Of a DNA stretch of 64,000 nucleotides, positions 1 to 64,000 are shown one piece after another; position 1 is the stretch's first letter, and each line of letters opens with the position of its first letter. A program made the translations under genes and the position numbers. The notes under the pieces were generated by a model. It saw nothing but the letters and a program-made list of their open reading frames with translations. It was not told where the DNA came from and made no database searches. The stretch lies in the IMG/VR virus record IMGVR_UViG_3300011013_000008, positions 1 through 64,000 of that record; one strand, written 5' to 3'. The DNA is from a virus.

Positions 1-105
1 GCGTATGCATTGAGCTGTGTGACAGGAATTGATCAGAAGGAATTTATGAAGCTATCTTTAAAAGCAGCAGTTAAATTAATGGGGGTATTTAGAGGTGATG
101 CATGA
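1..105 (+). CDS. C-terminal end of an upstream gene (partial)
   Basis: An open frame runs from base 1 to the TGA at 103-105 and encodes 34 residues ending in GVFRGDA. The start lies outside the window, so the function cannot be judged. The last codons overlap the start of the next gene (ATG at 98), which is the usual translational coupling in this genome. Confidence 0.6.
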   Translation, partial: AYALSCVTGIDQKEFMKLSLKAAVKLMGVFRGDA

Positions 106-412
106 AATTAATGCTTTGACTAATGCAGTAACTGTACTAGCAAAGCATAGTCAGACACTAGAGAAAATTGTAATGAAAATAGCAGAGGAGCTAGATAATA
201 GTAACTCTGCTATCAAAAAACTAACAGCAGAAAATGAAGTTACTAGAGAGAATTTAAAAAATACTATGCAAGTATTAGTATCTGCAACAAATACTCTAGC
301 CGACGAAATAGACAATACTAATGCTAGAGTCGAAAATCTAGAGGAGTTTAGTGATAGTCAATATAAACATGCAAAAGCTATTACTGAAATACTGTTAAAC
401 TCTAATGAGTAA
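98..412 (+). CDS. Small coiled-coil protein, unknown function
   Basis: A protein of about 104 residues, almost entirely helical, rich in Asn, Glu, Ala and Leu, with heptad-like spacing and no Cys or membrane segment. I chose ATG 98; GTG 95 is in frame just before it. A GAGG lies immediately upstream. It overlaps the end of the preceding gene by 8 bases, so the two are probably co-translated. It may be an oligomeric accessory protein. I do not recognise the family. Confidence 0.6.
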   Translation: MHEINALTNAVTVLAKHSQTLEKIVMKIAEELDNSNSAIKKLTAENEVTRENLKNTMQVLVSATNTLADEIDNTNARVENLEEFSDSQYKHAKAITEILLNSNE

Positions 413-415
413 TCG

Positions 416-498
416 GGCCAACGCCGGCGAAGCCGGTAATGGCCAAACTTTAAACAATAAGTTGGCCACATTGCAGCGAAGCTGATAGTGGCCAACTT
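416..498. terminator. Two GGCC palindromes, probable bidirectional terminator
   Basis: Two hairpins lie between convergent genes. The first spans 416-444 with GGCC at each end and a CCGG-CGAA-CCGG core. The second has an 11-bp stem, 459-469 with 488-498, and a GCAGC-GAA-GCTG core. No clear U-run follows either one. Both belong to a 29-nt repeat family also found at 1874-1902 and 4590-4618. A terminator role is inferred from position. Confidence 0.5.
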
Positions 499-505
499 CC
501 TCAAA

Positions 506-1249
506 TTACTCGTCCCACCAATTCTTAGGCTCTTCCTTTTTCGCTGCGACTACTGGCTCAGCCACAATGTCGTAGGGTTCAGGAACCTTATCCCAATCTT
601 CTACATCTAGAATCATAGCATGTGGAACTCTTATATCAGCACAAGCAATCCAAGTCTGGGTTAAAATCTTAGCATTTACTCTACTAGAGTAAAATGTATA
701 AACTCTATCATTAAATTCATAGTTATAAGTAGAAGAACCCCAACCACATGGACTTTTATCTTTTAAATAATTTGCACGAATTTCAGCAATATTATCTAGT
801 GTAACAATACTACTAGGAATAGATACAGGCACTAAAGCAGTTGCTAAAGATTTTCCAGTAGCCCAACGTAAATTAGAATCTTCTCTATCCCAATCATTAT
901 ACATAATACCATGTTTTCTCTTCATAGCTAGCATTAAAAGTGGTGTAAGTGCAGCATATTCTGCATTTGACGTAGATGTTTGACCCATACCCAATAATTT
1001 AGCTCTACTACCATAACCTGCTAATTGGACAGCAGCAATTAATTCAGGATCTTTAATAGTTTTTAGCGTTTCAGAAGTGGACACAAGGTTTGACTTAGTA
1101 AATTTAAGTTCAATCTCTTGCAAATCTTTTGTTAATTTAGATAAAAAAGAAGGTGGAATAGTTTTAAAAGGATTTATTGGTTTTAAAAAGTTATCTTTTT
1201 TAGCTTCATCAAATTCTTTAATTTGTTTTAATAATTTTGTATATTTCAT
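506..1249 (-). CDS. Phage protein of unknown function, reverse strand
   Basis: A 247-residue soluble protein. The N-terminal third is lysine-rich and helical; the middle and C-terminal parts contain many Trp, Tyr and Arg residues, and the C-terminus is acidic (KNWWDE). There is no signal peptide and no catalytic motif I recognise. It is the only reverse-strand gene before 45 kb. Two reverse-strand promoters (1489-1517 and 1607-1636) can drive it, leaving a 5' leader of about 230 nt or more. Its opposite orientation and own promoters suggest separate timing or a regulatory role, but this is inference. Confidence 0.7.
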   Translation of the reverse strand: MKYTKLLKQIKEFDEAKKDNFLKPINPFKTIPPSFLSKLTKDLQEIELKFTKSNLVSTSETLKTIKDPELIAAVQLAGYGSRAKLLGMGQTSTSNAEYAALTPLLMLAMKRKHGIMYNDWDREDSNLRWATGKSLATALVPVSIPSSIVTLDNIAEIRANYLKDKSPCGWGSSTYNYEFNDRVYTFYSSRVNAKILTQTWIACADIRVPHAMILDVEDWDKVPEPYDIVAEPVVAAKKEEPKNWWDE

Positions 1250-1488
1250 TTATGTTTCTCTTGTTAAGTTTAAAATGTGTAAAAAATAATAAATTTATGC
1301 CTTTATTTTACACGAATTTTAGGCACAGTTATAGCCGAGATGTCTTTATAATACGCCTCTTAAGTCTCTATAAAATCAAATTTCTTGAGTGAACGACAAA
1401 AAAAATCGAAGATTTTTTCCTATTCCCTCAGAACTTCGCTAAGAGAGGAGGCTATATAAATATCTCGTATTGAACAATTTATATAAAT

Positions 1489-1517
1489 ATTATATCACAA
1501 GTTTTGTAAAAAGTCAA
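1489..1517 (-). promoter_or_regulatory. Sigma70-type promoter for the 506-1249 gene
   Basis: On the reverse strand: -35 TTGACT (1512-1517), 17-bp spacer, -10 TATAAT (1489-1494) preceded by TGTGA. Transcription would give a leader of about 230 nt before the ATG at 1249. Confidence 0.65.
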
Positions 1518-1606
1518 GCAATTTTTTACGAATTGTAAAAATAAATATTTAAAAATCGTTAAAAGAATTTTCTAGAATTTATTTATATTTTTATTTCTAG
1601 AATCTT

Positions 1607-1636
1607 ATTATACTATAGTATCGGGGTAATGGTCAA
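1607..1636 (-). promoter_or_regulatory. Sigma70-type promoter, reverse
   Basis: On the reverse strand: -35 TTGACC (1631-1636), 18-bp spacer, -10 TATAAT (1607-1612). The spacer contains ATTACCCCGATA, which closely matches ATTGCCCCGGTA in the facing forward promoter. Confidence 0.6.
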
Positions 1637-1677
1637 GAAGTTCTAGTTTGGCACTTTTAGTGCTTAATAAAAAACAC

Positions 1678-1707
1678 TTGACAGATTGCCCCGGTATGTA
1701 GTATAAT
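1678..1707 (+). promoter_or_regulatory. Sigma70-type promoter upstream of the cassette row
   Basis: TTGACA at 1678-1683, 18-bp spacer, TATAAT at 1702-1707, followed by ATATCTTTAA, which is also found after the promoter at 5030. It would read through the small zinc-ribbon ORF into the cassette array. Confidence 0.7.
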
Positions 1708-1731
1708 ATATCTTTAAATGAGAGAAATTTA

Positions 1732-1854
1732 ATGAATTTTTATAATGGTGACTGTGAAATCTGTAGAGAATATTCTAGTGAAAGAGATTGTTACTATGTT
1801 GAACTTGGTAGAGAGCTTTATCTATGTCCTTCTTGTCTAGAAGAAATTTTATAA
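1732..1854 (+). CDS. 40-residue zinc-ribbon-like peptide
   Basis: ATG 1732 to TAA 1852-1854 gives 40 residues with two Cys pairs, CEIC near residue 8 and CPSC near residue 32, which would bind one zinc ion. GAGAGAAATTTA precedes the start, and a strong promoter ends 25 bases upstream. Small two-knuckle proteins of this kind are common in phages and often bind nucleic acid or a host protein; the target here is unknown. Confidence 0.55.
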   Translation: MNFYNGDCEICREYSSERDCYYVELGRELYLCPSCLEEIL

Positions 1855-1873
1855 TGTTGATTGATGCAAATAC

Positions 1874-1902
1874 GGCCAATATCGGCTTCGCCGCAAATGG
1901 CC
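1874..1902. repeat. 29-nt GGCC palindromic repeat
   Basis: GGCC at both ends with an inner CGGC-TTCG-CCG hairpin. It follows the consensus of the copy at 4590-4618 and lies between the zinc-ribbon ORF and the first cassette. Confidence 0.55.
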
Positions 1903-2024
1903 AAAATGAGGAATAATTTATACAAATTAAAGAAGCTCTTACTGACCTGGAATGTTTGTCAACAAAAAGGGCGAGATAGTATGGACAAAATGCCGTTGCG
2001 GGCACGTCGATTATGTGGGTAACT

Positions 2025-2057
2025 AACGATATAGATAACCGGCGTGGCTTGTTATAA
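2025..2057 (+). repeat. Partial attC-like site at the head of the cassette row
   Basis: It ends in the core GTTATAA (2051-2057), directly before the first cassette ORF. The left arm is poor (ATAAC near 2034 only). It may be a degenerate attC or an attI-like junction. Confidence 0.35.
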
Positions 2058-2079
2058 CCGAATTTAGTTGGAGAGTGAA

Positions 2080-2283
2080 ATGCTTTTAGATGAGAAAGAA
2101 AAATTACGATTTATTGAATACTTAGAAATAACTGCTGAAAACTGCAAAGGTATAGCAGAACAAATGAGCAAAGCTGGTGGTACTGTGATGGAACAACTTG
2201 AAAAAAGAGAGAGAACAAAAGCAGCAGCTTGCTTATTGATAGCTAATGATTTAAGAAATTCAGAGCCTACAACCATTGGTTAA
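2080..2283 (+). CDS. Cassette ORF 1, small helical protein
   Basis: 67 residues from ATG 2080, which has GGAG seven bases upstream; an in-frame ATG at 2068 lacks a ribosome site. The protein is helical and charged (DEKEKLRFIEYLE, then IAEQMSKAGG). This pattern resembles small hypothetical proteins common in phages, but I cannot name it. Its stop lies 8 bases before the attC-like site at 2291, as in mobile cassettes. Confidence 0.65.
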   Translation: MLLDEKEKLRFIEYLEITAENCKGIAEQMSKAGGTVMEQLEKRERTKAAACLLIANDLRNSEPTTIG

Positions 2284-2290
2284 AGATTCG

Positions 2291-2354
2291 TTATAACGAT
2301 AAAGCATCACCGGCGGCGGTTTTTTTGCCGTCCGAGTGAATGCGATTGTTATGT
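2291..2354 (+). repeat. attC-like site b
   Basis: Left core TTATAAC (2291-2297) and right core GTTATGT (2348-2354). GCATCAC pairs with GTGAATGC leaving one extrahelical A. The apical part CGGCGGC pairs with GCCGTCCG around a T-rich loop. The right half is almost identical to that of site f. Confidence 0.75.
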
Positions 2355-2381
2355 TTTTAATTACGGGAGGTTAATAGGAAA

Positions 2382-2561
2382 ATGAGAATACCTGCGCATC
2401 ACACAGCAGACGCGATAAAACACATGAATTGTTATGCAGAGATTGATGGCAAATGGTGGCTAGCAAGACCAGAGCCTTACTATAATTGGAAAGAACGATG
2501 GAAGCTTTCGTGGATGGGTTTAATAGGAAAAGCAGATGCAGTCACTTGGATCGGACAATAA
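2382..2561 (+). CDS. Cassette ORF 2, 59-residue protein
   Basis: ATG 2382 to TAA 2559-2561, preceded by GGGAGG at 2365-2370 and AGG closer in. The protein is rich in Trp and His (DGKWWLARPEPYYNWKERW) and has no Cys pair beyond one Cys. Function unknown. It lies between two attC-like sites. The short length and aromatic content are typical of cassette-borne small proteins, which often have no assigned role. Confidence 0.6.
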   Translation: MRIPAHHTADAIKHMNCYAEIDGKWWLARPEPYYNWKERWKLSWMGLIGKADAVTWIGQ

Positions 2562-2575
2562 ATATAATGATAGAG

Positions 2576-2647
2576 GTAACTGACGTATGACTAAACAAAA
2601 TAAAATAGCACCGGACGCTTCGCGTCCGCTTGAATGGCTTGTTATGA
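2576..2647 (+). repeat. attC-like site c
   Basis: Right core GTTATGA (2641-2647) with arm GCTTGAATGGCTT, and a strong apical hairpin GGACGC-TTCG-CGTCC. The left arm (around CTAAACAAAA) is only partly complementary, so this site is weaker than sites b, d and e. Confidence 0.55.
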
Positions 2648-2668
2648 GCCGATTATTGGAGATAGAAG

Positions 2669-2860
2669 ATGAGTGATTATAAATCGAGATTGATTATTGA
2701 AAGCAAAGAGTTGATGAAAAAATTAACAAAGCTGAGGGCGTTTAATTCCAGCGATGCTGTGAAGCAATTGGATGAGCGAGAGCAAAGGCTGCTTGCAGCT
2801 CAGCAGCAGGCACTGACCCGTTATTATGACATTCTTGAAACGAGACTGGCAGGTTTATAA
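2669..2860 (+). CDS. Cassette ORF 3, crAss001_48-like small helical protein
   Basis: 63 residues, ATG 2669 with GGAG (2658-2661) upstream. The pattern YKSRLIIESKELMKKLTKL, then LDEREQRLLAAQQQAL, then YYDILETRL matches my recollection of the small helical phage family labelled crAss001_48-related. If correct, phage-type cargo travels in cassette form. The TAA stop is part of the left core of the next attC-like site, a classic cassette arrangement. Confidence 0.65.
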   Translation: MSDYKSRLIIESKELMKKLTKLRAFNSSDAVKQLDEREQRLLAAQQQALTRYYDILETRLAGL

Positions 2861-2912
2861 CGCCTGCATAACTTGAGAGCGGAGCGAATCAAAGTTAATG
2901 CACTTGTTATAT
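2855..2912 (+). repeat. attC-like site d
   Basis: Left core TTATAAC (2855-2861), right core GTTATAT (2906-2912). TGCAT-AACTT on the left pairs with AAGTT-A-ATGCA on the right, leaving a single extrahelical A. This is the cleanest attC of the set. Confidence 0.8.
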
Positions 2913-2926
2913 TACGGGGGTAAAGG

Positions 2927-3145
2927 ATGAGTATTATTACTATCGGCGAACATCAGCACTTGAAAAATGAATATGTGTGCAGTTTTTGCGGTGATAAAAA
3001 CAAAATAGTTGTTGGTAGAGCATATAGCCTAGAGAGATACGACTACCCAAAAAAGCACTATATGTTTTCATACTGTGGGGATTGCGCTTTAAGGCAGGCA
3101 GAGAAGATGGTGAAAGTTGCCCATCCGAAGCACAAAGTAATATAA
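2927..3145 (+). CDS. Cassette ORF 4, zinc-finger protein
   Basis: 72 residues, ATG 2927 preceded by GGGGGTAAAGG. It has CSFC near residue 18 and CGDC near residue 50, a four-Cys zinc site like that of ClpX-type or phage small zinc proteins, followed by a basic C-terminus. Its TAA (3143-3145) lies inside the left core of the next attC-like site. Specific role unknown. Confidence 0.65.
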   Translation: MSIITIGEHQHLKNEYVCSFCGDKNKIVVGRAYSLERYDYPKKHYMFSYCGDCALRQAEKMVKVAHPKHKVI

Positions 3146-3192
3146 CGTCGCAAATCCCCGGCTGAGGTACGCGTGAATTTGCTTTGTTATGT
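3140..3192 (+). repeat. attC-like site e
   Basis: Left core ATATAAC (3140-3146), right core GTTATGT (3186-3192). GCAAAT pairs with ATTTGC next to an extra A. The centre CCCCGGCTGAGGTACGCG is only weakly self-complementary. Confidence 0.7.
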
Positions 3193-3221
3193 GTGACTTT
3201 AATATTAGTGAGGAAGGTAAA

Positions 3222-3473
3222 ATGAAAACAGTTTTTGATTGTGAGGGGGAATGTTTGGGAGATGAATGGGTTGATTTGTCTGGACTACAAGAAACCACTA
3301 GACATGCAATTTTGCAAATGATTTATCTCGATGAAACCGTGGATGCTTTGAACAGTAAACAGAATGAAAATGAGCTAAGAACAGTTGAGATAGTTGATAG
3401 CTGTTTTCATGCTTATGCTTCATCTTTTCGGTATGACGCAAAAGAAATGGCAATGGGTTTATTAAATACATAA
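3222..3473 (+). CDS. Cassette ORF 5, hypothetical protein
   Basis: ATG 3222 with GAGGAAGG just upstream is a better start than the in-frame ATG at 3189, which lies inside the attC-like site. This gives 83 residues: acidic, with three Cys and no paired zinc motif. Its TAA is embedded in the left core of the following attC-like site. I do not recognise the family. Confidence 0.65.
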   Translation: MKTVFDCEGECLGDEWVDLSGLQETTRHAILQMIYLDETVDALNSKQNENELRTVEIVDSCFHAYASSFRYDAKEMAMGLLNT

Positions 3474-3525
3474 CGCCGAGCTCACCGGTGAGCGTAGCGA
3501 GTCCGAGTGATTGCGATTGTTAGGC
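3468..3525 (+). repeat. attC-like site f, end of array
   Basis: Left core ACATAAC (3468-3474) and right core GTTAGGC (3519-3525), which exactly fits GTTRRRY. The apical part has CTCACCGGTGAG. Its right half, CCGAGTGATTGCGATTGTTA, differs from that of site b by one base. Confidence 0.75.
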
Positions 3526-3550
3526 AAATTTTATTTAACTGGAGATTATA

Positions 3551-3739
3551 ATGAATAAAAAAACGCAACAAACTTATTCTATTAATATTGGCAACAATGC
3601 TCATACTGGAAAATTAGAGTATACAGGTACTACAGAAAGTATAGATGCTTTAAAGGGCTTAGGTAAGCGTATTCAAGTTTCTTTTAAAATTGATATAGAT
3701 GGTCATCCTTACAATGTAAAAACAAAGGTATTATTTTGA
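3551..3739 (+). CDS. Small phage protein, unknown
   Basis: 62 residues, ATG 3551 with TGGAG upstream. Mostly beta-prone (TYSINIGNNAHTGKLEYTG). Its base composition is AT-rich like the phage backbone, and it overlaps the next gene by 4 bases (TTGA). It therefore belongs to the phage operon that follows the cassette row and is not a cassette itself. No attC-like site follows it. Confidence 0.6.
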   Translation: MNKKTQQTYSINIGNNAHTGKLEYTGTTESIDALKGLGKRIQVSFKIDIDGHPYNVKTKVLF

Positions 3740-4449
3740 AAATTAAACTAATAAGTGATTTACACTTAGAATTTGGCAGCTCTTTTGCTTTTAAACCTCA
3801 ACTAGATACTGTACTAGTTCTAGCAGGAGATATTCATACTAATATAGAAATGATTGATAAATTCATTTCTAGAACTGTACCAAAGTTTAAAGCTGTAATA
3901 ATGGTAGCAGGTAATCATGAGTTCTACCATATAGAATACTATAAAATGCTTGATCTGTTAAGTAAGATTAAATATGACAACTTTCACTTTTTACAGAGAC
4001 AAACTGTAACTATTGAGGATGTAACTTTTATTGGTTGTATTAGTTGGCCTAAACCAAGTATAAATACTTGGCTACAAATATCAGATAGTAGATTAATTAC
4101 AATTGGTAATACACGAGCCACTGCTCAGGATATTGCTAGACTTAGTGATACTAATAAAGCATGGCTTAAATCAAAAATATTAGCTACTAGAGATAAGAAA
4201 GTTGTGATAACTCACTTTGGCCCAGATGAATCATTATGTTCTGGTGAGTTTAAGGGTAATAGTATTAATGATTACTTCTGGAACAAAGATTATCAAGCTT
4301 ATTTCAAATATGTTGATGCTTGGCTATTTGGACATACTCATTCTAGTGTTGATACTTATATAGATGGTTGTCATTGTGTTTGTAACCCTTATGGATACTA
4401 CAATAAACTTGTAAACAAAAACTTTAATTCAGGAGAAATAAATGTGTAA
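3736..4449 (+). CDS. Calcineurin-like metallophosphoesterase
   Basis: 237 residues with the two-metal phosphoesterase motifs in order: D8-x-H10, GD at 31-32, GNHE at 59-62, a His in the ITHFGP stretch near 155, and GHTH near 200. The start is TTG overlapping the upstream stop. Such enzymes hydrolyse phosphodiesters or phosphomonoesters; the substrate cannot be told from sequence. It lacks the capping and recognition domains of the SbcD type (38574-39506). A second small phosphoesterase is at 25536. A cytoplasmic role in nucleotide or nucleic acid processing is likely. Confidence 0.85.
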   Translation: MKIKLISDLHLEFGSSFAFKPQLDTVLVLAGDIHTNIEMIDKFISRTVPKFKAVIMVAGNHEFYHIEYYKMLDLLSKIKYDNFHFLQRQTVTIEDVTFIGCISWPKPSINTWLQISDSRLITIGNTRATAQDIARLSDTNKAWLKSKILATRDKKVVITHFGPDESLCSGEFKGNSINDYFWNKDYQAYFKYVDAWLFGHTHSSVDTYIDGCHCVCNPYGYYNKLVNKNFNSGEINV

Positions 4450-4585
4450 AGTAGTAGGTTATTTATCTCTAGCTTCATTTCTACTATTAATTTTAGTATA
4501 TAAAGTTAATATAGATATAGATACTGAAAAAAATACTATAGATATTAAGCTACAAAGACCTGATAATTTTAAAATGCATTATTAG
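4442..4585 (+). CDS. 47-residue single-pass membrane peptide
   Basis: ATG 4442 lies inside the end of the phosphoesterase gene, with GGAG in its last codons. Residues 5-21 form one hydrophobic segment (VGYLSLASFLLLILVY), followed by a polar tail rich in Asp, Ile and Lys. Function unknown. Confidence 0.55.
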   Translation: MCKVVGYLSLASFLLLILVYKVNIDIDTEKNTIDIKLQRPDNFKMHY

Positions 4586-4588
4586 TCA

Positions 4589-4619
4589 GGGCCAATATCT
4601 GCTTCGCAGCAAATGGCCC
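4589..4619. repeat. GGCC palindromic repeat, strongest copy
   Basis: GGGCC...GGCCC outer stem with inner CTGC-TTC-GCAG. It has the same 29-nt core as the copies at 416, 464 and 1874 and lies just after a small ORF stop. It could attenuate transcription or protect the 3' end. Confidence 0.55.
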
Positions 4620-4652
4620 GGATAGCGTAAATTTATGATAGAGAAGAGAAAA

Positions 4653-4817
4653 ATGTTAATTAGTAAAGTAGTAAATGATGAAGCAATTTGTGTAACTGTT
4701 GAGGATGGTTTAATTACTATCTTAACTGGAGAAGATAAAAAATTTATATTCTTTGATAAAATGTCAGCTAATGAATGGTTGCTAAAAACTTATAATGGGG
4801 AGTTATTAATAGAATAA
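4653..4817 (+). CDS. Small hypothetical protein
   Basis: 54 residues from ATG 4653, which has GAAGAG upstream; the in-frame ATG 4635 has no ribosome site. The composition suggests a small alpha/beta protein (VVNDEAICVTVEDGLITIL). Its last base overlaps the start of the next peptide. Function unknown. Confidence 0.55.
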   Translation: MLISKVVNDEAICVTVEDGLITILTGEDKKFIFFDKMSANEWLLKTYNGELLIE

Positions 4818-4894
4818 TGTATTGGACTATATTAGTAATAGTAATCTTAGCCATACTAGTAGTTAATTGTATAATTAAGGAAAGGTGGGAATGA
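4817..4894 (+). CDS. 25-residue membrane peptide
   Basis: ATG 4817 overlaps the previous stop (TAATG). The sequence is one hydrophobic helix followed by KERWE. It is in a run of tiny overlapping membrane ORFs, which supports translation, but it is short. Confidence 0.4.
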   Translation: MYWTILVIVILAILVVNCIIKERWE

Positions 4895-5022
4895 GAGTAT
4901 TAATATTAGTTGTAGAATTACTTTTATTATCAATCATTAGTAAAATTCTATCACTTATATTTTTAGCTGGGATTATATGGTTTTACTGGGAAGATATAAT
5001 GATATTTATTGATGGAGAATAA
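4891..5022 (+). CDS. 43-residue membrane peptide
   Basis: ATG 4891 overlaps the previous stop (ATGA) and has GGTGGGA upstream. Two hydrophobic stretches (residues 3-14 and 20-32) suggest a hairpin or one long helix. Function unknown; small membrane proteins of phage early regions often affect host membranes. Confidence 0.45.
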   Translation: MRVLILVVELLLLSIISKILSLIFLAGIIWFYWEDIMIFIDGE

Positions 5023-5029
5023 AAAACAT

Positions 5030-5059
5030 TTGACAAATTGCTCTTAATTCTAGTATAAT
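5030..5059 (+). promoter_or_regulatory. Sigma70-type promoter
   Basis: TTGACA 5030-5035, 18-bp spacer, TATAAT 5054-5059, followed by ATATCTTTAA as at 1708. It drives the operon starting at 5095 that includes thyA and DHFR. Confidence 0.7.
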
Positions 5060-5094
5060 ATATCTTTAATTGAAAATATATAGGAAAAATAGAA

Positions 5095-5253
5095 ATGAAA
5101 ACTAAAGAAGATAAGCTATATGAGCTTAAAAAACAAAGAAACAAGATACTTTTAAAGTTAGCTAGTAAACCTTATGATGAGGACTTAGACCTAGCATTAG
5201 ATGATATTGATTGGCAAATTCAGGAGTTAGAGCAAAGTGCATCTACCTATTAA
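5095..5253 (+). CDS. 52-residue helical protein
   Basis: ATG 5095 preceded by AGGAAAAATAGAA. The sequence is charged and helical (KEDKLYELKKQRNKILLKL), ending in QELEQSASTY, with coiled-coil character. First gene of the operon. Function unknown. Confidence 0.5.
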   Translation: MKTKEDKLYELKKQRNKILLKLASKPYDEDLDLALDDIDWQIQELEQSASTY

Positions 5254-5422
5254 AATTGGACTTAACACAAGTCAAATATATGTGCAAGTGGATATTAATG
5301 GTGGCTGTAAACTATATGTACCAGCTGCAAATAAAGGACAAGCACTAGCACTTAAAGATAAATTAAAAAATTTCGCAGCTAATCAAAGTTGGGATTTAGA
5401 TCATGGAGGTAATGTAGCATGA
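5237..5422 (+). CDS. Small hypothetical protein
   Basis: 61 residues with a GTG start overlapping the upstream gene by 17 bases; GAGTTAGAG lies upstream. The sequence has an Asn/Gly-rich beta segment followed by a helix (QALALKDKLKNFAAN). It overlaps the next gene by 4 bases (ATGA). Function unknown. Confidence 0.5.
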   Translation: MHLPIKIGLNTSQIYVQVDINGGCKLYVPAANKGQALALKDKLKNFAANQSWDLDHGGNVA

Positions 5423-5775
5423 GTACATTTGATAAATATAAAACCATACAGAATATGAAAACTAAACCAGAATTTACAGAAGTAATTAAAACTATGAATG
5501 ATTATAGTGCTGAAGGGTTTTTAACAAAAGCAAAACACTTATTAGCACAGCGAGGCCAAGATTATGACTCAGAAGGTGGAGAGCGTTCTGCTGGACGAGT
5601 TGCTGCAGCTTTTAATGGAATTAAGGGCAAAGAAGTAGTGTCTGCTTCAGATATATGGATGATCCTAGTTCTATTAAAGATGGTTAGACAAGAAACAAGC
5701 CCTGATTATCATCCTGATAGTGCTGAAGACCAAGTAACTTATTCAGCTTTAATGGCAGAGGAGTTAGCTAAGTGA
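5419..5775 (+). CDS. DUF6378-like phage protein
   Basis: 118 residues with the pattern AxxLLAQRGQDYDSEGGERS, AFNG, SDIWMILVLLKMVRQ and HPDSAEDQVTYSALMAEEL. This fits, from memory, the phage family DUF6378, small helical proteins often found near nucleotide metabolism genes. The conserved acidic and His residues would suit a MazG-like fold, but catalysis is unproven. It sits two genes before thyA. Confidence 0.6.
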   Translation: MSTFDKYKTIQNMKTKPEFTEVIKTMNDYSAEGFLTKAKHLLAQRGQDYDSEGGERSAGRVAAAFNGIKGKEVVSASDIWMILVLLKMVRQETSPDYHPDSAEDQVTYSALMAEELAK

Positions 5776-5858
5776 CATTAATAGTTTATCTAGTATTCAT
5801 AATTATACTAGCACTAATATTCCTTAATAACTATTTTAATGATGGAGGAAAATATTGA
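5772..5858 (+). CDS. 28-residue membrane peptide
   Basis: GTG 5772 overlaps the preceding stop and its own stop overlaps the thyA start. Residues 2-19 are a hydrophobic helix (LIVYLVFIIILALIF). Perfect tiling between two genes supports it; function unknown. Confidence 0.4.
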   Translation: MTLIVYLVFIIILALIFLNNYFNDGGKY

Positions 5859-6718
5859 AACAGTATAAAGATTTACTACAAAGAATCCTAGATGAAGGAG
5901 AATCATCTGGTGATAGAACAGGAACAGGAACTACTAGGATATTCTCTCACTCAATGCATTTTGATCTAGCACAAGGATTTCCTCTAGTAACGACTAAATT
6001 TACAAGTTTTAGATTGATTGCTAGAGAACTATTATGGTTTATCAGTGGACGTACTAATATTAACTATCTAGTAAACAATGGTGTACATATTTGGGATGAA
6101 TGGGCTGATAGAAGTAATAACCTAGGCCCAGTATATGGTGCACAATGGCGAAATGCTAATGGTACTTACAGAAAGAAAATGCGCGACGAGTGGGTTCAAG
6201 ATGGAGTTGACCAACTGGGCAACGCTATAGAATTAATTAAACATAATCCTAGTAGTAGGAGAATTATAGTTGATTCTTGGCAAGTTAAAGATTTACCAGA
6301 CGAACAAATATCTCCGCAGGAGAATGTTGGTTTAGGCTTAATGGCTTTAGCTCCATGCCATATGATGTTTCAGTTCTTCGTATCAGAAGATAATAAATTA
6401 AGTCTACAAATCTATCAGCGTTCAGTAGATGTATTCTTAGGACTACCGTTCAACATTGCCAGCTACGCTGCATTGTTGCATATGGTCAGTCATGTAACAA
6501 ATAAAGAAGTTGGAACATTGCATTGGGTTGGCGGGGATATACATTTGTATAATAACCATAAAGACCAAGTTAATGAACTTCTATCACGAGAGCCTATGTA
6601 CTTACCAGATTTAAAAATATCTGGTAGTCATAATAGTATAGATGATATAGAATTTAATGATTTTATGTTAAATAATTACAACTATCATCCAGCAATTAGA
6701 GCTCCAATTAGTGTATGA
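5855..6718 (+). CDS. thyA: Thymidylate synthase
   Basis: 287 residues, close to the usual length. It converts dUMP to dTMP using methylene-tetrahydrofolate. Visible motifs: RTGTGTTRIF near residue 21, the folate/dUMP site, WDEWA near 80, catalytic Cys168 in APCHMMF, QRSVDVFLGLPFN near 188, and the C-terminal IRAPISV. The start is TTG, with GGAGG five bases upstream. It overlaps the following DHFR by 4 bases, pairing the two enzymes that cycle folate for dTMP supply. Confidence 0.95.
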   Translation: MKQYKDLLQRILDEGESSGDRTGTGTTRIFSHSMHFDLAQGFPLVTTKFTSFRLIARELLWFISGRTNINYLVNNGVHIWDEWADRSNNLGPVYGAQWRNANGTYRKKMRDEWVQDGVDQLGNAIELIKHNPSSRRIIVDSWQVKDLPDEQISPQENVGLGLMALAPCHMMFQFFVSEDNKLSLQIYQRSVDVFLGLPFNIASYAALLHMVSHVTNKEVGTLHWVGGDIHLYNNHKDQVNELLSREPMYLPDLKISGSHNSIDDIEFNDFMLNNYNYHPAIRAPISV

Positions 6719-7236
6719 TAAAAATTATAGTAGGAATTTCCCTTAATAATGTTATAGGGGAGAAAGGGTCAAAAAAGCTACTTTGGAGTTCTGAAGTAGA
6801 TATGTTATTTTTTAAGAATACTACTGAAGGTGGTGTAGTGGTAATGGGTAATGATACCTATAAAACACTAGGTAAACCCTTACCTGATAGAGTAAATGTA
6901 GTATTAAGTAGGAAAGAAGAACCTGGTAAAAGAAATGGAATTATTTATTATAATGACTATAGAGAAATTCTAAAAGATTATCCTGCTTTCTGGGTAATTG
7001 GTGGAGAATCAATTTATAATATATTCTTACCCGTTACAGATGAAATTTATATTACAACTGTAAGTATAGATTTTAGAGGTAATAAAAATTATGCGATCTT
7101 TCCAGAAAGATATGTATCTAAAAACTTTAGAATGATACATGAAAGTGCAGTAATGAAGGATATTGATCGATTAAATAAACGTAATATTAACTTAATCTTT
7201 TCTAGATGGGTTAGAAGAAGAGGAGCATTGAATTAA
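6715..7236 (+). CDS. folA: Dihydrofolate reductase
   Basis: 173 residues. It reduces dihydrofolate, released by thymidylate synthase, back to tetrahydrofolate with NADPH. Visible features: IVGISLNNVIGEKG at the N-terminus, the WSSEVDMLFFK segment with the substrate-side acidic residue, MGNDTYKTLG near 44, and the NADPH-binding WVIGGESIY near 93-101. ATG overlaps the thyA stop (ATGA), so expression is coupled. Confidence 0.93.
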   Translation: MIKIIVGISLNNVIGEKGSKKLLWSSEVDMLFFKNTTEGGVVVMGNDTYKTLGKPLPDRVNVVLSRKEEPGKRNGIIYYNDYREILKDYPAFWVIGGESIYNIFLPVTDEIYITTVSIDFRGNKNYAIFPERYVSKNFRMIHESAVMKDIDRLNKRNINLIFSRWVRRRGALN

Positions 7237-7237
7237 A

Positions 7238-7435
7238 GTGTGGAATAAGGTAAAAAAAGCAGAAATGAAAAAACAAGAAGAAATTTTACAAAATGCAGCA
7301 GTAACAAGCGATCCATTATTTGTAGCAGCAAAAGATATTTATACTGCATACTTAATTAAAGGTGAGAGTGCAAACGCTAAAACTGCATTAAGATTAGCAA
7401 AACAATTTCTAGAGGAATATAATAATGTTGTATAG
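7238..7435 (+). CDS. Small helical protein
   Basis: 65 residues, GTG start one base after the DHFR stop. Helical, with two predicted helices (KAEMKKQEEILQNAAV and NAKTALRLAKQFLEEY). It overlaps the MazG-like gene by 11 bases. Function unknown; operon context suggests nucleotide metabolism. Confidence 0.5.
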   Translation: MWNKVKKAEMKKQEEILQNAAVTSDPLFVAAKDIYTAYLIKGESANAKTALRLAKQFLEEYNNVV

Positions 7436-7934
7436 AGAACAAGACATCCTAGATTGGGCTAGGGATAGAGGTCTATTAGAGGTTAAAAATAGAACTAAAC
7501 AAGCTCTTAAAACAGCTACAGAAGTAGCTGAATTAATTGAGCATAGTATTAATGGTACAGATATTACAGATGATATTGGTGATATCTATGTTACCATTGT
7601 AATCCAAGCATATCTTAATGCTAGAACTATGCAGCGTTGTTTAACGGAACAATTCGAAATTCCTGAAGACTATTTTAAAGGAGGAGATAGCACTGAACTA
7701 TTAGTTGAATTACATTTAGCAACTTCTCTAATGGCATCAGAAACTTTAGATTCTGCTTATGATGAATATTCTAGTATATCAGAGCATATTAGAAGTATTT
7801 ATATGATTATTAATGAAATTTGTGACCAGAAAGACTTATCATTTAAAGCTTGCGTTGACTTAGCTTATAATGAAATTAAAGGTAGAACTGGTAAACTAGT
7901 AAATGGAGTATTTGTAAAAGATGAAAAACACTAA
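7425..7934 (+). CDS. MazG-like nucleotide pyrophosphohydrolase
   Basis: 169 residues. The N-terminal half has the all-alpha NTP-PPase pattern: a helix with AxxxATEVAELIEH supplying the EVAEL metal-ligand motif, then DDIGDIYV. The C-terminus ends with ACVDLAYNEIKGRTGKLVNGVF, the tail seen in many phage MazG-like proteins. Such enzymes cleave (d)NTPs to monophosphates; in phages they may act on noncanonical dNTPs or on ppGpp, which is still debated. The context of thyA and DHFR fits dNTP pool control. Confidence 0.8.
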   Translation: MLYREQDILDWARDRGLLEVKNRTKQALKTATEVAELIEHSINGTDITDDIGDIYVTIVIQAYLNARTMQRCLTEQFEIPEDYFKGGDSTELLVELHLATSLMASETLDSAYDEYSSISEHIRSIYMIINEICDQKDLSFKACVDLAYNEIKGRTGKLVNGVFVKDEKH

Positions 7935-8256
7935 AGATGTATTAGACACCTACAGCTATATATTTGGTAGTATCTATGGAGTACCTGAGGGTTCAAAAGA
8001 CCCTGAATTTGTACTAGCAGAAACTTTTAATATTAAAGATGTAACTTTTGAAAAACCAAACTACGATCTTGACAAAGCAGAAGAAGTATTTATGCGTCTA
8101 GTAGAAGAGATTGAAGGTGTGCAAGCAAATATTAAATATGCTAGAGAAGTAATAGGTGCTATTCCTAGTAAGATAGTAAAGTTATTTGATAAGAAAATTG
8201 AAAAATTAACTAGTGATATTATGTTACTTGCTACAAATACAGTAATTGAGGATTAA
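7921..8256 (+). CDS. Hypothetical phage protein
   Basis: 111 residues, ATG 7921 inside the end of the MazG-like gene. The first half contains GVPEGSKDPEFVLAETFNIKDV; the second half is helical and charged (KIVKLFDKKIEKLTSDI). No motif recognised. It is coupled to the gene before it and to the membrane protein after it. Confidence 0.6.
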   Translation: MKNTKDVLDTYSYIFGSIYGVPEGSKDPEFVLAETFNIKDVTFEKPNYDLDKAEEVFMRLVEEIEGVQANIKYAREVIGAIPSKIVKLFDKKIEKLTSDIMLLATNTVIED

Positions 8257-8257
8257 A

Positions 8258-8467
8258 ATGGAAAAAACAGGAATAATAATTACATTTATTATAGCTTCAT
8301 GTATTACAGCTAATATAGGTATATCCTTACTTTATTGGAATGCTACAAATCAAAAGATTGTAGATATGGTAAAAGATGGAGTTGATCCAGTTGCAGCTAT
8401 TTGCGCAATACAGGATGATTATGGTAAGATGCCTGTATGTATTGCTTTAGCAGCTAAGGACAAGTAA
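8258..8467 (+). CDS. Small exported or membrane protein
   Basis: 69 residues from ATG 8258, where TTGAGGATTAAA supplies a good ribosome site; the TTG at 8246 is part of that site. Residues 4-24 are hydrophobic (signal anchor or signal peptide). The remainder has two Cys about 12 residues apart (AAICAIQDDYGKMPVCIAL), which could form a disulfide in the periplasm. Function unknown. Confidence 0.6.
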   Translation: MEKTGIIITFIIASCITANIGISLLYWNATNQKIVDMVKDGVDPVAAICAIQDDYGKMPVCIALAAKDK

Positions 8468-8469
8468 GA

Positions 8470-8751
8470 ATGAATGCAGAGGAAGCTAGAAAATTAACTA
8501 AACATATTTTAGAAATAAATATGTCTATGTATATTGATATTATAGATAATAGAATAAAAGATGCAGCTAAAAAAGGTAAGTATGAAATAATAAATCCTCA
8601 TATTTATGTTAAGAGTACTTTATCTCTTAATAGTAAAGAACAGGATTTAGTACGCCTTTACTATGAAAATCAAGGTTTTAAGTGGACTAAGCATGAAAAT
8701 ACTGATCCACGTAATCCCTCAAGTTCGGAATATATAACACTCAGGTGGTAA
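8470..8751 (+). CDS. Hypothetical phage protein
   Basis: 93 residues, ATG 8470 two bases after the upstream stop. Helical N-terminus, then IVVKSTLSLN-like segment and GFKWTKHENTDPRNP, ending in YITLRW. The layout (helical stretch, then a compact beta end with Trp) recurs in small phage proteins that I cannot name. Last gene before the RNA region. Confidence 0.55.
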   Translation: MNAEEARKLTKHILEINMSMYIDIIDNRIKDAAKKGKYEIINPHIYVKSTLSLNSKEQDLVRLYYENQGFKWTKHENTDPRNPSSSEYITLRW

Positions 8752-8929
8752 ACTAGAATGAATTGGCAGGATTTATAAATGGCAACTTGGTATAATAATG
8801 GATACCCTACTACACATGATATTCTGTAGCACATACTTTACCTCTAGCAGACGCAATAAGAGCGTATGAGGGCATTGGATACCACTGTGTTAAGTTAAAA
8901 CTAGAGGTAATACCTTAAAAATTCTATGT

Positions 8930-8958
8930 TGACAATGTCAGCTTAATTTGGTATAATA
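8930..8958 (+). promoter_or_regulatory. Sigma70-type promoter
   Basis: TTGACA 8930-8935, 17-bp spacer, TATAAT 8953-8958, followed by ATTTATATTGAA, the initial sequence shared by five promoters of the RNA region. Confidence 0.75.
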
Positions 8959-9102
8959 TTTATATTGAAATTTATTAAGAAAAAATGTTTTATTTAGTTT
9001 TACACTGTTCACTGTGCTAGCAATAATTTACTTTATTTTTAGTGCTGCACAATTATTCAAGAGTTAATTTAAAAATAACTTAGCTACCTTGAAAAATTTA
9101 TC

Positions 9103-9131
9103 TTGACATTGTTGTCTGATTTTGATATAAT
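9103..9131 (+). promoter_or_regulatory. Sigma70-type promoter of the tRNA region
   Basis: TTGACA 9103-9108, 17-bp spacer, TGATATAAT with -10 at 9126-9131, followed by ATTTATATTGAA. Likely the main start for the first tRNAs. Confidence 0.8.
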
Positions 9132-9363
9132 ATTTATATTGAATTTAGAAAATAAAAATTAGACAAAATTCAATCGTTTTAAACTTTTCCCCGTTAATAT
9201 AAAGTTGCGATAATTTGCTGAGTTTGTTCGCTCTCCCTACTTCCTTTAAAGTGACAGAGATTAACATAAACCAGCACTATTTCGAGTAACTAGAGGCCAT
9301 CTTTAGGTATGGATAGAGTTTTAATGTTCTGGGAAACGTCTCAGCAGAACACTCAACTAATTA

Positions 9364-9435
9364 CTTACGGTAGAATAATGGTTAGTTCACCAGACTTTCA
9401 ATCTGGATATCGGAGTTCGACTCTCCGTCGTAAGA
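9364..9435 (+). tRNA. tRNA-Glu (UUC)
   Basis: Acceptor CTTACGG pairs with TCGTAAG; anticodon loop CTTTCAA; T-arm CGGAG-TTCGACT-CTCCG. CCA is encoded at 9436-9438. Confidence 0.9.
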
Positions 9436-9446
9436 CCAAGTAATAT

Positions 9447-9533
9447 ACTCATATGGCGGATATTGGAATACGCGCAGAGTAAGATCCTCTGTATACCTTA
9501 AGGTATAAGCAAGTTCGAATCTTGTTATGAGTA
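9447..9533 (+). tRNA. Leu-type class II tRNA with a non-canonical anticodon loop
   Basis: Acceptor ACTCATA pairs with TATGAGT; D-arm region TGGCGGATATTGG resembles bacterial tRNA-Leu; a long variable arm ATACCTTAAGGTAT is present; CCA is encoded at 9534-9536. The stem CAGAG/CTCTG closes a loop TAAGATC that lacks U33, so the anticodon cannot be assigned. Either degenerate or unusual. Confidence 0.6.
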
Positions 9534-9624
9534 CCAAATAATATACTAAGTCACGTATTAACGAACAGTTATAGCCAACTTACGATCTGGTTAGAGAGTC
9601 AGATTATATTTAATAAGGAGTCAT

Positions 9625-9891
9625 ATGACAGAAGCAGAGATAAGGAAGTCAATACGTGCATTACATACTGCGTATGACGAAGCAACAGATAAGTATAAGG
9701 ATGACTTACAAGTAGTACAAGGGATGTGTAGCCATAGTAAAGTATCTAAGTGGGAATACCGCTTAGATACTTATGGCGAAATTGCCTCTAACGAGGATGG
9801 TATATGTTATGTATATCAAGAATGTTATAATTGTGGAAAAGTAGAACGTAAACTAAGAGATAATTATTATGATAGTGAAATACCTTTTTAA
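9625..9891 (+). CDS. Hypothetical protein with Cys/His cluster
   Basis: 88 residues, ATG 9625 with AAGGAG six bases upstream. A helical N-terminus is followed by MCSHSKVSKWEYRLD and CYVYQECYNCGKVERK. The C-x-H and C-x3-C-x2-C spacing could bind zinc. It lies between tRNA-Glu/Leu and the large structured RNA, so a role in RNA handling is possible but unproven. Confidence 0.6.
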   Translation: MTEAEIRKSIRALHTAYDEATDKYKDDLQVVQGMCSHSKVSKWEYRLDTYGEIASNEDGICYVYQECYNCGKVERKLRDNYYDSEIPF

Positions 9892-9899
9892 TAACTCAT

Positions 9900-9929
9900 T
9901 TGCATTAATGCTTGTTAAACTGATATAAT
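9900..9929 (+). promoter_or_regulatory. Promoter upstream of the large RNA (weak -35)
   Basis: TTGCAT 9900-9905, 18-bp spacer, TGATATAAT with -10 at 9924-9929, and the shared ATTTATATTGAA. It is the first of two tandem promoters directly before the structured region. Confidence 0.65.
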
Positions 9930-10010
9930 ATTTATATTGAATAATTTAGTGAAAACGAGACGATAAAACATATTTATTTTTGACTCCAATAGTAGCTAAA
10001 TTATTCTCAT

Positions 10011-10040
10011 TTGATTTCATCTTAGTTAAAGTGATATAAT
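10011..10040 (+). promoter_or_regulatory. Promoter of the large structured RNA
   Basis: TTGATT 10011-10016, 18-bp spacer, GTGATATAAT with -10 at 10035-10040, then ATTTATATTGAA. Transcription would begin near 10047, about 35 nt before the first helix of the large RNA. Confidence 0.7.
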
Positions 10041-10046
10041 ATTTAT

Positions 10047-10725
10047 ATTGAAATTAGAAACAAAAAGAAAGATAGTATTTGGCAGCCAGCCCCAATAGTA
10101 CCTACTAAGTGGAGAACAAGGCTGAAAAACCATTATGCTATTTTTCTCTTGGTTTCTTGCTTATTACAGAAATTATAAGAAAAATGTACCCGGAAAGGTA
10201 GTTTAAGCAAGAAACCTTCCAAATTCCCACTAGCCCTAATGAATTTAGGGGAAGTAACGCAAGGATGGAACTTGCAAGAATAAATGAATTTAACTAGAGA
10301 TAGTTAATAGGTCGTTCAGGATCTTTATAATAATACATAGCAATATGTGAAAGGGTTTACATTATCGAAACCCGCCGATTTTATCTTCGGATAGAATGGT
10401 TTATCTGAAAAAGCCAAGTCGTTAAAGCCCAATTCTTGGTTGGGACTTTATTGTGACAAGTAGTAGAGCTAGTAATAATCAAAAGCTAGAAGGTCAGTAA
10501 AATGATTCTTTAACTCTGCGTAAAACAATAGCAATAAACGATAAAGAGTAAATTAATAGTTCAAGTGGTCACACAAGAGCATTAGTTAGATTTAATGGTG
10601 GTAAAACATCGTGAAAGTCAGTTAGTAGTTGGAATATACGAAAACAGCAAGGTTGAAGAGTATTTTGTTCCTCAAAAGGGAATGAAGCTAAAGACCCTTC
10701 CTCAACCTAAATGATAATATTGCAA
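10047..10725 (+). ncRNA. Large structured RNA A (GOLLD/ROOL-like candidate)
   Basis: About 680 nt with no ORF, starting at a tandem promoter. Many strong helices are visible: CAGCC/GGCTG (10083/10120), a perfect 13-bp stem 10151-10163 with 10204-10216, CCCTAA/TTAGGG (10234/10245), GGGTTT/AAACCC (10353/10368), CCCAA/TTGGG (10428/10440) and GGTTGA/TCAACC (10651/10702). Size, density of helices, lack of ORF and position in a phage tRNA cluster fit the giant ornate RNA classes GOLLD and ROOL. Class assignment needs a covariance search. Confidence 0.6.
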
Positions 10726-10728
10726 AAT

Positions 10729-10799
10729 AGTCTAAAGGTAGGACGACATTATATCAGAATGTAGTTATGGGTTCAATTCCCGTTTTTGAAACTTAAAAA
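10729..10799 (+). tRNA. tRNA-like element with an ATATC anticodon loop
   Basis: T-arm ATGGG-TTCAATT-CCCGT and D-arm GTC-TAAAGGTAG-GAC are good. The anticodon stem ACATT/AATGT closes loop ATATCAG, giving a formal AUC anticodon. The acceptor stem (TTGCAAA with TTTTGAA) has two mismatches. It lies between the two large RNAs and may be part of them or a degenerate tRNA. Confidence 0.45.
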
Positions 10800-11735
10800 T
10801 GCAAAGCGAAGGGTCAGGTATAGCTGAAAATCTTTTATTCCAGATTAGCTGGAGACTCAAACCTCGCAAGGGTACGAGTTCTGTTACTAGATATTCATAT
10901 TCTCTTAGCGGAGGAGAATGGCTCGCAAGGTCAGTGGATGTAAGGTAGCTGAGTAGGTTATATGTATAGGTCAAACGCTAGACCTGTAAACAAAATAGCA
11001 AAGTTGGTAATATACTAAAGTACCGTTACAAGGACTTTAGTGGAAAAGGTAGCAACCATTCTGTGAGAGGAACTGGGTAATCTACTAAAAGTATTACTGT
11101 TATAACTTATATTCTCAGAGTTATCTTTACTAAAGAAATCTTAATCTCGTTTGTAGCTAATGCAGTCCCCAGGCAATTGTAGTTAGAGATAGTATGCTAG
11201 ACCATTTCTGGGTAGACGGTTGCGTATTTTAGATTTCTTTATTAAAGAATCCCTATTTAGCTACACAGTAAAGTTAGCTGGTGATCTAATTTCCGTGTTG
11301 TAGTACGTTAAACTACTAGTGGGGTAGGCACTATAACCTGCTGTGTAAATACACACCCTTATCATGTAATGATCTCGTAAAACATGTAAAACAAATAGAT
11401 CAGGTTTTTATAGGGTGCTTAGTTTTGACCTTTGTGATAAAATAAAACTGAGGAATCAGCGTATGGTATCGCTTGCTTTTGCAAATATTACCAGTAACAC
11501 CAGCTTACTTTAGGGTTGAAATCCAAGCTGGTAATCTTTAATATAATTACTTTAGAAGATTGTGGAGAATGCCCACGATATGTGAACTAATATACTACTT
11601 TGAATTCGAATAACAAGTAGTTGCGGTGCAGATTAGTATAACTTGTGTTAGCTACACGAAGGAAAGCTAATTGATTAATATTGATAATATTAATCACGAT
11701 CTCCAAGCGGAGGAAAATTTAGTAATTATATTAAA
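10800..11735 (+). ncRNA. Large structured RNA B
   Basis: About 930 nt without a usable ORF. Helices seen: an 8-bp stem ACTAAAGT/ACTTTAGT (11014/11034), a 10-bp stem AAAGAAATCT/AGATTTCTTT (11132/11231) closing a 100-nt domain, CACCCT/AGGGTG (11354/11412), CCAGCTT/AAGCTGG (11500/11525), ACTACTT/AAGTAGT (11594/11615), and a perfect 11-bp hairpin with loop GAT (11672-11696). Together with RNA A and the tRNA-like insert this could be one 1.7-kb RNA or two. The length is in the range reported for GOLLD. Confidence 0.55.
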
Positions 11736-11743
11736 GATTTAAA

Positions 11744-11815
11744 GCAGAGTATATCAGTGGTCAGATTGCTAGGCTCATAACCTAGAGGACAGCGGTTCGA
11801 ATCCGCTCTCTGCAA
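11744..11815 (+). tRNA. tRNA with CAU anticodon (Met or Ile2)
   Basis: Anticodon stem CTAGG/CCTAG with loop CTCATAA; T-arm AGCGG-TTCGAAT-CCGCT; acceptor GCAGAG/CTCTGC. CCA at 11816-11818. Sequence alone does not separate Met from lysidine-modified Ile. Confidence 0.85.
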
Positions 11816-11829
11816 CCAATTAAAGGAAT

Positions 11830-11888
11830 TGTCCTGTAGCTAAAAGGATTATCTTACATGTGATAAGTTGAGTACTTTACAGGACTAC
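11830..11888 (+). pseudogene. Truncated tRNA-Val (UAC) copy
   Basis: It starts GTCCTGTAGCTAAAAG and ends CAGGACTAC exactly like the intact tRNA-Val at 15459, and keeps TTACAT in the anticodon region. It is only about 58 nt and has no normal T-arm. Probably decayed, or a processed-down relative. Confidence 0.6.
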
Positions 11889-11961
11889 TAATTTCAGTGC
11901 CTACAATGAAGCTGCTTTAAAATACCATAAAGAATTTGCAGTATTAAATAAGATTAAATAG

Positions 11962-12105
11962 ATGAACAAAGAATCAACTAAGAAATGCCCTAAATGTGCT
12001 AATGAAAAATTAGCATTAATTAGGACACATAATCTTAAATTCTGTTGCAAATGTAATCTATTTATACCTTGGTATCTAGAAAAGGGTCAGAAACCTTTAC
12101 ATTGA
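11962..12105 (+). CDS. 47-residue zinc-ribbon protein
   Basis: ATG 11962 to TGA 12103-12105. CPKC near residue 9 and CCKC near residue 28 form a four-Cys zinc knuckle. The C-terminal FIPWYLEKGQKPLH resembles small phage zinc-ribbon proteins I have seen in tailed phages. It is embedded in the tRNA cluster between tRNA-Met and tRNA-Asn, so it is probably a phage gene with RNA-related or transcriptional function; this is inference. Confidence 0.6.
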   Translation: MNKESTKKCPKCANEKLALIRTHNLKFCCKCNLFIPWYLEKGQKPLH

Positions 12106-12112
12106 TATTATC

Positions 12113-12192
12113 GCTCTGGTATGGTCAAAGGTGAAACCAGCGGCACTGTTAATGCTAGCCCGTAGGCAGATTCGATTTCTGCTACCAGAGCA
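12113..12192 (+). tRNA. tRNA-Asn (GUU)
   Basis: Acceptor GCTCTGG/CCAGAGC; anticodon loop CTGTTAA closed by GCA/TGC; T-arm GCAGA-TTCGATT-TCTGC. The variable region is somewhat long. CCA is not encoded. Confidence 0.8.
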
Positions 12193-12264
12193 ATAATATG
12201 AATTTGAGTACACTTAAGGATGAGAGTACTTCAATCAGTTTTAGGAAGTCTACAGCAATATAAA

Positions 12265-12385
12265 CATACTCTGATAAAGCCGTGGTCGTAGGTTCGAGTC
12301 CTACATACTTACTTAGTAAGTATTAGCTCAGTTGGTAGAGCACGTAGTTACGTACTTCCTGTTCAAATAACTTTAGGTTCAGTTC
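12265..12385 (+). ncRNA. Y-RNA-like (YrlA-type) permuted tRNA mimic upstream of Ro
   Basis: Order is T-arm (GTAGG-TTCGAGT-CCTAC, 12288-12304), 3' acceptor strand ATACTTAC (12305-12312), loop TTA, 5' acceptor strand GTAAGTAT (12316-12323), then canonical D-arm GCTC-AGTTGGTA-GAGC (12326-12341). This is a tRNA cut open at the anticodon side and closed at the acceptor end. The outer ends pair: CTGATAAAG (12271-12279) with CTTTA and TCAG (12371-12375, 12379-12382). Bacterial and phage Y RNAs encoded next to Ro60 orthologs are known to contain such a tRNA-like module. The Ro-like gene begins within 60 nt. Confidence 0.75.
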
Positions 12386-12442
12386 AGCAAACAATATATT
12401 ATGTTAAATATAAAGATGAACCTGTTAAACAAAGAGATAAAA

Positions 12443-13843
12443 ATGAATTTAGTAAATGCAATCCAAAATCAACCAGCATATACAGAAAATGGTATGCCTG
12501 CTCGTAAATCTACAGCTAATGCATGTGTAGATTTATTCTCTAGCATTGGTGCGTCAAGAGGAAAGAATATAATCCCTCAATTTATGGCAGCTTATGTAGA
12601 AAATAGAGAAATAGCTTTGCGTATTATGTTATGGGCTAGAGATATTCGTGGTGGAGCTGGTGAAAGACAACTATTTAAAGATGTTTTAATATCTAATCTA
12701 CCAACTTATGATTCGGCATTACTTGCTAGTAAAATTCCAGAATTAGGGCGTTGGGATGATTTATTAATATTCGTAGATACACCTTTAGAAGGTAGAGCAT
12801 TTGCAACTATCGGAGCAGCATTAAAAAGAGGTAATACTCTCTGTGCTAAGTGGATGCCGCGTAAAGGCCGCGTAGCGGCCAAACTGCGTAAGTATCTTAA
12901 ATTATCGCCAAAAGCATATCGAAAACTACTTGTTAGTTTAACTGACGTAGTAGAAACCCAAATGTGTAGTAACAATTGGGATGAAATTAATTATGAACAT
13001 GTGCCATCGCTGGCCTCCGCCAGATATAAGAAGGCATTTGAACGTCATGGGCATAGTTTTTCCGCTTATGTAGAAAAACTAGCAAAAGGAGAAGCTAAAG
13101 TTAACGCTGCAGCTGTATATCCTCATGACGTTATAAAAACTATAGTTCCAAATCCCTGGGGTCTAAAAAGCCAAGCCTCAGAAACAGAACTAAATCACAT
13201 TATAGCACAATGGAAAGCTTTGCCAGATTATATGTCAGATGCAAAGATATTTCCTATGATAGATGTATCAAGTTCAATGGATATAGGTTCTTCTAATGTA
13301 AGACCTGTAGACGTGGCCATTGCACTAGGATTGTATGTAGCAGATAAGAATAAAGGTGTTTTAAAGGATGCGTATTTAACCTTCTCTAGAGTACCTAAAA
13401 TTAAAGTAGCTAAAGGTAATATTGTACAAAAAGTACAACAACTTGATCGTAGATTTGCTGAAAATACAGACCTAGAAGCAGCGTTAAAACTGTTGCTAGT
13501 AACTGCTATTAACGGTAATGTATCTCAAGATGATATGCCTAGTACTTTAGTTATATTCTCTGATATGCAATTTGATTACTGTATGGGTAAACCATCAGAT
13601 ACTGCAATACAAGCTATCAGACGTAATTATGAGGCTGCAGGATATCAAGCTCCAAATATTGTATTTTGGAACTTGCGAGCTACTGATAATGTTCCAGTTC
13701 ATTTTAATGAACAGGGAGTAGCATTAGTAAGTGGATTTTCTCCAGCTATAATGAAATCAGTGCTGCAAGCAGACCCTGGAAACTTTACTCCTTATGGAAT
13801 GATGTTATCCACTGTTATGAGTGATAGATATAGTTTAGATTGA
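12443..13843 (+). CDS. TROVE/vWA protein, Ro60-like (DUF2828-type)
   Basis: 466 residues from ATG 12443, which has AAAGAGAT upstream; in-frame ATGs at 12401 and 12416 lie at the end of the Y-RNA region and lack a good site. The N-terminal half has HEAT-like helical-ring motifs of this superfamily: ARDIRGGAGERQLF, GRWDDLL, CAKWMPRK, EYEHVPS-like NYEHVPSLASARY and PHDVI. The C-terminal half is a von Willebrand A fold with the metal motif DVSSSMD (MIDAS DxSxS) and FSDMQFD. Ro60/Rsr rings bind Y RNA and misfolded RNAs and, with PNPase, act in RNA quality control. The Y-RNA-like element directly upstream and the tRNA cluster support that role. DUF2828 is the closest family I recall. Confidence 0.8.
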   Translation: MNLVNAIQNQPAYTENGMPARKSTANACVDLFSSIGASRGKNIIPQFMAAYVENREIALRIMLWARDIRGGAGERQLFKDVLISNLPTYDSALLASKIPELGRWDDLLIFVDTPLEGRAFATIGAALKRGNTLCAKWMPRKGRVAAKLRKYLKLSPKAYRKLLVSLTDVVETQMCSNNWDEINYEHVPSLASARYKKAFERHGHSFSAYVEKLAKGEAKVNAAAVYPHDVIKTIVPNPWGLKSQASETELNHIIAQWKALPDYMSDAKIFPMIDVSSSMDIGSSNVRPVDVAIALGLYVADKNKGVLKDAYLTFSRVPKIKVAKGNIVQKVQQLDRRFAENTDLEAALKLLLVTAINGNVSQDDMPSTLVIFSDMQFDYCMGKPSDTAIQAIRRNYEAAGYQAPNIVFWNLRATDNVPVHFNEQGVALVSGFSPAIMKSVLQADPGNFTPYGMMLSTVMSDRYSLD

Positions 13844-13845
13844 TT

Positions 13846-13883
13846 AAAAGGCTTATATGGGAAACTGTATAAGCCTTTTTTAT
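13846..13883 (+). terminator. Rho-independent terminator after Ro
   Basis: AAAAGGCTTATA pairs with TATAAGCCTTTT, loop of about 10 nt, followed by six T. It ends the Ro message two bases after the stop codon. Confidence 0.85.
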
Positions 13884-13884
13884 T

Positions 13885-13956
13885 GCTTGCGATGCCGAAC
13901 GATTAGTCTGCTGTCTGAAAAACAGTAATTAGTGGGTTTGACTCCTATCGTAAGCT
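13885..13956 (+). tRNA. tRNA-Phe (GAA), copy 1
   Basis: Acceptor GCTTGCG/CGTAAGC; anticodon stem CTGT/ACAG with loop CTGAAAA. It starts just after the Ro terminator and touches the next tRNA-Ser. A second tRNA-Phe is at 22596. Confidence 0.85.
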
Positions 13957-13958
13957 CC

Positions 13959-14046
13959 GGAAGGTTAACTAGACAGGGTTCTAGGCTCGCTTGGAAAGCG
14001 AAGCGTTTCACGCGAGTGGGATTGATTTCGATTATCAAGCCTTCCT
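13959..14046 (+). tRNA. tRNA-Ser (GGA)
   Basis: Class II. Acceptor GGAAGGT/GCCTTCC; anticodon loop TTGGAAA; variable arm GCGTTTCACGC; T-arm TTGAT-TTCGATT-ATCAA. Both ends are nearly identical to tRNA-Ser(GCU) at 17403, so one arose from the other. Confidence 0.9.
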
Positions 14047-14058
14047 CCAATAAATTAT

Positions 14059-14145
14059 GGTAGGTACCGTCCACCGGAGGACAATCGGCCTTGAAAGCCG
14101 TTGGGATCGTTAAGAGCGTTCGGAGTTCGAGTCTTCTACCTACTT
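14059..14145 (+). tRNA. tRNA-Ser (UGA)
   Basis: Class II. Acceptor GGTAGGT/ACCTACT; anticodon stem CGGC/GCCG with loop CTTGAAA; CCA at 14146-14148. The gene after it begins 20 bases downstream. Confidence 0.88.
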
Positions 14146-14168
14146 CCACACAACAAAAAGGTAATAAA

Positions 14169-14408
14169 ATGTTAAAATGTGATAAAGATGGAGTACCATA
14201 TATTGTTCAACACTTAGTCTTTACTGACGCTTTTACAGTAAGAGTAGTTTATTTCGATGAATCAGCTCTAATATTTGATGAGGGTAAATTAATAAATACA
14301 CCTAGTATATGTAATTATAAACAAGAAAAGTACTTAGATGCAGTTGCAGCAGCAGAGAAATGGTGGCATATTAATAAGGAGAAGGAAAATGAAATGGAAA
14401 ACTATTAA
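14169..14408 (+). CDS. Small hypothetical protein
   Basis: 79 residues from ATG 14169, preceded by AAAAAGGTAATAAA, the same leader found before the gene at 15961. The upstream in-frame extension runs through tRNA-Ser and is not real. The protein looks like a compact beta-rich fold (VPYIVQHLVFTDAFTVRVVYFD) with a helical C-terminus ending AEKWWHINKEKENE. It overlaps the RNase H-like gene. Function unknown. Confidence 0.6.
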   Translation: MLKCDKDGVPYIVQHLVFTDAFTVRVVYFDESALIFDEGKLINTPSICNYKQEKYLDAVAAAEKWWHINKEKENEMENY

Positions 14409-14856
14409 TAAAATACCAGTAGATATTTATGTAGAACTACAAAAATACTTACATAAAGAAGATATTATCTTTCATATTGGTACTGATGCACAAACTGCTG
14501 GTAAAAATATGGCTGACTTCGCTACTGTTATTGTAGTTCATACAGTAGGAAGAGGTGCAAGAGTATTCTACTGGAAAGAGAAGAAAGTTAGAGTAAATTC
14601 ACTGTGGGAAAAACTTTATGGTGAAACTGAACGCTCTTTAAGAATAGCTATTGACCTGACTAAAGTATTTGGACAGGATATTACTGAAGATATTCTAGTA
14701 CACGTAGATGCAAATACAGATACTAAATATGCTTCTAGTAATCATGTAAAAGCTCTAGCGGGAATGGTTATTGGTTACGGATTTAAGCATGTTTTAAAAC
14801 CGTATGCGTGGGCAAGTTCACACTGTGCCGATCATATTGTCAAGAATAAAAATTAG
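14389..14856 (+). CDS. RNase H-like protein (DUF458/YkuK type)
   Basis: 155 residues from ATG 14389, which has AAGGAGAAGG upstream. The pattern HIGTDAQTAGKNMADFATVIVVH followed by RGARVFYWKEKKVR and VHVDANTDTKYASS fits the RNase H-fold family DUF458 (Bacillus YkuK). Asp residues in GTDAQ and HVDAN are candidates for the metal site. The family's biochemical role is not settled. Its place among tRNA genes and near an RNA ligase suggests action on RNA or RNA-DNA hybrids. Confidence 0.7.
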   Translation: MKWKTINKIPVDIYVELQKYLHKEDIIFHIGTDAQTAGKNMADFATVIVVHTVGRGARVFYWKEKKVRVNSLWEKLYGETERSLRIAIDLTKVFGQDITEDILVHVDANTDTKYASSNHVKALAGMVIGYGFKHVLKPYAWASSHCADHIVKNKN

Positions 14857-14881
14857 TAGTTATAAGCATAGAAATTTACAG

Positions 14882-14911
14882 TTGATAATTAGTTTCTTTA
14901 TTTGATATAAT
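14882..14911 (+). promoter_or_regulatory. Promoter for the SprT-like gene
   Basis: TTGATA 14882-14887, 18-bp spacer, TTTGATATAAT with -10 at 14906-14911, then the shared ATTTATATTGAA; a ribosome site GGAG follows at 14927. Confidence 0.7.
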
Positions 14912-14938
14912 ATTTATATTGAATCGGAGAAATTATAA

Positions 14939-15448
14939 ATGAATGAACAACAATTAAAACTTTTAGGTAATAAGTATATGCAAGAGCATGGCCTAATTGA
15001 TTTAGGTTGGACTTTTGAAACTATGCTTAGTTCATCTTTTTATGGTGATTGTGATGATAATAGAAAGCGTATTCGTGTTTCTTCTTTTATAGCTAAATAT
15101 GAGCCTTATGATAAGATTGTAGATACTATTTTACATGAAATTGCTCATGCTCTAGTTGGTTGTTGGCAAGGTCATAACAAAATCTGGAAAGCTAAAGCTA
15201 GAGAAATTGGTGCTAAGCCAAAATCATGCCATGAATACTGTAAGGCTACTACTCAAGCTATTCTAGCCGAAAAAACAAAATATGTTATGTGTTATGGTGA
15301 TAAAGTAGTTAAAGCTTATTCTAGAAAGCCGAATAAGAAAACAATAGCTAATATTGCTAATTATTGGGCTACTGGTAAGAAAAAAGAAACTTACGGTAAA
15401 CTAGCAATTGAAGAATTCGATGCTTCTAGGCATAAGGAGTATATTTAA
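14939..15448 (+). CDS. SprT-like zinc metalloprotease
   Basis: 169 residues with the zincin motif HEIAHALVG followed by the third His ligand in WQGHNKIWK, then a C-x-C-like EYCKATT and a basic C-terminal tail. SprT/Spartan family proteins cleave DNA-bound or crosslinked proteins. Phage members are common but little studied. Length is close to the usual SprT-like core. It has its own promoter and is followed immediately by tRNA-Val. Confidence 0.85.
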   Translation: MNEQQLKLLGNKYMQEHGLIDLGWTFETMLSSSFYGDCDDNRKRIRVSSFIAKYEPYDKIVDTILHEIAHALVGCWQGHNKIWKAKAREIGAKPKSCHEYCKATTQAILAEKTKYVMCYGDKVVKAYSRKPNKKTIANIANYWATGKKKETYGKLAIEEFDASRHKEYI

Positions 15449-15458
15449 ATAGAACAAT

Positions 15459-15528
15459 AGTCCTGTAGCTAAAAGTATAGCGATCGCGTTACATGCGATA
15501 GGATGAAGGATCGAACCTTCCAGGACTA
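15459..15528 (+). tRNA. tRNA-Val (UAC)
   Basis: Acceptor AGTCCTG/CAGGACT; anticodon stem TCGC/GCGA with loop GTTACAT; T-arm GAAGG-ATCGAAC-CTTCC. CCA at 15529-15531. The intact counterpart of the truncated copy at 11830. Confidence 0.88.
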
Positions 15529-15537
15529 CCAAATAAT

Positions 15538-15610
15538 GCGTTGTTAGTATAATTGGTAATACATCGTACTTTTAATACGAAAGATGGGAGTTCAACTCTC
15601 CTGCGACGCA
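15538..15610 (+). tRNA. tRNA-Lys (UUU)
   Basis: Acceptor GCGTTGT/GCGACGC; anticodon stem CGTA/TACG with loop CTTTTAA; T-arm GGGAG-TTCAACT-CTCCT. No encoded CCA. Confidence 0.9.
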
Positions 15611-15800
15611 CAGAACTATCAGTGTAGTGAGCTTTAAATCACTCTTTAGGTGACTGGATGCAGCCAAGGTTAAAGTAAATGACCAAATATGCAGCGTGTC
15701 GATTGCGTTACCCGTCGGGCTATGGTAGTATCCGAGTTTCTACCAACTTTTAATATGAACTATTAGTAATTCATATCAAAGGTTAATAAAAAAATTAATA
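15611..15800 (+). other. Non-coding structured stretch, unidentified
   Basis: Between tRNA-Lys and a promoter. Local hairpins AGTGA/TCACT, GGT/ACC, GGTAG/CTACC and a terminal ATATGAA/TTCATAT (near 15757) are visible, but no T-arm or ORF. Could hold a decayed tRNA or a processing leader. Confidence 0.4.
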
Positions 15801-15829
15801 TTGACATTTACTTTGAAATTTGATATAAT
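15801..15829 (+). promoter_or_regulatory. Sigma70-type promoter before tRNA-Tyr
   Basis: TTGACA 15801-15806, 17-bp spacer, TTGATATAAT with -10 at 15824-15829, followed by AGTTTTTTAA, shared with the promoters at 17766 and 23333. Confidence 0.8.
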
Positions 15830-15851
15830 AGTTTTTTAAATTAAAATATTT

Positions 15852-15933
15852 GGTTGTGTAGACGCGTATGGATCGCGAGCAGATTGTAAACCTGTTCCTA
15901 ACGGCAGTGTAGGTTCAATTCCTACCACAACCA
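15852..15933 (+). tRNA. tRNA-Tyr (GUA)
   Basis: Acceptor GGTTGTG/CACAACC; anticodon loop TTGTAAA; class II variable arm; T-arm GTAGG-TTCAATT-CCTAC. Confidence 0.88.
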
Positions 15934-15960
15934 AACAACCAAACAACAAAAGGTAATAAA

Positions 15961-16683
15961 ATGGTAAACATTGTAGGACTAAAGTCAGACTTAAATAGCT
16001 TAGATGAATATATAAATAATGAAGATATTCCTATAAACGAAGAATATCTTATCTATACAGGCAATAATAATAAGTCTAAATACATATTCTATGTAGTAAG
16101 TATAGATAGTAATAGTATTACTGTAAAAAATGCTACACGTAGTGATAATAGAGATAGTAATTGGGTTAACAAAATAGATCCAGTAAATAAAGTACCTTTT
16201 ATTCCTGTAATTGATCTAACTAAAAAGGAATTAAAAGAAATATTAATTCCTGCAGCGTATGATAAATTAAAGCAATCTGATACATTTAAACTATGTAAAA
16301 GTAATAAACAACAAGTTAAACAACAAGAGAAACCTAAAATGAAAATTGAAAATAAAATTATGCAAAATAACACTAAAGCGGCGAAGGCTGCTGCGCAGCT
16401 AGCGGCCGGTAATGTACTTAATAAAACTATTGCAGCAAAGGTAAAACCTCAACTGCCTATGTTTGTTAAAGGTTATGCAGATCATCCTCTAGCTAATGTA
16501 GTTATTGCTAACATTGCAGCTTTTGCAGTACAGAACTTTGCAGCAGATAATGCTAAAGCTGTATGGGCGTCTAACTCGATGATGATTGCCGCTATGGCAG
16601 AGTTTATGCAATCCTTTAATCTGGAAAAAATTGTAGATGAAGTATTGTCTAGCGTTACTATTCCTGATGAAGTAGGAGAATAA
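15961..16683 (+). CDS. Hypothetical protein, two-part
   Basis: 240 residues, ATG 15961 with AAAGG upstream. Residues 1-110 form a small beta/alpha part (YLIYTGNNNKSKYIFYVVSID); a Lys/Gln linker follows near 110-125; residues 130-240 are alanine-rich and helical (AAKAAAQLAAGNVL, MMIAAMAEFMQSF). The halves differ in composition, so it may be a fusion; the second half could oligomerise. Its stop codon immediately precedes the acceptor piece of the permuted tmRNA, so one transcript probably carries both. Confidence 0.6.
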   Translation: MVNIVGLKSDLNSLDEYINNEDIPINEEYLIYTGNNNKSKYIFYVVSIDSNSITVKNATRSDNRDSNWVNKIDPVNKVPFIPVIDLTKKELKEILIPAAYDKLKQSDTFKLCKSNKQQVKQQEKPKMKIENKIMQNNTKAAKAAAQLAAGNVLNKTIAAKVKPQLPMFVKGYADHPLANVVIANIAAFAVQNFAADNAKAVWASNSMMIAAMAEFMQSFNLEKIVDEVLSSVTIPDEVGE

Positions 16684-16748
16684 ATAAATATCATTGTATG
16701 AAGTAGACAATAAGTGGGGGACACGGCGGTTCGATTCCGCCCTACTCC

Positions 16749-16882
16749 AGCAATAAGTATATTGGCCACTTAACAGAAATATATGTAGAGACAGATAGAG
16801 TTCACTATGAAAAACCATTCTAGACAGCGTTAAGTACCAGACTATCTCTCCTTCTACGGGTTTTTAAAATATACTTATTACT
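16749..16882 (+). other. Intervening segment of the permuted tmRNA
   Basis: AATAAGTATATT (16752-16763) and AATATACTTATT (16868-16879) form a perfect 12-bp stem that extends the acceptor stem in the precursor to over 20 bp. It should be excised to free the 3' end after A16749 and the 5' end at G16883. Inside are hairpin-forming sequences around GATAGAG and CTATCTC. Confidence 0.75.
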
Positions 16883-16966
16883 GGGGTAGAACAGGCTTCG
16901 ATCTTCTAAAGACGATATATGGACAATGCGGATTAGTACACGTTATAGTATAAAATAAATATAAAA

Positions 16967-17005
16967 GCAAACGATGTTACTTTTAATATTGCATTAGCAG
17001 CTTAG
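16967..17005 (+). other. tmRNA proteolysis tag reading frame
   Basis: GCA resume codon at 16967, 12 codons encoding ANDVTFNIALAA, then TAG. The ends match the AND...ALAA pattern of proteobacterial tags; ALAA is the ClpXP recognition end. Confidence 0.9.
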
Positions 17006-17245
17006 GCCAATAATGCGGGGTTGCTAGGAACCTGTCAACAGAATCCTAGCACGATTACCGCATCCTCTGCTAGAGGCGCTAATTGGGCGTACACACCAAT
17101 CGAGCAGGTTAAGCACAATGCAACGTCAGAACTTGTGCTTAAGATATAGTTATATATCTTAAAAGTTTGGTAAGCTAAATAGCTAGAAAGAATAATAAGG
17201 TAGTTCAAAGTATAGTCGCTCTATAGGGAGAAATGCCTTACTTTC

Positions 17246-17402
17246 TATATTAAAACTAACTTAATTTCGCCAATATGGAAGTAATATTACTATTAGTGTT
17301 TGGCGACCTAATAGTAGCGAGTAATTTTATAGATTATCTCGCCTTAGCTGCTTTTGTCAGCTAATGTTATTGCGGAAGTATAATTAAGTTAGTTTTAATA
17401 TA
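17246..17402 (+). ncRNA. 157-nt RNA with four-way-junction fold, unidentified
   Basis: A perfect 20-bp inverted repeat (17246-17265 with 17383-17402) closes the element. Inside are three hairpins: CGCCAA/TTGGCG (17268/17300), GCGAG/CTCGC (17317/17338) and TTAGCTG/CAGCTAA (17344/17358). The result is a cloverleaf-like four-way junction with a long closing stem. No ORF. Its right end abuts the first base of tRNA-Ser(GCU), so tRNA 5' maturation would also release it. Confidence 0.7.
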
Positions 17403-17488
17403 GGAAGGTTAACTAGACAGGGTTCTAGGCTTGCCTGCTAAGCAAAGCGTTCCTTAATTGGGATTGATTTCGAGTATCAAGCCTTCCT
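17403..17488 (+). tRNA. tRNA-Ser (GCU)
   Basis: Class II. Acceptor GGAAGGT/GCCTTCC; anticodon stem CTTGC/GCAAAG with loop CTGCTAA. First 28 bases match tRNA-Ser(GGA) at 13959, implying a duplication with anticodon change. Confidence 0.88.
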
Positions 17489-17511
17489 CCAAATATAAAC
17501 AAGAGAATAAC

Positions 17512-17751
17512 ATGAAAATAACTAATTTTAACCTAGTAACTACTTATACTGATGTTAATGACATGAAAGTTTTTACAGCTACTATAGATGTTGAGACAGG
17601 TATGTTGTGGTGGAAAAATAAACGCACTGTACCCGTGCAAAAAATCGGAAAGGGTTTCTGGTTTTCTACTGAAAATGGTGAATTTACTCCTGGGGGAAAA
17701 GTTGAAGCTCTAGCGCGAGCTTGGACAGCTAAAACTGGTGAGGAAACCTAG
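17512..17751 (+). CDS. Small hypothetical protein
   Basis: 79 residues from ATG 17512 with AGAGAATAAC upstream; the longer frame would start inside tRNA-Ser. The sequence looks like a small beta-barrel or OB-like fold (FNLVTTYTDVNDMKVFTATI, then GMLWWKNKRTVPVQKIGKGFWF) with a helical end. Aromatic and basic residues could contact nucleic acid. Not recognised. Confidence 0.6.
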   Translation: MKITNFNLVTTYTDVNDMKVFTATIDVETGMLWWKNKRTVPVQKIGKGFWFSTENGEFTPGGKVEALARAWTAKTGEET

Positions 17752-17765
17752 AATAAAAATTAATG

Positions 17766-17794
17766 TTGACATTTGCTTTGAATTTTGATATAAT
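17766..17794 (+). promoter_or_regulatory. Sigma70-type promoter
   Basis: TTGACA 17766-17771, 17-bp spacer, TTTTGATATAAT with -10 at 17789-17794, then AGTTTTTTAA. It serves the small ORF at 17819 and the phosphatase. Confidence 0.8.
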
Positions 17795-17818
17795 AGTTTT
17801 TTAATTGAGAGAAATTTA

Positions 17819-17896
17819 ATGAAAAAATTAGACGCATTTTTAAAGTTACAAGCAGAGATGCAGAATTTTGTTAGGGCATGTGAATGGGATTGGTAA
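17819..17896 (+). CDS. 25-residue leader peptide or small protein
   Basis: ATG 17819 after GAGAGAAATTTA, the same start context as at 1732. The product is short and helical (KKLDAFLKLQAEMQNFV) and ends one base before the phosphatase ATG. It could be a translational coupler. Confidence 0.4.
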   Translation: MKKLDAFLKLQAEMQNFVRACEWDW

Positions 17897-17897
17897 A

Positions 17898-18293
17898 ATG
17901 AAAATAGATTATATGAATAGACTGGGCAATGTTAAAAACCCATATCAAGACGTTAATGTAAAAAAAGTATTAACTGTCTGCAGCGCTGGGCTTCTTCGAA
18001 GCCCGACAACTGCGAAAGTATTAGCAGAAAATTATGGTTTTAATACTAGATCCGCAGGTATTACTAAAGAATATGCTTTAATCATAGTAGATGAAGTATT
18101 AGTATATTGGGCTGATGAAATTGTATTTATGCAGAACGAGCATCTTGAAATGTTTAAGTATATGTTTAAAGATAGCAAGATAGCACAAACTATGCTAGAA
18201 GAAGGCAAATATCAAGTATTAAATATTCCAGACGCTTATGCGTGGAATGATGCTGAATTAGTAAAATTAATTTTAGAAAAATATGAGAAATAA
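17898..18293 (+). CDS. Low-molecular-weight-type protein tyrosine phosphatase-like protein
   Basis: 131 residues from ATG 17898. The P-loop VCSAGLLRSPT gives C28-x5-R34-S, the signature of Cys-based phosphatases. A candidate general acid lies in the C-terminal NIPDAYAWND segment (D near 115). It would act by a phospho-cysteine intermediate; substrate unknown. Similar short PTP-like genes occur in phages. The P-loop is encoded in a GC-rich perfect hairpin (17988-18004), unlike its surroundings. It overlaps the next gene by 11 bases. Confidence 0.75.
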   Translation: MKIDYMNRLGNVKNPYQDVNVKKVLTVCSAGLLRSPTTAKVLAENYGFNTRSAGITKEYALIIVDEVLVYWADEIVFMQNEHLEMFKYMFKDSKIAQTMLEEGKYQVLNIPDAYAWNDAELVKLILEKYEK

Positions 18294-18549
18294 AACGATA
18301 GTAACTTGGGGTGAATTATTGCTAGAAAATCTAGCAGAAACTGGTGATAAATTAGTATATTGTACATTATCTACAGAAGAATTAAATAAAGAATTTGATT
18401 GTGGATTTGGTGGTAGTAGTGGTAAGGAATTTACCGCATGGGGAGAAAGATATGTTTATTTTCCTGTTGTATATGATGGTGCTGAATGGATAGGAAAAAC
18501 TCCACGTAATCCTTGTGATGAAACTACACCACATATGGGTGGAGAATAA
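18283..18549 (+). CDS. Hypothetical phage protein
   Basis: 88 residues, ATG 18283 inside the phosphatase end. Gly- and aromatic-rich middle (DCGFGGSSGKEFTAWGERYVYFP) and C-terminal RNPCDETTPHMGGE. It looks like a small beta fold. Translationally coupled to the phosphatase, so the two may act together. Not recognised. Confidence 0.55.
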   Translation: MRNKTIVTWGELLLENLAETGDKLVYCTLSTEELNKEFDCGFGGSSGKEFTAWGERYVYFPVVYDGAEWIGKTPRNPCDETTPHMGGE

Positions 18550-18557
18550 AAAATAAA

Positions 18558-18629
18558 GGGGTTGGTCACTGGGCTGTGCGCTGGACGACTTGCAATCGAC
18601 TGGACTGAGTTCAATTCTCAGCTACTCCA
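18558..18629 (+). tRNA. tRNA-Ala (UGC)
   Basis: Acceptor GGGGTTG/CTACTCC includes G3:U70, the alanine identity pair. Anticodon loop CTTGCAA; T-arm CTGAG-TTCAATT-CTCAG. The anticodon stem has one A-A mismatch. Confidence 0.82.
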
Positions 18630-18638
18630 AAGACTATC

Positions 18639-18710
18639 GCGTTGTAGCTTAACTGGTCAGAGCACTTCCCTGTCAAGGAAGAAGATGCCGATTCAACTTC
18701 GGTCAACGCG
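18639..18710 (+). tRNA. tRNA-Asp (GUC)
   Basis: Acceptor GCGTTGT/TCAACGC; anticodon stem CTTCC/GGAAG with loop CTGTCAA; T-arm GCCGA-TTCAACT-TCGGT. Confidence 0.9.
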
Positions 18711-18721
18711 GCCAAATTAAT

Positions 18722-18794
18722 AGTCCTCTCATGTCTAATGGTAAGACTACGGACTTTGAATCCGTCGATATAGGTTCGACTCCTATGAGGACTT
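18722..18794 (+). tRNA. tRNA-Gln (UUG)
   Basis: Acceptor AGTCCTC/GAGGACT; anticodon stem ACGGA/TCCGT with loop CTTTGAA; T-arm ATAGG-TTCGACT-CCTAT; CCA at 18795-18797. Confidence 0.9.
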
Positions 18795-18797
18795 CCA

Positions 18798-18899
18798 ATT
18801 ATAAATTTTGTACTGCTAAGTAAGTTAGCACTATAAGGGTTAGTAAAAGTACAACGGGTTAGGGGATTACCGTACTTACAATAATCACCCACAAATTAC
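18798..18899 (+). other. Non-coding hairpin segment between tRNAs
   Basis: TTGTACT pairs with AGTACAA around an inner GCTAA/TTAGC hairpin, and GGGGATTA pairs imperfectly with TAATCACCC. No tRNA T-loop and no ORF. Unidentified. Confidence 0.4.
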
Positions 18900-18971
18900 G
18901 CGGAGTTGGTATAACGATATTATTCTGGCCTTCCAAGCCATGAGATTAGGGTTTGAATCCCTAACTCCGCA
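18900..18971 (+). tRNA. tRNA-Gly (UCC)
   Basis: Acceptor GCGGAGT/ACTCCGC; loop CTTCCAA closed by GGC/GCC; T-arm TTAGG-GTTTGAAT-CCCTAA; CCA encoded. Its 3' end is duplicated after the RNA ligase gene at 19948. Confidence 0.88.
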
Positions 18972-18988
18972 CCACCAACAATGAGAAA

Positions 18989-19942
18989 ATGAAAATGTTT
19001 CAAAAATATCCATCAATAGAGCAATTCAGAACAGTAGTAAAATATGTAACTAAGTATGCTCCTGAACTAACTAATATAGAATACGAAGGTACAGTAAAGT
19101 TACATGGAAGTAATGCTGCTGTATTAGTTACTCCAGAAGGGGGAGTATTTGCTCAATCTCGTAATAGAATTATTGATATAGAAAATGATAATGCAGGTTT
19201 TGCCAAATTTATCTCAGATAATAAAGACTACTTTTTATCTAATTATTCTTCAACACATACAGTAGTAATATATGGAGAATGGTGTGGTGAAGGTATTCAG
19301 CGCGGAGTAGCTATTAATAAACTTGATAGGATGTTTGTAGTTTTCTCCGTTAGAGAAGTTGATAAAGAAGGAAATAAAGGTGCAGAACTTCTACCAAGTA
19401 TGCACAGTTTTGACCATGAAAAAATATTTAGTATTAGAGACTTTGATAAGTGGAATATTACTATAGATTTTAGTAAACCAGATAAAATTGTAGATACTTT
19501 AACACAATTAACACAACAAGTAGAAAATCAATGTCCCGTTGCTAGATTTTTTGGCGTAGAAGGAGTTGGTGAGGGAATTGTATGGAAACCTATTAGCGTA
19601 CCAAAAAATCTAAGCTATAGTTCAATGATCTTTAAAGTAAAAGGGGAAAAACATAGTACTAGTAAAGTAAAAGTACTTGTGCCTCTAACAGAAGAAGAAC
19701 TAAGTAAAAAGAATAAGTTAGCAGAGTTTATTGATATTGTAGTTACTGAAAATAGAGTAAAACAGGCCATTCACGAAACTAATGCTGTAGATAAAAAAGA
19801 TACAGGATCTGTAATTCGCTGGGTATTTAATGATATTATAAAGGAGGAGACTCCACTAATGTTAAAAAATGATATTTCTAGTAAAGAGATTAGGGCATTA
19901 GTTGCTAAATCGGCTAAAACTATCTATTTTGCATTAATTTAA
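18989..19942 (+). CDS. RNA ligase, Rnl2-like nucleotidyltransferase
   Basis: 317 residues. Motif I is K37 in TVKLHGSNA, the lysine adenylated by ATP. Later motifs: SRNRI near 58, IYGEWCGEG near 96-104, EGIVWKP near 206 and IFKVKG near 222 (motif V lysines). The C-terminal third is helical, as in T4 Rnl2. The enzyme would seal nicks in RNA, such as tRNAs cut by host anticodon nucleases. The gene is flanked by copies of the tRNA-Gly 3' end plus leader, suggesting insertion or duplication beside the tRNA. Confidence 0.88.
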   Translation: MKMFQKYPSIEQFRTVVKYVTKYAPELTNIEYEGTVKLHGSNAAVLVTPEGGVFAQSRNRIIDIENDNAGFAKFISDNKDYFLSNYSSTHTVVIYGEWCGEGIQRGVAINKLDRMFVVFSVREVDKEGNKGAELLPSMHSFDHEKIFSIRDFDKWNITIDFSKPDKIVDTLTQLTQQVENQCPVARFFGVEGVGEGIVWKPISVPKNLSYSSMIFKVKGEKHSTSKVKVLVPLTEEELSKKNKLAEFIDIVVTENRVKQAIHETNAVDKKDTGSVIRWVFNDIIKEETPLMLKNDISSKEIRALVAKSAKTIYFALI

Positions 19943-19947
19943 TGGTA

Positions 19948-19998
19948 TTAGGGTTGGAATCCCTAACTCCGCACCACCACCACCAACAATGAGAAAAT
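19948..19998 (+). repeat. Duplicated tRNA-Gly 3' end and leader
   Basis: This repeats the 3' T-arm, acceptor strand and CCA of tRNA-Gly with extra ACC units, then AACAATGAGAAAAT, as before the RNA ligase. One T-loop base changed (GGGTTGGAATCCC). No 5' half is present, so it is a tRNA fragment used as leader of the next gene. Confidence 0.8.
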
Positions 19999-20001
19999 AA
20001 A

Positions 20002-20361
20002 ATGGGAATTAGTTTAGATGCCTATCTATTCGTAGGTGTACGAATAGCAGAAGATAATAGTCATATAGTGGAAGGTCATCCTTCTTACAATGACGATGGT
20101 CTAATAGAAGAACTATATAATCGTACAGATAATAATAAACTATTAGATGTACAATCAGTAAGCTATTGTGAAGAAGAAATATATTACATCAGCTACGGTA
20201 GTGTACTATCTAGGGGAGTTATTTCTAGTGGAGAATTACAAGGTGTATCTTCTAATATTGAAGACAAACTCGCAGAAATATATAAATTACTAGATAGTAT
20301 GGATGTACACTATGAAAAAGAAAATTCAGGATTAATTTTAGATTATTATTTCTGTCATTAA
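20002..20361 (+). CDS. Hypothetical phage protein
   Basis: 119 residues, ATG 20002; the leader is a copy of the RNA-ligase leader. Starts MGISLDAYLFVGVRI, a pattern seen in phage proteins that I recall only as uncharacterised, then an acidic helical C-terminal part (EDKLAEIYKLLDSMDV). No catalytic motif seen. It is followed directly by tRNA-Leu. Confidence 0.6.
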   Translation: MGISLDAYLFVGVRIAEDNSHIVEGHPSYNDDGLIEELYNRTDNNKLLDVQSVSYCEEEIYYISYGSVLSRGVISSGELQGVSSNIEDKLAEIYKLLDSMDVHYEKENSGLILDYYFCH

Positions 20362-20368
20362 GAATTAT

Positions 20369-20448
20369 GCGCAACTGGTTAATGTAAATTGGCACAGCTA
20401 CTAGGCTTAGAACCTAGACCTTTCCCGGTTCGAGTCCGGGGTTGCGTA
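20369..20448 (+). tRNA. tRNA-Leu (UAG)
   Basis: Acceptor GCGCAAC/GTTGCGT; anticodon stem CTAGG/CCTAG with loop CTTAGAA; T-arm CCCGG-TTCGAGT-CCGGG; CCA at 20449-20451. The variable arm is short for Leu. Confidence 0.82.
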
Positions 20449-20464
20449 CCAAATAAAGAAATAC

Positions 20465-20493
20465 TTGACTTTTAGTCATATTTCTGATATAAT
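20465..20493 (+). promoter_or_regulatory. Sigma70-type promoter
   Basis: TTGACT 20465-20470, 17-bp spacer, CTGATATAAT with -10 at 20488-20493. It drives the two small basic proteins that follow. Confidence 0.75.
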
Positions 20494-20523
20494 ATTTATT
20501 CAAACTAAAAAAGAGAAAATAAA

Positions 20524-20733
20524 ATGCCTAAAAATAATCGCTTAGTAAAGCTAGATGGACTTATTAAAAAATTTAAAGTAGCTTCCAAACTACGAGTTGG
20601 TACTCGTAGAAGTGGTAAATCTGCTAATTTAATGTCTAATGATAAACTATTAGATGTAGTTACTTCTAGTAATCACAAAAAAGATATTAAAAATGCGAAA
20701 ACAGTATTAACTAACCGAGGAGTTACAGTTTAA
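20524..20733 (+). CDS. Small basic protein 1
   Basis: 69 residues, strongly basic with Lys/Arg spread throughout (FKVASKLRVGTRRSGKSANL). No Cys, no membrane segment. It overlaps the next basic protein by one base (TAATG). High charge suggests nucleic acid binding; function otherwise unknown. Confidence 0.55.
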   Translation: MPKNNRLVKLDGLIKKFKVASKLRVGTRRSGKSANLMSNDKLLDVVTSSNHKKDIKNAKTVLTNRGVTV

Positions 20734-21029
20734 TGAACGGTAAGAAAGCGCGTAAGCTACGTGGATTAGCTAAACGATTAGAACTTCCAACTAAGACTAC
20801 TTATATTGAGCAAGGTAGGCAAGGAAGTTGGGCAGATTTGCCACTTATTAAAGGTAGCCTACAAGTAGATAAGAAAATGCTACATAAGTTGATGTTAAAG
20901 ACTGATAACCCAAAGTTTAAGAAATTCGGACAAAAAACTTATATGCGGTATGCTAAAGGTATTTCTAGACTTATGGATACGTGTGTTAGGTCTGTTTATA
21001 AAGATATCCGTAAGTCTAAAATATTATAG
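20733..21029 (+). CDS. Small basic protein 2
   Basis: 98 residues, basic (KKARKLRGLAKRLELPTKTTY, then RLMDTCVRSVYKDIRKSK). Paired with the preceding basic protein and ended by a terminator at 21041, so the two form a small operon. Likely RNA- or DNA-binding by charge only. Confidence 0.6.
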   Translation: MNGKKARKLRGLAKRLELPTKTTYIEQGRQGSWADLPLIKGSLQVDKKMLHKLMLKTDNPKFKKFGQKTYMRYAKGISRLMDTCVRSVYKDIRKSKIL

Positions 21030-21040
21030 TTAGTTTTTCA

Positions 21041-21068
21041 AGCACTTATCTAGTATAAGTGCTTTATA
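21041..21068 (+). terminator. Rho-independent terminator
   Basis: AGCACTTAT pairs with ATAAGTGCT around loop CTAGT, followed by TTAT. Confidence 0.7.
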
Positions 21069-21093
21069 AAATTAAATTATAGGAAAACAAAAA

Positions 21094-21174
21094 ATGAGAA
21101 CATTAATTGCTTTAATCTTACTATTAGTAGTAACTTTTATTTCAGCAAAATATTTAGTGTGGATGTTAGTGTAA
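21094..21174 (+). CDS. 26-residue membrane peptide overlapping tRNA-His
   Basis: ATG 21094 after TAGGAAAACAAAAA. Nearly all residues are hydrophobic (LIALILLLVVTFISA). Its last five codons lie inside tRNA-His (from 21160), so translation and tRNA processing of one RNA would compete. Confidence 0.4.
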   Translation: MRTLIALILLLVVTFISAKYLVWMLV

Positions 21175-21230
21175 CGGTAGCATTATTGACTGTGACTCAG
21201 TAGGAGCGAGTTCAATTCTCGTACATCCAA
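21160..21230 (+). tRNA. tRNA-His (GUG)
   Basis: Acceptor TGGATGT/ACATCCA with G at -1; anticodon stem ATTGA/TCAGT with loop CTGTGAC; T-arm GCGAG-TTCAATT-CTCGT; CCA at 21231-21233. Confidence 0.87.
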
Positions 21231-21233
21231 CCA

Positions 21234-21337
21234 ACCAATTTCAGCTAACGGTTCAACTACGTAATAGTGCGCTAGCGCGTTAAGCTCTATACCTATCTGT
21301 ACAGTAGGTGCTCGGTAGCGGCTAATATTTAATTAAA
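21234..21337 (+). other. Non-coding structured segment, unidentified
   Basis: Contains GCGC-TA-GCGC and ACCTA-CTGTACAG-TAGGT hairpins and a GGTTCAACT string without a matching stem. It may be a decayed tRNA or spacer RNA. Confidence 0.35.
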
Positions 21338-21416
21338 GCTCTAGTACGCAATTTGGTATCGCGACCAAACTTAAAATTTGGTGTTTTGTTTGCTGGTTCG
21401 ACTCCAGCCTAGAGTA
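21338..21416 (+). tRNA. tRNA-Leu (UAA)
   Basis: Acceptor GCTCTAG/CTAGAGT; anticodon stem CCAAA/TTTGG with loop CTTAAAA; T-arm GCTGG-TTCGACT-CCAGC; CCA at 21417-21419. Confidence 0.9.
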
Positions 21417-21425
21417 CCAATCAAT

Positions 21426-21493
21426 ACCGAGTCTGCTGGACAGCATAAACTCTACGAAAGTTTAATGGGTGAGTTCGACTCTTACACTCGGTG
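21426..21493 (+). tRNA. tRNA-Arg (ACG)
   Basis: Acceptor ACCGAGT/ACTCGGT; anticodon stem AAACT/AGTTT with loop CTACGAA; T-arm GTGAG-TTCGACT-CTTAC. A34 would need conversion to inosine by host TadA. Confidence 0.83.
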
Positions 21494-21654
21494 CATAAGA
21501 TATGAAGAAATATGTGCTACCCACGACCTTCAGTACGTAAGACAAGGGAAGGTTATTTCTTCTTTAACAAGAGGATGATTACCGCAAACAAAAATTATAA
21601 CTTTTTATTTAGAAAATAAATATCATCCTGTATAATTAAAAAAGAGTATAAAAA

Positions 21655-21891
21655 ATGAAAGAACAAATTATAAGTACAGCAATAATTACTAGAATACATA
21701 GTTTCAGATTTAAATCTAGTTTGTTTGGTAAACAAGTTTTACAAGTAGGTAGCTTAGTTAGAGACTGGGATGCCTCTACTGGTAAAGATATGGGTGAACC
21801 TTATGTCAAGTGGAAAAATGCTACTAAAAATCAAGCTGATATTTTGTTCAAACCTGAGGGTATAACAACAGGAAAAATTTACTCAATTTAA
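21655..21891 (+). CDS. Small hypothetical protein
   Basis: 78 residues, ATG 21655 with GAGTATAAAA upstream. Beta-rich with basic patches (ITRIHSFRFKSSLFGKQVLQVG, VRDWDASTGKD). Possible small SH3-like or OB-like fold. Not recognised; flanked by tRNA-Arg and tRNA-Pro. Confidence 0.55.
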   Translation: MKEQIISTAIITRIHSFRFKSSLFGKQVLQVGSLVRDWDASTGKDMGEPYVKWKNATKNQADILFKPEGITTGKIYSI

Positions 21892-21904
21892 TAGTTAAGC
21901 CAGT

Positions 21905-21977
21905 CTTGATGTAACGAAAGTGGTAATCGTCTCGGTTTGGAGCCGAGTATTCGCTGGTTCGATCCCAGCCATCAAGA
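21905..21977 (+). tRNA. tRNA-Pro (UGG)
   Basis: Acceptor CTTGATG/CATCAAG; anticodon stem CTCGG/CCGAG with loop TTTGGAG; T-arm GCTGG-TTCGATC-CCAGC. The acceptor pairing continues outward nine more bases (TAAGCCAGT with ACTGGCTTA). Confidence 0.85.
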
Positions 21978-21990
21978 CTGGCTTAATTAT

Positions 21991-22062
21991 GCTGATGAAA
22001 CTTTGATGATGAAGCCCTCCCTTGTAAGGAGGCGGAACGCGGTTTGAATCCGTGCATCAGCT
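21991..22062 (+). tRNA. tRNA-Thr (UGU)
   Basis: Acceptor GCTGATG/CATCAGC; anticodon stem CCTCC/GGAGG with loop CTTGTAA; T-arm GCGG-TTTGAAT-CCGT; CCA at 22063-22065. Confidence 0.88.
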
Positions 22063-22092
22063 CCACATTATATTAGCATTTAACTGAAAGCG

Positions 22093-22132
22093 CTTGTATG
22101 CTAGGAGAGGTTAAAGTCCTCAACAAGCCAAC
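22093..22132 (+). pseudogene. tRNA minihelix remnant
   Basis: GCTTGT pairs with ACAAGC, and a T-arm-like GAGG-TTAAAGT-CCTC sits inside. D and anticodon arms are missing. It looks like the acceptor/T half of a decayed tRNA. Confidence 0.4.
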
Positions 22133-22135
22133 ATT

Positions 22136-22208
22136 GCATGTATAGCTCAGCTGGGAGAGCAATTCCTTGGTACGGGATAGGTCGCGTGTTTGATTCACGC
22201 TACATGCT
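22136..22208 (+). tRNA. tRNA-Thr (GGU)
   Basis: Acceptor GCATGTA/TACATGC; anticodon stem ATTCC/GGGAT with loop TTGGTAC; T-arm GCGTG-TTTGATT-CACGC; CCA at 22209-22211. Confidence 0.88.
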
Positions 22209-22234
22209 CCAGATTTTAATACTTAGGAGATAAA

Positions 22235-22396
22235 ATGGAAACAACACTAGAAAGATACAAAGATCAACTTATCAATGAAACTAAAGAGTATAAAGAAATA
22301 ACTGGTAATATAACAGCACTAGAAGGTTATAGAGAAGGATATATTCAAGGTTTTGCAGATGCTTTTAACCTATTCATTGAGAATGAAGAGGATTAA
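22235..22396 (+). CDS. 53-residue helical protein
   Basis: ATG 22235 with TTAGGAGAT upstream. Acidic and helical (TLERYKDQLINETKEYKEI), with GYREGYIQGFADAFNLF at the end. Its stop overlaps the start of the next gene. Function unknown. Confidence 0.55.
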   Translation: METTLERYKDQLINETKEYKEITGNITALEGYREGYIQGFADAFNLFIENEED

Positions 22397-22594
22397 ATGA
22401 CAGCAATTCTAGTACCAGCTTTTAATAAAACTTATAAGAATAAAACTGAAGTAATAGATGACTGGACAAGTGGAAAATCTTTCAGGATATCTGGCTCAAA
22501 TAAATATGTATCTATTTTGAATAAGAAAATGCTAATAGAAAGTTATGATAGAGTTTATATTATTTCGGGTAATATAAAATTAGAAGTTATATAA
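22397..22594 (+). CDS. Small hypothetical protein
   Basis: 65 residues, ATG 22397 directly after the preceding stop. Beta-prone with TSGKSFRISGSNKYVSI and a hydrophobic C-terminus (RVYIISGNIKLEVI). No known motif. It ends two bases before tRNA-Phe. Confidence 0.5.
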   Translation: MTAILVPAFNKTYKNKTEVIDDWTSGKSFRISGSNKYVSILNKKMLIESYDRVYIISGNIKLEVI

Positions 22595-22595
22595 G

Positions 22596-22667
22596 TGCTT
22601 CCTAGCTGAGATGGATTAGCGAAAAACTGAAAATTTTTAGAGAGTGGTTCGATACCACTGGAAGCAA
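22596..22667 (+). tRNA. tRNA-Phe (GAA), copy 2
   Basis: Acceptor TGCTTCC/GGAAGCA; anticodon stem AAAAA/TTTTT with loop CTGAAAA; T-arm AGTGG-TTCGATA-CCACT; CCA at 22668-22670. Differs widely from copy 1, so it is not a recent duplicate. Confidence 0.85.
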
Positions 22668-22672
22668 CCAAT

Positions 22673-22746
22673 AGGCCAGAGGCATAAGGGGTATACGCAA
22701 CCGACTCATAATCGGTAGATAGTTGGTTCGAATCCAACTTGGCCTA
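22673..22746 (+). tRNA. tRNA with CAU anticodon (Met or Ile2), second copy
   Basis: Acceptor AGGCCAG/TTGGCCT; anticodon stem ACCGA/TCGGT with loop CTCATAA; T-arm GTTGG-TTCGAAT-CCAAC; CCA at 22747-22749. Confidence 0.87.
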
Positions 22747-22766
22747 CCACATTTAATAACAATTAA

Positions 22767-22837
22767 AGCCCTATAGTTCAATGGTAGAACGCTAAACTGA
22801 TAATTTAGTAACTGTGGTTCGAATCCACATAGGGCTA
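22767..22837 (+). tRNA. tRNA-Ile (GAU)
   Basis: Acceptor AGCCCTA/TAGGGCT; anticodon stem CTAAA/TTTAG with loop CTGATAA; T-arm TGTGG-TTCGAAT-CCACA; CCA at 22838-22840. Confidence 0.9.
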
Positions 22838-22918
22838 CCAAATTATAACCGTAGCTAGTGCGTAAAGTTCACCATCTGTGTAACTAGAATAAGGTCAGAT
22901 CAACCTTTTGCAGATAAC

Positions 22919-22992
22919 CGAAATATCCTCTAATTGGCTAAGACTCTCTCATATCGCGAGAGGGAATGTAAGTTCGACTCTTACTATTTTGG
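22919..22992 (+). tRNA. Atypical tRNA, formal anticodon AUC
   Basis: Acceptor CGAAATA/TATTTTG; T-arm GTAAG-TTCGACT-CTTAC; D-arm TCT-AATTGGCTA-AGA. The best anticodon stem is CTCTC/GAGAG with loop ATATCGC, giving AUC. A register with a 9-nt loop would expose CAU. Identity is unresolved. The 78 bases before it (22841-22918) hold only weak hairpins. Confidence 0.55.
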
Positions 22993-23021
22993 GAACACTA
23001 ATTTAAAAGGAGAATTAACTA

Positions 23022-23186
23022 TTGCATTATTTACTTATAATAATTCTAGTTACTAGCAATGGTAATCTAGTCAATGATACAATAGTAACCAATTCTCTAT
23101 TTGAGTGTGTAGCTAAAGAGAAAAAAATCCTAGCTAGAGATAACATTCAAGAATATACCTTATGTGTTGCACAAGGTATTAAGTAA
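23022..23186 (+). CDS. Small exported protein with TTG start
   Basis: 54 residues. TTG 23022 has AAAGGAG nine bases upstream. Residues 1-11 are hydrophobic (HYLLIIILVTS), like a short signal, followed by a mature part with two Cys (FECVAKEK and YTLCVAQGIK). The Cys layout resembles the small protein at 8258. Function unknown. Confidence 0.5.
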   Translation: MHYLLIIILVTSNGNLVNDTIVTNSLFECVAKEKKILARDNIQEYTLCVAQGIK

Positions 23187-23190
23187 TTGA

Positions 23191-23261
23191 GTACCATACA
23201 GTCATGGCGACGCGCAGCACTCCAAACGCTTGTGGAAGAGGTTTGATTCCTTTACGGGATG
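23191..23261 (+). tRNA. tRNA-Trp-like (CCA), degenerate stems
   Basis: T-arm AGAGG-TTTGATT-CCTTT and encoded CCA (23262-23264) are clear, and loop CTCCAAA would give anticodon CCA. The acceptor (GTACCAT with ACGGGAT) and the anticodon stem carry mismatches. Function is doubtful. Confidence 0.45.
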
Positions 23262-23332
23262 CCAAATACGTGAAGTATTGAGTTTTATATTAAAAGTTTA
23301 ATTTCACTCACAAGTACCAAATTAAATTTATA

Positions 23333-23361
23333 TTGACATTTAGTCTAAATTCTGATATAAT
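23333..23361 (+). promoter_or_regulatory. Sigma70-type promoter
   Basis: TTGACA 23333-23338, 17-bp spacer, CTGATATAAT with -10 at 23356-23361, then AGTTTTTTAAATGAGAGAAAATTAATG as far as the next ORF. Confidence 0.8.
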
Positions 23362-23385
23362 AGTTTTTTAAATGAGAGAAAATTA

Positions 23386-23547
23386 ATGAAGAAAGATTTA
23401 CCTTATGATTTTGACTTATATTTTGACTTGAAGACCAAAGGTGAAGTCAAGAGGTATATTAAGTATCTGAAAGAACAAATAAAACAAATTCCAGAGGATT
23501 TACAATTTCTACTAGCTCTAGTAGAGAAACACAATATAAAGCTATAG
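23386..23547 (+). CDS. 53-residue hypothetical protein
   Basis: ATG 23386 after GAGAGAAAATTA. Charged, with DLPYDFDLYFDLK then a helical LysGlu-rich part (VKRYIKYLKEQIKQI). First gene of the operon that contains NadM-Nudix. Function unknown. Confidence 0.55.
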   Translation: MKKDLPYDFDLYFDLKTKGEVKRYIKYLKEQIKQIPEDLQFLLALVEKHNIKL

Positions 23548-23586
23548 AAAGACTGTAGTTAATCAAATTCATTAGAGGAGTTCTAT

Positions 23587-24615
23587 ATGAGTCAAACAAA
23601 ATTCGATATAGCTGTCGTTATAGGCAGATTTCAAGTTCCACATCTGGGGCATCATAAACTAATACAAGAAGCAGCAAGAATAGCAGATAAAGTAGTAATT
23701 ATAATTGGTTCTGTAGGGCAACCGAGAACCCCTAAAAATCCTTTTACGTTTAAAGAACGTAAGGATATGCTAGAAAAAACAATCTCTAATTATATCAATT
23801 ATGAAATTTTATCTGTTAGAGATCAAAGATACAATCTACAACATTGGTTAGTAGATGTAGCTTATAAAGTTAATTCAACTACTAAATCATGGACAGATTA
23901 CCCACCTTCGGTGGCTATAGTCGGTCATATTAAAGACGATAGTTCATTTTATCTAAAGATGTTTCCTCAGTGGACTTTTCATGAAATTGAAAATCATAAG
24001 GAGGTTAACTCTACAGATATCAGGGATCAATTATTTGAGGGCAGTAGTCCTTATGATATAGATCATATTGATTCTAAAGTATGTAACTATTTAGCCGGTT
24101 GGCAAATGACTGATACTTATCATAATCTTAAAGAAGAGTATGAATTTATTAAAAAGTATAAGTCAGCTTATAAAGATTTGCCTTATCCGCCAATCTTTAG
24201 TACAGTTGATGCAGTAGTAACACAAAGTGGACATATTCTTCTAGTAAAGAGAAAAGCAGCTCCTGGAAAGGGCTTGTGGGCACTACCTGGGGGTTTTATT
24301 GGGCAAAGTGAAACTATTGAAGATGCTATGCTTAGGGAGCTAGTAGAAGAAACAAAAATTAAATTGCAAAAGATTATTCTGCAACGATCTATAACTAAGC
24401 AAAAAGTTTATGATGATCCTGATCGATCATTAAGAGGTAGAACAATTACACATGCTTTTGCTATAGAACTAAGTGGAGATACTTTACCTAGAGTTAAGGG
24501 AAGTGATGATGCTGAAAAAGCTAAATGGTTTCCACTTAACGAAGTGTTCTCAATGGGCGAAAACATCTACGAGGATCATTTAAGTATAATATTGAATATT
24601 ACTGGTGATCTCTAA
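23587..24615 (+). CDS. Bifunctional NMN adenylyltransferase / Nudix hydrolase (NadM-Nudix)
   Basis: 342 residues. The N-terminal domain has the nucleotidyltransferase HxGH motif (GRFQVPHLGHH, residues 13-23) and joins NMN and ATP to make NAD. The C-terminal domain has the Nudix box starting with GGFIGQSE near 235 and containing RELVEET near 249, and would hydrolyse ADP-ribose or NAD-like compounds. Fusions of this type are known in phages such as KVP40. Here it can sustain NAD for the phage's NAD-dependent DNA ligase and also recycle ADP-ribose. GAGGAG precedes the start. Confidence 0.9.
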   Translation: MSQTKFDIAVVIGRFQVPHLGHHKLIQEAARIADKVVIIIGSVGQPRTPKNPFTFKERKDMLEKTISNYINYEILSVRDQRYNLQHWLVDVAYKVNSTTKSWTDYPPSVAIVGHIKDDSSFYLKMFPQWTFHEIENHKEVNSTDIRDQLFEGSSPYDIDHIDSKVCNYLAGWQMTDTYHNLKEEYEFIKKYKSAYKDLPYPPIFSTVDAVVTQSGHILLVKRKAAPGKGLWALPGGFIGQSETIEDAMLRELVEETKIKLQKIILQRSITKQKVYDDPDRSLRGRTITHAFAIELSGDTLPRVKGSDDAEKAKWFPLNEVFSMGENIYEDHLSIILNITGDL

Positions 24616-24662
24616 TATAAAGGATAGACCTTTATAGACTAATTTAATATAGGAGTTTACTT

Positions 24663-24884
24663 TTGAAGAAGTTAGACAAAACTCAAATAGCTAGATATAG
24701 TTTTGCAGAACCATTAGGTGAGGGTAATGAGCCAGTTGTTATAACTGTTTCCGATAAATGGATAGAACTTATGTACTATCCAGCTTGGAAAGAACGAATG
24801 ATTAATGTTGGCAGAGGTCACTTAATTAGTTTAGAAAAATGTATAGAGGATTTTGTGACAGTAAACTGGGCACAAAAACTCTAA
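24663..24884 (+). CDS. Small hypothetical protein
   Basis: 73 residues with a TTG start, GGAG upstream. Contains GEGNEPVVITVSDKWIELMYYPAWKERM. Probably a compact alpha/beta fold. A short TAAAGG/CCTTTA hairpin (24619-24635) lies in its leader. Function unknown. Confidence 0.5.
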   Translation: MKKLDKTQIARYSFAEPLGEGNEPVVITVSDKWIELMYYPAWKERMINVGRGHLISLEKCIEDFVTVNWAQKL

Positions 24885-24895
24885 AAATGAATAAT

Positions 24896-24969
24896 GCCCT
24901 GTTGGTCTAAATGGATAAGGCAATAGACTTCTAATCTATACGATGCAGGTTCGAATCCTGTGCAGGGTG
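24896..24969 (+). tRNA. tRNA-Arg (UCU)
   Basis: Acceptor GCCCTGT/GCAGGGT; anticodon stem ATAGA/TCTAT with loop CTTCTAA; T-arm GCAGG-TTCGAAT-CCTGT; CCA at 24970-24972. Last tRNA of the cluster. Confidence 0.9.
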
Positions 24970-24995
24970 CCAATTAAAAGAGAAAATATAATATA

Positions 24996-25121
24996 ATGAA
25001 GTATAAAGCAGAAGCCGGTATGGCATTAGTATTTATAGCTACCATAGGACTTCAGGGTATCTGGAATGCCTTACTATTATTAGGTTTTATGTTAATAATG
25101 TGGGCTATACTTACAGCATAG
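24996..25121 (+). CDS. 41-residue membrane protein
   Basis: ATG 24996. Two hydrophobic segments (residues 8-18 and 26-40) around QGIWN; likely a helical hairpin in the inner membrane. Function unknown. Confidence 0.5.
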   Translation: MKYKAEAGMALVFIATIGLQGIWNALLLLGFMLIMWAILTA

Positions 25122-25129
25122 AGGAAATT

Positions 25130-25324
25130 ATGAGTAGAACTTATCGTACAAAAAGACCACAGTTTAAGTTAGGTAGACATCTAGCTTTTAAATGGTGTAA
25201 GAATGGTAAGGTTAGAGATGGTACTCCTACTCACTACGCTTCAGGCTGTGAAAGGCATGGAGACTGCCCTTACTGCTATAATAATAGAATGTTTTCCACA
25301 GAAAGGAGGAAACCGATAGAATGA
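25130..25324 (+). CDS. Small basic zinc-binding protein
   Basis: 64 residues from ATG 25130 with GAGG upstream; the longer frame is not preferred. Basic N-terminus (SRTYRTKRPQFKLGRH) and Cys residues in KWCKNG, GCERHGDCPYCYNN, which fit a zinc site. Likely nucleic acid binding. Overlaps the next gene by 4 bases. Confidence 0.55.
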   Translation: MSRTYRTKRPQFKLGRHLAFKWCKNGKVRDGTPTHYASGCERHGDCPYCYNNRMFSTERRKPIE

Positions 25325-25539
25325 GTTTATCAAACTTTCCTAAAGATACAAAAGTTGTTATATATGATAAGAAGAGCAACAATGACATATGGTATAAAGG
25401 AATTATAAAATATATACCAAATTCAAATACAGAGAAATACTTTGATGTAGTGCTACAGATTGATGCGCAGCCAATAATTAATACTAGAGGACATTATATT
25501 AATGAAGTATTTCAAATTCCAATAGTGATTAGACCATGA
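25321..25539 (+). CDS. Small hypothetical protein
   Basis: 72 residues, ATG 25321 with AGGAGG upstream. Beta-rich (TKVVIYDKKSNNDIWYKGIIKYI), possibly an SH3-like barrel. Overlaps the phosphoesterase start by 4 bases. Function unknown. Confidence 0.5.
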   Translation: MSLSNFPKDTKVVIYDKKSNNDIWYKGIIKYIPNSNTEKYFDVVLQIDAQPIINTRGHYINEVFQIPIVIRP

Positions 25540-26093
25540 TTTATTTTACATCAGATATACACTTTTTTCATGAAAATATTCTAAAGTATCAAGAGTCTAC
25601 TAGACCTTTTGATACAGTAGAGGAAATGAATGATTTTATTATTAGAAAGTGGAACAGAACAGTTACTAATAAGGATGAAATTTATGTTCTAGGCGATTTT
25701 GCTATGGGACATAAAGAAAAAGCTATTAAATTGATAAAAAAGCTAAATGGACATATTCACCTTATTCGTGGCAATCACGATCACTTTAGTAAAGAACAGG
25801 AAGCTGAAATTTTTAGTTCTGCACAAGATTATAAAGTGCTAAGATATAATAAGGAAAGATTTGTACTATTTCACTACCCTATCCAAGAATGGGATAGGTG
25901 TTATTATGGAGATATGCATCTACATGGCCATTCACATGGTAATCTAAAAGATATTAAGCCTAATAGGTTTGATATGGGTTGGGATATTCATAAAAGATTA
26001 GTTTCTATTGAAGAAGTTAAAACATGGAGAGTTAATGAACACGTACCACAGCATGGTAATACTAGATCAAGAGATGGAACTTTACCCACATGA
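25536..26093 (+). CDS. Metallophosphoesterase, short YfcE/MJ0936-like type
   Basis: 185 residues with TSDIHFFH (D-x-H, residues 5-12), LGDFAMG near 50, RGNHDHF near 78, FHYPI near 110 and HGHSHGN near 130. These are the ligands of a dimetal phosphoesterase. It differs in size and motif spacing from the enzyme at 3736. Phage and bacterial homologs include proteins proposed to act on 2',3' or cyclic phosphates, but the substrate cannot be told here. Confidence 0.85.
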   Translation: MIYFTSDIHFFHENILKYQESTRPFDTVEEMNDFIIRKWNRTVTNKDEIYVLGDFAMGHKEKAIKLIKKLNGHIHLIRGNHDHFSKEQEAEIFSSAQDYKVLRYNKERFVLFHYPIQEWDRCYYGDMHLHGHSHGNLKDIKPNRFDMGWDIHKRLVSIEEVKTWRVNEHVPQHGNTRSRDGTLPT

Positions 26094-26114
26094 TAATTTT
26101 AGAGGAATTAAAAA

Positions 26115-26531
26115 ATGAAAATAGCATTTGATGTACATGGTGTTTTAGATACTTATGTACATTTTAGAAATACAGCAAAAAGCGTACTTAGTAGAAGAGA
26201 TTCTTTATATATTATATCTGGTCAATTATATGATAAAAATATGCAAGAAACATTAGATTGGGCTGGTTTAAAAGATTATAGGTATTTTTCCATTACTCAA
26301 GAGTTACTAGACAAAGATCCTAATTTAATAACTTGGATTGACGGTAAACCTTGGGCAGATGACGATGTATGGAATAGAGTAAAAGCTGATATATGTCATC
26401 GTGAAGGTATAGATGTTATTTACGATGATTCTCCTATTTATGGAGAATATTTTAGGGATATAAAAACCCTATATGTAGAAGTACAAAATGGTCACTGGAG
26501 TGATTCAGGTAGAGAACAACGAAATAAATAA
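26115..26531 (+). CDS. HAD-like protein with altered motif I
   Basis: 138 residues. Motif I reads AFDVHGVLDT, where HAD phosphatases have DxDxT; the second Asp is His. IISGQ near 34 fits motif II, and YDDSPIYGEYF near 102 supplies acidic residues for motif III/IV. Because the general acid/base Asp is replaced, catalysis may be lost or changed; similar DxHG proteins occur in phages. Preceded by AGAGGAATTAAAA. Confidence 0.65.
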   Translation: MKIAFDVHGVLDTYVHFRNTAKSVLSRRDSLYIISGQLYDKNMQETLDWAGLKDYRYFSITQELLDKDPNLITWIDGKPWADDDVWNRVKADICHREGIDVIYDDSPIYGEYFRDIKTLYVEVQNGHWSDSGREQRNK

Positions 26532-26535
26532 ATAC

Positions 26536-26565
26536 TTGACTACTTGGTAGTATTCTTGATATAAT
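26536..26565 (+). promoter_or_regulatory. Sigma70-type promoter
   Basis: TTGACT 26536-26541, 18-bp spacer, CTTGATATAAT with -10 at 26560-26565. It serves the regulator and ligase operon. Confidence 0.75.
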
Positions 26566-26630
26566 ATATTCTCAAGTGAGAAATTAAACAATAAAATGTA
26601 CCCTTGAGGTATAGAAAGAGGAAAAAATTC

Positions 26631-27014
26631 ATGGCAAGTGAATGGACAGATGAACTAAGACAGAAAGCAGTAGAATTATATGAGGAAGGTAATCCTACAG
26701 AGGAAAATACTTTAGAAGTATTAAAATCTGTAGCTGATACTATTGGTAAGACAGTAAATGGAACTCGTATGATTCTTATCGCTGGAGGAGTATATATTGC
26801 TAAGTCAAAAACTACAGCTACTACAACTACGACCAGTGATGGTAAGAAAGTTGTTAAAAAATCAAAGAAAGAAAGCCTAGATGATCTGAAAGGTATATTA
26901 GAAGATAATGGTGCAGAAGTTGACGCATCTATTGTTGATAAACTTACAGGTAAGGCAGCAGAATATTTTCATTCTGCTATTAAGACAATTATAACCCAAA
27001 CTACTGAGGAGTAG
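26631..27014 (+). CDS. Helical DNA-binding-like protein
   Basis: 127 residues from ATG 26631 with AGAGGAAAAAA upstream; the earlier in-frame ATG at 26604 lies in the leader. Residues 1-45 (SEWTDELRQKAVELYEEGN, then VADTIGKTVNGTRMIL) have the WT-x-E Myb/HTH look also seen repeated in the protein at 30026. A Thr/Lys linker and a helical end follow. Probably a transcriptional or architectural factor. Confidence 0.6.
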   Translation: MASEWTDELRQKAVELYEEGNPTEENTLEVLKSVADTIGKTVNGTRMILIAGGVYIAKSKTTATTTTTSDGKKVVKKSKKESLDDLKGILEDNGAEVDASIVDKLTGKAAEYFHSAIKTIITQTTEE

Positions 27015-27019
27015 AATAA

Positions 27020-27652
27020 ATGAGTAAGAGTGAAGAGCGTTTAGATAAACTAAGCATGCAAAAGGTAATATCATTATTAGAGCAGGAAAAGCCAATTACT
27101 AAAAAGGCTGCTTGTGAAATGCTTAATATCTCTTATAATACTACTAGACTAAAAAAGTTAATAGAAGAGTTCAAACGTAAGGAAGAAAATTCTAAGAAAA
27201 GGCGTACTAAGTTAAGGGGCAAACCTATTACAACCGATGAACTATCTATTATAGCTTCAGAATATCTTAGTGGTACAGCTATTTCTGTTATATCTGATTT
27301 TATTTATAGACCAGCTACCTTAATTAAGGAGAGTATTAAAGATCTTAATATTCCAATAAGGCATGCAGAAGCATCTTATCATAATCCTTATTTAATAGAA
27401 GATGGTGCAGTATCAGAAGAATACGAAAAAGATGATTTAGTATACGCAGCTAGATATCAATGTGCTGCTCTAGTAGAAAAGAAATACAGTAATGAAGATG
27501 GTAATTACTATAAAATATATTTGCTGGGTAATGAACAGCAATATGCCATGCAACCATATTGGGAATTAGCAGACCTTACCAGAGTTCATAAAGAACTTAA
27601 AGTGGTTATTAAACCACAAGAAGGTCTAGCTCCCGCAATTAATCCACGCTAA
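27020..27652 (+). CDS. Helix-turn-helix protein
   Basis: 210 residues. N-terminal MQKVISLLEQEKPITKKAACEMLNISYNTTRLKKLI fits a winged or resolvase-type HTH at about 12-48; a very basic stretch (KRKEENSKKRRTKLRGK) follows, then a second HTH-like segment (IIASEYLSGTAISVISDFI). The C-terminal half is a compact domain. It is likely a phage regulator of DNA or transcription. Position resembles small regulatory genes in T5-like early regions. Confidence 0.6.
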   Translation: MSKSEERLDKLSMQKVISLLEQEKPITKKAACEMLNISYNTTRLKKLIEEFKRKEENSKKRRTKLRGKPITTDELSIIASEYLSGTAISVISDFIYRPATLIKESIKDLNIPIRHAEASYHNPYLIEDGAVSEEYEKDDLVYAARYQCAALVEKKYSNEDGNYYKIYLLGNEQQYAMQPYWELADLTRVHKELKVVIKPQEGLAPAINPR

Positions 27653-27667
27653 CAAGAGATAACAAAA

Positions 27668-27973
27668 ATGAATAAAGGTAGAGTTATTGGTCTCCTAAAA
27701 CAACATGGAGATGCTATTTTATCATATAAAGAACCTAAAGGAACAAAAACAGTTAAGAAAGGTACAGTAACCCACCGGTTATGTACTTTAGACTTCAAAA
27801 ATCCCTATATTAAGTCTAGGACACGGGGTAATAAACCTTGGCCTAAGAATAAAACTGATATAGTTGTTTTTAGTTGGACAGATAATAGATATTGGATTCA
27901 TAATCCAGAACATATATTTAAAGTTCAACCACTTTCAGAGATACTAAATAATGTCCGTCCAAAACTATCTTGA
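27668..27973 (+). CDS. Hypothetical phage protein
   Basis: 101 residues, ATG 27668. Basic middle (KNPYIKSRTRGNKPWPKNKTD) and a WTDNRYWIHNPEHIFKV end, a pattern that suggests an SH3-like or small beta fold. Overlaps the ligase gene by 23 bases. Function unknown. Confidence 0.55.
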   Translation: MNKGRVIGLLKQHGDAILSYKEPKGTKTVKKGTVTHRLCTLDFKNPYIKSRTRGNKPWPKNKTDIVVFSWTDNRYWIHNPEHIFKVQPLSEILNNVRPKLS

Positions 27974-28916
27974 TAAGGCCGCTAGCGCTTATTATGAGGG
28001 CAATCCCTTCCTGTCAGATGCAGAATTTGATTATTTAGCCCGCATTTATAATTATAATCAACTCGGGGCAAAGCCGCTTAAAAGCGGTACACTGCCCCAT
28101 ATCAACCGATTATATTCCCTACAAAAATTTTATACAGGTGATAAGTTACCAGAATTAGACAATCCAGTAGAATCTCCAAAACTAGATGGCTCATGTATTA
28201 GTATAACTTATATTAATAATATGTTAGATTCAGTAGTTACTAGAGGAGATGGTATTATAGGCCAGGATGTTACTAAGAATTTTATAGGTTGGAATGGAAT
28301 ACCACAAGCTATTACATTCGGCTCTAATAATGTTATCCAAGTAGTAGGAGAGCTTATAGCTCCACTAACTATTGACAATGCTAGAAACTACGCAGCAGGA
28401 GCAGCTAATCTCAAAGATAAAGAAGAATTTCTAAAACGAGATTTAACTTTTATAGCTTATGCAGTATTTATTGGTAGTGAATTATTACAGTCTACTTATA
28501 GAGAGGCTATGTCTACATTAAGTAATTGGGGGTTCTCCACTGTACTAGACAAAGGTTTAGTAGATATCTACCCAACAGATGGAATTGTATATAGAGAAAA
28601 TGATAATACTATTTATAATCTTGCAGGGTTTACTGATAAATATCCTAAAGGAGCATTTGCATTAAAAACTACAGAGGATTTTGAAACAGTAATTACTACG
28701 CTATTAGACGTAGTGTGGGAAACTGGAAAATCTGGTAAAGTAACTCCAGTAGCTGTTCTAGAACCTATTGTAGTAGAAGATGCTTTAGTTAGTAGAGCTA
28801 CACTTAATAATGTAGGTTTTATAGATTCTATGGGAATGAAAATAGGTGATGAGTTATTACTTACTCGTAGTGGAGGTATTATACCAAAGATACTAGGAGT
28901 AGCTAATGAAACTTAA
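27951..28916 (+). CDS. NAD-dependent DNA ligase, adenylation subunit
   Basis: 321 residues: domain Ia (YYEGNPFLSDAEFDYLARIYN) and the adenylation domain with K77 in SPKLDGS, TRGDG near 97, GELIAPL near 145, DGIVYRE near 220 and the ALKT lysine motif near 242. An OB segment ends it (GDELLLTRSGGIIPKI). The zinc, HhH and BRCT parts are missing here and are encoded at 29271. A two-gene ligase is known from T5. It seals nicks in DNA using NAD. A GC-rich nested hairpin lies at 28065-28098. Confidence 0.9.
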   Translation: MSVQNYLDKAASAYYEGNPFLSDAEFDYLARIYNYNQLGAKPLKSGTLPHINRLYSLQKFYTGDKLPELDNPVESPKLDGSCISITYINNMLDSVVTRGDGIIGQDVTKNFIGWNGIPQAITFGSNNVIQVVGELIAPLTIDNARNYAAGAANLKDKEEFLKRDLTFIAYAVFIGSELLQSTYREAMSTLSNWGFSTVLDKGLVDIYPTDGIVYRENDNTIYNLAGFTDKYPKGAFALKTTEDFETVITTLLDVVWETGKSGKVTPVAVLEPIVVEDALVSRATLNNVGFIDSMGMKIGDELLLTRSGGIIPKILGVANET

Positions 28917-29148
28917 AGATGTACTTATTAAAATTCTAGCTGATAAGAGACAAGCTTCAGATACATTAGCAGATGTTGTATTATACGCAGAATTAAATAT
29001 AAGTCAATGGTATAGAGGTGCAGATATATCTAATGAATTATTATGTTTACGCAAAGATGTAGATTGTATGCTAAAGTCGGATAATGGAACAATTAGAAAT
29101 ATGCGGGAAGTTCCCTTTAGGGAAGTAGTTAACAGCTATGATATGTAA
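28906..29148 (+). CDS. Small hypothetical protein between ligase halves
   Basis: 80 residues, overlapping the end of the adenylation subunit by 11 bases. Helical N-terminus (LKDVLIKILADKRQASDTL), Trp/Tyr middle (NISQWYRGADISNELL). No motif recognised. It might bridge the two ligase parts, but there is no direct sign of that. Confidence 0.5.
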   Translation: MKLKDVLIKILADKRQASDTLADVVLYAELNISQWYRGADISNELLCLRKDVDCMLKSDNGTIRNMREVPFREVVNSYDM

Positions 29149-29230
29149 AATTATCCCCCGCGCCGACCAACCAACATTTTATACATTAATTTATTCCGCG
29201 CATGTGCTAACTAACCATAAAAAATAACTC

Positions 29231-29259
29231 TTGACATTTGCTGGGTAAACTGATATAAT
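29231..29259 (+). promoter_or_regulatory. Sigma70-type promoter giving a near-leaderless message
   Basis: TTGACA 29231-29236, 17-bp spacer, CTGATATAAT with -10 at 29254-29259. The predicted start near 29266 is only about 5 nt before the ATG at 29271, with no ribosome site. Confidence 0.75.
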
Positions 29260-29270
29260 ATATACACAAA

Positions 29271-30029
29271 ATGAAAAAAGAAATAAATATACCAACCAAT
29301 TGTCCATCTTGTAATTCTATACTTACTAGAGTTAATGACCAATTATTCTGCTATAACTCTAATTGTGGAGTTAAGAATACTAAGAAGATCTTACACTTTA
29401 TTAAGGTTATGAAAATAAAAGGACTTGGAGAAAAAACTGTTGAAAAATTAGGTATAAATAGCATACAAGATATTTATACCTTAAATAAAACACAAGTAGA
29501 AGAATTAGTAGGTGAAAAGATTAGTAATAAACTTTTTGCTGAAATAGAATTATCTAAGTTAGCATCATTTGATAAATATCTTGCAGCCTTTAGTATTCCA
29601 TTAATTGGTAATACTGCTGGAAAGAAATTATCTGCTATTATTAATAGTGTAGATGAAATAACAGTAGATAACTGTAAAAAAGCTGGATTAGGAGATAAAG
29701 CCACCCAATCATTAATGAATTGGGTAACTAACGAATATCCAGAGTTTAAAACCCTACCAATAAAAATTACACCTGTTGCTAAACAACAAGAAGTAAAAGA
29801 AATTAATCTAAAAGTCTGTATAACAGGCAAACTTAATGATTTTTCTTCTAGAAGTTTAGCATCTGAGTTCTTACAAGGTAAGGGAATAACTGTAGTATCT
29901 GGAGTAAGTAAAACTCTAGACTATTTAATCGTAGAAGATAATAAACCTTCTAGTAAATTATCTAAAGCAAATAGTTATGGTATTCCACTAATAACTATAA
30001 AAAATCTAATTGAGGAAATTAATAAATGA
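29271..30029 (+). CDS. NAD-dependent DNA ligase, C-terminal subunit (Zn-HhH-BRCT)
   Basis: 252 residues. A four-Cys zinc finger (CPSC at 10-13 and CYNSNC at 27-32) is followed by helix-hairpin-helix repeats (IKGLGEKTVEKLG, FSIPLIGNTAGKK) and a C-terminal BRCT domain from about 178 (LKVCITGKLNDFSSR). It complements the adenylation subunit at 27951 to make a full LigA. It has its own promoter with almost no leader. It overlaps the next gene by 4 bases. Confidence 0.88.
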   Translation: MKKEINIPTNCPSCNSILTRVNDQLFCYNSNCGVKNTKKILHFIKVMKIKGLGEKTVEKLGINSIQDIYTLNKTQVEELVGEKISNKLFAEIELSKLASFDKYLAAFSIPLIGNTAGKKLSAIINSVDEITVDNCKKAGLGDKATQSLMNWVTNEYPEFKTLPIKITPVAKQQEVKEINLKVCITGKLNDFSSRSLASEFLQGKGITVVSGVSKTLDYLIVEDNKPSSKLSKANSYGIPLITIKNLIEEINK

Positions 30030-30781
30030 GTAATAACAAACAAACATGGACAGAAGATCGAGTAGCAACATTAGTTGGATTAGTTGGAGCAGACACTTCT
30101 GTTGAAGTATCCGCAGACCTTCAAAATACAGCAGCAGAGCAACTTGATGTATCTGTACGTTCAATCGCATCTAAACTTCGTAATCTTGAGTACTCCGTAG
30201 CTTCTACAGCTACTAAAAAAGTAGCTGCTTATAGTGCTACTGAAGAAGAAGAACTGCGTGCTTTTGTAGAAAGTAATGCTGGTATGTTTACATACGCTGA
30301 AATCGCAGAGCAAGTACTTAATGGTTCTAGAACTGCTAAGCAAATTCAAGGTAAACTATTATCTATGGAGCTATTTGAAAGCGTTAAACCTACCCCTAAA
30401 GTAGAAGCTGCTAAGCAATATTCTGATGAGGAAGAAGTTAAATTTATTGAACTTATGAAAAGCGGAGCATATTTAGAAGATATTGCTGCTGCTATGGGTC
30501 GTGAACTTAACTCTGTTCGTGGTAAAGCATTATCTCTTACCCGTGCTGATGACAGTTTAACTGTGCCTAAGCAGAAAGAGTCTCATGCTACAGCTAAAGC
30601 TGATATTCTGGCAGATATTGAAGATGTTTCTGTAATGACTGTTGCTGAAATTGCTGCTGCAATTGATAAAACAGAACGTGGTGTTAAAACTATGCTTACT
30701 CGTCGTGCTCTTGTTGCAAAAGATTATGATGGTGCTAAGAAAGCTGCTAAAAATGCTAAAGCAGCCGAAGAAGCTGCTTAA
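30026..30781 (+). CDS. Repeated HTH transcription factor-like protein (T5 D5-like)
   Basis: 251 residues with three related HTH-type repeats, each with an E-x-F/A-x-x-L then SVRSIASKLRNL / TAKQIQGKLLSM / ELNSVRGKALSL, and a fourth near TERGVKTMLTRR. The N-terminal WTEDRVATL is Myb-like. The C-terminus is Ala/Lys-rich. In T5 the D5 product is an abundant DNA-binding regulator in a similar place; homology is suspected, not proven. Strong codon bias towards GCT/CGT and a strong terminator suggest high expression. Confidence 0.65.
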   Translation: MSNNKQTWTEDRVATLVGLVGADTSVEVSADLQNTAAEQLDVSVRSIASKLRNLEYSVASTATKKVAAYSATEEEELRAFVESNAGMFTYAEIAEQVLNGSRTAKQIQGKLLSMELFESVKPTPKVEAAKQYSDEEEVKFIELMKSGAYLEDIAAAMGRELNSVRGKALSLTRADDSLTVPKQKESHATAKADILADIEDVSVMTVAEIAAAIDKTERGVKTMLTRRALVAKDYDGAKKAAKNAKAAEEAA

Positions 30782-30807
30782 TCACTAGTAGTTAAGAAAA
30801 AAAAAGC

Positions 30808-30836
30808 AAAGCGGAGACACTCGTCTCCGCTTTTTT
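30808..30836 (+). terminator. Rho-independent terminator
   Basis: AAAGCGGAGAC pairs with GTCTCCGCTTT around ACTC, followed by a run of T. Confidence 0.92.
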
Positions 30837-30850
30837 ATGTGTGAGGCAAA

Positions 30851-31159
30851 ATGACTAAAAAAGTAACAGTAATATTTGAAGACGGTGAATCTTTAACTAA
30901 TGGTGAAATTATTGCTAACCTACACGCAGTCTATGGTAAAAATGCAGAAGTACAAGTTGACCCTGTTAATAAAACCCCTCAATCTTATATCCAATTTGCT
31001 ATCGAGCAACTAATCACGGAAGAACAAGCTCTAATATTTTTTGACCAGCCAGAGCAATATCAAATTAAACTAAAAGAATTAAGACACCAAGTGCACAAAA
31101 CCCTTCAATTTATATTAAACGATGTAATTATGGAGAATGAAGAAAAGTTTTCTAGTTAG
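30851..31159 (+). CDS. Hypothetical protein before the helicase
   Basis: 102 residues, ATG 30851 with GAGGC upstream. N-terminal beta part (KVTVIFEDGESLTNGEI), C-terminal helices (ALIFFDQPEQYQIKLKEL). Its place 10 bases before the replicative helicase gene suggests a helper such as a loader or repressor, but nothing in the sequence shows it. Confidence 0.55.
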   Translation: MTKKVTVIFEDGESLTNGEIIANLHAVYGKNAEVQVDPVNKTPQSYIQFAIEQLITEEQALIFFDQPEQYQIKLKELRHQVHKTLQFILNDVIMENEEKFSS

Positions 31160-31168
31160 GGAGAATTT

Positions 31169-32530
31169 ATGGCAGATATTCGTGGAATAGTATTATATAA
31201 AATACTAAGCAAAGAAGATGGATTTCTAGAGGTATGGTCTAAACTAAAACTAGGTTACTTCGGACAAGAATATAGTTCTATCTATAAGATGTTAGCTAAG
31301 TTTTACCTAACACATAGTGACTTACCTTCATTTTCTGAATTAGAAATATTTAATAGAAACTCAATTAATGCTCTAGCAATAGAAGCATTAAAAAGTATTG
31401 AAGTTCCAGACGTAGAATTAGATTTAGCTCTAGAAGCTCTTATTAATGATTTTACTCAGGAAGAAACCTTAGCTGAGTTAGATAAATTTGTAGATCATAT
31501 AACTATTCTTAGCGCAGAAGAAATTAAGGAAGAATTAGGAAATATACTATTAAATGTAGAAGAGAAAACATTATCCTCAGAAGATATTGTTAGAATGGAT
31601 GAAATAGAACTTACTACTGAACCTGAATTATTAGGATTAATGCCATTAGGCATTAATAATACATTTGATGCAGAAATTGGTGGTATGGCTCCTACAGAAG
31701 TCTTAGCTCTAGGAGGTATGAGAGGTAGTGGTAAATCTATATTAAGTGAAAACTTATGGATTAACCAATATGAATATGGAAAAAGTTCTCTTTACTTTAC
31801 TATTGAAATGCGAGCCAGAGAAATATTTAATAGAGCATTAGCAATGCTTAGTGGTGTTCCTCTTACTAATATTATAAAAGCAGATTTAACTGATATTCAG
31901 CTAGATAAGATTGCTAAAGTTAGAGCGCATATGTTCGAAGGTGGAGAAGAAGTTTATCATAACTATATAGAACATAATGATTATACAAAGTTTAAAAATG
32001 AGTTAATATATACAAAGAAGCTAAAAGAAAATAATCAATTAGTAATAGTTGATAATCCTAGTTTAACATTAGCTAGTATAGACTTAAATATACAGAAGTT
32101 TAAAGCTCAGTTTGGGGATAGTTTAAACTTAGTAGTAGTAGATTATCTTAATGTAATAAACGTAGAAGATAAGTATGATTGGAAAGTACAAGTAGCTACA
32201 TCAGCTAAACTAAAGGAGATTGCTAGAAAGCATGATATAATTTTAGCTGCTCCATATCAAATAGATAAAACAGGTGAAGCAAGGTTCTCAAAAGGTATTT
32301 TAGATAGTGTTGATATTGCTATGACTCTGAATAAATCAGAGGGTAGAATAGATTTTGAATCTACTAAAACTAGAAATATGAAGCCTTTTACAATGGCTTC
32401 TCCTATTGATGATAGAACAATGCGTATTGATCCAAACGATGCAAATTTACCACCTAAAGAGGAAGCAGAACCAGAAGAAAAGAAAGAAAGTAAAAACGAA
32501 GAGAAATCACAAGATTTACCTTGGCACTAA
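31169..32530 (+). CDS. DnaB-like replicative DNA helicase
   Basis: 453 residues. The RecA-like core has Walker A GGMRGSGKS near 183-191, an EMRAREIFNRAL segment (H1a-type glutamate), Walker B LVVVDYLNVI near 322 and a Gln-containing APYQIDK sensor near 366. The C-terminus is acidic and disordered (EAEPEEKKESKNEEK). It would unwind DNA 5' to 3' at the fork as a hexameric ring with the primase encoded next. Confidence 0.88.
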   Translation: MADIRGIVLYKILSKEDGFLEVWSKLKLGYFGQEYSSIYKMLAKFYLTHSDLPSFSELEIFNRNSINALAIEALKSIEVPDVELDLALEALINDFTQEETLAELDKFVDHITILSAEEIKEELGNILLNVEEKTLSSEDIVRMDEIELTTEPELLGLMPLGINNTFDAEIGGMAPTEVLALGGMRGSGKSILSENLWINQYEYGKSSLYFTIEMRAREIFNRALAMLSGVPLTNIIKADLTDIQLDKIAKVRAHMFEGGEEVYHNYIEHNDYTKFKNELIYTKKLKENNQLVIVDNPSLTLASIDLNIQKFKAQFGDSLNLVVVDYLNVINVEDKYDWKVQVATSAKLKEIARKHDIILAAPYQIDKTGEARFSKGILDSVDIAMTLNKSEGRIDFESTKTRNMKPFTMASPIDDRTMRIDPNDANLPPKEEAEPEEKKESKNEEKSQDLPWH

Positions 32531-32539
32531 GGAGTTGAA

Positions 32540-33412
32540 ATGAATGTAGTAGAGTTACTAGAGAAAGAAGGAATAAGATATACTAGCGCAGGAAAAGATG
32601 TACTAATACATTGTTTAAATCCTAACCATGAAGATAATAACCCTTCTATGCGTATTGATAGAATAACTGGTATGATGGGTTGTTTTTCTTGTGGCTTTGG
32701 TGGCAATCTATTCACCCATTTTAACAAATCAGTTGACACCACATCGATAAAAGTGATACAATTAAAAAAGAAAATTAGAGATATAACAAAAAATGAATTA
32801 TTATTACCACCAGGCAAAAGCGATTTTAAACAAAACTATCGGGGAATATCTAAAGACACGTATAAGCAATTCGAAGCTTTTACTCATGATAATTATGAGG
32901 GAAGAATTGTATTTCCCATCAGCAATATTACTGGTAAACTTATTGCAGTTATAGGTAGATATGCTTTTAGTGAAGCAACACCTAAGTATTTGATTGACCC
33001 ATCTCATGTTAAATTACCAATTTATCCTCCTAAACCAGATATCTACAAAGATTCAATTATTTTAGTAGAGGGTATATTTGATGTATTAAACCTATATGAT
33101 AAAGGTTTAACTAATGTAGTATGTGGTTTTGGTAAATCAATGGGTGAGACCAAAAAACGAGATAAGAGAGTAGAAGTATTAAATAAATTTATACCTTTAA
33201 AAATACAAGGTGTTAAAAAGATTTTTATTTTATATGATACTGGAGCAGATTCTTCTGCTAAGAAATTAGCTTTTCTATTATCTGAGTTATTTATTACAGA
33301 AGTAGTACTAGACTTTCCACTATTTTCTAAAAATAAAGATGCTGGTGATCTAAATAAAGAGGAAGTTCAACAATTGAAAGAGTATATATATGAAACGAGT
33401 AGCACTGATTGA
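32540..33412 (+). CDS. DNA primase (CHC2 zinc + Toprim)
   Basis: 290 residues. A CHC2-type zinc finger uses C25, H30, C48 and C51. The Toprim domain has LVEGIFDV near 173 with the catalytic Glu and YDTGADSS near 232 with the DxD-like metal site, then KDAGDL near 273. It makes RNA primers for the phage polymerase. It is shorter than bacterial DnaG because it lacks the helicase-binding C-domain. It overlaps the polymerase start by 23 bases. Confidence 0.88.
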   Translation: MNVVELLEKEGIRYTSAGKDVLIHCLNPNHEDNNPSMRIDRITGMMGCFSCGFGGNLFTHFNKSVDTTSIKVIQLKKKIRDITKNELLLPPGKSDFKQNYRGISKDTYKQFEAFTHDNYEGRIVFPISNITGKLIAVIGRYAFSEATPKYLIDPSHVKLPIYPPKPDIYKDSIILVEGIFDVLNLYDKGLTNVVCGFGKSMGETKKRDKRVEVLNKFIPLKIQGVKKIFILYDTGADSSAKKLAFLLSELFITEVVLDFPLFSKNKDAGDLNKEEVQQLKEYIYETSSTD

Positions 33413-35660
33413 TAAATATGATAAAGGAACTAACTATGCAAAGCTATTTCCTGAAGTTGAAATAGACTTATATCATTTATCATCACAAAACAAGAAAAAG
33501 CTATTAGTAGCTGATATGGATATAGAAATAGACACTGAAGATTATGACTTTATAATTTTAGTAGGGGCAGAACCAACTAAGAAATATTGTTCTGGTAATG
33601 TATCTACTCATCAAGGTTATCTAGTAGATGAAAAATATTTACCTTTAATTGATCCAGGGATGTTAATATTCAAACCAGATATGAAATCTGCATTTGATAG
33701 ATCAGTTAGTAATATACTAGAGTATATTTCAGGAGATAAAAAGCAGCCCATTTGGAGGGAATCAATCGGAGTAGAAGATGAGCAGGAAGCTCTGACTATA
33801 CTAAAAGAAATTCTAGATGCTCCAGTTGGGCCGGTTGCTCTGGATACTGAAACAACTGCTTTATATAGTAGAAAAGGTACAGTACTAGGAATTAGTATAG
33901 CAAATTCTATTACTAAAGGTTATTACATTTCTGCTGATGTTGTTGCAGAGGACTGCATAGAGATTATTCAAGCTATTATTAATAAACACATTATAGTATT
34001 CCATAATGCTAAATTTGATATACATATGTTAAATTATCATTTTGGGTTAGACTTTGACTTAGATAATATAACTAATCCAGATTCTTTCGAAGATACTTTA
34101 ATGTTACACTATATTCTAGATGAATCTACTGGGTCTCATGGACTAAAACAATTATGTATAAAATATACTGATCTAGGAGATTATGATAGGGATTTAGACC
34201 AATTTAAGAAAGATTACTGTAGGCTACATAAAGTAAAGCAGGCAGATTTTACTTATGATTTAATTCCATTTGATATTATGTATCCGTATGCAGCAAAAGA
34301 TGCGATGGGTACTCTAGAATTATATACAAAGTTTATTGATATAGTTAAGAATAGCAGAATAAACAAAGCGTATGAAATGCTGAAGAAAGGTGCTAAGTTT
34401 TTAATAAAGATTGAGGATAATGGAGTTCCTTTCTCAAAAGAAAAACTATTAGTTACTCAAACAGCGTTAGATGATGAAATATTCCAACTAGAACAATCTA
34501 TCTACAAATACCCAGAAATATCTAAACTAGAAGAAACTTTAGAGGTTAAGTTTAATCCTAATTCTGTTCAACATTTACGATATTTATTTTATAGTATGTT
34601 AAATCTTCCTGTACACGGTAAAAAGACTGCAACTGGAGCTAATAGTGTAGACGCTGAAGTATTAGATTATTTATCGGAATTACACCCTATAGTTGAACAT
34701 ATTAGTCAGATAAAGAAAGCTAAAAAGATTAAATCTACCTATATTGATAAAGTGCTAATGCATCTTGATTGGGATGGTAGATTAAGAACAAACTATAACC
34801 TAACTACTACTACTTCTGGTAGACTTAGTAGTTCTGGAACATTAAATATGCAACAATTACCTAGAGATGATAAACGGGTAAAAAGTTGTATTACTGCTCC
34901 AGAAGGATATAGTATAGTATCACAGGATCTTGGTACAGCAGAAATGTACATTGCTGCAGTTCTATCAAAAGATAAAAACTTAATGCAAGTATTCATTGAT
35001 AAACAAAAAGGGATTGGAGCAGATTTTCACTCCTCTATTGCACATATGGTATTTAGATTACCTTGTGATGCTAAAGAAGTTAAAGAATTATATCCAATAC
35101 AAAGACAAGCAGCAAAAGCTATTTCTTTTGGTATTCTATATGGCTCAGGGCCGGACAAGGTAGCAAATACTGTAAATAGTGAGGGTGGTAATTTTACAGT
35201 ACAAGATGCTAATGAAGCTATTGAACAATATTTTGCAGCTTTCCCTAAACTAAAGAAATGGTTATCTACAAATCAGCAGTTAATTAAGAAACAGGGATAT
35301 ATTTATTCAATCTTTAACAGAAAAAGAAGATTAGGAAATGTATTCTCTAAGGATAGACAGACTCAAGGACATGAGGTACGAAGTGGAATTAATTTTCTAG
35401 TACAGTCTGTAGCTTCTGATATTAACCTATTGGCTAGTATTGATATACAACAATACATCAATGATAGGAACTTAGATGTAGAGATTTTTGGCTTAGTACA
35501 TGACTCTATCTTAGCTATAGTAAATAATAACAATCTTGATGAGTATTTAAAAATTGCTCAAGAACTTACACAACAGGATTTTGGTTGTAGTATTCCAGGT
35601 TGTCCTATTGCTGTAGACCAAGAGATAGGAACAGACTATTCCTTTAAAAAAGATGAATAA
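33390..35660 (+). CDS. Family A DNA polymerase
   Basis: 756 residues. 3'-5' exonuclease: ALDTETTAL near 150, FHNAKFDIHML near 205 and a YAAKDAMGT motif near 302. Polymerase: motif A region VSQDLGTAEMY near 510, motif B RQAAKAISFGILYG near 571, and motif C LVHDS near 702. There is no 5' nuclease domain; that activity is a separate gene at 41934. The first 130 residues are extra, as in T5-type polymerases. It replicates the phage genome. Confidence 0.93.
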   Translation: MKRVALIDKYDKGTNYAKLFPEVEIDLYHLSSQNKKKLLVADMDIEIDTEDYDFIILVGAEPTKKYCSGNVSTHQGYLVDEKYLPLIDPGMLIFKPDMKSAFDRSVSNILEYISGDKKQPIWRESIGVEDEQEALTILKEILDAPVGPVALDTETTALYSRKGTVLGISIANSITKGYYISADVVAEDCIEIIQAIINKHIIVFHNAKFDIHMLNYHFGLDFDLDNITNPDSFEDTLMLHYILDESTGSHGLKQLCIKYTDLGDYDRDLDQFKKDYCRLHKVKQADFTYDLIPFDIMYPYAAKDAMGTLELYTKFIDIVKNSRINKAYEMLKKGAKFLIKIEDNGVPFSKEKLLVTQTALDDEIFQLEQSIYKYPEISKLEETLEVKFNPNSVQHLRYLFYSMLNLPVHGKKTATGANSVDAEVLDYLSELHPIVEHISQIKKAKKIKSTYIDKVLMHLDWDGRLRTNYNLTTTTSGRLSSSGTLNMQQLPRDDKRVKSCITAPEGYSIVSQDLGTAEMYIAAVLSKDKNLMQVFIDKQKGIGADFHSSIAHMVFRLPCDAKEVKELYPIQRQAAKAISFGILYGSGPDKVANTVNSEGGNFTVQDANEAIEQYFAAFPKLKKWLSTNQQLIKKQGYIYSIFNRKRRLGNVFSKDRQTQGHEVRSGINFLVQSVASDINLLASIDIQQYINDRNLDVEIFGLVHDSILAIVNNNNLDEYLKIAQELTQQDFGCSIPGCPIAVDQEIGTDYSFKKDE

Positions 35661-36168
35661 AAAGCTAGTATGGCCACTATATCATATCCGTACTTACAGA
35701 AGTATAGAAGAAAAGGATGGTATTATATATCTAGAGGATAATAGAGGTACTTATATTATTGATAATAAAAATCTTAGTGGTGATACTCTAGGTAAAAGAA
35801 GAATACGATTAAAGCATTCTTATTTAGACGAGGGAATAAGAATATATAAACTAACTAAGATTTTTTATTATTGGGCAGACGTTATTAATAATACTCATCT
35901 GTCTAAGACGTATATAGATAGTAAAGGTACTTTATTCTTCTATAAGAAATCAAATAGACGGAAATTAATATATAAAAAGGTAAAAGATATTGTTATAACT
36001 AAAGATAGCAAACTATTAGTCTACTGTGAAGATATATTTAAACCAATTTTAATTAGTTTTATACCTGTAGTAATGCCTAAATACTTAGGCTTGCTACAGA
36101 TATATGATGACTATTTATTATATGAATTATCTAGTACAGATAAGAAGGAAACATGGAGATTAGTATGA
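35653..36168 (+). CDS. Hypothetical protein
   Basis: 171 residues, basic and rich in Tyr, Ile and Lys, with repeated beta-prone strands (GIIYLEDNRGTYIIDNK, SKGTLFFYKKSNRRKLIY). It looks like a beta-propeller or repeat fragment. Overlaps polymerase and helicase genes on both sides. Function unknown; location suggests replication. Confidence 0.55.
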   Translation: MNKKLVWPLYHIRTYRSIEEKDGIIYLEDNRGTYIIDNKNLSGDTLGKRRIRLKHSYLDEGIRIYKLTKIFYYWADVINNTHLSKTYIDSKGTLFFYKKSNRRKLIYKKVKDIVITKDSKLLVYCEDIFKPILISFIPVVMPKYLGLLQIYDDYLLYELSSTDKKETWRLV

Positions 36169-37493
36169 AAGCAGTTCTTAGTAATAGAATATATCTTAGT
36201 AGTACACCGGAATTATTTAAAAGATGCAGGGAAGCATTATACTATGTAATACCACCAAAAAATTCTAAATTTGGTCGGCCAGAAATTGTTAATGATATAG
36301 TAATGATAAGTCCTACAGTATTTTCTATACCTATTGGTAGACAGGAATTAATACCGGAAGACTATGAAATTATTGATAAAAGAACTAGTGTAGGAGCTAG
36401 CATACCTAAACCTTTGATAGAGTTAAGGGAAGATCAAGTTAGTATTTTTGATGCAGTTAATGATAATTGTTTGATAAATGCAAAACCTGGGTATGGAAAG
36501 ACTTTTACAGGATTACATATAGCTAAGAAATTAGGGTTAAAAACTTTAGTAGTAGTTCATAATACAGCACTAAGAGATCAGTGGGAAGAAGAAACTTATA
36601 AATTATTTGGCTTTAGGCCAGATATTATAGGTACTGGTAAACTAAATAGTAGTACTAGTATTGTTATTAGTAATACACAAACTCTAGTTAAGCATTTAGA
36701 TAAATTCTCTAAAGAGTTTGGTACTCTAATAGTTGATGAGGTTCATAGGACACCATCTACAATATTTAAAAAAATTGTAGATTCTTCTTATGCACGATAT
36801 AAGATTGGGCTAAGTGCTACTATTAAGCGCAAAGATAATAAACATGTATTTATTCCTGATTATTTTAGTAAGGATATATTTATACCGGATACGGATACCG
36901 CATTAATACCAACTATAACGATTATCAGAACAAAACTAAGGTTATCAGTCGGTAAGGTTTCAAAGGTAGGAAAACTCTCTAGGAAAACATCTGGTGGTTG
37001 GGCGTCTCAACTAACAGAATTATGTGATAATCCAGAATATATAGAGTTAGTATCAAACCTAGTAGATATTAAATCTAATGTAGAAGGGCACAAAGTATTG
37101 TGCATAGGAGATAGATTAAATTTCCTAGATGTATGTACTAAAAGAGTAGCTAACTCAGTCAAAGTAACTAGCGAAACCACTAATAGAAAGGAAATACATG
37201 AAGGGTTTTATGATATACCTACTAAATATAATAGTTTATTTGGTATCACTAGTATTTATAAAGAGGGTATTTCTGTTAATCCTCTTAGTTGTTTAGTACT
37301 AGGAGCACCAATAAATAATGAACCTTTACTAGAACAGGTTATAGGTCGAGTAACTAGACCACATAAAGGAAAAAAGAACCCAGAAATAGTTGATATAGGA
37401 TTAGATGATCCAGTTGGTAGACGTCAATTAGCTACTAGAGTTAATTACTATATTAATAGGGGTTATAAAATAAGGGAGATACGACTTGATTAG
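36165..37493 (+). CDS. SF2 DNA/RNA helicase (UvsW/D10-like)
   Basis: 442 residues from ATG 36165, which overlaps the upstream stop (ATGA) and has GGAG six bases ahead; ATG 36153 is possible. Motif I NAKPGYGKTFTGLH near 105, motif II DEVH near 192, motif III GLSAT near 218, and motif VI QVIGRVTRP near 405. The enzyme unwinds branched DNA or R-loops using ATP, as UvsW in T4 and D10 in T5-like phages are thought to do in recombination. Confidence 0.87.
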   Translation: MKAVLSNRIYLSSTPELFKRCREALYYVIPPKNSKFGRPEIVNDIVMISPTVFSIPIGRQELIPEDYEIIDKRTSVGASIPKPLIELREDQVSIFDAVNDNCLINAKPGYGKTFTGLHIAKKLGLKTLVVVHNTALRDQWEEETYKLFGFRPDIIGTGKLNSSTSIVISNTQTLVKHLDKFSKEFGTLIVDEVHRTPSTIFKKIVDSSYARYKIGLSATIKRKDNKHVFIPDYFSKDIFIPDTDTALIPTITIIRTKLRLSVGKVSKVGKLSRKTSGGWASQLTELCDNPEYIELVSNLVDIKSNVEGHKVLCIGDRLNFLDVCTKRVANSVKVTSETTNRKEIHEGFYDIPTKYNSLFGITSIYKEGISVNPLSCLVLGAPINNEPLLEQVIGRVTRPHKGKKNPEIVDIGLDDPVGRRQLATRVNYYINRGYKIREIRLD

Positions 37494-37866
37494 ATACGAT
37501 TGGAATGTATTATCTAAGCATCCTATTTATTATATATTTAACATTCTATATATACTAGATAATAAAATAGATTTTAAAACATTAACTAGAGAAGAATTAG
37601 GTGTAATAGCCTCTTTTAAAGATAAGTCAGGTTTTCTGCTTAACTTTAATGGGATATTATCTAATAAGAGTAAACACACAGATAGTGAGATTTACTTATA
37701 CTTAGATTTAGCTGCACAACGCAGTTATATCAATTACAAAGAAACAGGTGATCTTAGATTACCAACATACTACATTGAGCATAAATATGATCTTTCGAGA
37801 TTAAGATTAAATACTATGCTCACTGTGACTGATGAAGATATAATCTTCAAATATGAGGAAAAATAA
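37486..37866 (+). CDS. Hypothetical protein
   Basis: 126 residues with a TTG start overlapping the helicase end by 8 bases. Mostly helical, Leu/Ile-rich at the N-terminus (IYYIFNILYILDNKIDFKTL) but not clearly membrane. Sits between the helicase and the ssDNA-binding-like gene, so a replication or recombination helper is plausible. Not recognised. Confidence 0.5.
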   Translation: MIRYDWNVLSKHPIYYIFNILYILDNKIDFKTLTREELGVIASFKDKSGFLLNFNGILSNKSKHTDSEIYLYLDLAAQRSYINYKETGDLRLPTYYIEHKYDLSRLRLNTMLTVTDEDIIFKYEEK

Positions 37867-37868
37867 AG

Positions 37869-38519
37869 ATGGCAAAAGGTTTTTCAGAATCCAATGGATC
37901 AGCAAAAAAGGGTGGAACTTATTACAAATGGGTAGATGGAGATCAAACTCTAAGATTAGTAGGAGATATTGTTCCAAGATATTCTTACTGGAAAAGAACT
38001 CCAGACGGAAAAAACATTTCAATTGAGTGTTTAGCTTTCGATCGAGATCAAGAAAAATTTACTAATGTAGAAAAGGATTGGTTTAAAGAATTACTTGGTA
38101 CTGATGATAATGGAAAAGAAATTCATTGTTCTTGGTCTTATGTATGCAGAGCTATTGACCCTAAAGATGATACAAAAACTGTGTTAATCCCAATGAAGAA
38201 AAAATTATATCAACAAATTATGGATGTAGCAGCAGAGCTTGGTGATCCTACAGATGTTGATAAAGGATGGGATCTTCCAATAGAGCGTAAGAAAACTGGA
38301 ACTCAAGCGTTTAATGTTGAATATAACTTAAAGCAACTTAAATGTAAAAACACTGCATTAAATGATGTACAAAAAGAGACAGTAGCTAATATGCCGGATA
38401 TTGACACATTAGTACCACGTCCAACTGCAGATGAGCAACATAAGTTTATCTTAGCAACTTTCTTTGGTGGTGATGAAACCACAGAAGATGCAGAGGCTGT
38501 AAATGAGCTAGAAGGTTAA
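37869..38519 (+). CDS. Putative single-stranded DNA-binding protein
   Basis: 216 residues. The N-terminal half looks like an OB-type gp32-like core rich in Trp and Tyr (GGTYYKWVDGDQTLRL, PRYSYWKR), with Cys/His residues, and the C-terminus is acidic (FFGGDETTEDAEAVNELEG), the hallmark of SSB partner-binding tails. Position beside the helicase and SbcCD genes fits T5-type gene order. It would coat ssDNA during replication and recombination. Confidence 0.7.
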   Translation: MAKGFSESNGSAKKGGTYYKWVDGDQTLRLVGDIVPRYSYWKRTPDGKNISIECLAFDRDQEKFTNVEKDWFKELLGTDDNGKEIHCSWSYVCRAIDPKDDTKTVLIPMKKKLYQQIMDVAAELGDPTDVDKGWDLPIERKKTGTQAFNVEYNLKQLKCKNTALNDVQKETVANMPDIDTLVPRPTADEQHKFILATFFGGDETTEDAEAVNELEG

Positions 38520-38528
38520 AAGACCTTT

Positions 38529-38562
38529 ATGTAGCCCAGTAAACCTGGGCTACATATTTATA
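38529..38562 (+). terminator. Terminator hairpin
   Basis: ATGTAGCCCAG pairs perfectly with CTGGGCTACAT around TAAAC; the following tract is AT-rich with only short T runs, so termination may be partial. Confidence 0.65.
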
Positions 38563-38573
38563 ATGAGGTACAA

Positions 38574-39506
38574 ATGAGTAAAGTTTTATTTAGTGCAGAC
38601 TTACACATTAAGCTAGGTCAACGCAATGTACCAAAAGATTGGCAAATAAATAGATTCAGACTATTATTCAAAGAGTTATTAGCTCTAGAGAAAAAAGTAG
38701 ATTACCATGTAATAGGTGGAGATATATATGATAGAGTTCCTACACTAGAGGAACAAGTTTTATTTGCTGAATATTTAGTACAAGTAAAAATACCAACTAT
38801 AATTTTTAGTGGTAATCATGAGGCTAGTAAGAAAGGTAGAACTTTCTTTGAGGTTTTAAAGCCTATGTATGAAAGACTAAATCCTAATATAACAGTAGTA
38901 ATAGGTACTGCTGAGCTCTTAGGTATGGATATAATACCATATGAAGATTTAAAAACATTTAAGCCTTCAGACTTTTCTAATGATATCCTACTAACACATG
39001 TTAGGGGTGCAATAGAACCACATGTTAAACCAGAAATTGATCTAACTAAGTTTGATAGATGGAAAGTAGTATTTGCTGGAGATTTACACTCTCATTCTAA
39101 TTGTCAAAGAAACATAGTTTATCCAGGATCTCCTATGACTACAACCTTTCATAGAGGTAGTACTAAAACAGGAGTTATAATCTTTGATAGCGAAACTGGT
39201 GAATATGAATGGATACATCTAAAACTCCCACAACTAATCAGAAAAACTGTAGAATCTGAAGATGATATGGTTCCCACCGAATTTGATCACACCATTTATG
39301 AACTAACAGGAGACTTATCAAACCTTGCTAAAGCTAATAAAGTTAATCCTTTATTAGATAAGAAAATAGTTAAGCGTAAAGTTGAAGCTACTTTAGATTT
39401 TTCTAATTTAGAGACTATAGAAGCAGAGTTAGTAGCATACCTAAAAAAGATAAAAGGAATAAAGAATACTGATAATATTAGTAGGAGATTTAATGATAAT
39501 ATTTAA
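38574..39506 (+). CDS. SbcD-like recombination nuclease subunit
   Basis: 310 residues. Mre11-type phosphoesterase motifs: SADLHIK (residues 7-13), GGDIYDR near 48, FSGNHE near 80, LTHVRGA near 140 and AGDLHSH near 165, plus a C-terminal capping region. With the SbcC-like ATPase encoded next (14-base overlap) it forms an end-processing nuclease complex like T4 gp47/gp46 and T5 D12/D13. Confidence 0.88.
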   Translation: MSKVLFSADLHIKLGQRNVPKDWQINRFRLLFKELLALEKKVDYHVIGGDIYDRVPTLEEQVLFAEYLVQVKIPTIIFSGNHEASKKGRTFFEVLKPMYERLNPNITVVIGTAELLGMDIIPYEDLKTFKPSDFSNDILLTHVRGAIEPHVKPEIDLTKFDRWKVVFAGDLHSHSNCQRNIVYPGSPMTTTFHRGSTKTGVIIFDSETGEYEWIHLKLPQLIRKTVESEDDMVPTEFDHTIYELTGDLSNLAKANKVNPLLDKKIVKRKVEATLDFSNLETIEAELVAYLKKIKGIKNTDNISRRFNDNI

Positions 39507-41298
39507 AAGAATGCAATGGAGTAATTTCTTTAGTTATGGCAAGGATAATAGTATTGATTTCAATAAAACTACTGTAACTCAGTTACTGGGTCAAAACGGA
39601 GTAGGCAAAACTTCTATACCAATAATTCTACAGGAAGTTCTTTATGGAAAGAATGTTAAGAAAATAGCTAAGGCTAAGTTATTCAATAGAAATATTGAAG
39701 CAAAGGAGATAAGTGCTAGTGTATGGTTTTCTGTTGATGAAGTAGAGTATAAATTATCCTATTCTAGAAACGGCTCTAAAGTAGTATTAGTACTATTTAA
39801 AGACGAGGAGGATATTTCTTCTCACACTGCGCCGGCTACTTTGAAATCTATCGAAAACATTTTACGCATGGACTTTGATACTTTCTCACAATTAATTTAT
39901 CAGAGCAGTAAATCTAGTTTAGAGTTTTTAACTTCTACGGATACACAAAGAAAGAAATTTCTAATTACTTTGTTCAATCTAGAAGCATATACTGAATTAC
40001 ACGAGGTATTTAAGAATAAATTAGGTAGTACTAATTTAGAGTTATCTAATGTGCAAGGTAAGTATGATATTATTAACGGATGGCTAGAAAAACATAGTAG
40101 TATTATTTTTAAGGAAATGGATTTAAAGGAAGTACCGGAAGCTCCAGATACAGAAATTGCTGTGGTACATGAGTTAGAAAGTAAGAAAAACGATGCTACT
40201 AATATTAATAAGAGAATTAATAAGAATAACACATACAAAAGACAACTTGAAACTTTAGATAAGTCTATGTTACATAGTTCTCTTAAGAATCCAAGGGGTA
40301 TAGCAACTGCTGAGGCCAATAAAATATCTTTGACAGCTATTAAAAATGAAAAACAAAAATTAATTAAAGTTCTAAGTGAAAAAAGCGATATATGTCCTAC
40401 TTGTAAGCAATCAATAGATATAAGCGAAAGTAAAGAATTAGAGCAAAAGTATCGAGCGGAAATGCAAGATATTGAAAAAAATCTGAGTGACACTATCACA
40501 AATCTTAAATTTTTACATGAAGAACTAGATCATGATAATAAGATTAAAAAAGTAACTAATGAATTTGAGACTATTACTAATTTAATTGATGATGAAGTAC
40601 CTGATACTCTTATAGATGTAGAAGATATTAATTCAAGTATTCAAGACTTACAAACTAAGATACTTAAAAGGCAGAAAGATATAAAAGAGATTCAAGAATA
40701 TAATGTTAGTGCTACTGTTAATAATACTAATAAACAAACTCATGAAAAACAATTAAAAGAATATTCAGATAGTCTTAAAGAGGAAATGAATAAGTTAGAA
40801 GAACTATTTACTGAAATAGAAGAGCTAGAAATTATTAAAGAGGCTCTGAGTACTAATGGTATAGTTTCCTATAAACTAGAATATTTAACTAAAGATTTAG
40901 AGATTGTTATAAATGAATACCTAGAGGAATTATCTAGAGGACAGTTTCAGTTAAGTTTTGCTTTAAAAGGAGATAAACTTAACATAGATGTTTATGACTA
41001 TGATAGTATAATTAGTATTAATGAATTATCTGAAGGTGAATTAGCAAAAATTAATGTATCTACTCTATTAGCAATAAGAAGACTAATGCAAAGTTTATCT
41101 AATACAAAACTTAATGTATTATTTCTAGATGAAATAATGGGTGTATTAGATGATATAGGTAGAGAAGATTTAATAACTGTATTACTTAGTGAGAGTAGCT
41201 TAAATACTTTTCTAGTAACACATTCTTATACACATCCTTTAGTACCAAAACTAACTATTACTAAAGAAGATAGAATTAGCAGGATAACTGATGAATAA
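39493..41298 (+). CDS. SbcC-like recombination ATPase subunit
   Basis: 601 residues. Walker A GQNGVGKTS at 33-41; Q-loop region LIYQSSKSSLEFL near 135; a zinc-hook CPTC near 301 between long coiled coils; ABC signature LSEGELAKINV near 515; Walker B LFLDEIMGVLDD near 545; H-loop THSYTH near 580. It is the Rad50-like partner of the SbcD-like nuclease. Length is short for SbcC and close to T4 gp46. Confidence 0.9.
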   Translation: MIIFKRMQWSNFFSYGKDNSIDFNKTTVTQLLGQNGVGKTSIPIILQEVLYGKNVKKIAKAKLFNRNIEAKEISASVWFSVDEVEYKLSYSRNGSKVVLVLFKDEEDISSHTAPATLKSIENILRMDFDTFSQLIYQSSKSSLEFLTSTDTQRKKFLITLFNLEAYTELHEVFKNKLGSTNLELSNVQGKYDIINGWLEKHSSIIFKEMDLKEVPEAPDTEIAVVHELESKKNDATNINKRINKNNTYKRQLETLDKSMLHSSLKNPRGIATAEANKISLTAIKNEKQKLIKVLSEKSDICPTCKQSIDISESKELEQKYRAEMQDIEKNLSDTITNLKFLHEELDHDNKIKKVTNEFETITNLIDDEVPDTLIDVEDINSSIQDLQTKILKRQKDIKEIQEYNVSATVNNTNKQTHEKQLKEYSDSLKEEMNKLEELFTEIEELEIIKEALSTNGIVSYKLEYLTKDLEIVINEYLEELSRGQFQLSFALKGDKLNIDVYDYDSIISINELSEGELAKINVSTLLAIRRLMQSLSNTKLNVLFLDEIMGVLDDIGREDLITVLLSESSLNTFLVTHSYTHPLVPKLTITKEDRISRITDE

Positions 41299-41479
41299 CC
41301 AGTATGAAGATATTTTAGAAGTAATTAGCGAAGGCTGGGTAGAACATTTACCAGCAGAACAAGTAATGCAAAAGTGTGAAGTATTAGGCTATAGTAAACC
41401 AACCAGAGAGGAAGTAATACATCAATATGAGAAGCTAGATGACACATTGACAAATTTTATGCAGAGAGGAGGTATGTAA
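41291..41479 (+). CDS. Small hypothetical protein
   Basis: 62 residues, overlapping the SbcC-like end and the next gene's start. Acidic and helical (YEDILEVISEGWVEHLPAEQ). Function unknown; coupled to the nuclease operon. Confidence 0.5.
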   Translation: MNNQYEDILEVISEGWVEHLPAEQVMQKCEVLGYSKPTREEVIHQYEKLDDTLTNFMQRGGM

Positions 41480-41937
41480 TGGCAGTAGATTCTAGACAAA
41501 AAGGGGCTAGAGCAGAGGCTGCGTTAGTAAAGTTATTAATTGCAGATACAGGATTTACTTGGAAGCGCACTCCAGGATCTGGTGCATTGCATGCAGATCA
41601 TTTATTAAAAGGAGATTGTTATATTCCTGGTGAACATAATCTGTTTGTTATAGAAATAAAACATTATAAAGATTGTCATTTAACCTGTAACTTACTAACA
41701 GATAAGAATCCACAGTTATTAATTTGGTGGGAACAAGCAAAAAGACAAGGTGTACAGGTTAGTAAAAAACCTATTCTATTTTTTAAACATGATAGAAGTA
41801 AGTGGTTTGTAGCACTAAGAAAACAAGATGCTATACTACCTAAGAAGTATTTACACTATATGCCGGAAGATTTAGTGATTTGTACTTACGATCAATTTAA
41901 AACGTATATAATGCCAGAGGTAGAATTTATAAAATGA
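41479..41937 (+). CDS. Putative PD-(D/E)XK endonuclease, Holliday-junction-resolvase-like
   Basis: 152 residues. GARAEAALVKLL carries the first Glu, TPGSGALHADHLLKGD the catalytic Asp, and FVIEIKHYK the ExK. This order fits small phage nucleases of the resolvase type; T5 has a resolvase-like D14 gene in the same place before its flap exonuclease. It probably resolves branched recombination intermediates. Confidence 0.75.
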   Translation: MAVDSRQKGARAEAALVKLLIADTGFTWKRTPGSGALHADHLLKGDCYIPGEHNLFVIEIKHYKDCHLTCNLLTDKNPQLLIWWEQAKRQGVQVSKKPILFFKHDRSKWFVALRKQDAILPKKYLHYMPEDLVICTYDQFKTYIMPEVEFIK

Positions 41938-42773
41938 GTAAAAGTTTTAGTAGTACAATGCCAGAAGAAGGTAATAATTTAATGATAGTAGATGGTTTCA
42001 ACTTAGCATTTAGATATAAACATGCTAAGAAAAGAAACTTTGCAGTAGAATATTTAAATACTATTGGTAGTTTTGCTAATAGTTATTCTGCATCTGATGT
42101 TATAATTCTTTCTGATGGTGGCTCTGAATATAGAAAACGTATCTATTCTGATTACAAAGGGGATAGAAAAAGAATGCGAGCTAATCAGAGTAAAGAAGAA
42201 GCTCAAGAATTTGAGGACTTTATGCAAGATTGGAAGTTAGCTTTTGATTTATGCTCTAGTAATTATAGTGGTATTCAATATATCGGCGTAGAAGCTGATG
42301 ACATTGCTGCCTATATTGCAACTAGAAAAGAAGTTCTAGATAAGTACGACCACATATGGTTGCTATCAACTGATAGAGACTGGGATTTACTTATAACTGA
42401 TAAAGTATCTAGATTTTCTTATAGAACTAGAAAGGAAACAACACTAGAGAACTGGAATGAACACTATGATTATTCCCCAGAAGAACATATTAGTGTTAAA
42501 GCTTTACAAGGAGATAAATCAGACTCTATTCCTGGCGTTGCCGGAATCGGAGAGAAAAGAGCAGCAGCTTTAGTAAAAGAATATGGTTCAGTATATGATA
42601 TTTATACTAGACTACCGATAAATGATAAAAGAGTATTTATGCAAAACTTAAATGCTTTCGGAGATCAACTATTATTAAATTGTAGACTAATGGATTTAGT
42701 TGAATATAGCGAAGAAGCTATAGGAGATAATATAGATGATCTTAATAATAAAATCGAGGATTTATGTCAATAA
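41934..42773 (+). CDS. 5'-3' flap exonuclease (T5 D15-like)
   Basis: 279 residues. The N-terminal VDGFNLAFR gives the first metal Asp; SDGGSEYRKRIYSDYKG holds the conserved Arg/Lys; VEADDIAAYIA and STDRDWDLLI carry the acidic cluster; GDKSDSIPGVAGIGEKRAAAL is the helix-hairpin-helix with its Asp. It removes RNA primers and flaps, the activity missing from the phage polymerase. It overlaps nrdA by 10 bases. Confidence 0.9.
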   Translation: MSKSFSSTMPEEGNNLMIVDGFNLAFRYKHAKKRNFAVEYLNTIGSFANSYSASDVIILSDGGSEYRKRIYSDYKGDRKRMRANQSKEEAQEFEDFMQDWKLAFDLCSSNYSGIQYIGVEADDIAAYIATRKEVLDKYDHIWLLSTDRDWDLLITDKVSRFSYRTRKETTLENWNEHYDYSPEEHISVKALQGDKSDSIPGVAGIGEKRAAALVKEYGSVYDIYTRLPINDKRVFMQNLNAFGDQLLLNCRLMDLVEYSEEAIGDNIDDLNNKIEDLCQ

Positions 42774-44578
42774 TAGATTATAGTAGAGATGAGAGATTAA
42801 CAGACTTTGCTAAAGCAACCCTAAAGGATAGATATTTATTAGATACAGAAACATCCCCACAAGAAGGGTTTCTAAGAGCCTGTAGAGCTTGGGCTAGTAA
42901 TGAAGCACATGCAGAAAGATTATATGATTATGTTAGTAAAGGATGGTTTTCTTTTTCTACACCAAAACTAAGTAATGCTCCAGTAAGACTAGCTTTCGCA
43001 GAGAAATGGGAAGATAACTGGGATGCAGAGTTATTTGAAGATACAAAAATAGGATTACCTATTAGTTGTTTTCTTAACTATGTTCCAGATTCTAGAGGAG
43101 GTCTAGGAGAACATTATACAGAGAATATTTGGTTAGCTTCTAATGGTGGAGGAATTGGTGGATATTGGGGTACAGTTCGATCAGACGGGACGTCAACGTC
43201 CCACGGATCAGAATCCACAGGTTCTATACCTTTCATGAAGATCGTTGACAGCCAAATGTTAGCCTTCTCCCAGGGCAAGACTCGCAGAGGGTCATATGCG
43301 GTCTATCAGGATATTAGTCACCCAGAGGTTCTAGAGTTTTTAGATATTAGAAAACCAACATCTGGAGATATTAATCGTAAGTGTTTAAACCTGCATCATG
43401 GAATTAATATAACTAATAAATTTATGCGTTTAGTGGATTTAGCTTCTAGCGAAGAAAATATTGATGATTCTTGGGATTTAATTGATCCACATACTAATAA
43501 AGTTGTTTCTACAATTAGTGCAAAAATATTATGGCAACGTATTCTAGAGAATAGAGTTAGTACTGGTGAACCCTATATAACATTTATTGATACAATAAAT
43601 GAAGCTTTACCTGCGAGCCAGAAGAAACTGGGTTTAACCGTTAAACAGTCCAATTTATGCACAGAGATTGTACTGGTTACTTCCCCAAAAAGAACTGCAG
43701 TATGTGCATTATCTAGTGTTAATACTTACTTTTTTGATGAGTGGAAAAATAATATAGACTTTATTCCTGATTTAGTAGAAATGATTGATAATGGCCTAGA
43801 ATATTTTATTCATAATGCTCCTGAAGAAATGTGGAGAGCGGTAAATTCTGCCAAAGCAGAAAGAAGTATAGGACTAGGACAATTAGGATTTCATAGTTTA
43901 CTTCAGAAGAAAGGTATTCCATTTGAAAGTGCTCTTGCAACTTCTTTAAATAGACAAATTGCGAAGCATATCTATGAAGAAGCGATAGCCTCCTCTTCCG
44001 TGTTAGCGGAAGAAAGAGGCGAGCCTTCGGATATGGAGGGCACAGGTCGTCGAAATGCTCACTTAATAGCAATCGCTCCAAATGCTAGCTCCGCTATTAT
44101 AGCCGGAGTATCTCCTAGTATTGAACTAATTGTTAGTAATATTTTTACACAAAAGACTTTAAGTGGTTCTTTTACTGTAAAGAACAAAGAATTAGAAAAA
44201 CTACTAGAAGAAAAGTATGATAAAAATACTAGAGAAATATGGAAGCAAATATTAGGTGATAATGGTTCTGTACGTAGTCTTGAGTTTTTAACAGATTATG
44301 AGAAGGATATATTTAAAACTGCACAGGAAGTAGACCAGAGATGGATTATAGATCATGCAGGAGATAGACAACCTTATATATGTCAAGCACAGTCAATAAA
44401 TATATTTGTACCAGCAAATGTAGATATTTTATATTTACACAAGATACATATGAGAGCATGGAAACATGGATTAAAATCATTATACTACTGTAGATCAAAT
44501 ACACTACAGAGAGCTGATATAATCAGTAAAATAGAGAGGGTTAAATTAGATGACGAAGAATGTCTTAGCTGCCAATAA
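42764..44578 (+). CDS. nrdA: Ribonucleotide reductase class I, alpha subunit
   Basis: 604 residues, shorter than cellular NrdA because the N-terminal ATP-cone is absent. Visible: substrate Cys in LPISCFLNYV near 102, NLCTE near 303 (Asn, thiyl Cys and Glu), the partner Cys in VCALSSVN near 316, radical-path tyrosines in the IDYLYLHK/LKSLYYCRS segment, and C-terminal redox Cys pair CLSC. It reduces NDPs to dNDPs. Lack of the ATP-cone predicts loss of dATP feedback inhibition. A GC-rich hairpin lies at 43187-43202. Confidence 0.92.
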   Translation: MSIIDYSRDERLTDFAKATLKDRYLLDTETSPQEGFLRACRAWASNEAHAERLYDYVSKGWFSFSTPKLSNAPVRLAFAEKWEDNWDAELFEDTKIGLPISCFLNYVPDSRGGLGEHYTENIWLASNGGGIGGYWGTVRSDGTSTSHGSESTGSIPFMKIVDSQMLAFSQGKTRRGSYAVYQDISHPEVLEFLDIRKPTSGDINRKCLNLHHGINITNKFMRLVDLASSEENIDDSWDLIDPHTNKVVSTISAKILWQRILENRVSTGEPYITFIDTINEALPASQKKLGLTVKQSNLCTEIVLVTSPKRTAVCALSSVNTYFFDEWKNNIDFIPDLVEMIDNGLEYFIHNAPEEMWRAVNSAKAERSIGLGQLGFHSLLQKKGIPFESALATSLNRQIAKHIYEEAIASSSVLAEERGEPSDMEGTGRRNAHLIAIAPNASSAIIAGVSPSIELIVSNIFTQKTLSGSFTVKNKELEKLLEEKYDKNTREIWKQILGDNGSVRSLEFLTDYEKDIFKTAQEVDQRWIIDHAGDRQPYICQAQSINIFVPANVDILYLHKIHMRAWKHGLKSLYYCRSNTLQRADIISKIERVKLDDEECLSCQ

Positions 44579-45536
44579 AGGAATATTAGGTACTAGAACA
44601 GAGTATAAGCCTTTTCAGTATGAATGGGCATTTGATTACTATCAGATGCAAAATAAGATACATTGGATTCCTGAAGAAGTATTATTGCATGAAGATATAA
44701 AAGATTGGAATTTGAGATTATCAGACGATGATAAAGCCTTATTACAAGACTTGTTTATGCTCTTTACACAGAGCGATGTTGATGTAGCAAAAGGTTATGT
44801 TGAGAATTACATGCCATGGTTCAAATTACCAGAACTAAGAATGATGATGCTATCTATAGGTAATACAGAAGCCATTCATCAGCATGCTTATGCTTATTTG
44901 ATTGATACTTTAGGTTTTGAAGAGTCAATTTATTCTGCTTTTAATGATTATAAAGTTATGGTAGATAAGCATGAATATGTAACGCAGTATAAAGTAACTG
45001 ATATACCATCATTAATGAAGTCGCTAGCAGTATATAGCGGATTTACTGAAGGATTGCATTTATTTTCTAGTTTTGCTATTTTACTTAATTTTTCTAGATT
45101 TAATAGAATGAAGGGAATGGGACAGATTGTCACTTGGTCTATCCGTGATGAAGAACTACATATTGAAGCTATGACTAAAGTATTCAGAACTCTAGTAAAA
45201 GAAAATATTCAATACTGGACAGATGATTTCAAAAAAGAAATCTATGATATTTGTAGAACTATGGTTAAGCTAGAAGATGCTTTTATTGATAATGCTTTTA
45301 AAGACTATAAGATTGAAGGTATTACAGCAGAGGAAGCTAAGTCTTATATTAGATTTATCGCGGATAGACGCTTATTGCAGTTAGGTCTAAAAACTAATTA
45401 TGATATGAGGGAAAGTCCTTTGGATTGGATGGAAGATATGTTAAGTGGTATTGAGCATACAAACTTTTTTGAGAATAGAGCTACAGAATACTCTAAGGGA
45501 GCTATGACTGGTAGTTGGCAGGATGTTTGGAAATGA
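44550..45536 (+). CDS. nrdB: Ribonucleotide reductase class I, beta subunit
   Basis: 328 residues. Di-iron ligands are visible in order: the acidic residue in FTQSDVDV near 74, E-x2-H in NTEAIHQHAY near 110-117 with the radical Tyr four residues after the His, the Glu in SGFTEGLHLF near 170, and the E-x2-H pair in RDEELHIEA near 204. Its start lies 29 bases inside nrdA. Together they supply dNTPs for replication. Confidence 0.92.
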   Translation: MTKNVLAANKGILGTRTEYKPFQYEWAFDYYQMQNKIHWIPEEVLLHEDIKDWNLRLSDDDKALLQDLFMLFTQSDVDVAKGYVENYMPWFKLPELRMMMLSIGNTEAIHQHAYAYLIDTLGFEESIYSAFNDYKVMVDKHEYVTQYKVTDIPSLMKSLAVYSGFTEGLHLFSSFAILLNFSRFNRMKGMGQIVTWSIRDEELHIEAMTKVFRTLVKENIQYWTDDFKKEIYDICRTMVKLEDAFIDNAFKDYKIEGITAEEAKSYIRFIADRRLLQLGLKTNYDMRESPLDWMEDMLSGIEHTNFFENRATEYSKGAMTGSWQDVWK

Positions 45537-45572
45537 ATAAGTTGGATACAGGAACTGGCTAACTTAGTAGAG

Positions 45573-45603
45573 AAGGAAGAGTAGTAACTACTCTTCCTTT
45601 TTT
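45573..45603. terminator. Bidirectional terminator between convergent operons
   Basis: AAGGAAGAGTAG pairs perfectly with CTACTCTTCCTT around TAA; a T run follows on +. It separates the rightward early genes from the leftward late genes. Confidence 0.92.
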
Positions 45604-45872
45604 ATTGCCTGTAATAAGTTAAGCAACTCTTTAATATAACCTTCTAGTGTTATTTTTGTAGCTACATAGGCTTTGCCTATAGTAGCATAGTCGGTTCTAT
45701 TTTGTTCTACTAATAAATCAGTAGGTAAGACAGGTTCGGGTGGTATATCAAATTTAGGTATTTGATATACAGGTACATCAACATACTTAGTTTTATATAC
45801 TATTTGTGGCTTTGGCTTAGGACAGCCAACGAGGAAACTACTAATTAGTAGTACTAATATTAATCGCTTCAT
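45588..45872 (-). CDS. Outer-membrane spanin lipoprotein (Rz1-like)
   Basis: 94 residues with a lipoprotein signal: MKRLILVLLISSFLVGC, lipobox LVGC with acylated Cys17, then proline-rich VPVYQIPKFDIPPEPVLP and a helical end. It overlaps the inner-membrane spanin gene by 32 bases in another frame. With that protein it would span the periplasm and fuse the two membranes in the last lysis step. Confidence 0.8.
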   Translation of the reverse strand: MKRLILVLLISSFLVGCPKPKPQIVYKTKYVDVPVYQIPKFDIPPEPVLPTDLLVEQNRTDYATIGKAYVATKITLEGYIKELLNLLQAIKKEE

Positions 45873-46215
45873 CTAACATCCACTCCATTGTATCAGTACA
45901 ACCTTCTAGTTGTTTTTTATTAATTGAATTAAGTTGCTTGGACACATTACTCTTTAGTTTAACATTTTCAGTGCTAGCTTTACTTAATTTACTATTAGTA
46001 TCTTCTAACTTTCTATTAAAGTTATCTATAATAGAATTTTGATGAGTAATAGCTTGTTTTAAATTTTCAGCAGAAGCTTCACAGATAGTAAGTTGAGCTT
46101 TTGCCATTCCTAGTGCATTATCTTTATCACTAATTACACCATTAAGATAAAAGACATACCCTGACATAGTTAATAAAACTACGCCAAGGATAGCAGATAT
46201 ATATTTACTAATCAT
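45841..46215 (-). CDS. Inner-membrane spanin (Rz-like)
   Basis: 124 residues. One N-terminal transmembrane helix (residues 5-25) followed by a periplasmic coiled coil (AKAQLTICEASAENLKQ through SKLSKASTENVKLKS). Two Cys could link dimers. Its end overlaps the lipoprotein gene, as typical of Rz/Rz1 pairs. Confidence 0.8.
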   Translation of the reverse strand: MISKYISAILGVVLLTMSGYVFYLNGVISDKDNALGMAKAQLTICEASAENLKQAITHQNSIIDNFNRKLEDTNSKLSKASTENVKLKSNVSKQLNSINKKQLEGCTDTMEWMLDEAINISTTN

Positions 46216-46239
46216 CTTTCTCAGTATCTATAAAAATAC

Positions 46240-46665
46240 TCATCTGCTTAATATCTCCCAATGTGGTAAGTCATCAAAGGATTGATCTGAAAAATCTCCA
46301 TCACCATCCCAATCTCCTCCCCATCTTACTTTTATTCCAAGTTGAACAGCAGTACATTTAACATAACCAGCAAAATGATAAAATCTAGCAATTGCTTTCT
46401 GTCTTTCTTTTTTAGTACCTGTATTACCCCAATTAATTGGATAAGGTGATACATCAACTGCTTCACTAAGATAAGAATTATGCTTAGAGTTAGGCCACTG
46501 TACTTTTGATCTTTTAGTAGAATAAGCGTATTGTTGGTCTATCTTACTTCTATGCCCTTGTAATATAGTACAATCATAATACTTAATTACAGTATTAAAT
46601 AAATCCTGTAATTCAGGAACACAAGTATCTAATCTATCCTTAGATGTTTTACTAAAGTTACTCAT
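46240..46665 (-). CDS. Endolysin, M15 peptidase family
   Basis: 141 residues. Zinc ligands: His in NSKHNSYLSEAVDVSPYP (S-x-H then D) near 61-72 and DLPHWE near 135. GHRSKIDQQYAY is the usual M15 substrate loop. It cuts the L-Ala-D-Glu or related bond of peptidoglycan, as the T5 endolysin does. No signal peptide, so a holin must release it. Adjacent to the spanin pair and to a membrane protein that could be that holin. Confidence 0.88.
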   Translation of the reverse strand: MSNFSKTSKDRLDTCVPELQDLFNTVIKYYDCTILQGHRSKIDQQYAYSTKRSKVQWPNSKHNSYLSEAVDVSPYPINWGNTGTKKERQKAIARFYHFAGYVKCTAVQLGIKVRWGGDWDGDGDFSDQSFDDLPHWEILSR

Positions 46666-47000
46666 TTTTTACAATGTACCCCCCTGTAATCATGCCTATC
46701 TAGGTATCGGCATATTTCTACACCGAGCTTATTTCTAAGGCTACCTTTAGGCTCTTCGTATTTGTATCTAGTTACTCTATTTGTAACTAGATCCTTCCAA
46801 GACTTAGATGGCCCACCTATAAAAGGCATAAAGATAAAATACTTATCTAGCAGCCAGTCTAGGGCTACAAATACAACTTCTAGAGGATATAGTAAATACT
46901 CAAATTTAGTATCTTGTAACTTAGCCATTAAGCTCATTAAAATTGGAAAGGTTACTAGCAGAGTTACTGCTAGTAGAAGGAAGTATAAAAATATATTCAT
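46662..47000 (-). CDS. Membrane protein, holin candidate
   Basis: 112 residues. Strong N-terminal transmembrane helix (FLYFLLLAVTLLVTFPILM) and a second weaker one (YLLYPLEVVFVALDWLL), then a basic soluble tail (RNKLGVEICRYLDRHDYRG). It overlaps the endolysin by 4 bases. Position fits a holin, but the long basic tail is unusual, so the role is uncertain. Confidence 0.55.
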   Translation of the reverse strand: MNIFLYFLLLAVTLLVTFPILMSLMAKLQDTKFEYLLYPLEVVFVALDWLLDKYFIFMPFIGGPSKSWKDLVTNRVTRYKYEEPKGSLRNKLGVEICRYLDRHDYRGVHCKK

Positions 47001-47012
47001 TAATTTCTCCTA

Positions 47013-47486
47013 TTATGGATTAAAGTTATCTGCAAGAGTTCCATTTATCTCCGCCTGATTACTTGCGTCCCTTATTGTTTTTATTTGAGACCAGATAGAC
47101 TTAATGACATCGGACTCCGCTTGCTCAGTGACGGTAAGTGCTGCGCCAGTGGCTATCTTGTTTGTTAGCTCCAGCTCTCTAGCAATCATGTTTCGCTGCT
47201 TAACTTCATCTGCTATTGCTAATATTGCAGATGAGGCTTTAGACTTAATTTTAGCTACTCTTAATTCTTCTATAGTATTTGCTTCTTCTATAGTATAGTC
47301 AAAAGAACTCATTAATGCATCTAGAGTTGCTTGATCTATACCTTGAACATCTAAATTGAAGACTGTAAGATCTGGTTCACCATTTACTTCAGGATGACTT
47401 GTATATAAATCTTCTGTACGAACACCTAAATAATTAGCTAATAACTGTAAGTTAATATTAACTGGAAAATTATTTATTATACTCAT
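47013..47486 (-). CDS. Hypothetical tail-associated protein
   Basis: 157 residues. The N-terminus (NFPVNINLQLLANYLGVRTEDLY) and the helical C-terminal half (KQRNMIARELELTNKIATG) suggest a tail-fibre assembly or chaperone protein. It overlaps the large tip protein gene by 4 bases. Not recognised with certainty. Confidence 0.55.
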   Translation of the reverse strand: MSIINNFPVNINLQLLANYLGVRTEDLYTSHPEVNGEPDLTVFNLDVQGIDQATLDALMSSFDYTIEEANTIEELRVAKIKSKASSAILAIADEVKQRNMIARELELTNKIATGAALTVTEQAESDVIKSIWSQIKTIRDASNQAEINGTLADNFNP

Positions 47487-50400
47487 GCTTTATACCCCCA
47501 AGCTATATATCGTGCTGTATTAGCACTCATACTTATATCCCTATGCACTACAAAATTTGATGTAGTTATATAGTGCACATGTATTCCTACAGCGTCAGAT
47601 ATAGAGCTATCATTTGGAATAGCCATTGTTAAAAATGGAGTAGTAAAAGTTAATCCTGAGTGATAAGAAACCGTTTGATTGTTTACTGTATTTGAAGCAA
47701 ATGTACCCCAAATAATTAATAAACCATCATTAAAGTGTTTATACCCTTGTGTAGAAGAACCAATACTCTTTGCCCTAGTAACTGAAAATTCATTCCACCG
47801 TGAACTTAGATAAGCATGCATGGAATTACCATCAGAAGGAACCCACATAGATCCTTCATAAGCACCAGCAGGCTTATAGCTTGCAATAGATGGCTCTATA
47901 TACAATGGAACTCCCTCTGCAGTAGATGCAAATGCTGTTACTCCAATAGCTCCTTTTGAATTGCCATTAGTTCCTCCTTCAACCCCTCTAACATAGCCAT
48001 AACCAATTATAGCACTAGAATATCCTGATTTATAATTCTGCGCACGTATAGTATATGTAGGCCCATTACTTTCAGCATGAATAGCTTGATACTTTCCTGT
48101 AGTTGCTAAACTAGAGCCTAACTTTAGAACAGTATTATCTGTACCATATCCAAGATTAATACCAATAGTAGCTACTTTATAGTTATTACTATCATAAAAT
48201 TCAGCTTCATTAGTTGTTGAATTTAATACCATTCTCTGGCCAGTAGATTTTGTTTGTACTGTTCTAGCAGTTAATGTACCAGCAGTAATTTTGTCTGCGC
48301 TAAGTGATCCTATTTGGGCATCAGTGATTGTACCATTAGCTATTTGTGTATTATCTACTTGGTTTAATAAAGCTAATTTACCTTGTCCAGCTATACCAGC
48401 AGCTATATTACTAGCTGTTATATCAGCATTAGGGTTAGTCCTTGAAATTACCAAGCCTTGTACAAGTGGTTCACCAAAAGTGTTAAATGAATTAATCTGT
48501 AAAAATGGTGCGATTGATGTTGTTCCAGATGCAATTACCAACTCACCTGTTAAATATGTCCAATCATTACCAGCAGCTAAATTTACTGCATAAGGCCACA
48601 AATTCTGTGCTACCCCACCTATCCACTGTCTATACCCGAACTGCGTTAGTTGCGTTGTAGCCTGTGTATTAATCCAACACGCCCAGTACATTGTTTCACC
48701 CGGCGTTACTGGTATTCTATTGGTTTGGTCATAATTATCTCTCTGGGTTAGCTTTAGAGCGTGTGTATATCCGTCTAATGCTGACACACCTGCAACTGAT
48801 GAAATAGCCACGACACTTCCACTTGTCCAATCACCTTTAAATAAACTATCAGTGAACGTGCCTGTATTTAATAAATTTGCACCAGTTGCATTAGCCATCG
48901 CAATAGTTCTTGCGGTAGTTATATCCTGTTGCGTTTGAGCATCTGATTGGTTTTGTGTAGCATTTAAAGCGCCAGTGTATCCAATATCTGCGGGAGTAGT
49001 GTTAGCATTTAATAGCTGAGTATCACCTACAACAGTTCCACCATAGTTTTTAATATTTACCCCAGATTGAGCTCCTACTGTTGCTTGGGGTTCATAGTTA
49101 AAATTAGGCGTTAATAAAATTCCTACTGGAGAGTAAGTTGTGCCTAAACTATTGCCTACTGTTTGATTATCATTAATCCAAGCAGTCGACCCAGTACCTT
49201 TTCTCCATATACCCTCTAACCTTACAGATGTATAATTTGTTGTGTACGCATATATAGTCCATTTGTATGAATTTATAGGGTTTCCAATTGCTTCTCTGTA
49301 TACTTTGAATCTGGCATCAAATTGAGTTTGATTATCCACAGATACAGAAAACACACTTGAGCCAATTCCTAAGGGTGAACCACTAGTAACAACCCCACTA
49401 ATTGATACACGAGCTGAATTAGTATATCTACCTGTAGAAGAACCCAAGTTTGCAGTTCCGTTAAATGACCAACTTGTCCAATTATTAACTAATGTGAAAG
49501 ACGCAACTTTATACCAGCCATTAGCATTATGATTATTATCAACTTGACAACTAATGTAATATTCTCTATTGGCTGTCGCTAAATCATTACCATTGTATCG
49601 TTTTAGTATTTCACTGGAATTTATTACATCAGACCATTGCTGATTAGTATTTAATACAGTAGTATCAGAAGGTTGCCCAGATATATTACTATTCCAAGTT
49701 GAACCAGCTGTTGCACCAGCCTCTGAAGGAGCATTTATAGTCTGTAACACATCAATATCAGAATTAGAATAAATTTCTTTCTTTTTCCAAGCTGACCAAG
49801 TAGGATAACTAGTTGGGTTAACTTCACGAGTCCATTCTTCAGACTCATTAGCAGCACTGATTGCTGCTAGATAAAATACTTGAGTTGCTCTATTACTAGC
49901 ATACCAGTGTGTAACTACACCACCATAAGTATCAGGCCAAGTATTATTATTAACTACTTGAAACATTAAGAAAGGTGCTTTATCTAGTGTAGCATATACT
50001 GAAGCATTATCTGTACCAGCATAGGCATTATCAGCTAGTGTTTTTACAACATTATCTGTATACGCTTTAGCATTAGCCTCTGCAGTATTAGCGGATGCCT
50101 GCGCATCAACTAGATTCTGTGTACCAGATACACCAGTTATAGCATTAGGAGTTCTTACACTAACATTACCAGTAGTATCTTCAGCAATAGCCCAATAGTA
50201 CATAGTAGCATATTGGTTATCAACATCAGTTAAAGTAGTACCACTAGTAGTACCAATTACCTTTTTAGAAGCATCATTCCAATTATTAACATTAGCACTA
50301 TATATAGTAGTATGTTTAAAGTCTAAATCAGTAGGATTAGTCCAACTAATTTTTATCTGACCGTCTAAACCGGAGGTAACATTTAGTCCTGTTACTGGAT

Positions 50401-53035
50401 TAGGTGCTGCACTTTTCCCTACAACTGTACCACTAGCACTGACAGTAGTATATATATTAGAATTTTCTATATTAGGATCAGTATACTTTATAGTTGCTGC
50501 TACACTAACAAGATCTTGATCTTTAACATCTCTAATAAAATACTGTTCATCACTAGGATTTAAAGTTACTGTTCTAGTTTCGTTAGCACTAACACCAGAG
50601 GTAATATTTATAACTAACTCTAACAACGTTCTTGTTTCTTGAGTAGGAGCTGTCCAAGTAACTTTTGCCTGTGGTAATACTGTACCATCTCCAGTTTTAT
50701 ATAAAGTACTATTATCAGAAGTAATAGTTAAAGCTGAAACTGGACTTAAGTCAGGAGAACTAGAATAAGAAGTTGTTGGAGAATACTTTATAGGCTCTAA
50801 AGTAGTTTTATCCCAAACATAAGCACTGCTACCTTCTTGTCTTATTTTTAGAACTATTTTGCTATCCTGCAACGACCATGAAGTAACAGAAAATATATTA
50901 TTTCCATTAGTATCAGACCAACCAAGTCTATCTATATTTACTTTTATAAAAGACCCAACAGGTATTTCCATAACACTAAGATTACAGATTAAAGTTGCAC
51001 TAACTCCTAGTCTTGCTCTCTGTAAGCTAATTCTAGCTAAGCGTTGAGCATCAAAATTACTAGTAGTAAAAGGATACTTAACACTATGTAATAATTCATA
51101 ACCTCCATCTTCTAAAATATAATTAGAATGAGTTTGTTTTGGAAAATCACTCTCTTCCCATTTATTAGCAGGATTTTTAATCGTACCAGATACAGTATTT
51201 ATTAGATTTGCAGAACCTGCAGATCCATCAACAGTAACATCACCAGCTAAATTAGATTCATCTATAGTAAATGTAGGAGTATTATAAGCACCAGGTATAG
51301 CTAAAAATTTACCTTGAACATAAGGTAAAGTTCCAGCACCAGCAGCTAATAAGTTTTCTAAGTTACTAATAGGACTTTGAGCTGTATCAACAATACCATT
51401 AATAGTATATCTAGGACTCTGTATACGTATATTAGTTACTGTAAAGTCTTGCTCAACTTTAAAAGTAATTACAGTTCTAGTATTATTAGCCTCGTAATAA
51501 GAATCTTCTATATAATATCTAGCTTTACTAATAACTTCTTCAGTATTAGTATCTAATAAAGGAGTAGGCTCTCCATTAATAACAGTTTCACCAATTCTAG
51601 TATATACTAAATTAGTAGTAGAACCGCCAATAATAATTTCTTCATATTTAACATAGTAATCTGTTTGGTCACCAGTTACATATAAAGTTTTAACATTAGT
51701 ATTTGTAGAGTAAGGCCCATCAATAGCAGATAGAGTACTACCAGTTAGATTAACTATTTCATCAGCTACATTAGCTGCCTCAATAATATTAGAATTAGAT
51801 ATCTCAGAAGATTTCACTCCAATTCCATACAAGGAGTTATCAGAATTTCCAATTCTACCATAGTAGTTACCACTAGATAGATAATCTCTTAGACATAGTG
51901 CCCAGTTATCGGAATATTCCCAAGTACTAGAATCAGTTTCTGATTGTAGGGTAGCCCAATTTTGACCAAGAATTACATCACCAAGAAAAGCTTGTAAAAA
52001 AGATAAGAATATACCCGCAGTATGAGCTTTAATACATCTATATGTTTTTCCAGAAGCACTAGTTACTTTATCATCTACAGCATAAGCAGTATTACCAGAC
52101 CAATTACCTCTATCATTTAATGTAAAATTAGCTTCAGACTGTCTAGGATCAAATACACGTTTACCTCTAATTACACATCTAACTTTAGGTATACCAGAAT
52201 ATAATTCTGGGTCATATTTAAAGCGTAGATATACATATGCAGTATTGGTTAGTATATGGTCAGTAGACCATTGTCTACCCTCAACTGGTTCAGTTCTACC
52301 ACTACCACTATACGGTACAAAAGGTAAAGTATCACTATAACGTTCAGGATCGAATACAATTGATCCATCTATATTTACTACTCCACCACCCATTTTAAAT
52401 TTAGAATGGTTACTAAATACCTTAGTTTCATCTATAGTAATAGATGTAGGACTTATAGCAGTTACACCATATGGTTCATAGTATTTTAAATTAGAACTAT
52501 CAGATATAGATCCAGCATCATATTGTTTATCAACATTAGCTAGAATAAAATTATCTCCAGTAGTTTGATTACCTCTGTAACCAATAAATTCTATTTTATC
52601 TTTATATTTATTATCTACTAGTTTTAATAAGCCATTAACAACATCAAGTTTAAATACAAGGTCTTCACCAATATATACTTCTTCTATACCATCTATTTCA
52701 TGGGCAGCTATTGCAACTGCTAGATTTAAGTAACCACCTGACTCCTTTTGCTCTGTAATACGTCCACCAGATAAATCACTTTCATATTTTAAGTAATATC
52801 TATCTAATACATCTAGAAATACTGCAGTACCACCTACCATAGTACGTCCATAAACAATTTTATGTGATTCTGAAGCACTTCTTACTACTAAATTCTGTGA
52901 ACCTAAATCTTCATTAGAGCTGGGGGCTAAAATTGCTCCAAGTATATAAGCATCTATAATATTAGCTGCTAGTACAGAAAAAAATAGTGCTCCCCCTTGT
53001 AAGCCTAAAGTACCTACATAAGCCGCTGCTGGCAT
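47483..53035 (-). CDS. Tail tip / central fibre protein (lambda J-like)
   Basis: 1850 residues. The N-terminal quarter has KIVYGRTMVGGTAVFLD and AIAAHEIDGIEEVYIG, typical of phage tip attachment proteins. The middle contains fibronectin-III-like repeats (PVTGLNVTSGLDGQIKISW, LDFKHTTIYSA), and the C-terminal third is Ser/Thr/Asn-rich with many short beta segments ending in a receptor-binding-type region. It would sit at the tail end and contact the host surface. The part around 48.4-49.4 kb is less AT-rich than the rest, a sign of exchange in the host-range region. Confidence 0.85.
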   Translation of the reverse strand: MPAAAYVGTLGLQGGALFFSVLAANIIDAYILGAILAPSSNEDLGSQNLVVRSASESHKIVYGRTMVGGTAVFLDVLDRYYLKYESDLSGGRITEQKESGGYLNLAVAIAAHEIDGIEEVYIGEDLVFKLDVVNGLLKLVDNKYKDKIEFIGYRGNQTTGDNFILANVDKQYDAGSISDSSNLKYYEPYGVTAISPTSITIDETKVFSNHSKFKMGGGVVNIDGSIVFDPERYSDTLPFVPYSGSGRTEPVEGRQWSTDHILTNTAYVYLRFKYDPELYSGIPKVRCVIRGKRVFDPRQSEANFTLNDRGNWSGNTAYAVDDKVTSASGKTYRCIKAHTAGIFLSFLQAFLGDVILGQNWATLQSETDSSTWEYSDNWALCLRDYLSSGNYYGRIGNSDNSLYGIGVKSSEISNSNIIEAANVADEIVNLTGSTLSAIDGPYSTNTNVKTLYVTGDQTDYYVKYEEIIIGGSTTNLVYTRIGETVINGEPTPLLDTNTEEVISKARYYIEDSYYEANNTRTVITFKVEQDFTVTNIRIQSPRYTINGIVDTAQSPISNLENLLAAGAGTLPYVQGKFLAIPGAYNTPTFTIDESNLAGDVTVDGSAGSANLINTVSGTIKNPANKWEESDFPKQTHSNYILEDGGYELLHSVKYPFTTSNFDAQRLARISLQRARLGVSATLICNLSVMEIPVGSFIKVNIDRLGWSDTNGNNIFSVTSWSLQDSKIVLKIRQEGSSAYVWDKTTLEPIKYSPTTSYSSSPDLSPVSALTITSDNSTLYKTGDGTVLPQAKVTWTAPTQETRTLLELVINITSGVSANETRTVTLNPSDEQYFIRDVKDQDLVSVAATIKYTDPNIENSNIYTTVSASGTVVGKSAAPNPVTGLNVTSGLDGQIKISWTNPTDLDFKHTTIYSANVNNWNDASKKVIGTTSGTTLTDVDNQYATMYYWAIAEDTTGNVSVRTPNAITGVSGTQNLVDAQASANTAEANAKAYTDNVVKTLADNAYAGTDNASVYATLDKAPFLMFQVVNNNTWPDTYGGVVTHWYASNRATQVFYLAAISAANESEEWTREVNPTSYPTWSAWKKKEIYSNSDIDVLQTINAPSEAGATAGSTWNSNISGQPSDTTVLNTNQQWSDVINSSEILKRYNGNDLATANREYYISCQVDNNHNANGWYKVASFTLVNNWTSWSFNGTANLGSSTGRYTNSARVSISGVVTSGSPLGIGSSVFSVSVDNQTQFDARFKVYREAIGNPINSYKWTIYAYTTNYTSVRLEGIWRKGTGSTAWINDNQTVGNSLGTTYSPVGILLTPNFNYEPQATVGAQSGVNIKNYGGTVVGDTQLLNANTTPADIGYTGALNATQNQSDAQTQQDITTARTIAMANATGANLLNTGTFTDSLFKGDWTSGSVVAISSVAGVSALDGYTHALKLTQRDNYDQTNRIPVTPGETMYWACWINTQATTQLTQFGYRQWIGGVAQNLWPYAVNLAAGNDWTYLTGELVIASGTTSIAPFLQINSFNTFGEPLVQGLVISRTNPNADITASNIAAGIAGQGKLALLNQVDNTQIANGTITDAQIGSLSADKITAGTLTARTVQTKSTGQRMVLNSTTNEAEFYDSNNYKVATIGINLGYGTDNTVLKLGSSLATTGKYQAIHAESNGPTYTIRAQNYKSGYSSAIIGYGYVRGVEGGTNGNSKGAIGVTAFASTAEGVPLYIEPSIASYKPAGAYEGSMWVPSDGNSMHAYLSSRWNEFSVTRAKSIGSSTQGYKHFNDGLLIIWGTFASNTVNNQTVSYHSGLTFTTPFLTMAIPNDSSISDAVGIHVHYITTSNFVVHRDISMSANTARYIAWGYKA

Positions 53036-53036
53036 A

Positions 53037-53438
53037 TTAAATCTCCCATCTATATATACAATCTTTTAAGTCTACGTAGCATATTCCAGATCCTTCTTTT
53101 AAGAATACTACTTTACTACCAATACAAATACCTAGTGATGCTTGTATTCCTTCATTACGTTGTATTAAATCTCCTCGCTTAGCATATGGTAAGCTAGAGT
53201 ATTTTTGTTTCAAAGCTCTAGAAACCTGGTCCTGCATAGGTTCTGACTTCTGAGCTCTTAAAGCTTCCCTTTTATTTGACCAAGTAGGTTTCCATTCAAA
53301 ATCACTAATCTTCTTTATTACACTAATTGACCATATAGTACAATCATTTTTACCATATTCAAATTTAAGTGTTTTAGCTTTTTCAATCTCTGAATATAAT
53401 ATTTGTTCCCAATTATCCTTTCTAGTCAGGCTCCCCAT
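53037..53438 (-). CDS. Tail assembly protein (DUF6950 / lambda K-like)
   Basis: 133 residues with FEYGKNDCTIW, then a Cys-x-G-x-K region (LGICIGSKVVFL). The NDC motif recalls NlpC/P60-derived tail proteins, where Cys is nucleophilic, but a clear catalytic His is not seen. Encoded between the two tail tip genes as in lambda K-I order. Confidence 0.65.
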   Translation of the reverse strand: MGSLTRKDNWEQILYSEIEKAKTLKFEYGKNDCTIWSISVIKKISDFEWKPTWSNKREALRAQKSEPMQDQVSRALKQKYSSLPYAKRGDLIQRNEGIQASLGICIGSKVVFLKEGSGICYVDLKDCIYRWEI

Positions 53439-54043
53439 ACTACTTCCTTATTTACTAAATCTGCAACATTATCAAAGCCTCTATCAGTTCCTAATATTAG
53501 TTTCTGAGTACCAGAATTATATCTTTTAACTCTAGGACGTTCCCAGTCTGCTAAAATAGATTCTAACTCTAATGATACATCAGCTGCATTATCTTGTAAG
53601 TTTACCTTTAATATAGACATAAATCCTTTAAATAGTAATATAGGATCTTGTATAACAGTATGAGTATCCTTATTTAGTACTGCTAGAGCTAACATAGCAT
53701 CTCCACCATAGTAATCTTTTGCTAATGCTAGAGCTATGTATGAGGAATCAATACCATTTAACTTAACTGTTAGGTTATTAGACTTTAGTTCCAATGATTC
53801 TTCAGTGGAAGATATTGAAGCAATACCCCCTACACCTATATATGTTGCAGCAGGTAGGATATTACTATTAACTAACGTAATATCTGTTAATGAACCTGCA
53901 AAGTATTTTTGAAATCGTGTATCTGGGCCAGTACCATCTTTATCTGGGAAATCTAAATATAGTAGTGGTACAGCAACTAACTGATTACTAGTTAGTTGTG
54001 CATTGACATCTACATGTAAATTTCTATCTAAAGTTACTGCCAT
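53426..54043 (-). CDS. Minor tail protein, DUF2163/hub-like
   Basis: 205 residues. MAVTLDRNLHVDVNAQLTSNQLVAVPLLYLDF, then TFKFQKYFAGSLTDI-like strands, and IADWERPRVKRYN near the end resemble phage proteins with which siphovirus tail tips are built. Overlaps the next gene by 13 bases. The assignment rests on order and composition. Confidence 0.6.
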   Translation of the reverse strand: MAVTLDRNLHVDVNAQLTSNQLVAVPLLYLDFPDKDGTGPDTRFQKYFAGSLTDITLVNSNILPAATYIGVGGIASISSTEESLELKSNNLTVKLNGIDSSYIALALAKDYYGGDAMLALAVLNKDTHTVIQDPILLFKGFMSILKVNLQDNAADVSLELESILADWERPRVKRYNSGTQKLILGTDRGFDNVADLVNKEVVWGA

Positions 54044-54044
54044 T

Positions 54045-54653
54045 TTAAAATCCCTCTATACATTCTATACTTATATTTGATAGTAATGCTTCATTATTAC
54101 TAGTCCATCTTGATTCATTACTAGATAACATCATAGTAACACTATAATCTGTTAAAGTTATAGCAGCGGCATTACTTGGAGATATTCTTATTGGGGGTTC
54201 AAAAGTAATAGTAGCATTACCGCTAACATCAGAAGTCACATCTTTAGTAACCATTTTTAACTCACCATTACTAAATTGAAAATAATCTCCTTTTAATAAT
54301 AGTCCTGATTGGCTCGCTGTCCAACCTGAAGTAGTTACTGTATTCCCTACCTGATTTGCACCATTGACGGTCACCGCGCCAGGGGCGCTGATTGACCCGC
54401 GTGGTGCTGGGTGGGTGAAATCGGTAAGAAAAAACCTACCGCTAGAACCTCTCAATTGAGCCAAGAAGGCAGACATGAGTCTGCCTTCGTAAGGCTCTAG
54501 GTCACTAAAAGATAATGAACATACCCATCTAGCTCCGGGTATCTCAATAGTTTGAGTACTACCCGATAAGGTACTAGTGTTTATCTGTGTATTATATTTA
54601 ATACCGAAAGATGAAGAACTAGGTATAACATTTGGAAAGGGTATTGTTGCCAT
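54045..54653 (-). CDS. Distal tail / minor tail protein
   Basis: 202 residues, beta-rich (FGIKYNTQINTSTLSGSTQTIEI; RWVCSLSFSDLEPYEG). It follows the tape measure gene directly, the position of the distal tail protein in siphoviruses. A GC-rich island (about 54360-54425) encodes the DFTHPAPRGSISAPGAVTVNG part, unlike the rest of the gene. Confidence 0.65.
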   Translation of the reverse strand: MATIPFPNVIPSSSSFGIKYNTQINTSTLSGSTQTIEIPGARWVCSLSFSDLEPYEGRLMSAFLAQLRGSSGRFFLTDFTHPAPRGSISAPGAVTVNGANQVGNTVTTSGWTASQSGLLLKGDYFQFSNGELKMVTKDVTSDVSGNATITFEPPIRISPSNAAAITLTDYSVTMMLSSNESRWTSNNEALLSNISIECIEGF

Positions 54654-57600
54654 TATCTACGTCTTCCTACAGTTTTAGCCATTGTGCCACCTCTATTTAT
54701 ATTATCAACTATTTCTCTAATAGTATCTTGTTTAATTTGATCTGCATACTGTCTCAATCTAGCTTCACTAGAAGGATCAGCTCCGCTAAAATCATAAGTA
54801 TTATTTATATTAATATTAGGCTGAGTATTACCTTCTAGTCTAACAGGAATTGATCTATTATCTGGTAATGGAACAACAGCTTCACTATTTTTACCTTCAC
54901 CAATTAAAGCATTAGTAGGTCTATGTACTATACCACCGGTAGCAAAGTGACTATTTGAACTATCAAATAAAGGTTTATAATTACCTACAGTACCTGGCTT
55001 ACCTGGAGTTCCACTACCATCACTAACCGTACCTAATACAGATGAAATAATTGAATCAGCGGAACCAACAGAACCACCTACTTGCGAAGCAGTATTTCTG
55101 TCAAGAGCACCAATTAATAAGTTAGTAGCAGCTATTTGATCTGCTACTGTAGCATCTCGTTTTACTTCAGAATCAAATAAGGTACTAGCAAACTTAACAA
55201 TAGCCTGTTTCATATTATCAGCTATTACACTACCAATAGATTTTCTTAGAGTATCTTTAAGACCTTCTCTAAGAGCAACAGCCATTGATCTTCCTTCCTT
55301 TTTACCATCCCATTTATTAGATATAATTGAAGATACTAGATTAGAGGTTACATTATCAATAGCATCTAAAGATACTTTGGCAATATTATCAACAGAGTTA
55401 CCTAATGTTTTACCCATGTCATCTGCTATTATAGCAAATTTAGTACCTACATTAGTCCAGAAATGATTATCACCTAGTAGGCCATTAAAACCGCCTACAT
55501 ATCCAGTATTACCTATATTACCTCTAGATGCATTATTAGCATCGAATATAGCTTTTTGAACATCAAGCTCTTCTTTAGCCTGCTTAAGTCTAATACCTTG
55601 CTGTTTAGCTGTTAATAAATCAATTTTTAATTGAGCTTCCTTCTTTATTACAAGGTTTCCAGTTAAATCTAGAATAGTATTATCAAGTTTCTCCTTGATT
55701 TTTGTATCCTCTAACTCTTTTACCTTCTTATCTGATATTGATTGTGATAGTCTACTCTGCTCCTGTAGTAAGGCAACAACTTTAGCGGAATCTTGAGATA
55801 AATTAGAAGCTAAGGCAATTTGACTCTTATTATTAGCAAGTGCTTGATTTTGTAAATTAAGCCTAGCTTTATCTATAGCCATAGATCTTCTCTGTGCTTC
55901 AACTGCTCCTAGTAAAGAGCCTACTGCAACAGTTCTTAAAGCAATTTTACGCTTTAAAGCCTCTTCCTGCGCTAGTATTAGTTGTAATATTAATTTATTG
56001 TGCGTAGAATCTTTAGCTATTAATTCTTTAAGCTTATCTGTTACACCATATTGAGCTTCTAAATGTGTTAGCTGTAATTTTAAATCCTTTGTTTGTAACC
56101 TATATTCCTCAGATATAGCACTAAGATCACCTTTTTGCTTATTTTCTTGTACTTTTTTAATTTTTTCGCCTAAGATACTTTTATTTACATCAAAATTACG
56201 TACTGTATTTATTTGTTTATCTAAACCTTTTAATTCCTTCTTTAATTTCTTTACTGCCAAAATAGGAGTATCTGTATCTTTCAACATACTTAAAAAAGCT
56301 TTTCTATACGCCTTAGGTACACTATCTAGGAATGGTTTTATACTATCTTTTGCTTCTTTTAATGAACTTTTTGAGAAAGAAGATAATTCTATTTGTAGTG
56401 TCTTTAAGTCATCCCTAAAACCTATAAGGGTATCAGTATTAAGAATCCTTCGGCTATCAGACTTATTATTTAAATCAGATAGTCTTTTATCATTACCTAT
56501 TATAAGTCCTTTTATAGTTTTTTCCGCACTTTTTAATCTATCTATAGGGTCTAGTAATGCTTTTGCTAACTCTGGATATTGTTTAGCAAGAGCCTTTAAT
56601 ACATTATTATCCCCTAATGCTTTCTCAATAGCATCTGTATTCATAAAAGAAGTAAAAGTTATAGTTCTTTCTGCACTATACTTTGGGTCTATAAGTTTTT
56701 TAATAAAGTATGCTTGTTTAGGATCTTTATAAATATAATGTATAGGTAGATTTACTGGTTTACCAGTAATACGATTCAACTCTCTCATAGCCTTTTTAAT
56801 ACCTTCTGCAGCTTTTTTAGGCTCCATAAAAGCATTTATAGGATGTCTAATATAGTCAAAGACACTTAACTTATTTAACTTATCAGATTCTTTTATAATT
56901 TTAGATATAGCATCGGCATATTGATGAGCTACTCCACTTATTTTTGTCCACTTAGTAGAGGCTTCTTCTAAACTTTTGGGTATAGCTTTTATATCCTTAT
57001 TTATTTCCTTATATCTATCTATAGCTTTATCTAATTCTTCTACAGTATCTTGTATAGCGGCAGAATTATTATTAAACTCCTTATTTAATAATCCTAAGGC
57101 TTCTATACCAGTACTAATAGTTTCAAATATAAATAATACTAAAGTCATTTTAGATATAGCACTAAAAGCAGATTCCATAGCTTTTGTTAAAAAAACGGTT
57201 ACTAAAGCTACTCTTTTAGTAACAGATTCTACGACTAAACTAGCCTTAGTGTAGAGACTGGCATCTATACCAGCTCTAACATAAGATTTTGCAACTAAGG
57301 ATAAAGAGGTTCTTAACTCCTTATATGCCCCTTTTAATGTAGTAGCATTAAGTATAGATACTCTACCTTGTGCAGCTATAGATCTAGCACTAAATGTTAG
57401 TTTTTCTTGTTCTGCTACTAATGCTTCTACAGATGCCTTTTTTATACCCATAGCAACAGTTTCTTTCTCAAGAGACTTTTTTTGCAATATAGAAGCTTCT
57501 ACTATTTCCCCCTTTAGTGTACTTATAGCTGCCTTTTTAGATAACTCACTTTTATCAAACTCACCAGAAGAGCCAACTTTATTAATTTCCTTTTTTAGAG

Positions 57601-58840
57601 CACTACTAAGCTTAAAAGCTATTTTTTGTTTTCTAAACTGTTTAGTAAGCTCTTCTCCAGTAATCCCTGAGGCCATCATTTTAGCTAAAGATTTAGATAT
57701 TTCACCATTTTTATTAAGTTTTGGCATTATATCTTTTTGTATTAACTCTCTTAAATCTATACCTGCCTGTTTACCTGTCATGCCAGGCTGACTAGGGCGT
57801 ATTCTTTCTAAGACTGCAAGCTCTTTCTTTCTTTTGGTTAGTATGTCCATTTTTTCAATAGCACGCATACTAGCAGCTTCTGCTTCCTCTGAAGTCCGTT
57901 TTAAAATCTGTTGGGCTTCTTCTCCCATAGTACCAAGTATTGGTATTGCCTTTTTACCAATGGAAGCAATTAATAAGCCAATACCTGCACTCATTAGTGC
58001 AGTATTTTTAGAGAAAATTTCTGCTATACCAGTAACTGGAATACTGACTACTTTTACTAAATTAATTGCAAGTTCACTTAGAGAAGCACTTAACCTTGCA
58101 TATGGGTTAACAGCCTTCTCTACATCTGCAAACTTCTGAGTACCTTGAGTTATTAACTGATTAATTATAGCTTGTTGCTTCTCAAATGTGGTTAGAGTAG
58201 TAGCAGTTTTCTTATGTGCATCTGCATAGTCCTGTGTAGCTTTAGTAACACGTAATATAATACCTAATTCATCAACAAGTTCAGGCTCACCTTTAGTAAC
58301 GGCCTGTATCATTCTACCAACAGATTCTGGTACTGAGCGTCCTAGAGTATTAGCTGCTTTATTTGCGATTTCAGTAATAGTTTCTAGCTGCTGTGCTGTA
58401 GCTCCACCACTTAAACCAAGGTTAGCTTGTCTCATTGCTTCTTGGAAGCTTATAGCACCACCTGTAATCTCTTTCATGCTATTAGCAACAGCGCTATAGG
58501 AAATACCTGTAGTAGTTGCTAAATCATTAGCAGCTTTTTCCATTATAGATAAATCAGAATTTTGTTTCAGTACTTCATAGGCTGCACTTAACGCAAATAC
58601 GTTAGCTGCAACTGTAGCATATACATGTACTAAACCACCCATACCTTGAGCCTGTTTGGCAAAGTTAGAGGTAGTATTCTTACTAATATTACCAGCACCT
58701 TTTAAATTCTTATCAAGATTAGCTGCTTCTACACCCGCAGCTTTAGTTTCATGATGTAGTTTGTTTAAGTCTTGAGTTACACTCTTAACTTGATTTTTTC
58801 CATCTATAACTATTTCTAGTGTTATCTTTTTATTTGACAT
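54653..58840 (-). CDS. Tape measure protein
   Basis: 1395 residues, mostly helical with long coiled coils, several hydrophobic segments (LIASIGKKAIP, YATVAANVFALSAAYEVL) and a Gly-rich C-terminal part (GGSVGSADSIISS). It spans the tail tube and sets its length. It overlaps the chaperone gene at its start by 11 bases. Start ATG 58840. Confidence 0.92.
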   Translation of the reverse strand: MSNKKITLEIVIDGKNQVKSVTQDLNKLHHETKAAGVEAANLDKNLKGAGNISKNTTSNFAKQAQGMGGLVHVYATVAANVFALSAAYEVLKQNSDLSIMEKAANDLATTTGISYSAVANSMKEITGGAISFQEAMRQANLGLSGGATAQQLETITEIANKAANTLGRSVPESVGRMIQAVTKGEPELVDELGIILRVTKATQDYADAHKKTATTLTTFEKQQAIINQLITQGTQKFADVEKAVNPYARLSASLSELAINLVKVVSIPVTGIAEIFSKNTALMSAGIGLLIASIGKKAIPILGTMGEEAQQILKRTSEEAEAASMRAIEKMDILTKRKKELAVLERIRPSQPGMTGKQAGIDLRELIQKDIMPKLNKNGEISKSLAKMMASGITGEELTKQFRKQKIAFKLSSALKKEINKVGSSGEFDKSELSKKAAISTLKGEIVEASILQKKSLEKETVAMGIKKASVEALVAEQEKLTFSARSIAAQGRVSILNATTLKGAYKELRTSLSLVAKSYVRAGIDASLYTKASLVVESVTKRVALVTVFLTKAMESAFSAISKMTLVLFIFETISTGIEALGLLNKEFNNNSAAIQDTVEELDKAIDRYKEINKDIKAIPKSLEEASTKWTKISGVAHQYADAISKIIKESDKLNKLSVFDYIRHPINAFMEPKKAAEGIKKAMRELNRITGKPVNLPIHYIYKDPKQAYFIKKLIDPKYSAERTITFTSFMNTDAIEKALGDNNVLKALAKQYPELAKALLDPIDRLKSAEKTIKGLIIGNDKRLSDLNNKSDSRRILNTDTLIGFRDDLKTLQIELSSFSKSSLKEAKDSIKPFLDSVPKAYRKAFLSMLKDTDTPILAVKKLKKELKGLDKQINTVRNFDVNKSILGEKIKKVQENKQKGDLSAISEEYRLQTKDLKLQLTHLEAQYGVTDKLKELIAKDSTHNKLILQLILAQEEALKRKIALRTVAVGSLLGAVEAQRRSMAIDKARLNLQNQALANNKSQIALASNLSQDSAKVVALLQEQSRLSQSISDKKVKELEDTKIKEKLDNTILDLTGNLVIKKEAQLKIDLLTAKQQGIRLKQAKEELDVQKAIFDANNASRGNIGNTGYVGGFNGLLGDNHFWTNVGTKFAIIADDMGKTLGNSVDNIAKVSLDAIDNVTSNLVSSIISNKWDGKKEGRSMAVALREGLKDTLRKSIGSVIADNMKQAIVKFASTLFDSEVKRDATVADQIAATNLLIGALDRNTASQVGGSVGSADSIISSVLGTVSDGSGTPGKPGTVGNYKPLFDSSNSHFATGGIVHRPTNALIGEGKNSEAVVPLPDNRSIPVRLEGNTQPNININNTYDFSGADPSSEARLRQYADQIKQDTIREIVDNINRGGTMAKTVGRRR

Positions 58841-59165
58841 TACTTACCTTCTTACGCATATTCTCATTAGTAATATTAGTACCCTCACTAATTATAGTTA
58901 ATATTAAATCTAACATATCTGGTTGGTTAGATACATTGTACATATCTAACAAGAATGGTAGCATACTTAAATCCTTACCCATAGAAGCTCCAGCCATACT
59001 ATCCCATTTATCTGGTAATATATTGACTATTTCCATAGCCAATTTAGTATCTGTTAGAAAATCATTATATTCTATAGGTATTTTATCTGGATCTACCTGT
59101 GAGTTAGTTACCTTACAAATCTCTAAGTATTTTTCTTTACTTATACCTAATGAGCTATTACGCAA
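58830..59165 (-). CDS. Tail assembly chaperone, second part (gpT-like)
   Basis: 111 residues from TTG 59165. The same frame stays open upstream past the stop of the preceding chaperone gene, so it is more likely made as a -1 frameshift fusion, as lambda gpG-T. Helical; the protein would bind the tape measure during tail assembly. No classic slippery heptamer is visible in the overlap. Confidence 0.65.
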   Translation of the reverse strand: MRNSSLGISKEKYLEICKVTNSQVDPDKIPIEYNDFLTDTKLAMEIVNILPDKWDSMAGASMGKDLSMLPFLLDMYNVSNQPDMLDLILTIISEGTNITNENMRKKVSNVK

Positions 59166-59194
59166 GTAGTCTTTTATTCTAGTGCGCTCTTTCT

Positions 59195-59602
59195 CTAGGA
59201 GCCTTTGTTGAAAAGCGAGATATCAGACATAATACTGGTTAACCAACCATCGAATAATTTTGAGTTAGTTACTAAAGTGTAGGCATTTTCCTGTGTGTAT
59301 TCTAACTCTCCTTCTTCTGGAAGTTCACCATCAGCGATTAATAGAAAGTCTGTTAAATATTCATACTTAAGACCTTTCCATCCTGTTAGAGCTTTATTTA
59401 CATATAACTTAGTAAATAACTCATCGTCAAGACCTTCTATAGGTGCATGAGTTTTTTGGTCAAAAACAATAGTTTTTGCTTTATCTCCAATTTTTCTAAG
59501 ACTTTCTTTACTTAGATAAGTGATTTGTACTTCAAAGCCTTCCTTCTCTGGAAATGGTACTGTAATTTGTTTGGTTTCAGCTAGTAAACTGCTAAGTTGC
59601 AT
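59195..59602 (-). CDS. Tail assembly chaperone, first part (gpG-like)
   Basis: 135 residues: MQLSSLLAETKQITVPFPEKEGFEVQITYL, then LDDELFTKLYVNKALTGWKGLKYEYL. This matches the layout of phage tail chaperones encoded just before the tape measure. It would coat the tape measure protein before tube assembly. Confidence 0.75.
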   Translation of the reverse strand: MQLSSLLAETKQITVPFPEKEGFEVQITYLSKESLRKIGDKAKTIVFDQKTHAPIEGLDDELFTKLYVNKALTGWKGLKYEYLTDFLLIADGELPEEGELEYTQENAYTLVTNSKLFDGWLTSIMSDISLFNKGS

Positions 59603-59614
59603 CTTGTATTTCTC

Positions 59615-60628
59615 CTATGTCTCATAAATTATATGAATTTCATCACCAGCTCCTGGAACTGATTCCTGGGGTGATACTCCTATATCCACTGTATTCATTT
59701 GTCCTACAGTTGGATTTTTTAAAGCTATTTTTCCTTGTGGTATAACTATAGATGCCTTAGTAGAACTACTAGAGCCACCTATACTAAATGTAATAGCACT
59801 ATTAGTATTAATAGTGTCTAATGTATTGTAGTTAAATAATGTTTTAAGTAAGTCTGAACTACCTAATGTTTTATCATCTAAGTAAAACTTTGCAGCTAGA
59901 CTAGTAGTTCTGCTTTTATTATAATGCCCGGAAACATCAGATAATTGTCCTAATCTAACTCGTCTTATAGGTATAACACTATTAGATATAGTGAAACTAG
60001 CCGATACAACAGCTAAGTTATAATCAGAACCACCTAAGTTTAAAGCTATCGTAGATAGTTTATTACGTATAAAGGTTCTATTATCAAATAAGTTAGGACT
60101 ACCAGTTAATGTAGTATTAGTAATATACTCTAAATTTAGAGCAAATACTTCCCAAGTAGCTTTTGCTATTGTACTTATAGATAAATCTATCTTTACACTA
60201 GCAATAACTCCCCTACTAATTTTATAATAAGTTCCATCATCAAAAATTAGATAAAAATATAATTCTCTTAACTTATTTGTATTACCATTAAAAAAAGATA
60301 TAGTTGAATCAACTACTGTGTCAGTAGTATCTGTAGCAGATAATGATTCCCATAATAATTTTTCTGCAGATATAACATTACCACTATCTATGATAGGTTT
60401 TAAATAAGTATCAAAACTAAAATTAACTCCTGAATACCCAGTATTAAATGCTAGAGGAACTTTTCTAGTAGAAGTACTAACTTGACTAGGTTTACTAGTA
60501 ATAGCTGTAGTATTTCTATTAAGACTTATTTCTTTTAGTATTGATATTTCATGTGAATTAGTATTAAAGTTAGTAGTATCTTGGGTTGAAACCACTAATC
60601 TAACCTTTGGTGATATAACTATGCTCAT
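59615..60628 (-). CDS. Tail tube-like protein, paralog 2
   Basis: 337 residues, beta-rich. Shares a series of landmarks with the next gene: EKLLWESL, a FDDGTYYKISR-type strand, FIRNKLSTIAL, a late FSIGGSSSSTKA and a closing EIHIIYET. Both probably descend from one major tail protein. This copy lacks the central insert of the other. Confidence 0.75.
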   Translation of the reverse strand: MSIVISPKVRLVVSTQDTTNFNTNSHEISILKEISLNRNTTAITSKPSQVSTSTRKVPLAFNTGYSGVNFSFDTYLKPIIDSGNVISAEKLLWESLSATDTTDTVVDSTISFFNGNTNKLRELYFYLIFDDGTYYKISRGVIASVKIDLSISTIAKATWEVFALNLEYITNTTLTGSPNLFDNRTFIRNKLSTIALNLGGSDYNLAVVSASFTISNSVIPIRRVRLGQLSDVSGHYNKSRTTSLAAKFYLDDKTLGSSDLLKTLFNYNTLDTINTNSAITFSIGGSSSSTKASIVIPQGKIALKNPTVGQMNTVDIGVSPQESVPGAGDEIHIIYET

Positions 60629-60679
60629 AAATAATCTCTATAGTAAAAAGGGAGAGATAAAAATCTCTCCCTTAATATC

Positions 60680-62092
60680 TTAGTTAGTTTGATAAATTAC
60701 AGTTAGTTCATCTTGGTTTTCAATAGCATCAGCTGATCCTTGGCCAGAGAATGTTATTTCAGTTGCAATAACTGCTTCAATATTAATTGTAGGTACAGCT
60801 AATTGTGCTGTTCCTAGGGTAAGATCAACACGTTTAGCATTAGAACCCCCACCAATAGATAATACAAAGTTATAACTATTAGATACAGAATTAATATCTT
60901 CTAAAATATCATTAAGTAATGCTGCAGTACCATAAACACCAGTATCTAAATATGCAGTAATACTACCACTTACCTTCCTAGACCCCGCAAATCCTGATAG
61001 AGGTTGGTTAACTACACCTAATTCAGCAGGAGTTAGGAAATTCATATTATTTTCAATAGTTAAAGAACCACCAGTAATTGCTATAGTATAATTCTGTCCC
61101 GCTGCATCATTAGAAGCATAAACTGCCCAGCTATCACTACCACTAGGAGTAGTATCCCAATTTCCAACAATAGTAATAGTAGTTTCAGTGAAAGAATCAA
61201 TTACTCTTGTTTCACCTGTAGTACTATCTCGGATATAATCACCAATTGCTATAATACCATCAGTAACAAAGGTAGAACCTATTTCAGTAATTGAATTAAC
61301 AGTAGCAGAAGTTACAGTGCCTACAGCTAAAGTAGTAGTAGATATATTATTATTACTTAGAGTCATAGTAGACAGCTTATTACGTAAGAAGCTGTTAGCT
61401 GTTGTAGCGGGTGTTGGTGTATACGCTGTACCTGCAACCCAAGCTCCAATTGTAGTATGATCAGCAGAAGAAAGTTCAGTTACCTTTGTACCCTTACCAG
61501 ACCAAGCAATCTGAGCTATATCTTCAATAGCGAAACTAATTTCAGCGGTAGAAATATTAACGTTATCTACTCGATAAGTAGATTTTTCTAACTGGAACCA
61601 GAAAGTTAACTTAGCTAGCTCATTAGAATCTGATTCCTCGAAATCTATTAACATACCATCTGCTGTGGTTTGAGTACCTACATCCCTCTGCAAAATAGCA
61701 GAACCTGTTACAGCACTAGAGAAATTACCATTAGCATCTACGGCAGCACCACTAGCTAAACTACCCGCTAAAGAAGCCCATAAAATCTTTTCAGGTGCAT
61801 CTACTACACTATTAGTAAAATCATCATAAGGTCTTATATAGGTTGTTACAGAAACATCTACAGGGTCTTGAGCAGTATTATAAGTTTTTTGCCCACGAAT
61901 AGGGGTTGTACCCGCCTCATTAATAGATATATCTTCAGTTGAAGTCGCTTGGGAAAAGTTGTACCCATCTAGTACTTTAATTTCCCAAGTATTTGTGTTA
62001 TTTACGCTTCCTAATAGTGGTACACCATTACTATCTAGAACATCAGCGTTACTAACATAAAGTTTTGTATTGCGCGTTAAATTACGTGCCAT
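60680..62092 (-). CDS. Major tail tube-like protein, paralog 1
   Basis: 470 residues. Landmarks EKILWASL, STYRVDNVNIS, FLRNKLSTMTL, LSIGGGSNAKR and ELTVIYQTN match the paralog at 59615. Between about 225 and 330 it has an extra domain (VNSITEIGSTFVTDGIIAIGD, FTETTITIVGNW) that may decorate the tube. Likely the more abundant tube subunit; a 50-base spacer with a hairpin lies downstream. Confidence 0.78.
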   Translation of the reverse strand: MARNLTRNTKLYVSNADVLDSNGVPLLGSVNNTNTWEIKVLDGYNFSQATSTEDISINEAGTTPIRGQKTYNTAQDPVDVSVTTYIRPYDDFTNSVVDAPEKILWASLAGSLASGAAVDANGNFSSAVTGSAILQRDVGTQTTADGMLIDFEESDSNELAKLTFWFQLEKSTYRVDNVNISTAEISFAIEDIAQIAWSGKGTKVTELSSADHTTIGAWVAGTAYTPTPATTANSFLRNKLSTMTLSNNNISTTTLAVGTVTSATVNSITEIGSTFVTDGIIAIGDYIRDSTTGETRVIDSFTETTITIVGNWDTTPSGSDSWAVYASNDAAGQNYTIAITGGSLTIENNMNFLTPAELGVVNQPLSGFAGSRKVSGSITAYLDTGVYGTAALLNDILEDINSVSNSYNFVLSIGGGSNAKRVDLTLGTAQLAVPTINIEAVIATEITFSGQGSADAIENQDELTVIYQTN

Positions 62093-62142
62093 ATTTAAAA
62101 TCTCCTAATTAGATAGTTGATTGAAGTATTTAGATTTTTATC

Positions 62143-62574
62143 TTAACCGTCAATTCCATATCTTACTTGTAATAAAATTTCTCCAATCCTTAGAGGTTCC
62201 ATTAGACCTTCATCAGTAGTTATACTAAGAACTCTAATATCTTCCGTAAACTTTCCAGTTGAATACTCTAATTCCTGATTAGAATCTACTATAAGCTCTA
62301 TATCTGTAAATACATCCTCAACATCTTGATCTGATGTTTCACTATTGATGTATATCCATATATGTATTTGTAGCAAACCCCAAGTTAATGCAGGTAAGTA
62401 TTCTCTCGTTTCTCTGCCTGCAGTAACACACACAAAAGGGAAATCAGTTACTTCGTTCCAGTATTTTAATTTACCTAGCACATTAGTATATAAATTGGAA
62501 ATATAAGGATTGTTACCCTGTATTTCTTTAAATTTGGATACCAAAGCATCTTTTATATCTACTCTTGAACTCAT
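62143..62574 (-). CDS. Tail completion / terminator protein
   Basis: 143 residues with DVEDVFTDIELIVDSNQELE and LQIHIWIYINSETS, the compact alpha/beta pattern of tail terminators (lambda U type). Gene order, just before the tail tube proteins, supports it. Overlaps the next gene by 4 bases. Confidence 0.65.
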   Translation of the reverse strand: MSSRVDIKDALVSKFKEIQGNNPYISNLYTNVLGKLKYWNEVTDFPFVCVTAGRETREYLPALTWGLLQIHIWIYINSETSDQDVEDVFTDIELIVDSNQELEYSTGKFTEDIRVLSITTDEGLMEPLRIGEILLQVRYGIDG

Positions 62575-63677
62575 AATAGATGTAAACTCCTTATTCTCAT
62601 ATTAGCATATATTTCTTTCATAATATCTCTTATAGCACCACTAATAATATTCTCTGGATTTCTACCTGGCCCATGCACCCCTTTAGTAAATACTTCATAA
62701 GGGAATCTCATATAAGAATAAGTTATGTCAACCTTTCCATCATTTTCAATAGCTGAAGATACAGAAGCAGTTGTTGCAAACCTATAAGTTCTATTTCTCA
62801 AGTAATTTTTATTAGGGCTTAATATATCAGTTGGGGCGTGCATAACTGGATAGATAGAGTGTCTATTATTAGTAGCTAAATATTGTTGTAATAATATAGT
62901 CAAAGTTGTAGATAGATTAGTAACGGGTTTAGGAGCTTCATAATCTTCACCATCAAGGTTATAAGTATAGCTATCAACTCCTCTATGCTTTCTTATATTA
63001 CGAGTTGTTTGTTTCCTTATTCTTGTAATGGCTCTATTGTGAGCTTTCTCTTTACCTAGTTTTGCAATTTCAGCCATTAATTCTATTTTAGAATCAAGAA
63101 CGTCTAATACATCTGCGGACTTACCATAATCAATACCAGTTAGAATAGCTTCTTTAGCTTTCTTCTCTAGAGCTCTAAACTCATGTCCAGTAGGTGCAGT
63201 AAAACTTAATTTAATCTTAGATATTTTATCATTACTTTTTGTCTTTAGCTCTGATACTAAGTCAGGACTTGTAAATCTTTCTATATCCTTAAAATATTTA
63301 TCTATATTATCTTTTAATCTTGCGCCGGACTGCCTAGATTTCTTTAGTACTAATTCTCCGCGTGCCTCCTGACGTGTATTTAGTAGGTCTTCTTCTGAGA
63401 AGTCCTGAGTATATTTATTTATAATACGTTTTGCTTTCTTAAGTTTTTGAGTAGTAGATGCTAGCACAAAATCAGATTCAGTACCAATATAAGGGTGCCC
63501 TATGCTATCTACCAATTCAGCTTTAAGTTTTCTAGCTTTTGATTTATCTCCACCTAACATTTTAGAAAGAGTTCTAACACTCACATCTAGAGCAGTAGAG
63601 AAAGACTTAACTTCTTTGTCAAGAGTAGCAAATTGTCTATCTAATCCCGCTTTAGCTAATTCAACAACATCTTTCAT
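62571..63677 (-). CDS. Neck or minor tail protein
   Basis: 368 residues. A long basic helical middle (KKAKRIINKYTQDFSEEDLL, RIRKQTTRNIRKHRG) and a C-terminal HK97 gp10-like part (YMRFPYEVFTKGVHGPGRNP). The last part could be the head-tail joining fold, with the first 200 residues as an extra region. Role inferred from order. Confidence 0.55.
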   Translation of the reverse strand: MKDVVELAKAGLDRQFATLDKEVKSFSTALDVSVRTLSKMLGGDKSKARKLKAELVDSIGHPYIGTESDFVLASTTQKLKKAKRIINKYTQDFSEEDLLNTRQEARGELVLKKSRQSGARLKDNIDKYFKDIERFTSPDLVSELKTKSNDKISKIKLSFTAPTGHEFRALEKKAKEAILTGIDYGKSADVLDVLDSKIELMAEIAKLGKEKAHNRAITRIRKQTTRNIRKHRGVDSYTYNLDGEDYEAPKPVTNLSTTLTILLQQYLATNNRHSIYPVMHAPTDILSPNKNYLRNRTYRFATTASVSSAIENDGKVDITYSYMRFPYEVFTKGVHGPGRNPENIISGAIRDIMKEIYANMRIRSLHLL

Positions 63678-64000
63678 TATAGTACTCTATATAAATCTAA
63701 TACTCTTTTGATATGTGGAGGTAATTGACTTCCTGGAGAAATGCCAACAGGGTTATCCATATTAGCACTAGCCATAGATTTACTTGGTTGATGCTCTTCA
63801 GCTTTATAGTACTGAACTAAATCCATAGCAGCATTTTTTAAGTCTAAAGGAGTATTAATATAACCACCCTTATAAGTTAATTTACCACTTTTATGTCTTA
63901 TAGTACTAGATACAAATCCCTGTAATCCAGTATTAGCTATAATTCTATCATTTTCTTCATCTACGAAATAGTCAGTATTTTCAACTAGAGCAGTATATGT
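63677..64000 (-). CDS. Head-tail connector-like protein (partial)
   Basis: The reverse-strand frame continues beyond the window; 107 residues are seen, ending PPHIKRVLDLYRVL. DEENDRIIANTG and LDLKNAAMDLVQYYKAEEH are the helical pattern of gp6-type connector proteins. Its stop overlaps the next start by one base. Confidence 0.5.
   Translation of the reverse strand, partial: TYTALVENTDYFVDEENDRIIANTGLQGFVSSTIRHKSGKLTYKGGYINTPLDLKNAAMDLVQYYKAEEHQPSKSMASANMDNPVGISPGSQLPPHIKRVLDLYRVL

Follow-up and report, generated by a model that had tools for sequence, protein, structure and literature searches.

The stretch of DNA analysed here (hereafter the window, comprising bases 1-64000 of an 86,122-base IMG/VR virus record) contains a locus whose sequence supports its identification as a circularly permuted (two-piece) tmRNA gene carried by a phage, and there is a good likelihood that this gene, which lies inside the tRNA cluster of a T5-like phage, is functional. 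The Rfam model of permuted tmRNA (RF04321) matched positions 16692-17005 (+) over its full length, with a score of 87.4 bits against a cut-off of 47 and an E-value of 2.1e-15 in a search of 64 kb with 4227 families. ARAGORN independently reported a permuted tmRNA at 16660-17096 with the tag ANDVTFNIALAA, and together these two results bear out the original prediction of such a gene. Covariance models had also been proposed as a check. In addition to RF04321, which exceeded its cut-off, the alpha_tmRNA model RF01849 fitted full length (1-355/355) at 16641-17053 with 49 bits (E about 1e-12 to 1.2e-11), one bit below its curated cut-off of 50 bits, and the 3' hairpin with ACCUGgCAACAGAA that belongs to this model is present in the window copy. 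The standard tmRNA (RF00023), sought with both the Rfam models and ARAGORN, had no match anywhere in the window, where the order of the elements is reversed, and the reading as a one-piece standard tmRNA was dropped for lack of such a match. No T-arm partner was called downstream of 17005 either, so that neither of these signs against permutation, both named in advance, was seen.

All elements of the gene lie on the plus strand in the order P2 3' strand, T-arm, acceptor 3' strand, intervening segment, acceptor 5' strand, P2 5' strand, tag and 3' hairpin; thus, as is characteristic of RF04321, the T-arm and the acceptor 3' strand precede the acceptor 5' strand and the tag. The acceptor piece begins with the 3' strand of helix P2 (CATTGT, 16692-16697), which forms 6/6 pairs with the 5' strand ACAATG at 16923-16928. 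It continues with a T-arm recognized in the RF04321 alignment (GGCGG-TTCGATT-CCGCC, 16725-16741, with a 5-bp stem and a TTCGATT loop) and with the acceptor 3' strand CTACTCC (16742-16748), which forms 7/7 pairs with GGGGTAG at 16883-16889, including one G.U at 3-70, the alanine identity pair in which U70 faces G3. The discriminator A73 (16749) is followed by GCA in the place where CCA would be encoded (16749-16752), so CCA is not encoded, unlike in most strong tRNAs of the window. The 133-nt intervening segment is closed near both ends by a perfect precursor extension stem of 12 bp, with the left arm AATAAGTATATT at 16752-16763 and the right arm AATATACTTATT at 16868-16879 (12/12 pairs); the loop between them (16764-16867) is an insert relative to RF04321, folds as an irregular hairpin and is expected to be removed. 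For all three helices (acceptor, P2 and 12-bp extension), the coordinates of the original prediction proved exact.

The coding piece is expected to start at the acceptor 5' strand GGGGTAG (16883-16889), with a putative RNase P cut at its 5' end, and contains the conserved GG-TTCGA element of the tRNA-like domain (16893-16899, RF04321 alignment) followed by the P2 5' strand. The tag frame (16967-17005), called by ARAGORN and aligned by RF04321, comprises ANDVTFNIALAA (16967-17002) and the stop TAG (17003-17005); it is full length and has the proteolysis-signal ending, with ALAA at the C-terminus. The 3'-terminal hairpin at 17015-17053 has a stem of 8 bp (TGCTAGGA/TCCTAGCA) and matches the 3' end of RF01849, its ACCTG-CAACAGAA being in RNA form (ACCUG-CAACAGAA) an alphaproteobacterial motif. 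At the level of sequence, a complete set of tmRNA parts is present. The end of the gene had originally been put at 17240, which is too far, as the alpha_tmRNA model stops at 17053 and the sequence past approximately 17060 is other structured or tRNA-like DNA outside the tmRNA. This adjoining DNA includes a long inverted repeat (AAAACTAACTTAATT / AATTAAGTTAGTTTT, 17250-17400, +) that encloses several hairpins (-49 kcal/mol) and sits between the tmRNA and a tRNA-Ser(GCT) with encoded CCA (17403-17491, +), which default ARAGORN missed and relaxed settings recovered.

When 36 distinct permuted tmRNAs of phages were compared, the G3.U70 pair proved invariant (36/36), while acceptor pairs 4, 5 and 6 vary in a compensatory manner with pairing kept. 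The P2 site is the same in most relatives, with compensatory changes, and across the 36 sequences P2 has a mean of 5.4 Watson-Crick pairs versus 3.6 with partners exchanged (maximum 4.1 in 1000 permutations). The extension stem, assessed in the 26 loci whose intervening segment reaches 50 nt or more, has a mean of 11.6 bp versus 5.4 for mismatched partners (maximum 7.0 in 1000 permutations); since the control sequences are related, neither permutation figure is a strict probability, and the separation of true from exchanged partners is wide despite this kinship. Among 3000 controls made by shuffling the letters of sequences from the phage set, 0.03% yielded a precursor stem of at least 12 bp. 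One of the 26 loci (L223) is without an extension stem; in several loci a short loop of 5-23 nt takes its place. The alignments to RF04321, RF01849 and RF01850 that were examined leave the extension stem out. The T-arm also shows some variation, being best drawn with a loop of 6 nt rather than 7 in five loci (L211, L214, L222, L224 and L229; e.g. GCGGC-TTCGAA-GCCGC).

The gene content of the record points to a divergent T5-like phage (Demerecviridae), the assignment resting on genes: an NAD-dependent DNA ligase split between 27951-28916 and 29271-30029, a D5-like regulator gene at 30026-30781, a T5-like polymerase with 46% identity to that of Serratia phage Slocum and a T5-like terminase with 51.6% identity to that of Vibrio phage vB_ValS_X1. 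Searches of bacterial genomes with the tag pattern and the T-arm pattern gave no match and thus named no host. The type of the tmRNA leaves the host unsettled as well, because the alpha-type tmRNA of phage Melnitz comes from a phage with an OM43 host (PMC9004378) and because phages of Stenotrophomonas and Xanthomonas also carry permuted tmRNAs.

Several other RNA-related features were observed. A sub-threshold match to the YrlA Y-RNA-like model (37.3 bits against a cut-off of 69) at 12280-12346 (+), with 12242-12360, immediately precedes 12401-13843, which encodes a phrog_850 'RNA-binding protein' (DUF2828/DUF7788). This arrangement suggests a Ro/Y-RNA pair, with the qualification that tandem tRNAs can imitate the model, and a PDB sequence search gave no match. 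In addition, an Rnl2-like RNA ligase and a polynucleotide-kinase-like protein (window 18989-19942 and L041 18554-19081, +) may possibly constitute a tRNA or tmRNA repair set.

The permuted tmRNA is not confined to the window. A search of IMG/VR with a pattern of the tmRNA 5' strand, followed by ARAGORN and then RF04321, gave counts that are lower bounds: RF04321 exceeded its cut-off in 34 of the 38 records chosen among the matches listed, thus in at least 34, and two of these records (L085 and L148) belong to T5-like phages related to that of the window. In a second sample of 50 metagenomic records, chosen among T5-like ligase relatives, a permuted tmRNA was found over cut-off in 10 and a standard tmRNA in none; as these records are mostly fragments, the resulting 20% should be read as a minimum. 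Throughout these T5-like records the tmRNA, by its coordinates, precedes the DNA ligase gene by 5.6-14.2 kb and shares its strand. Eight of the T5-like copies (L311-L318) exceeded the cut-off as beta_tmRNA and three more (L319, L320, L222) fitted this model below cut-off, while alpha_tmRNA was the best fit for the window copy and L224. Permuted tmRNAs were also identified in numerous contigs of IMG/VR, as well as in isolated phages of Stenotrophomonas, Xanthomonas and Synechococcus; for instance, Stenotrophomonas phage OR797040 (L333) and Xanthomonas phage PQ569993 (L335), both isolated and with gammaproteobacterial hosts, exceeded the RF04321 cut-off. The window tmRNA DNA had no match by similarity in the phages collection, no relatives of ORF 15961-16683 were found in viral contigs, and the DNA polymerase as a marker led to one close, short relative (L002, 51%) with no tmRNA match in its 10.7 kb. 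The T-arm pattern was rejected as a tmRNA finder, as it mostly retrieved tRNAs and standard tmRNAs.

A scan for the sigma-70 consensus identified a candidate promoter (TTGACA-17-TATAAT, 12/12 with TG, 15801-15829, +) upstream of both ORF 15961-16683 and the tmRNA. The ORF ends 8 bases before P2, and this closeness, together with the 12/12 consensus, suggests that the ORF and the tmRNA may share a transcript. On such a single, probably shared transcript, the 12-bp extension would cap the acceptor stem, the precursor stem continuing the acceptor helix beyond the processing sites. RNase P would then cleave before G 16883, 3' processing would clear what remains of the intervening segment, and the missing CCA would come from the CCA-adding enzyme of the host. 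The two pieces, held together by the acceptor stem and P2, would be charged with alanine. No SmpB gene was found in the 86-kb record, so the tmRNA presumably depends on host SmpB, and it probably serves in trans-translation. In concert with the host's SmpB and EF-Tu, it would free ribosomes that have stalled on broken mRNAs of phage and host and mark the resulting proteins for proteolysis, which may preserve rescue capacity while infection shuts down host transcription. For the cutting into two pieces, the charging and the use with host SmpB, we infer from what is described for the family (PMC11915505, PMC9004378).

Against a functional gene, it might be argued that the locus descends from a permuted tmRNA of a host and is now in decay, still recognisable but neither charged nor used any more. 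GCA replaces CCA, the model alignments show weak PK1 and weak inner pairs of P2, and the window copy scores lowest among the T5-like set over cut-off (87.4 versus 90-126 bits). However, encoded CCA is also absent in other phage members (e.g. L217, L225, L227 and L315), and the acceptor stem, G3.U70, T-loop, outer P2, ALAA tag, 3' hairpin and perfect 12-bp precursor stem are all intact, which makes decay improbable. Even less probable is a role as decoy or modulator, whereby the tRNA-like domain would occupy SmpB or compete with the host tmRNA, or the tag would alter the fate of tagged proteins, rather than rescue being added. Such a role would agree with the lack of a phage SmpB in the record and has a precedent in mycobacteriophage DS6A, whose tag-less tmRNA-like RNA inhibits tmRNA (PMC4131195, PMC11915505). 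The DS6A RNA has no tag frame, however, whereas the intact, full-length window tag ending in ALAA speaks against this role, and the T5-like relatives repeatedly show tags with LAA or AA at the end. Finally, although the gene sits among many tRNA genes, a standard one-piece tmRNA or a chance likeness assembled from tRNA pieces in the cluster has next to no probability, being contradicted by the model matches (none to the standard model, E = 2e-15 for the permuted one) and by the order conserved, with covariation, in 36 sequences.

A functional permuted tmRNA gene thus being preferred, its novelty is smaller than originally claimed, because permuted tmRNAs in other phages have been published (PMC9004378). 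For T5-like phages, the remark that no permuted tmRNA was known in this type of phage stands within the range covered here, as no tmRNA match over cut-off was obtained in T5 and five T5-like isolates and a partial search of the literature found no report of permuted tmRNAs in this group. What appears to be new, as far as we found, is that a permuted tmRNA recurs at the same place in a subgroup of T5-like phages. The known range of phage-encoded permuted tmRNA thus comes to include a family for which laboratory models exist, and the comparative set allows the structure of the unprocessed precursor to be studied. If the gene is functional, trans-translation would be worth carrying for yet another phage lineage. 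A more far-reaching scenario, which we regard as unlikely though worth stating, is that T5-like phages keep an old, vertically inherited permuted tmRNA locus with alpha-like and beta-like forms, that a phage-wide precursor hairpin outside the Rfam models fuses the halves for tRNA-type processing, and that phages may bring the permuted form to one-piece hosts and in this way help permuted ssrA to spread.

Among known systems, the alphaproteobacterial two-piece tmRNA (RF01849) shares with the window copy the gene order, acceptor stem, P2, a tag beginning with AND and the 3' hairpin ACCUG-CAACAGAA; the window copy differs in its score one bit under the cut-off and in the 12-bp extension stem of its 133-nt intervening segment, which is outside the model. 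For phages, ARAGORN was reported to make 53 two-piece calls in a phage database (PMC9004378), and 79 bacteriophage tmRNAs were included in the 2025 tmRNA database paper (PMC11915505). The permuted tmRNA of the marine methylophage Melnitz (MZ577097), published in 2022 and alpha-type in that paper's tree (PMC9004378), was confirmed here with RF04321 (113.4 bits) and is, like that of the window, phage-encoded, permuted and alpha-type. However, Melnitz belongs to the T4-like myophages and has a glutamine riboswitch next to its tmRNA gene, whereas the window phage is T5-like, no such riboswitch reached threshold in the window (Rfam), and CCA is not encoded in its tmRNA. The Stenotrophomonas phages of Menderavirus (e.g. 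OR797040), with an annotated ssrA that is permuted according to ARAGORN and RF04321 (118.5 bits) and lies in a tRNA cluster, represent another lineage, isolated on a gammaproteobacterial host. The beta-type copies L311-L318 (with tags such as ANDETFALAA) exceed the beta_tmRNA RF01850 cut-off with 91-143 bits, mostly encode CCA and in some cases have the acceptor GGGCCAG, all of which distinguishes them from the window copy; they share with it the T5-like genome, the position ahead of the ligase gene and, for the majority, the same precursor stem design.
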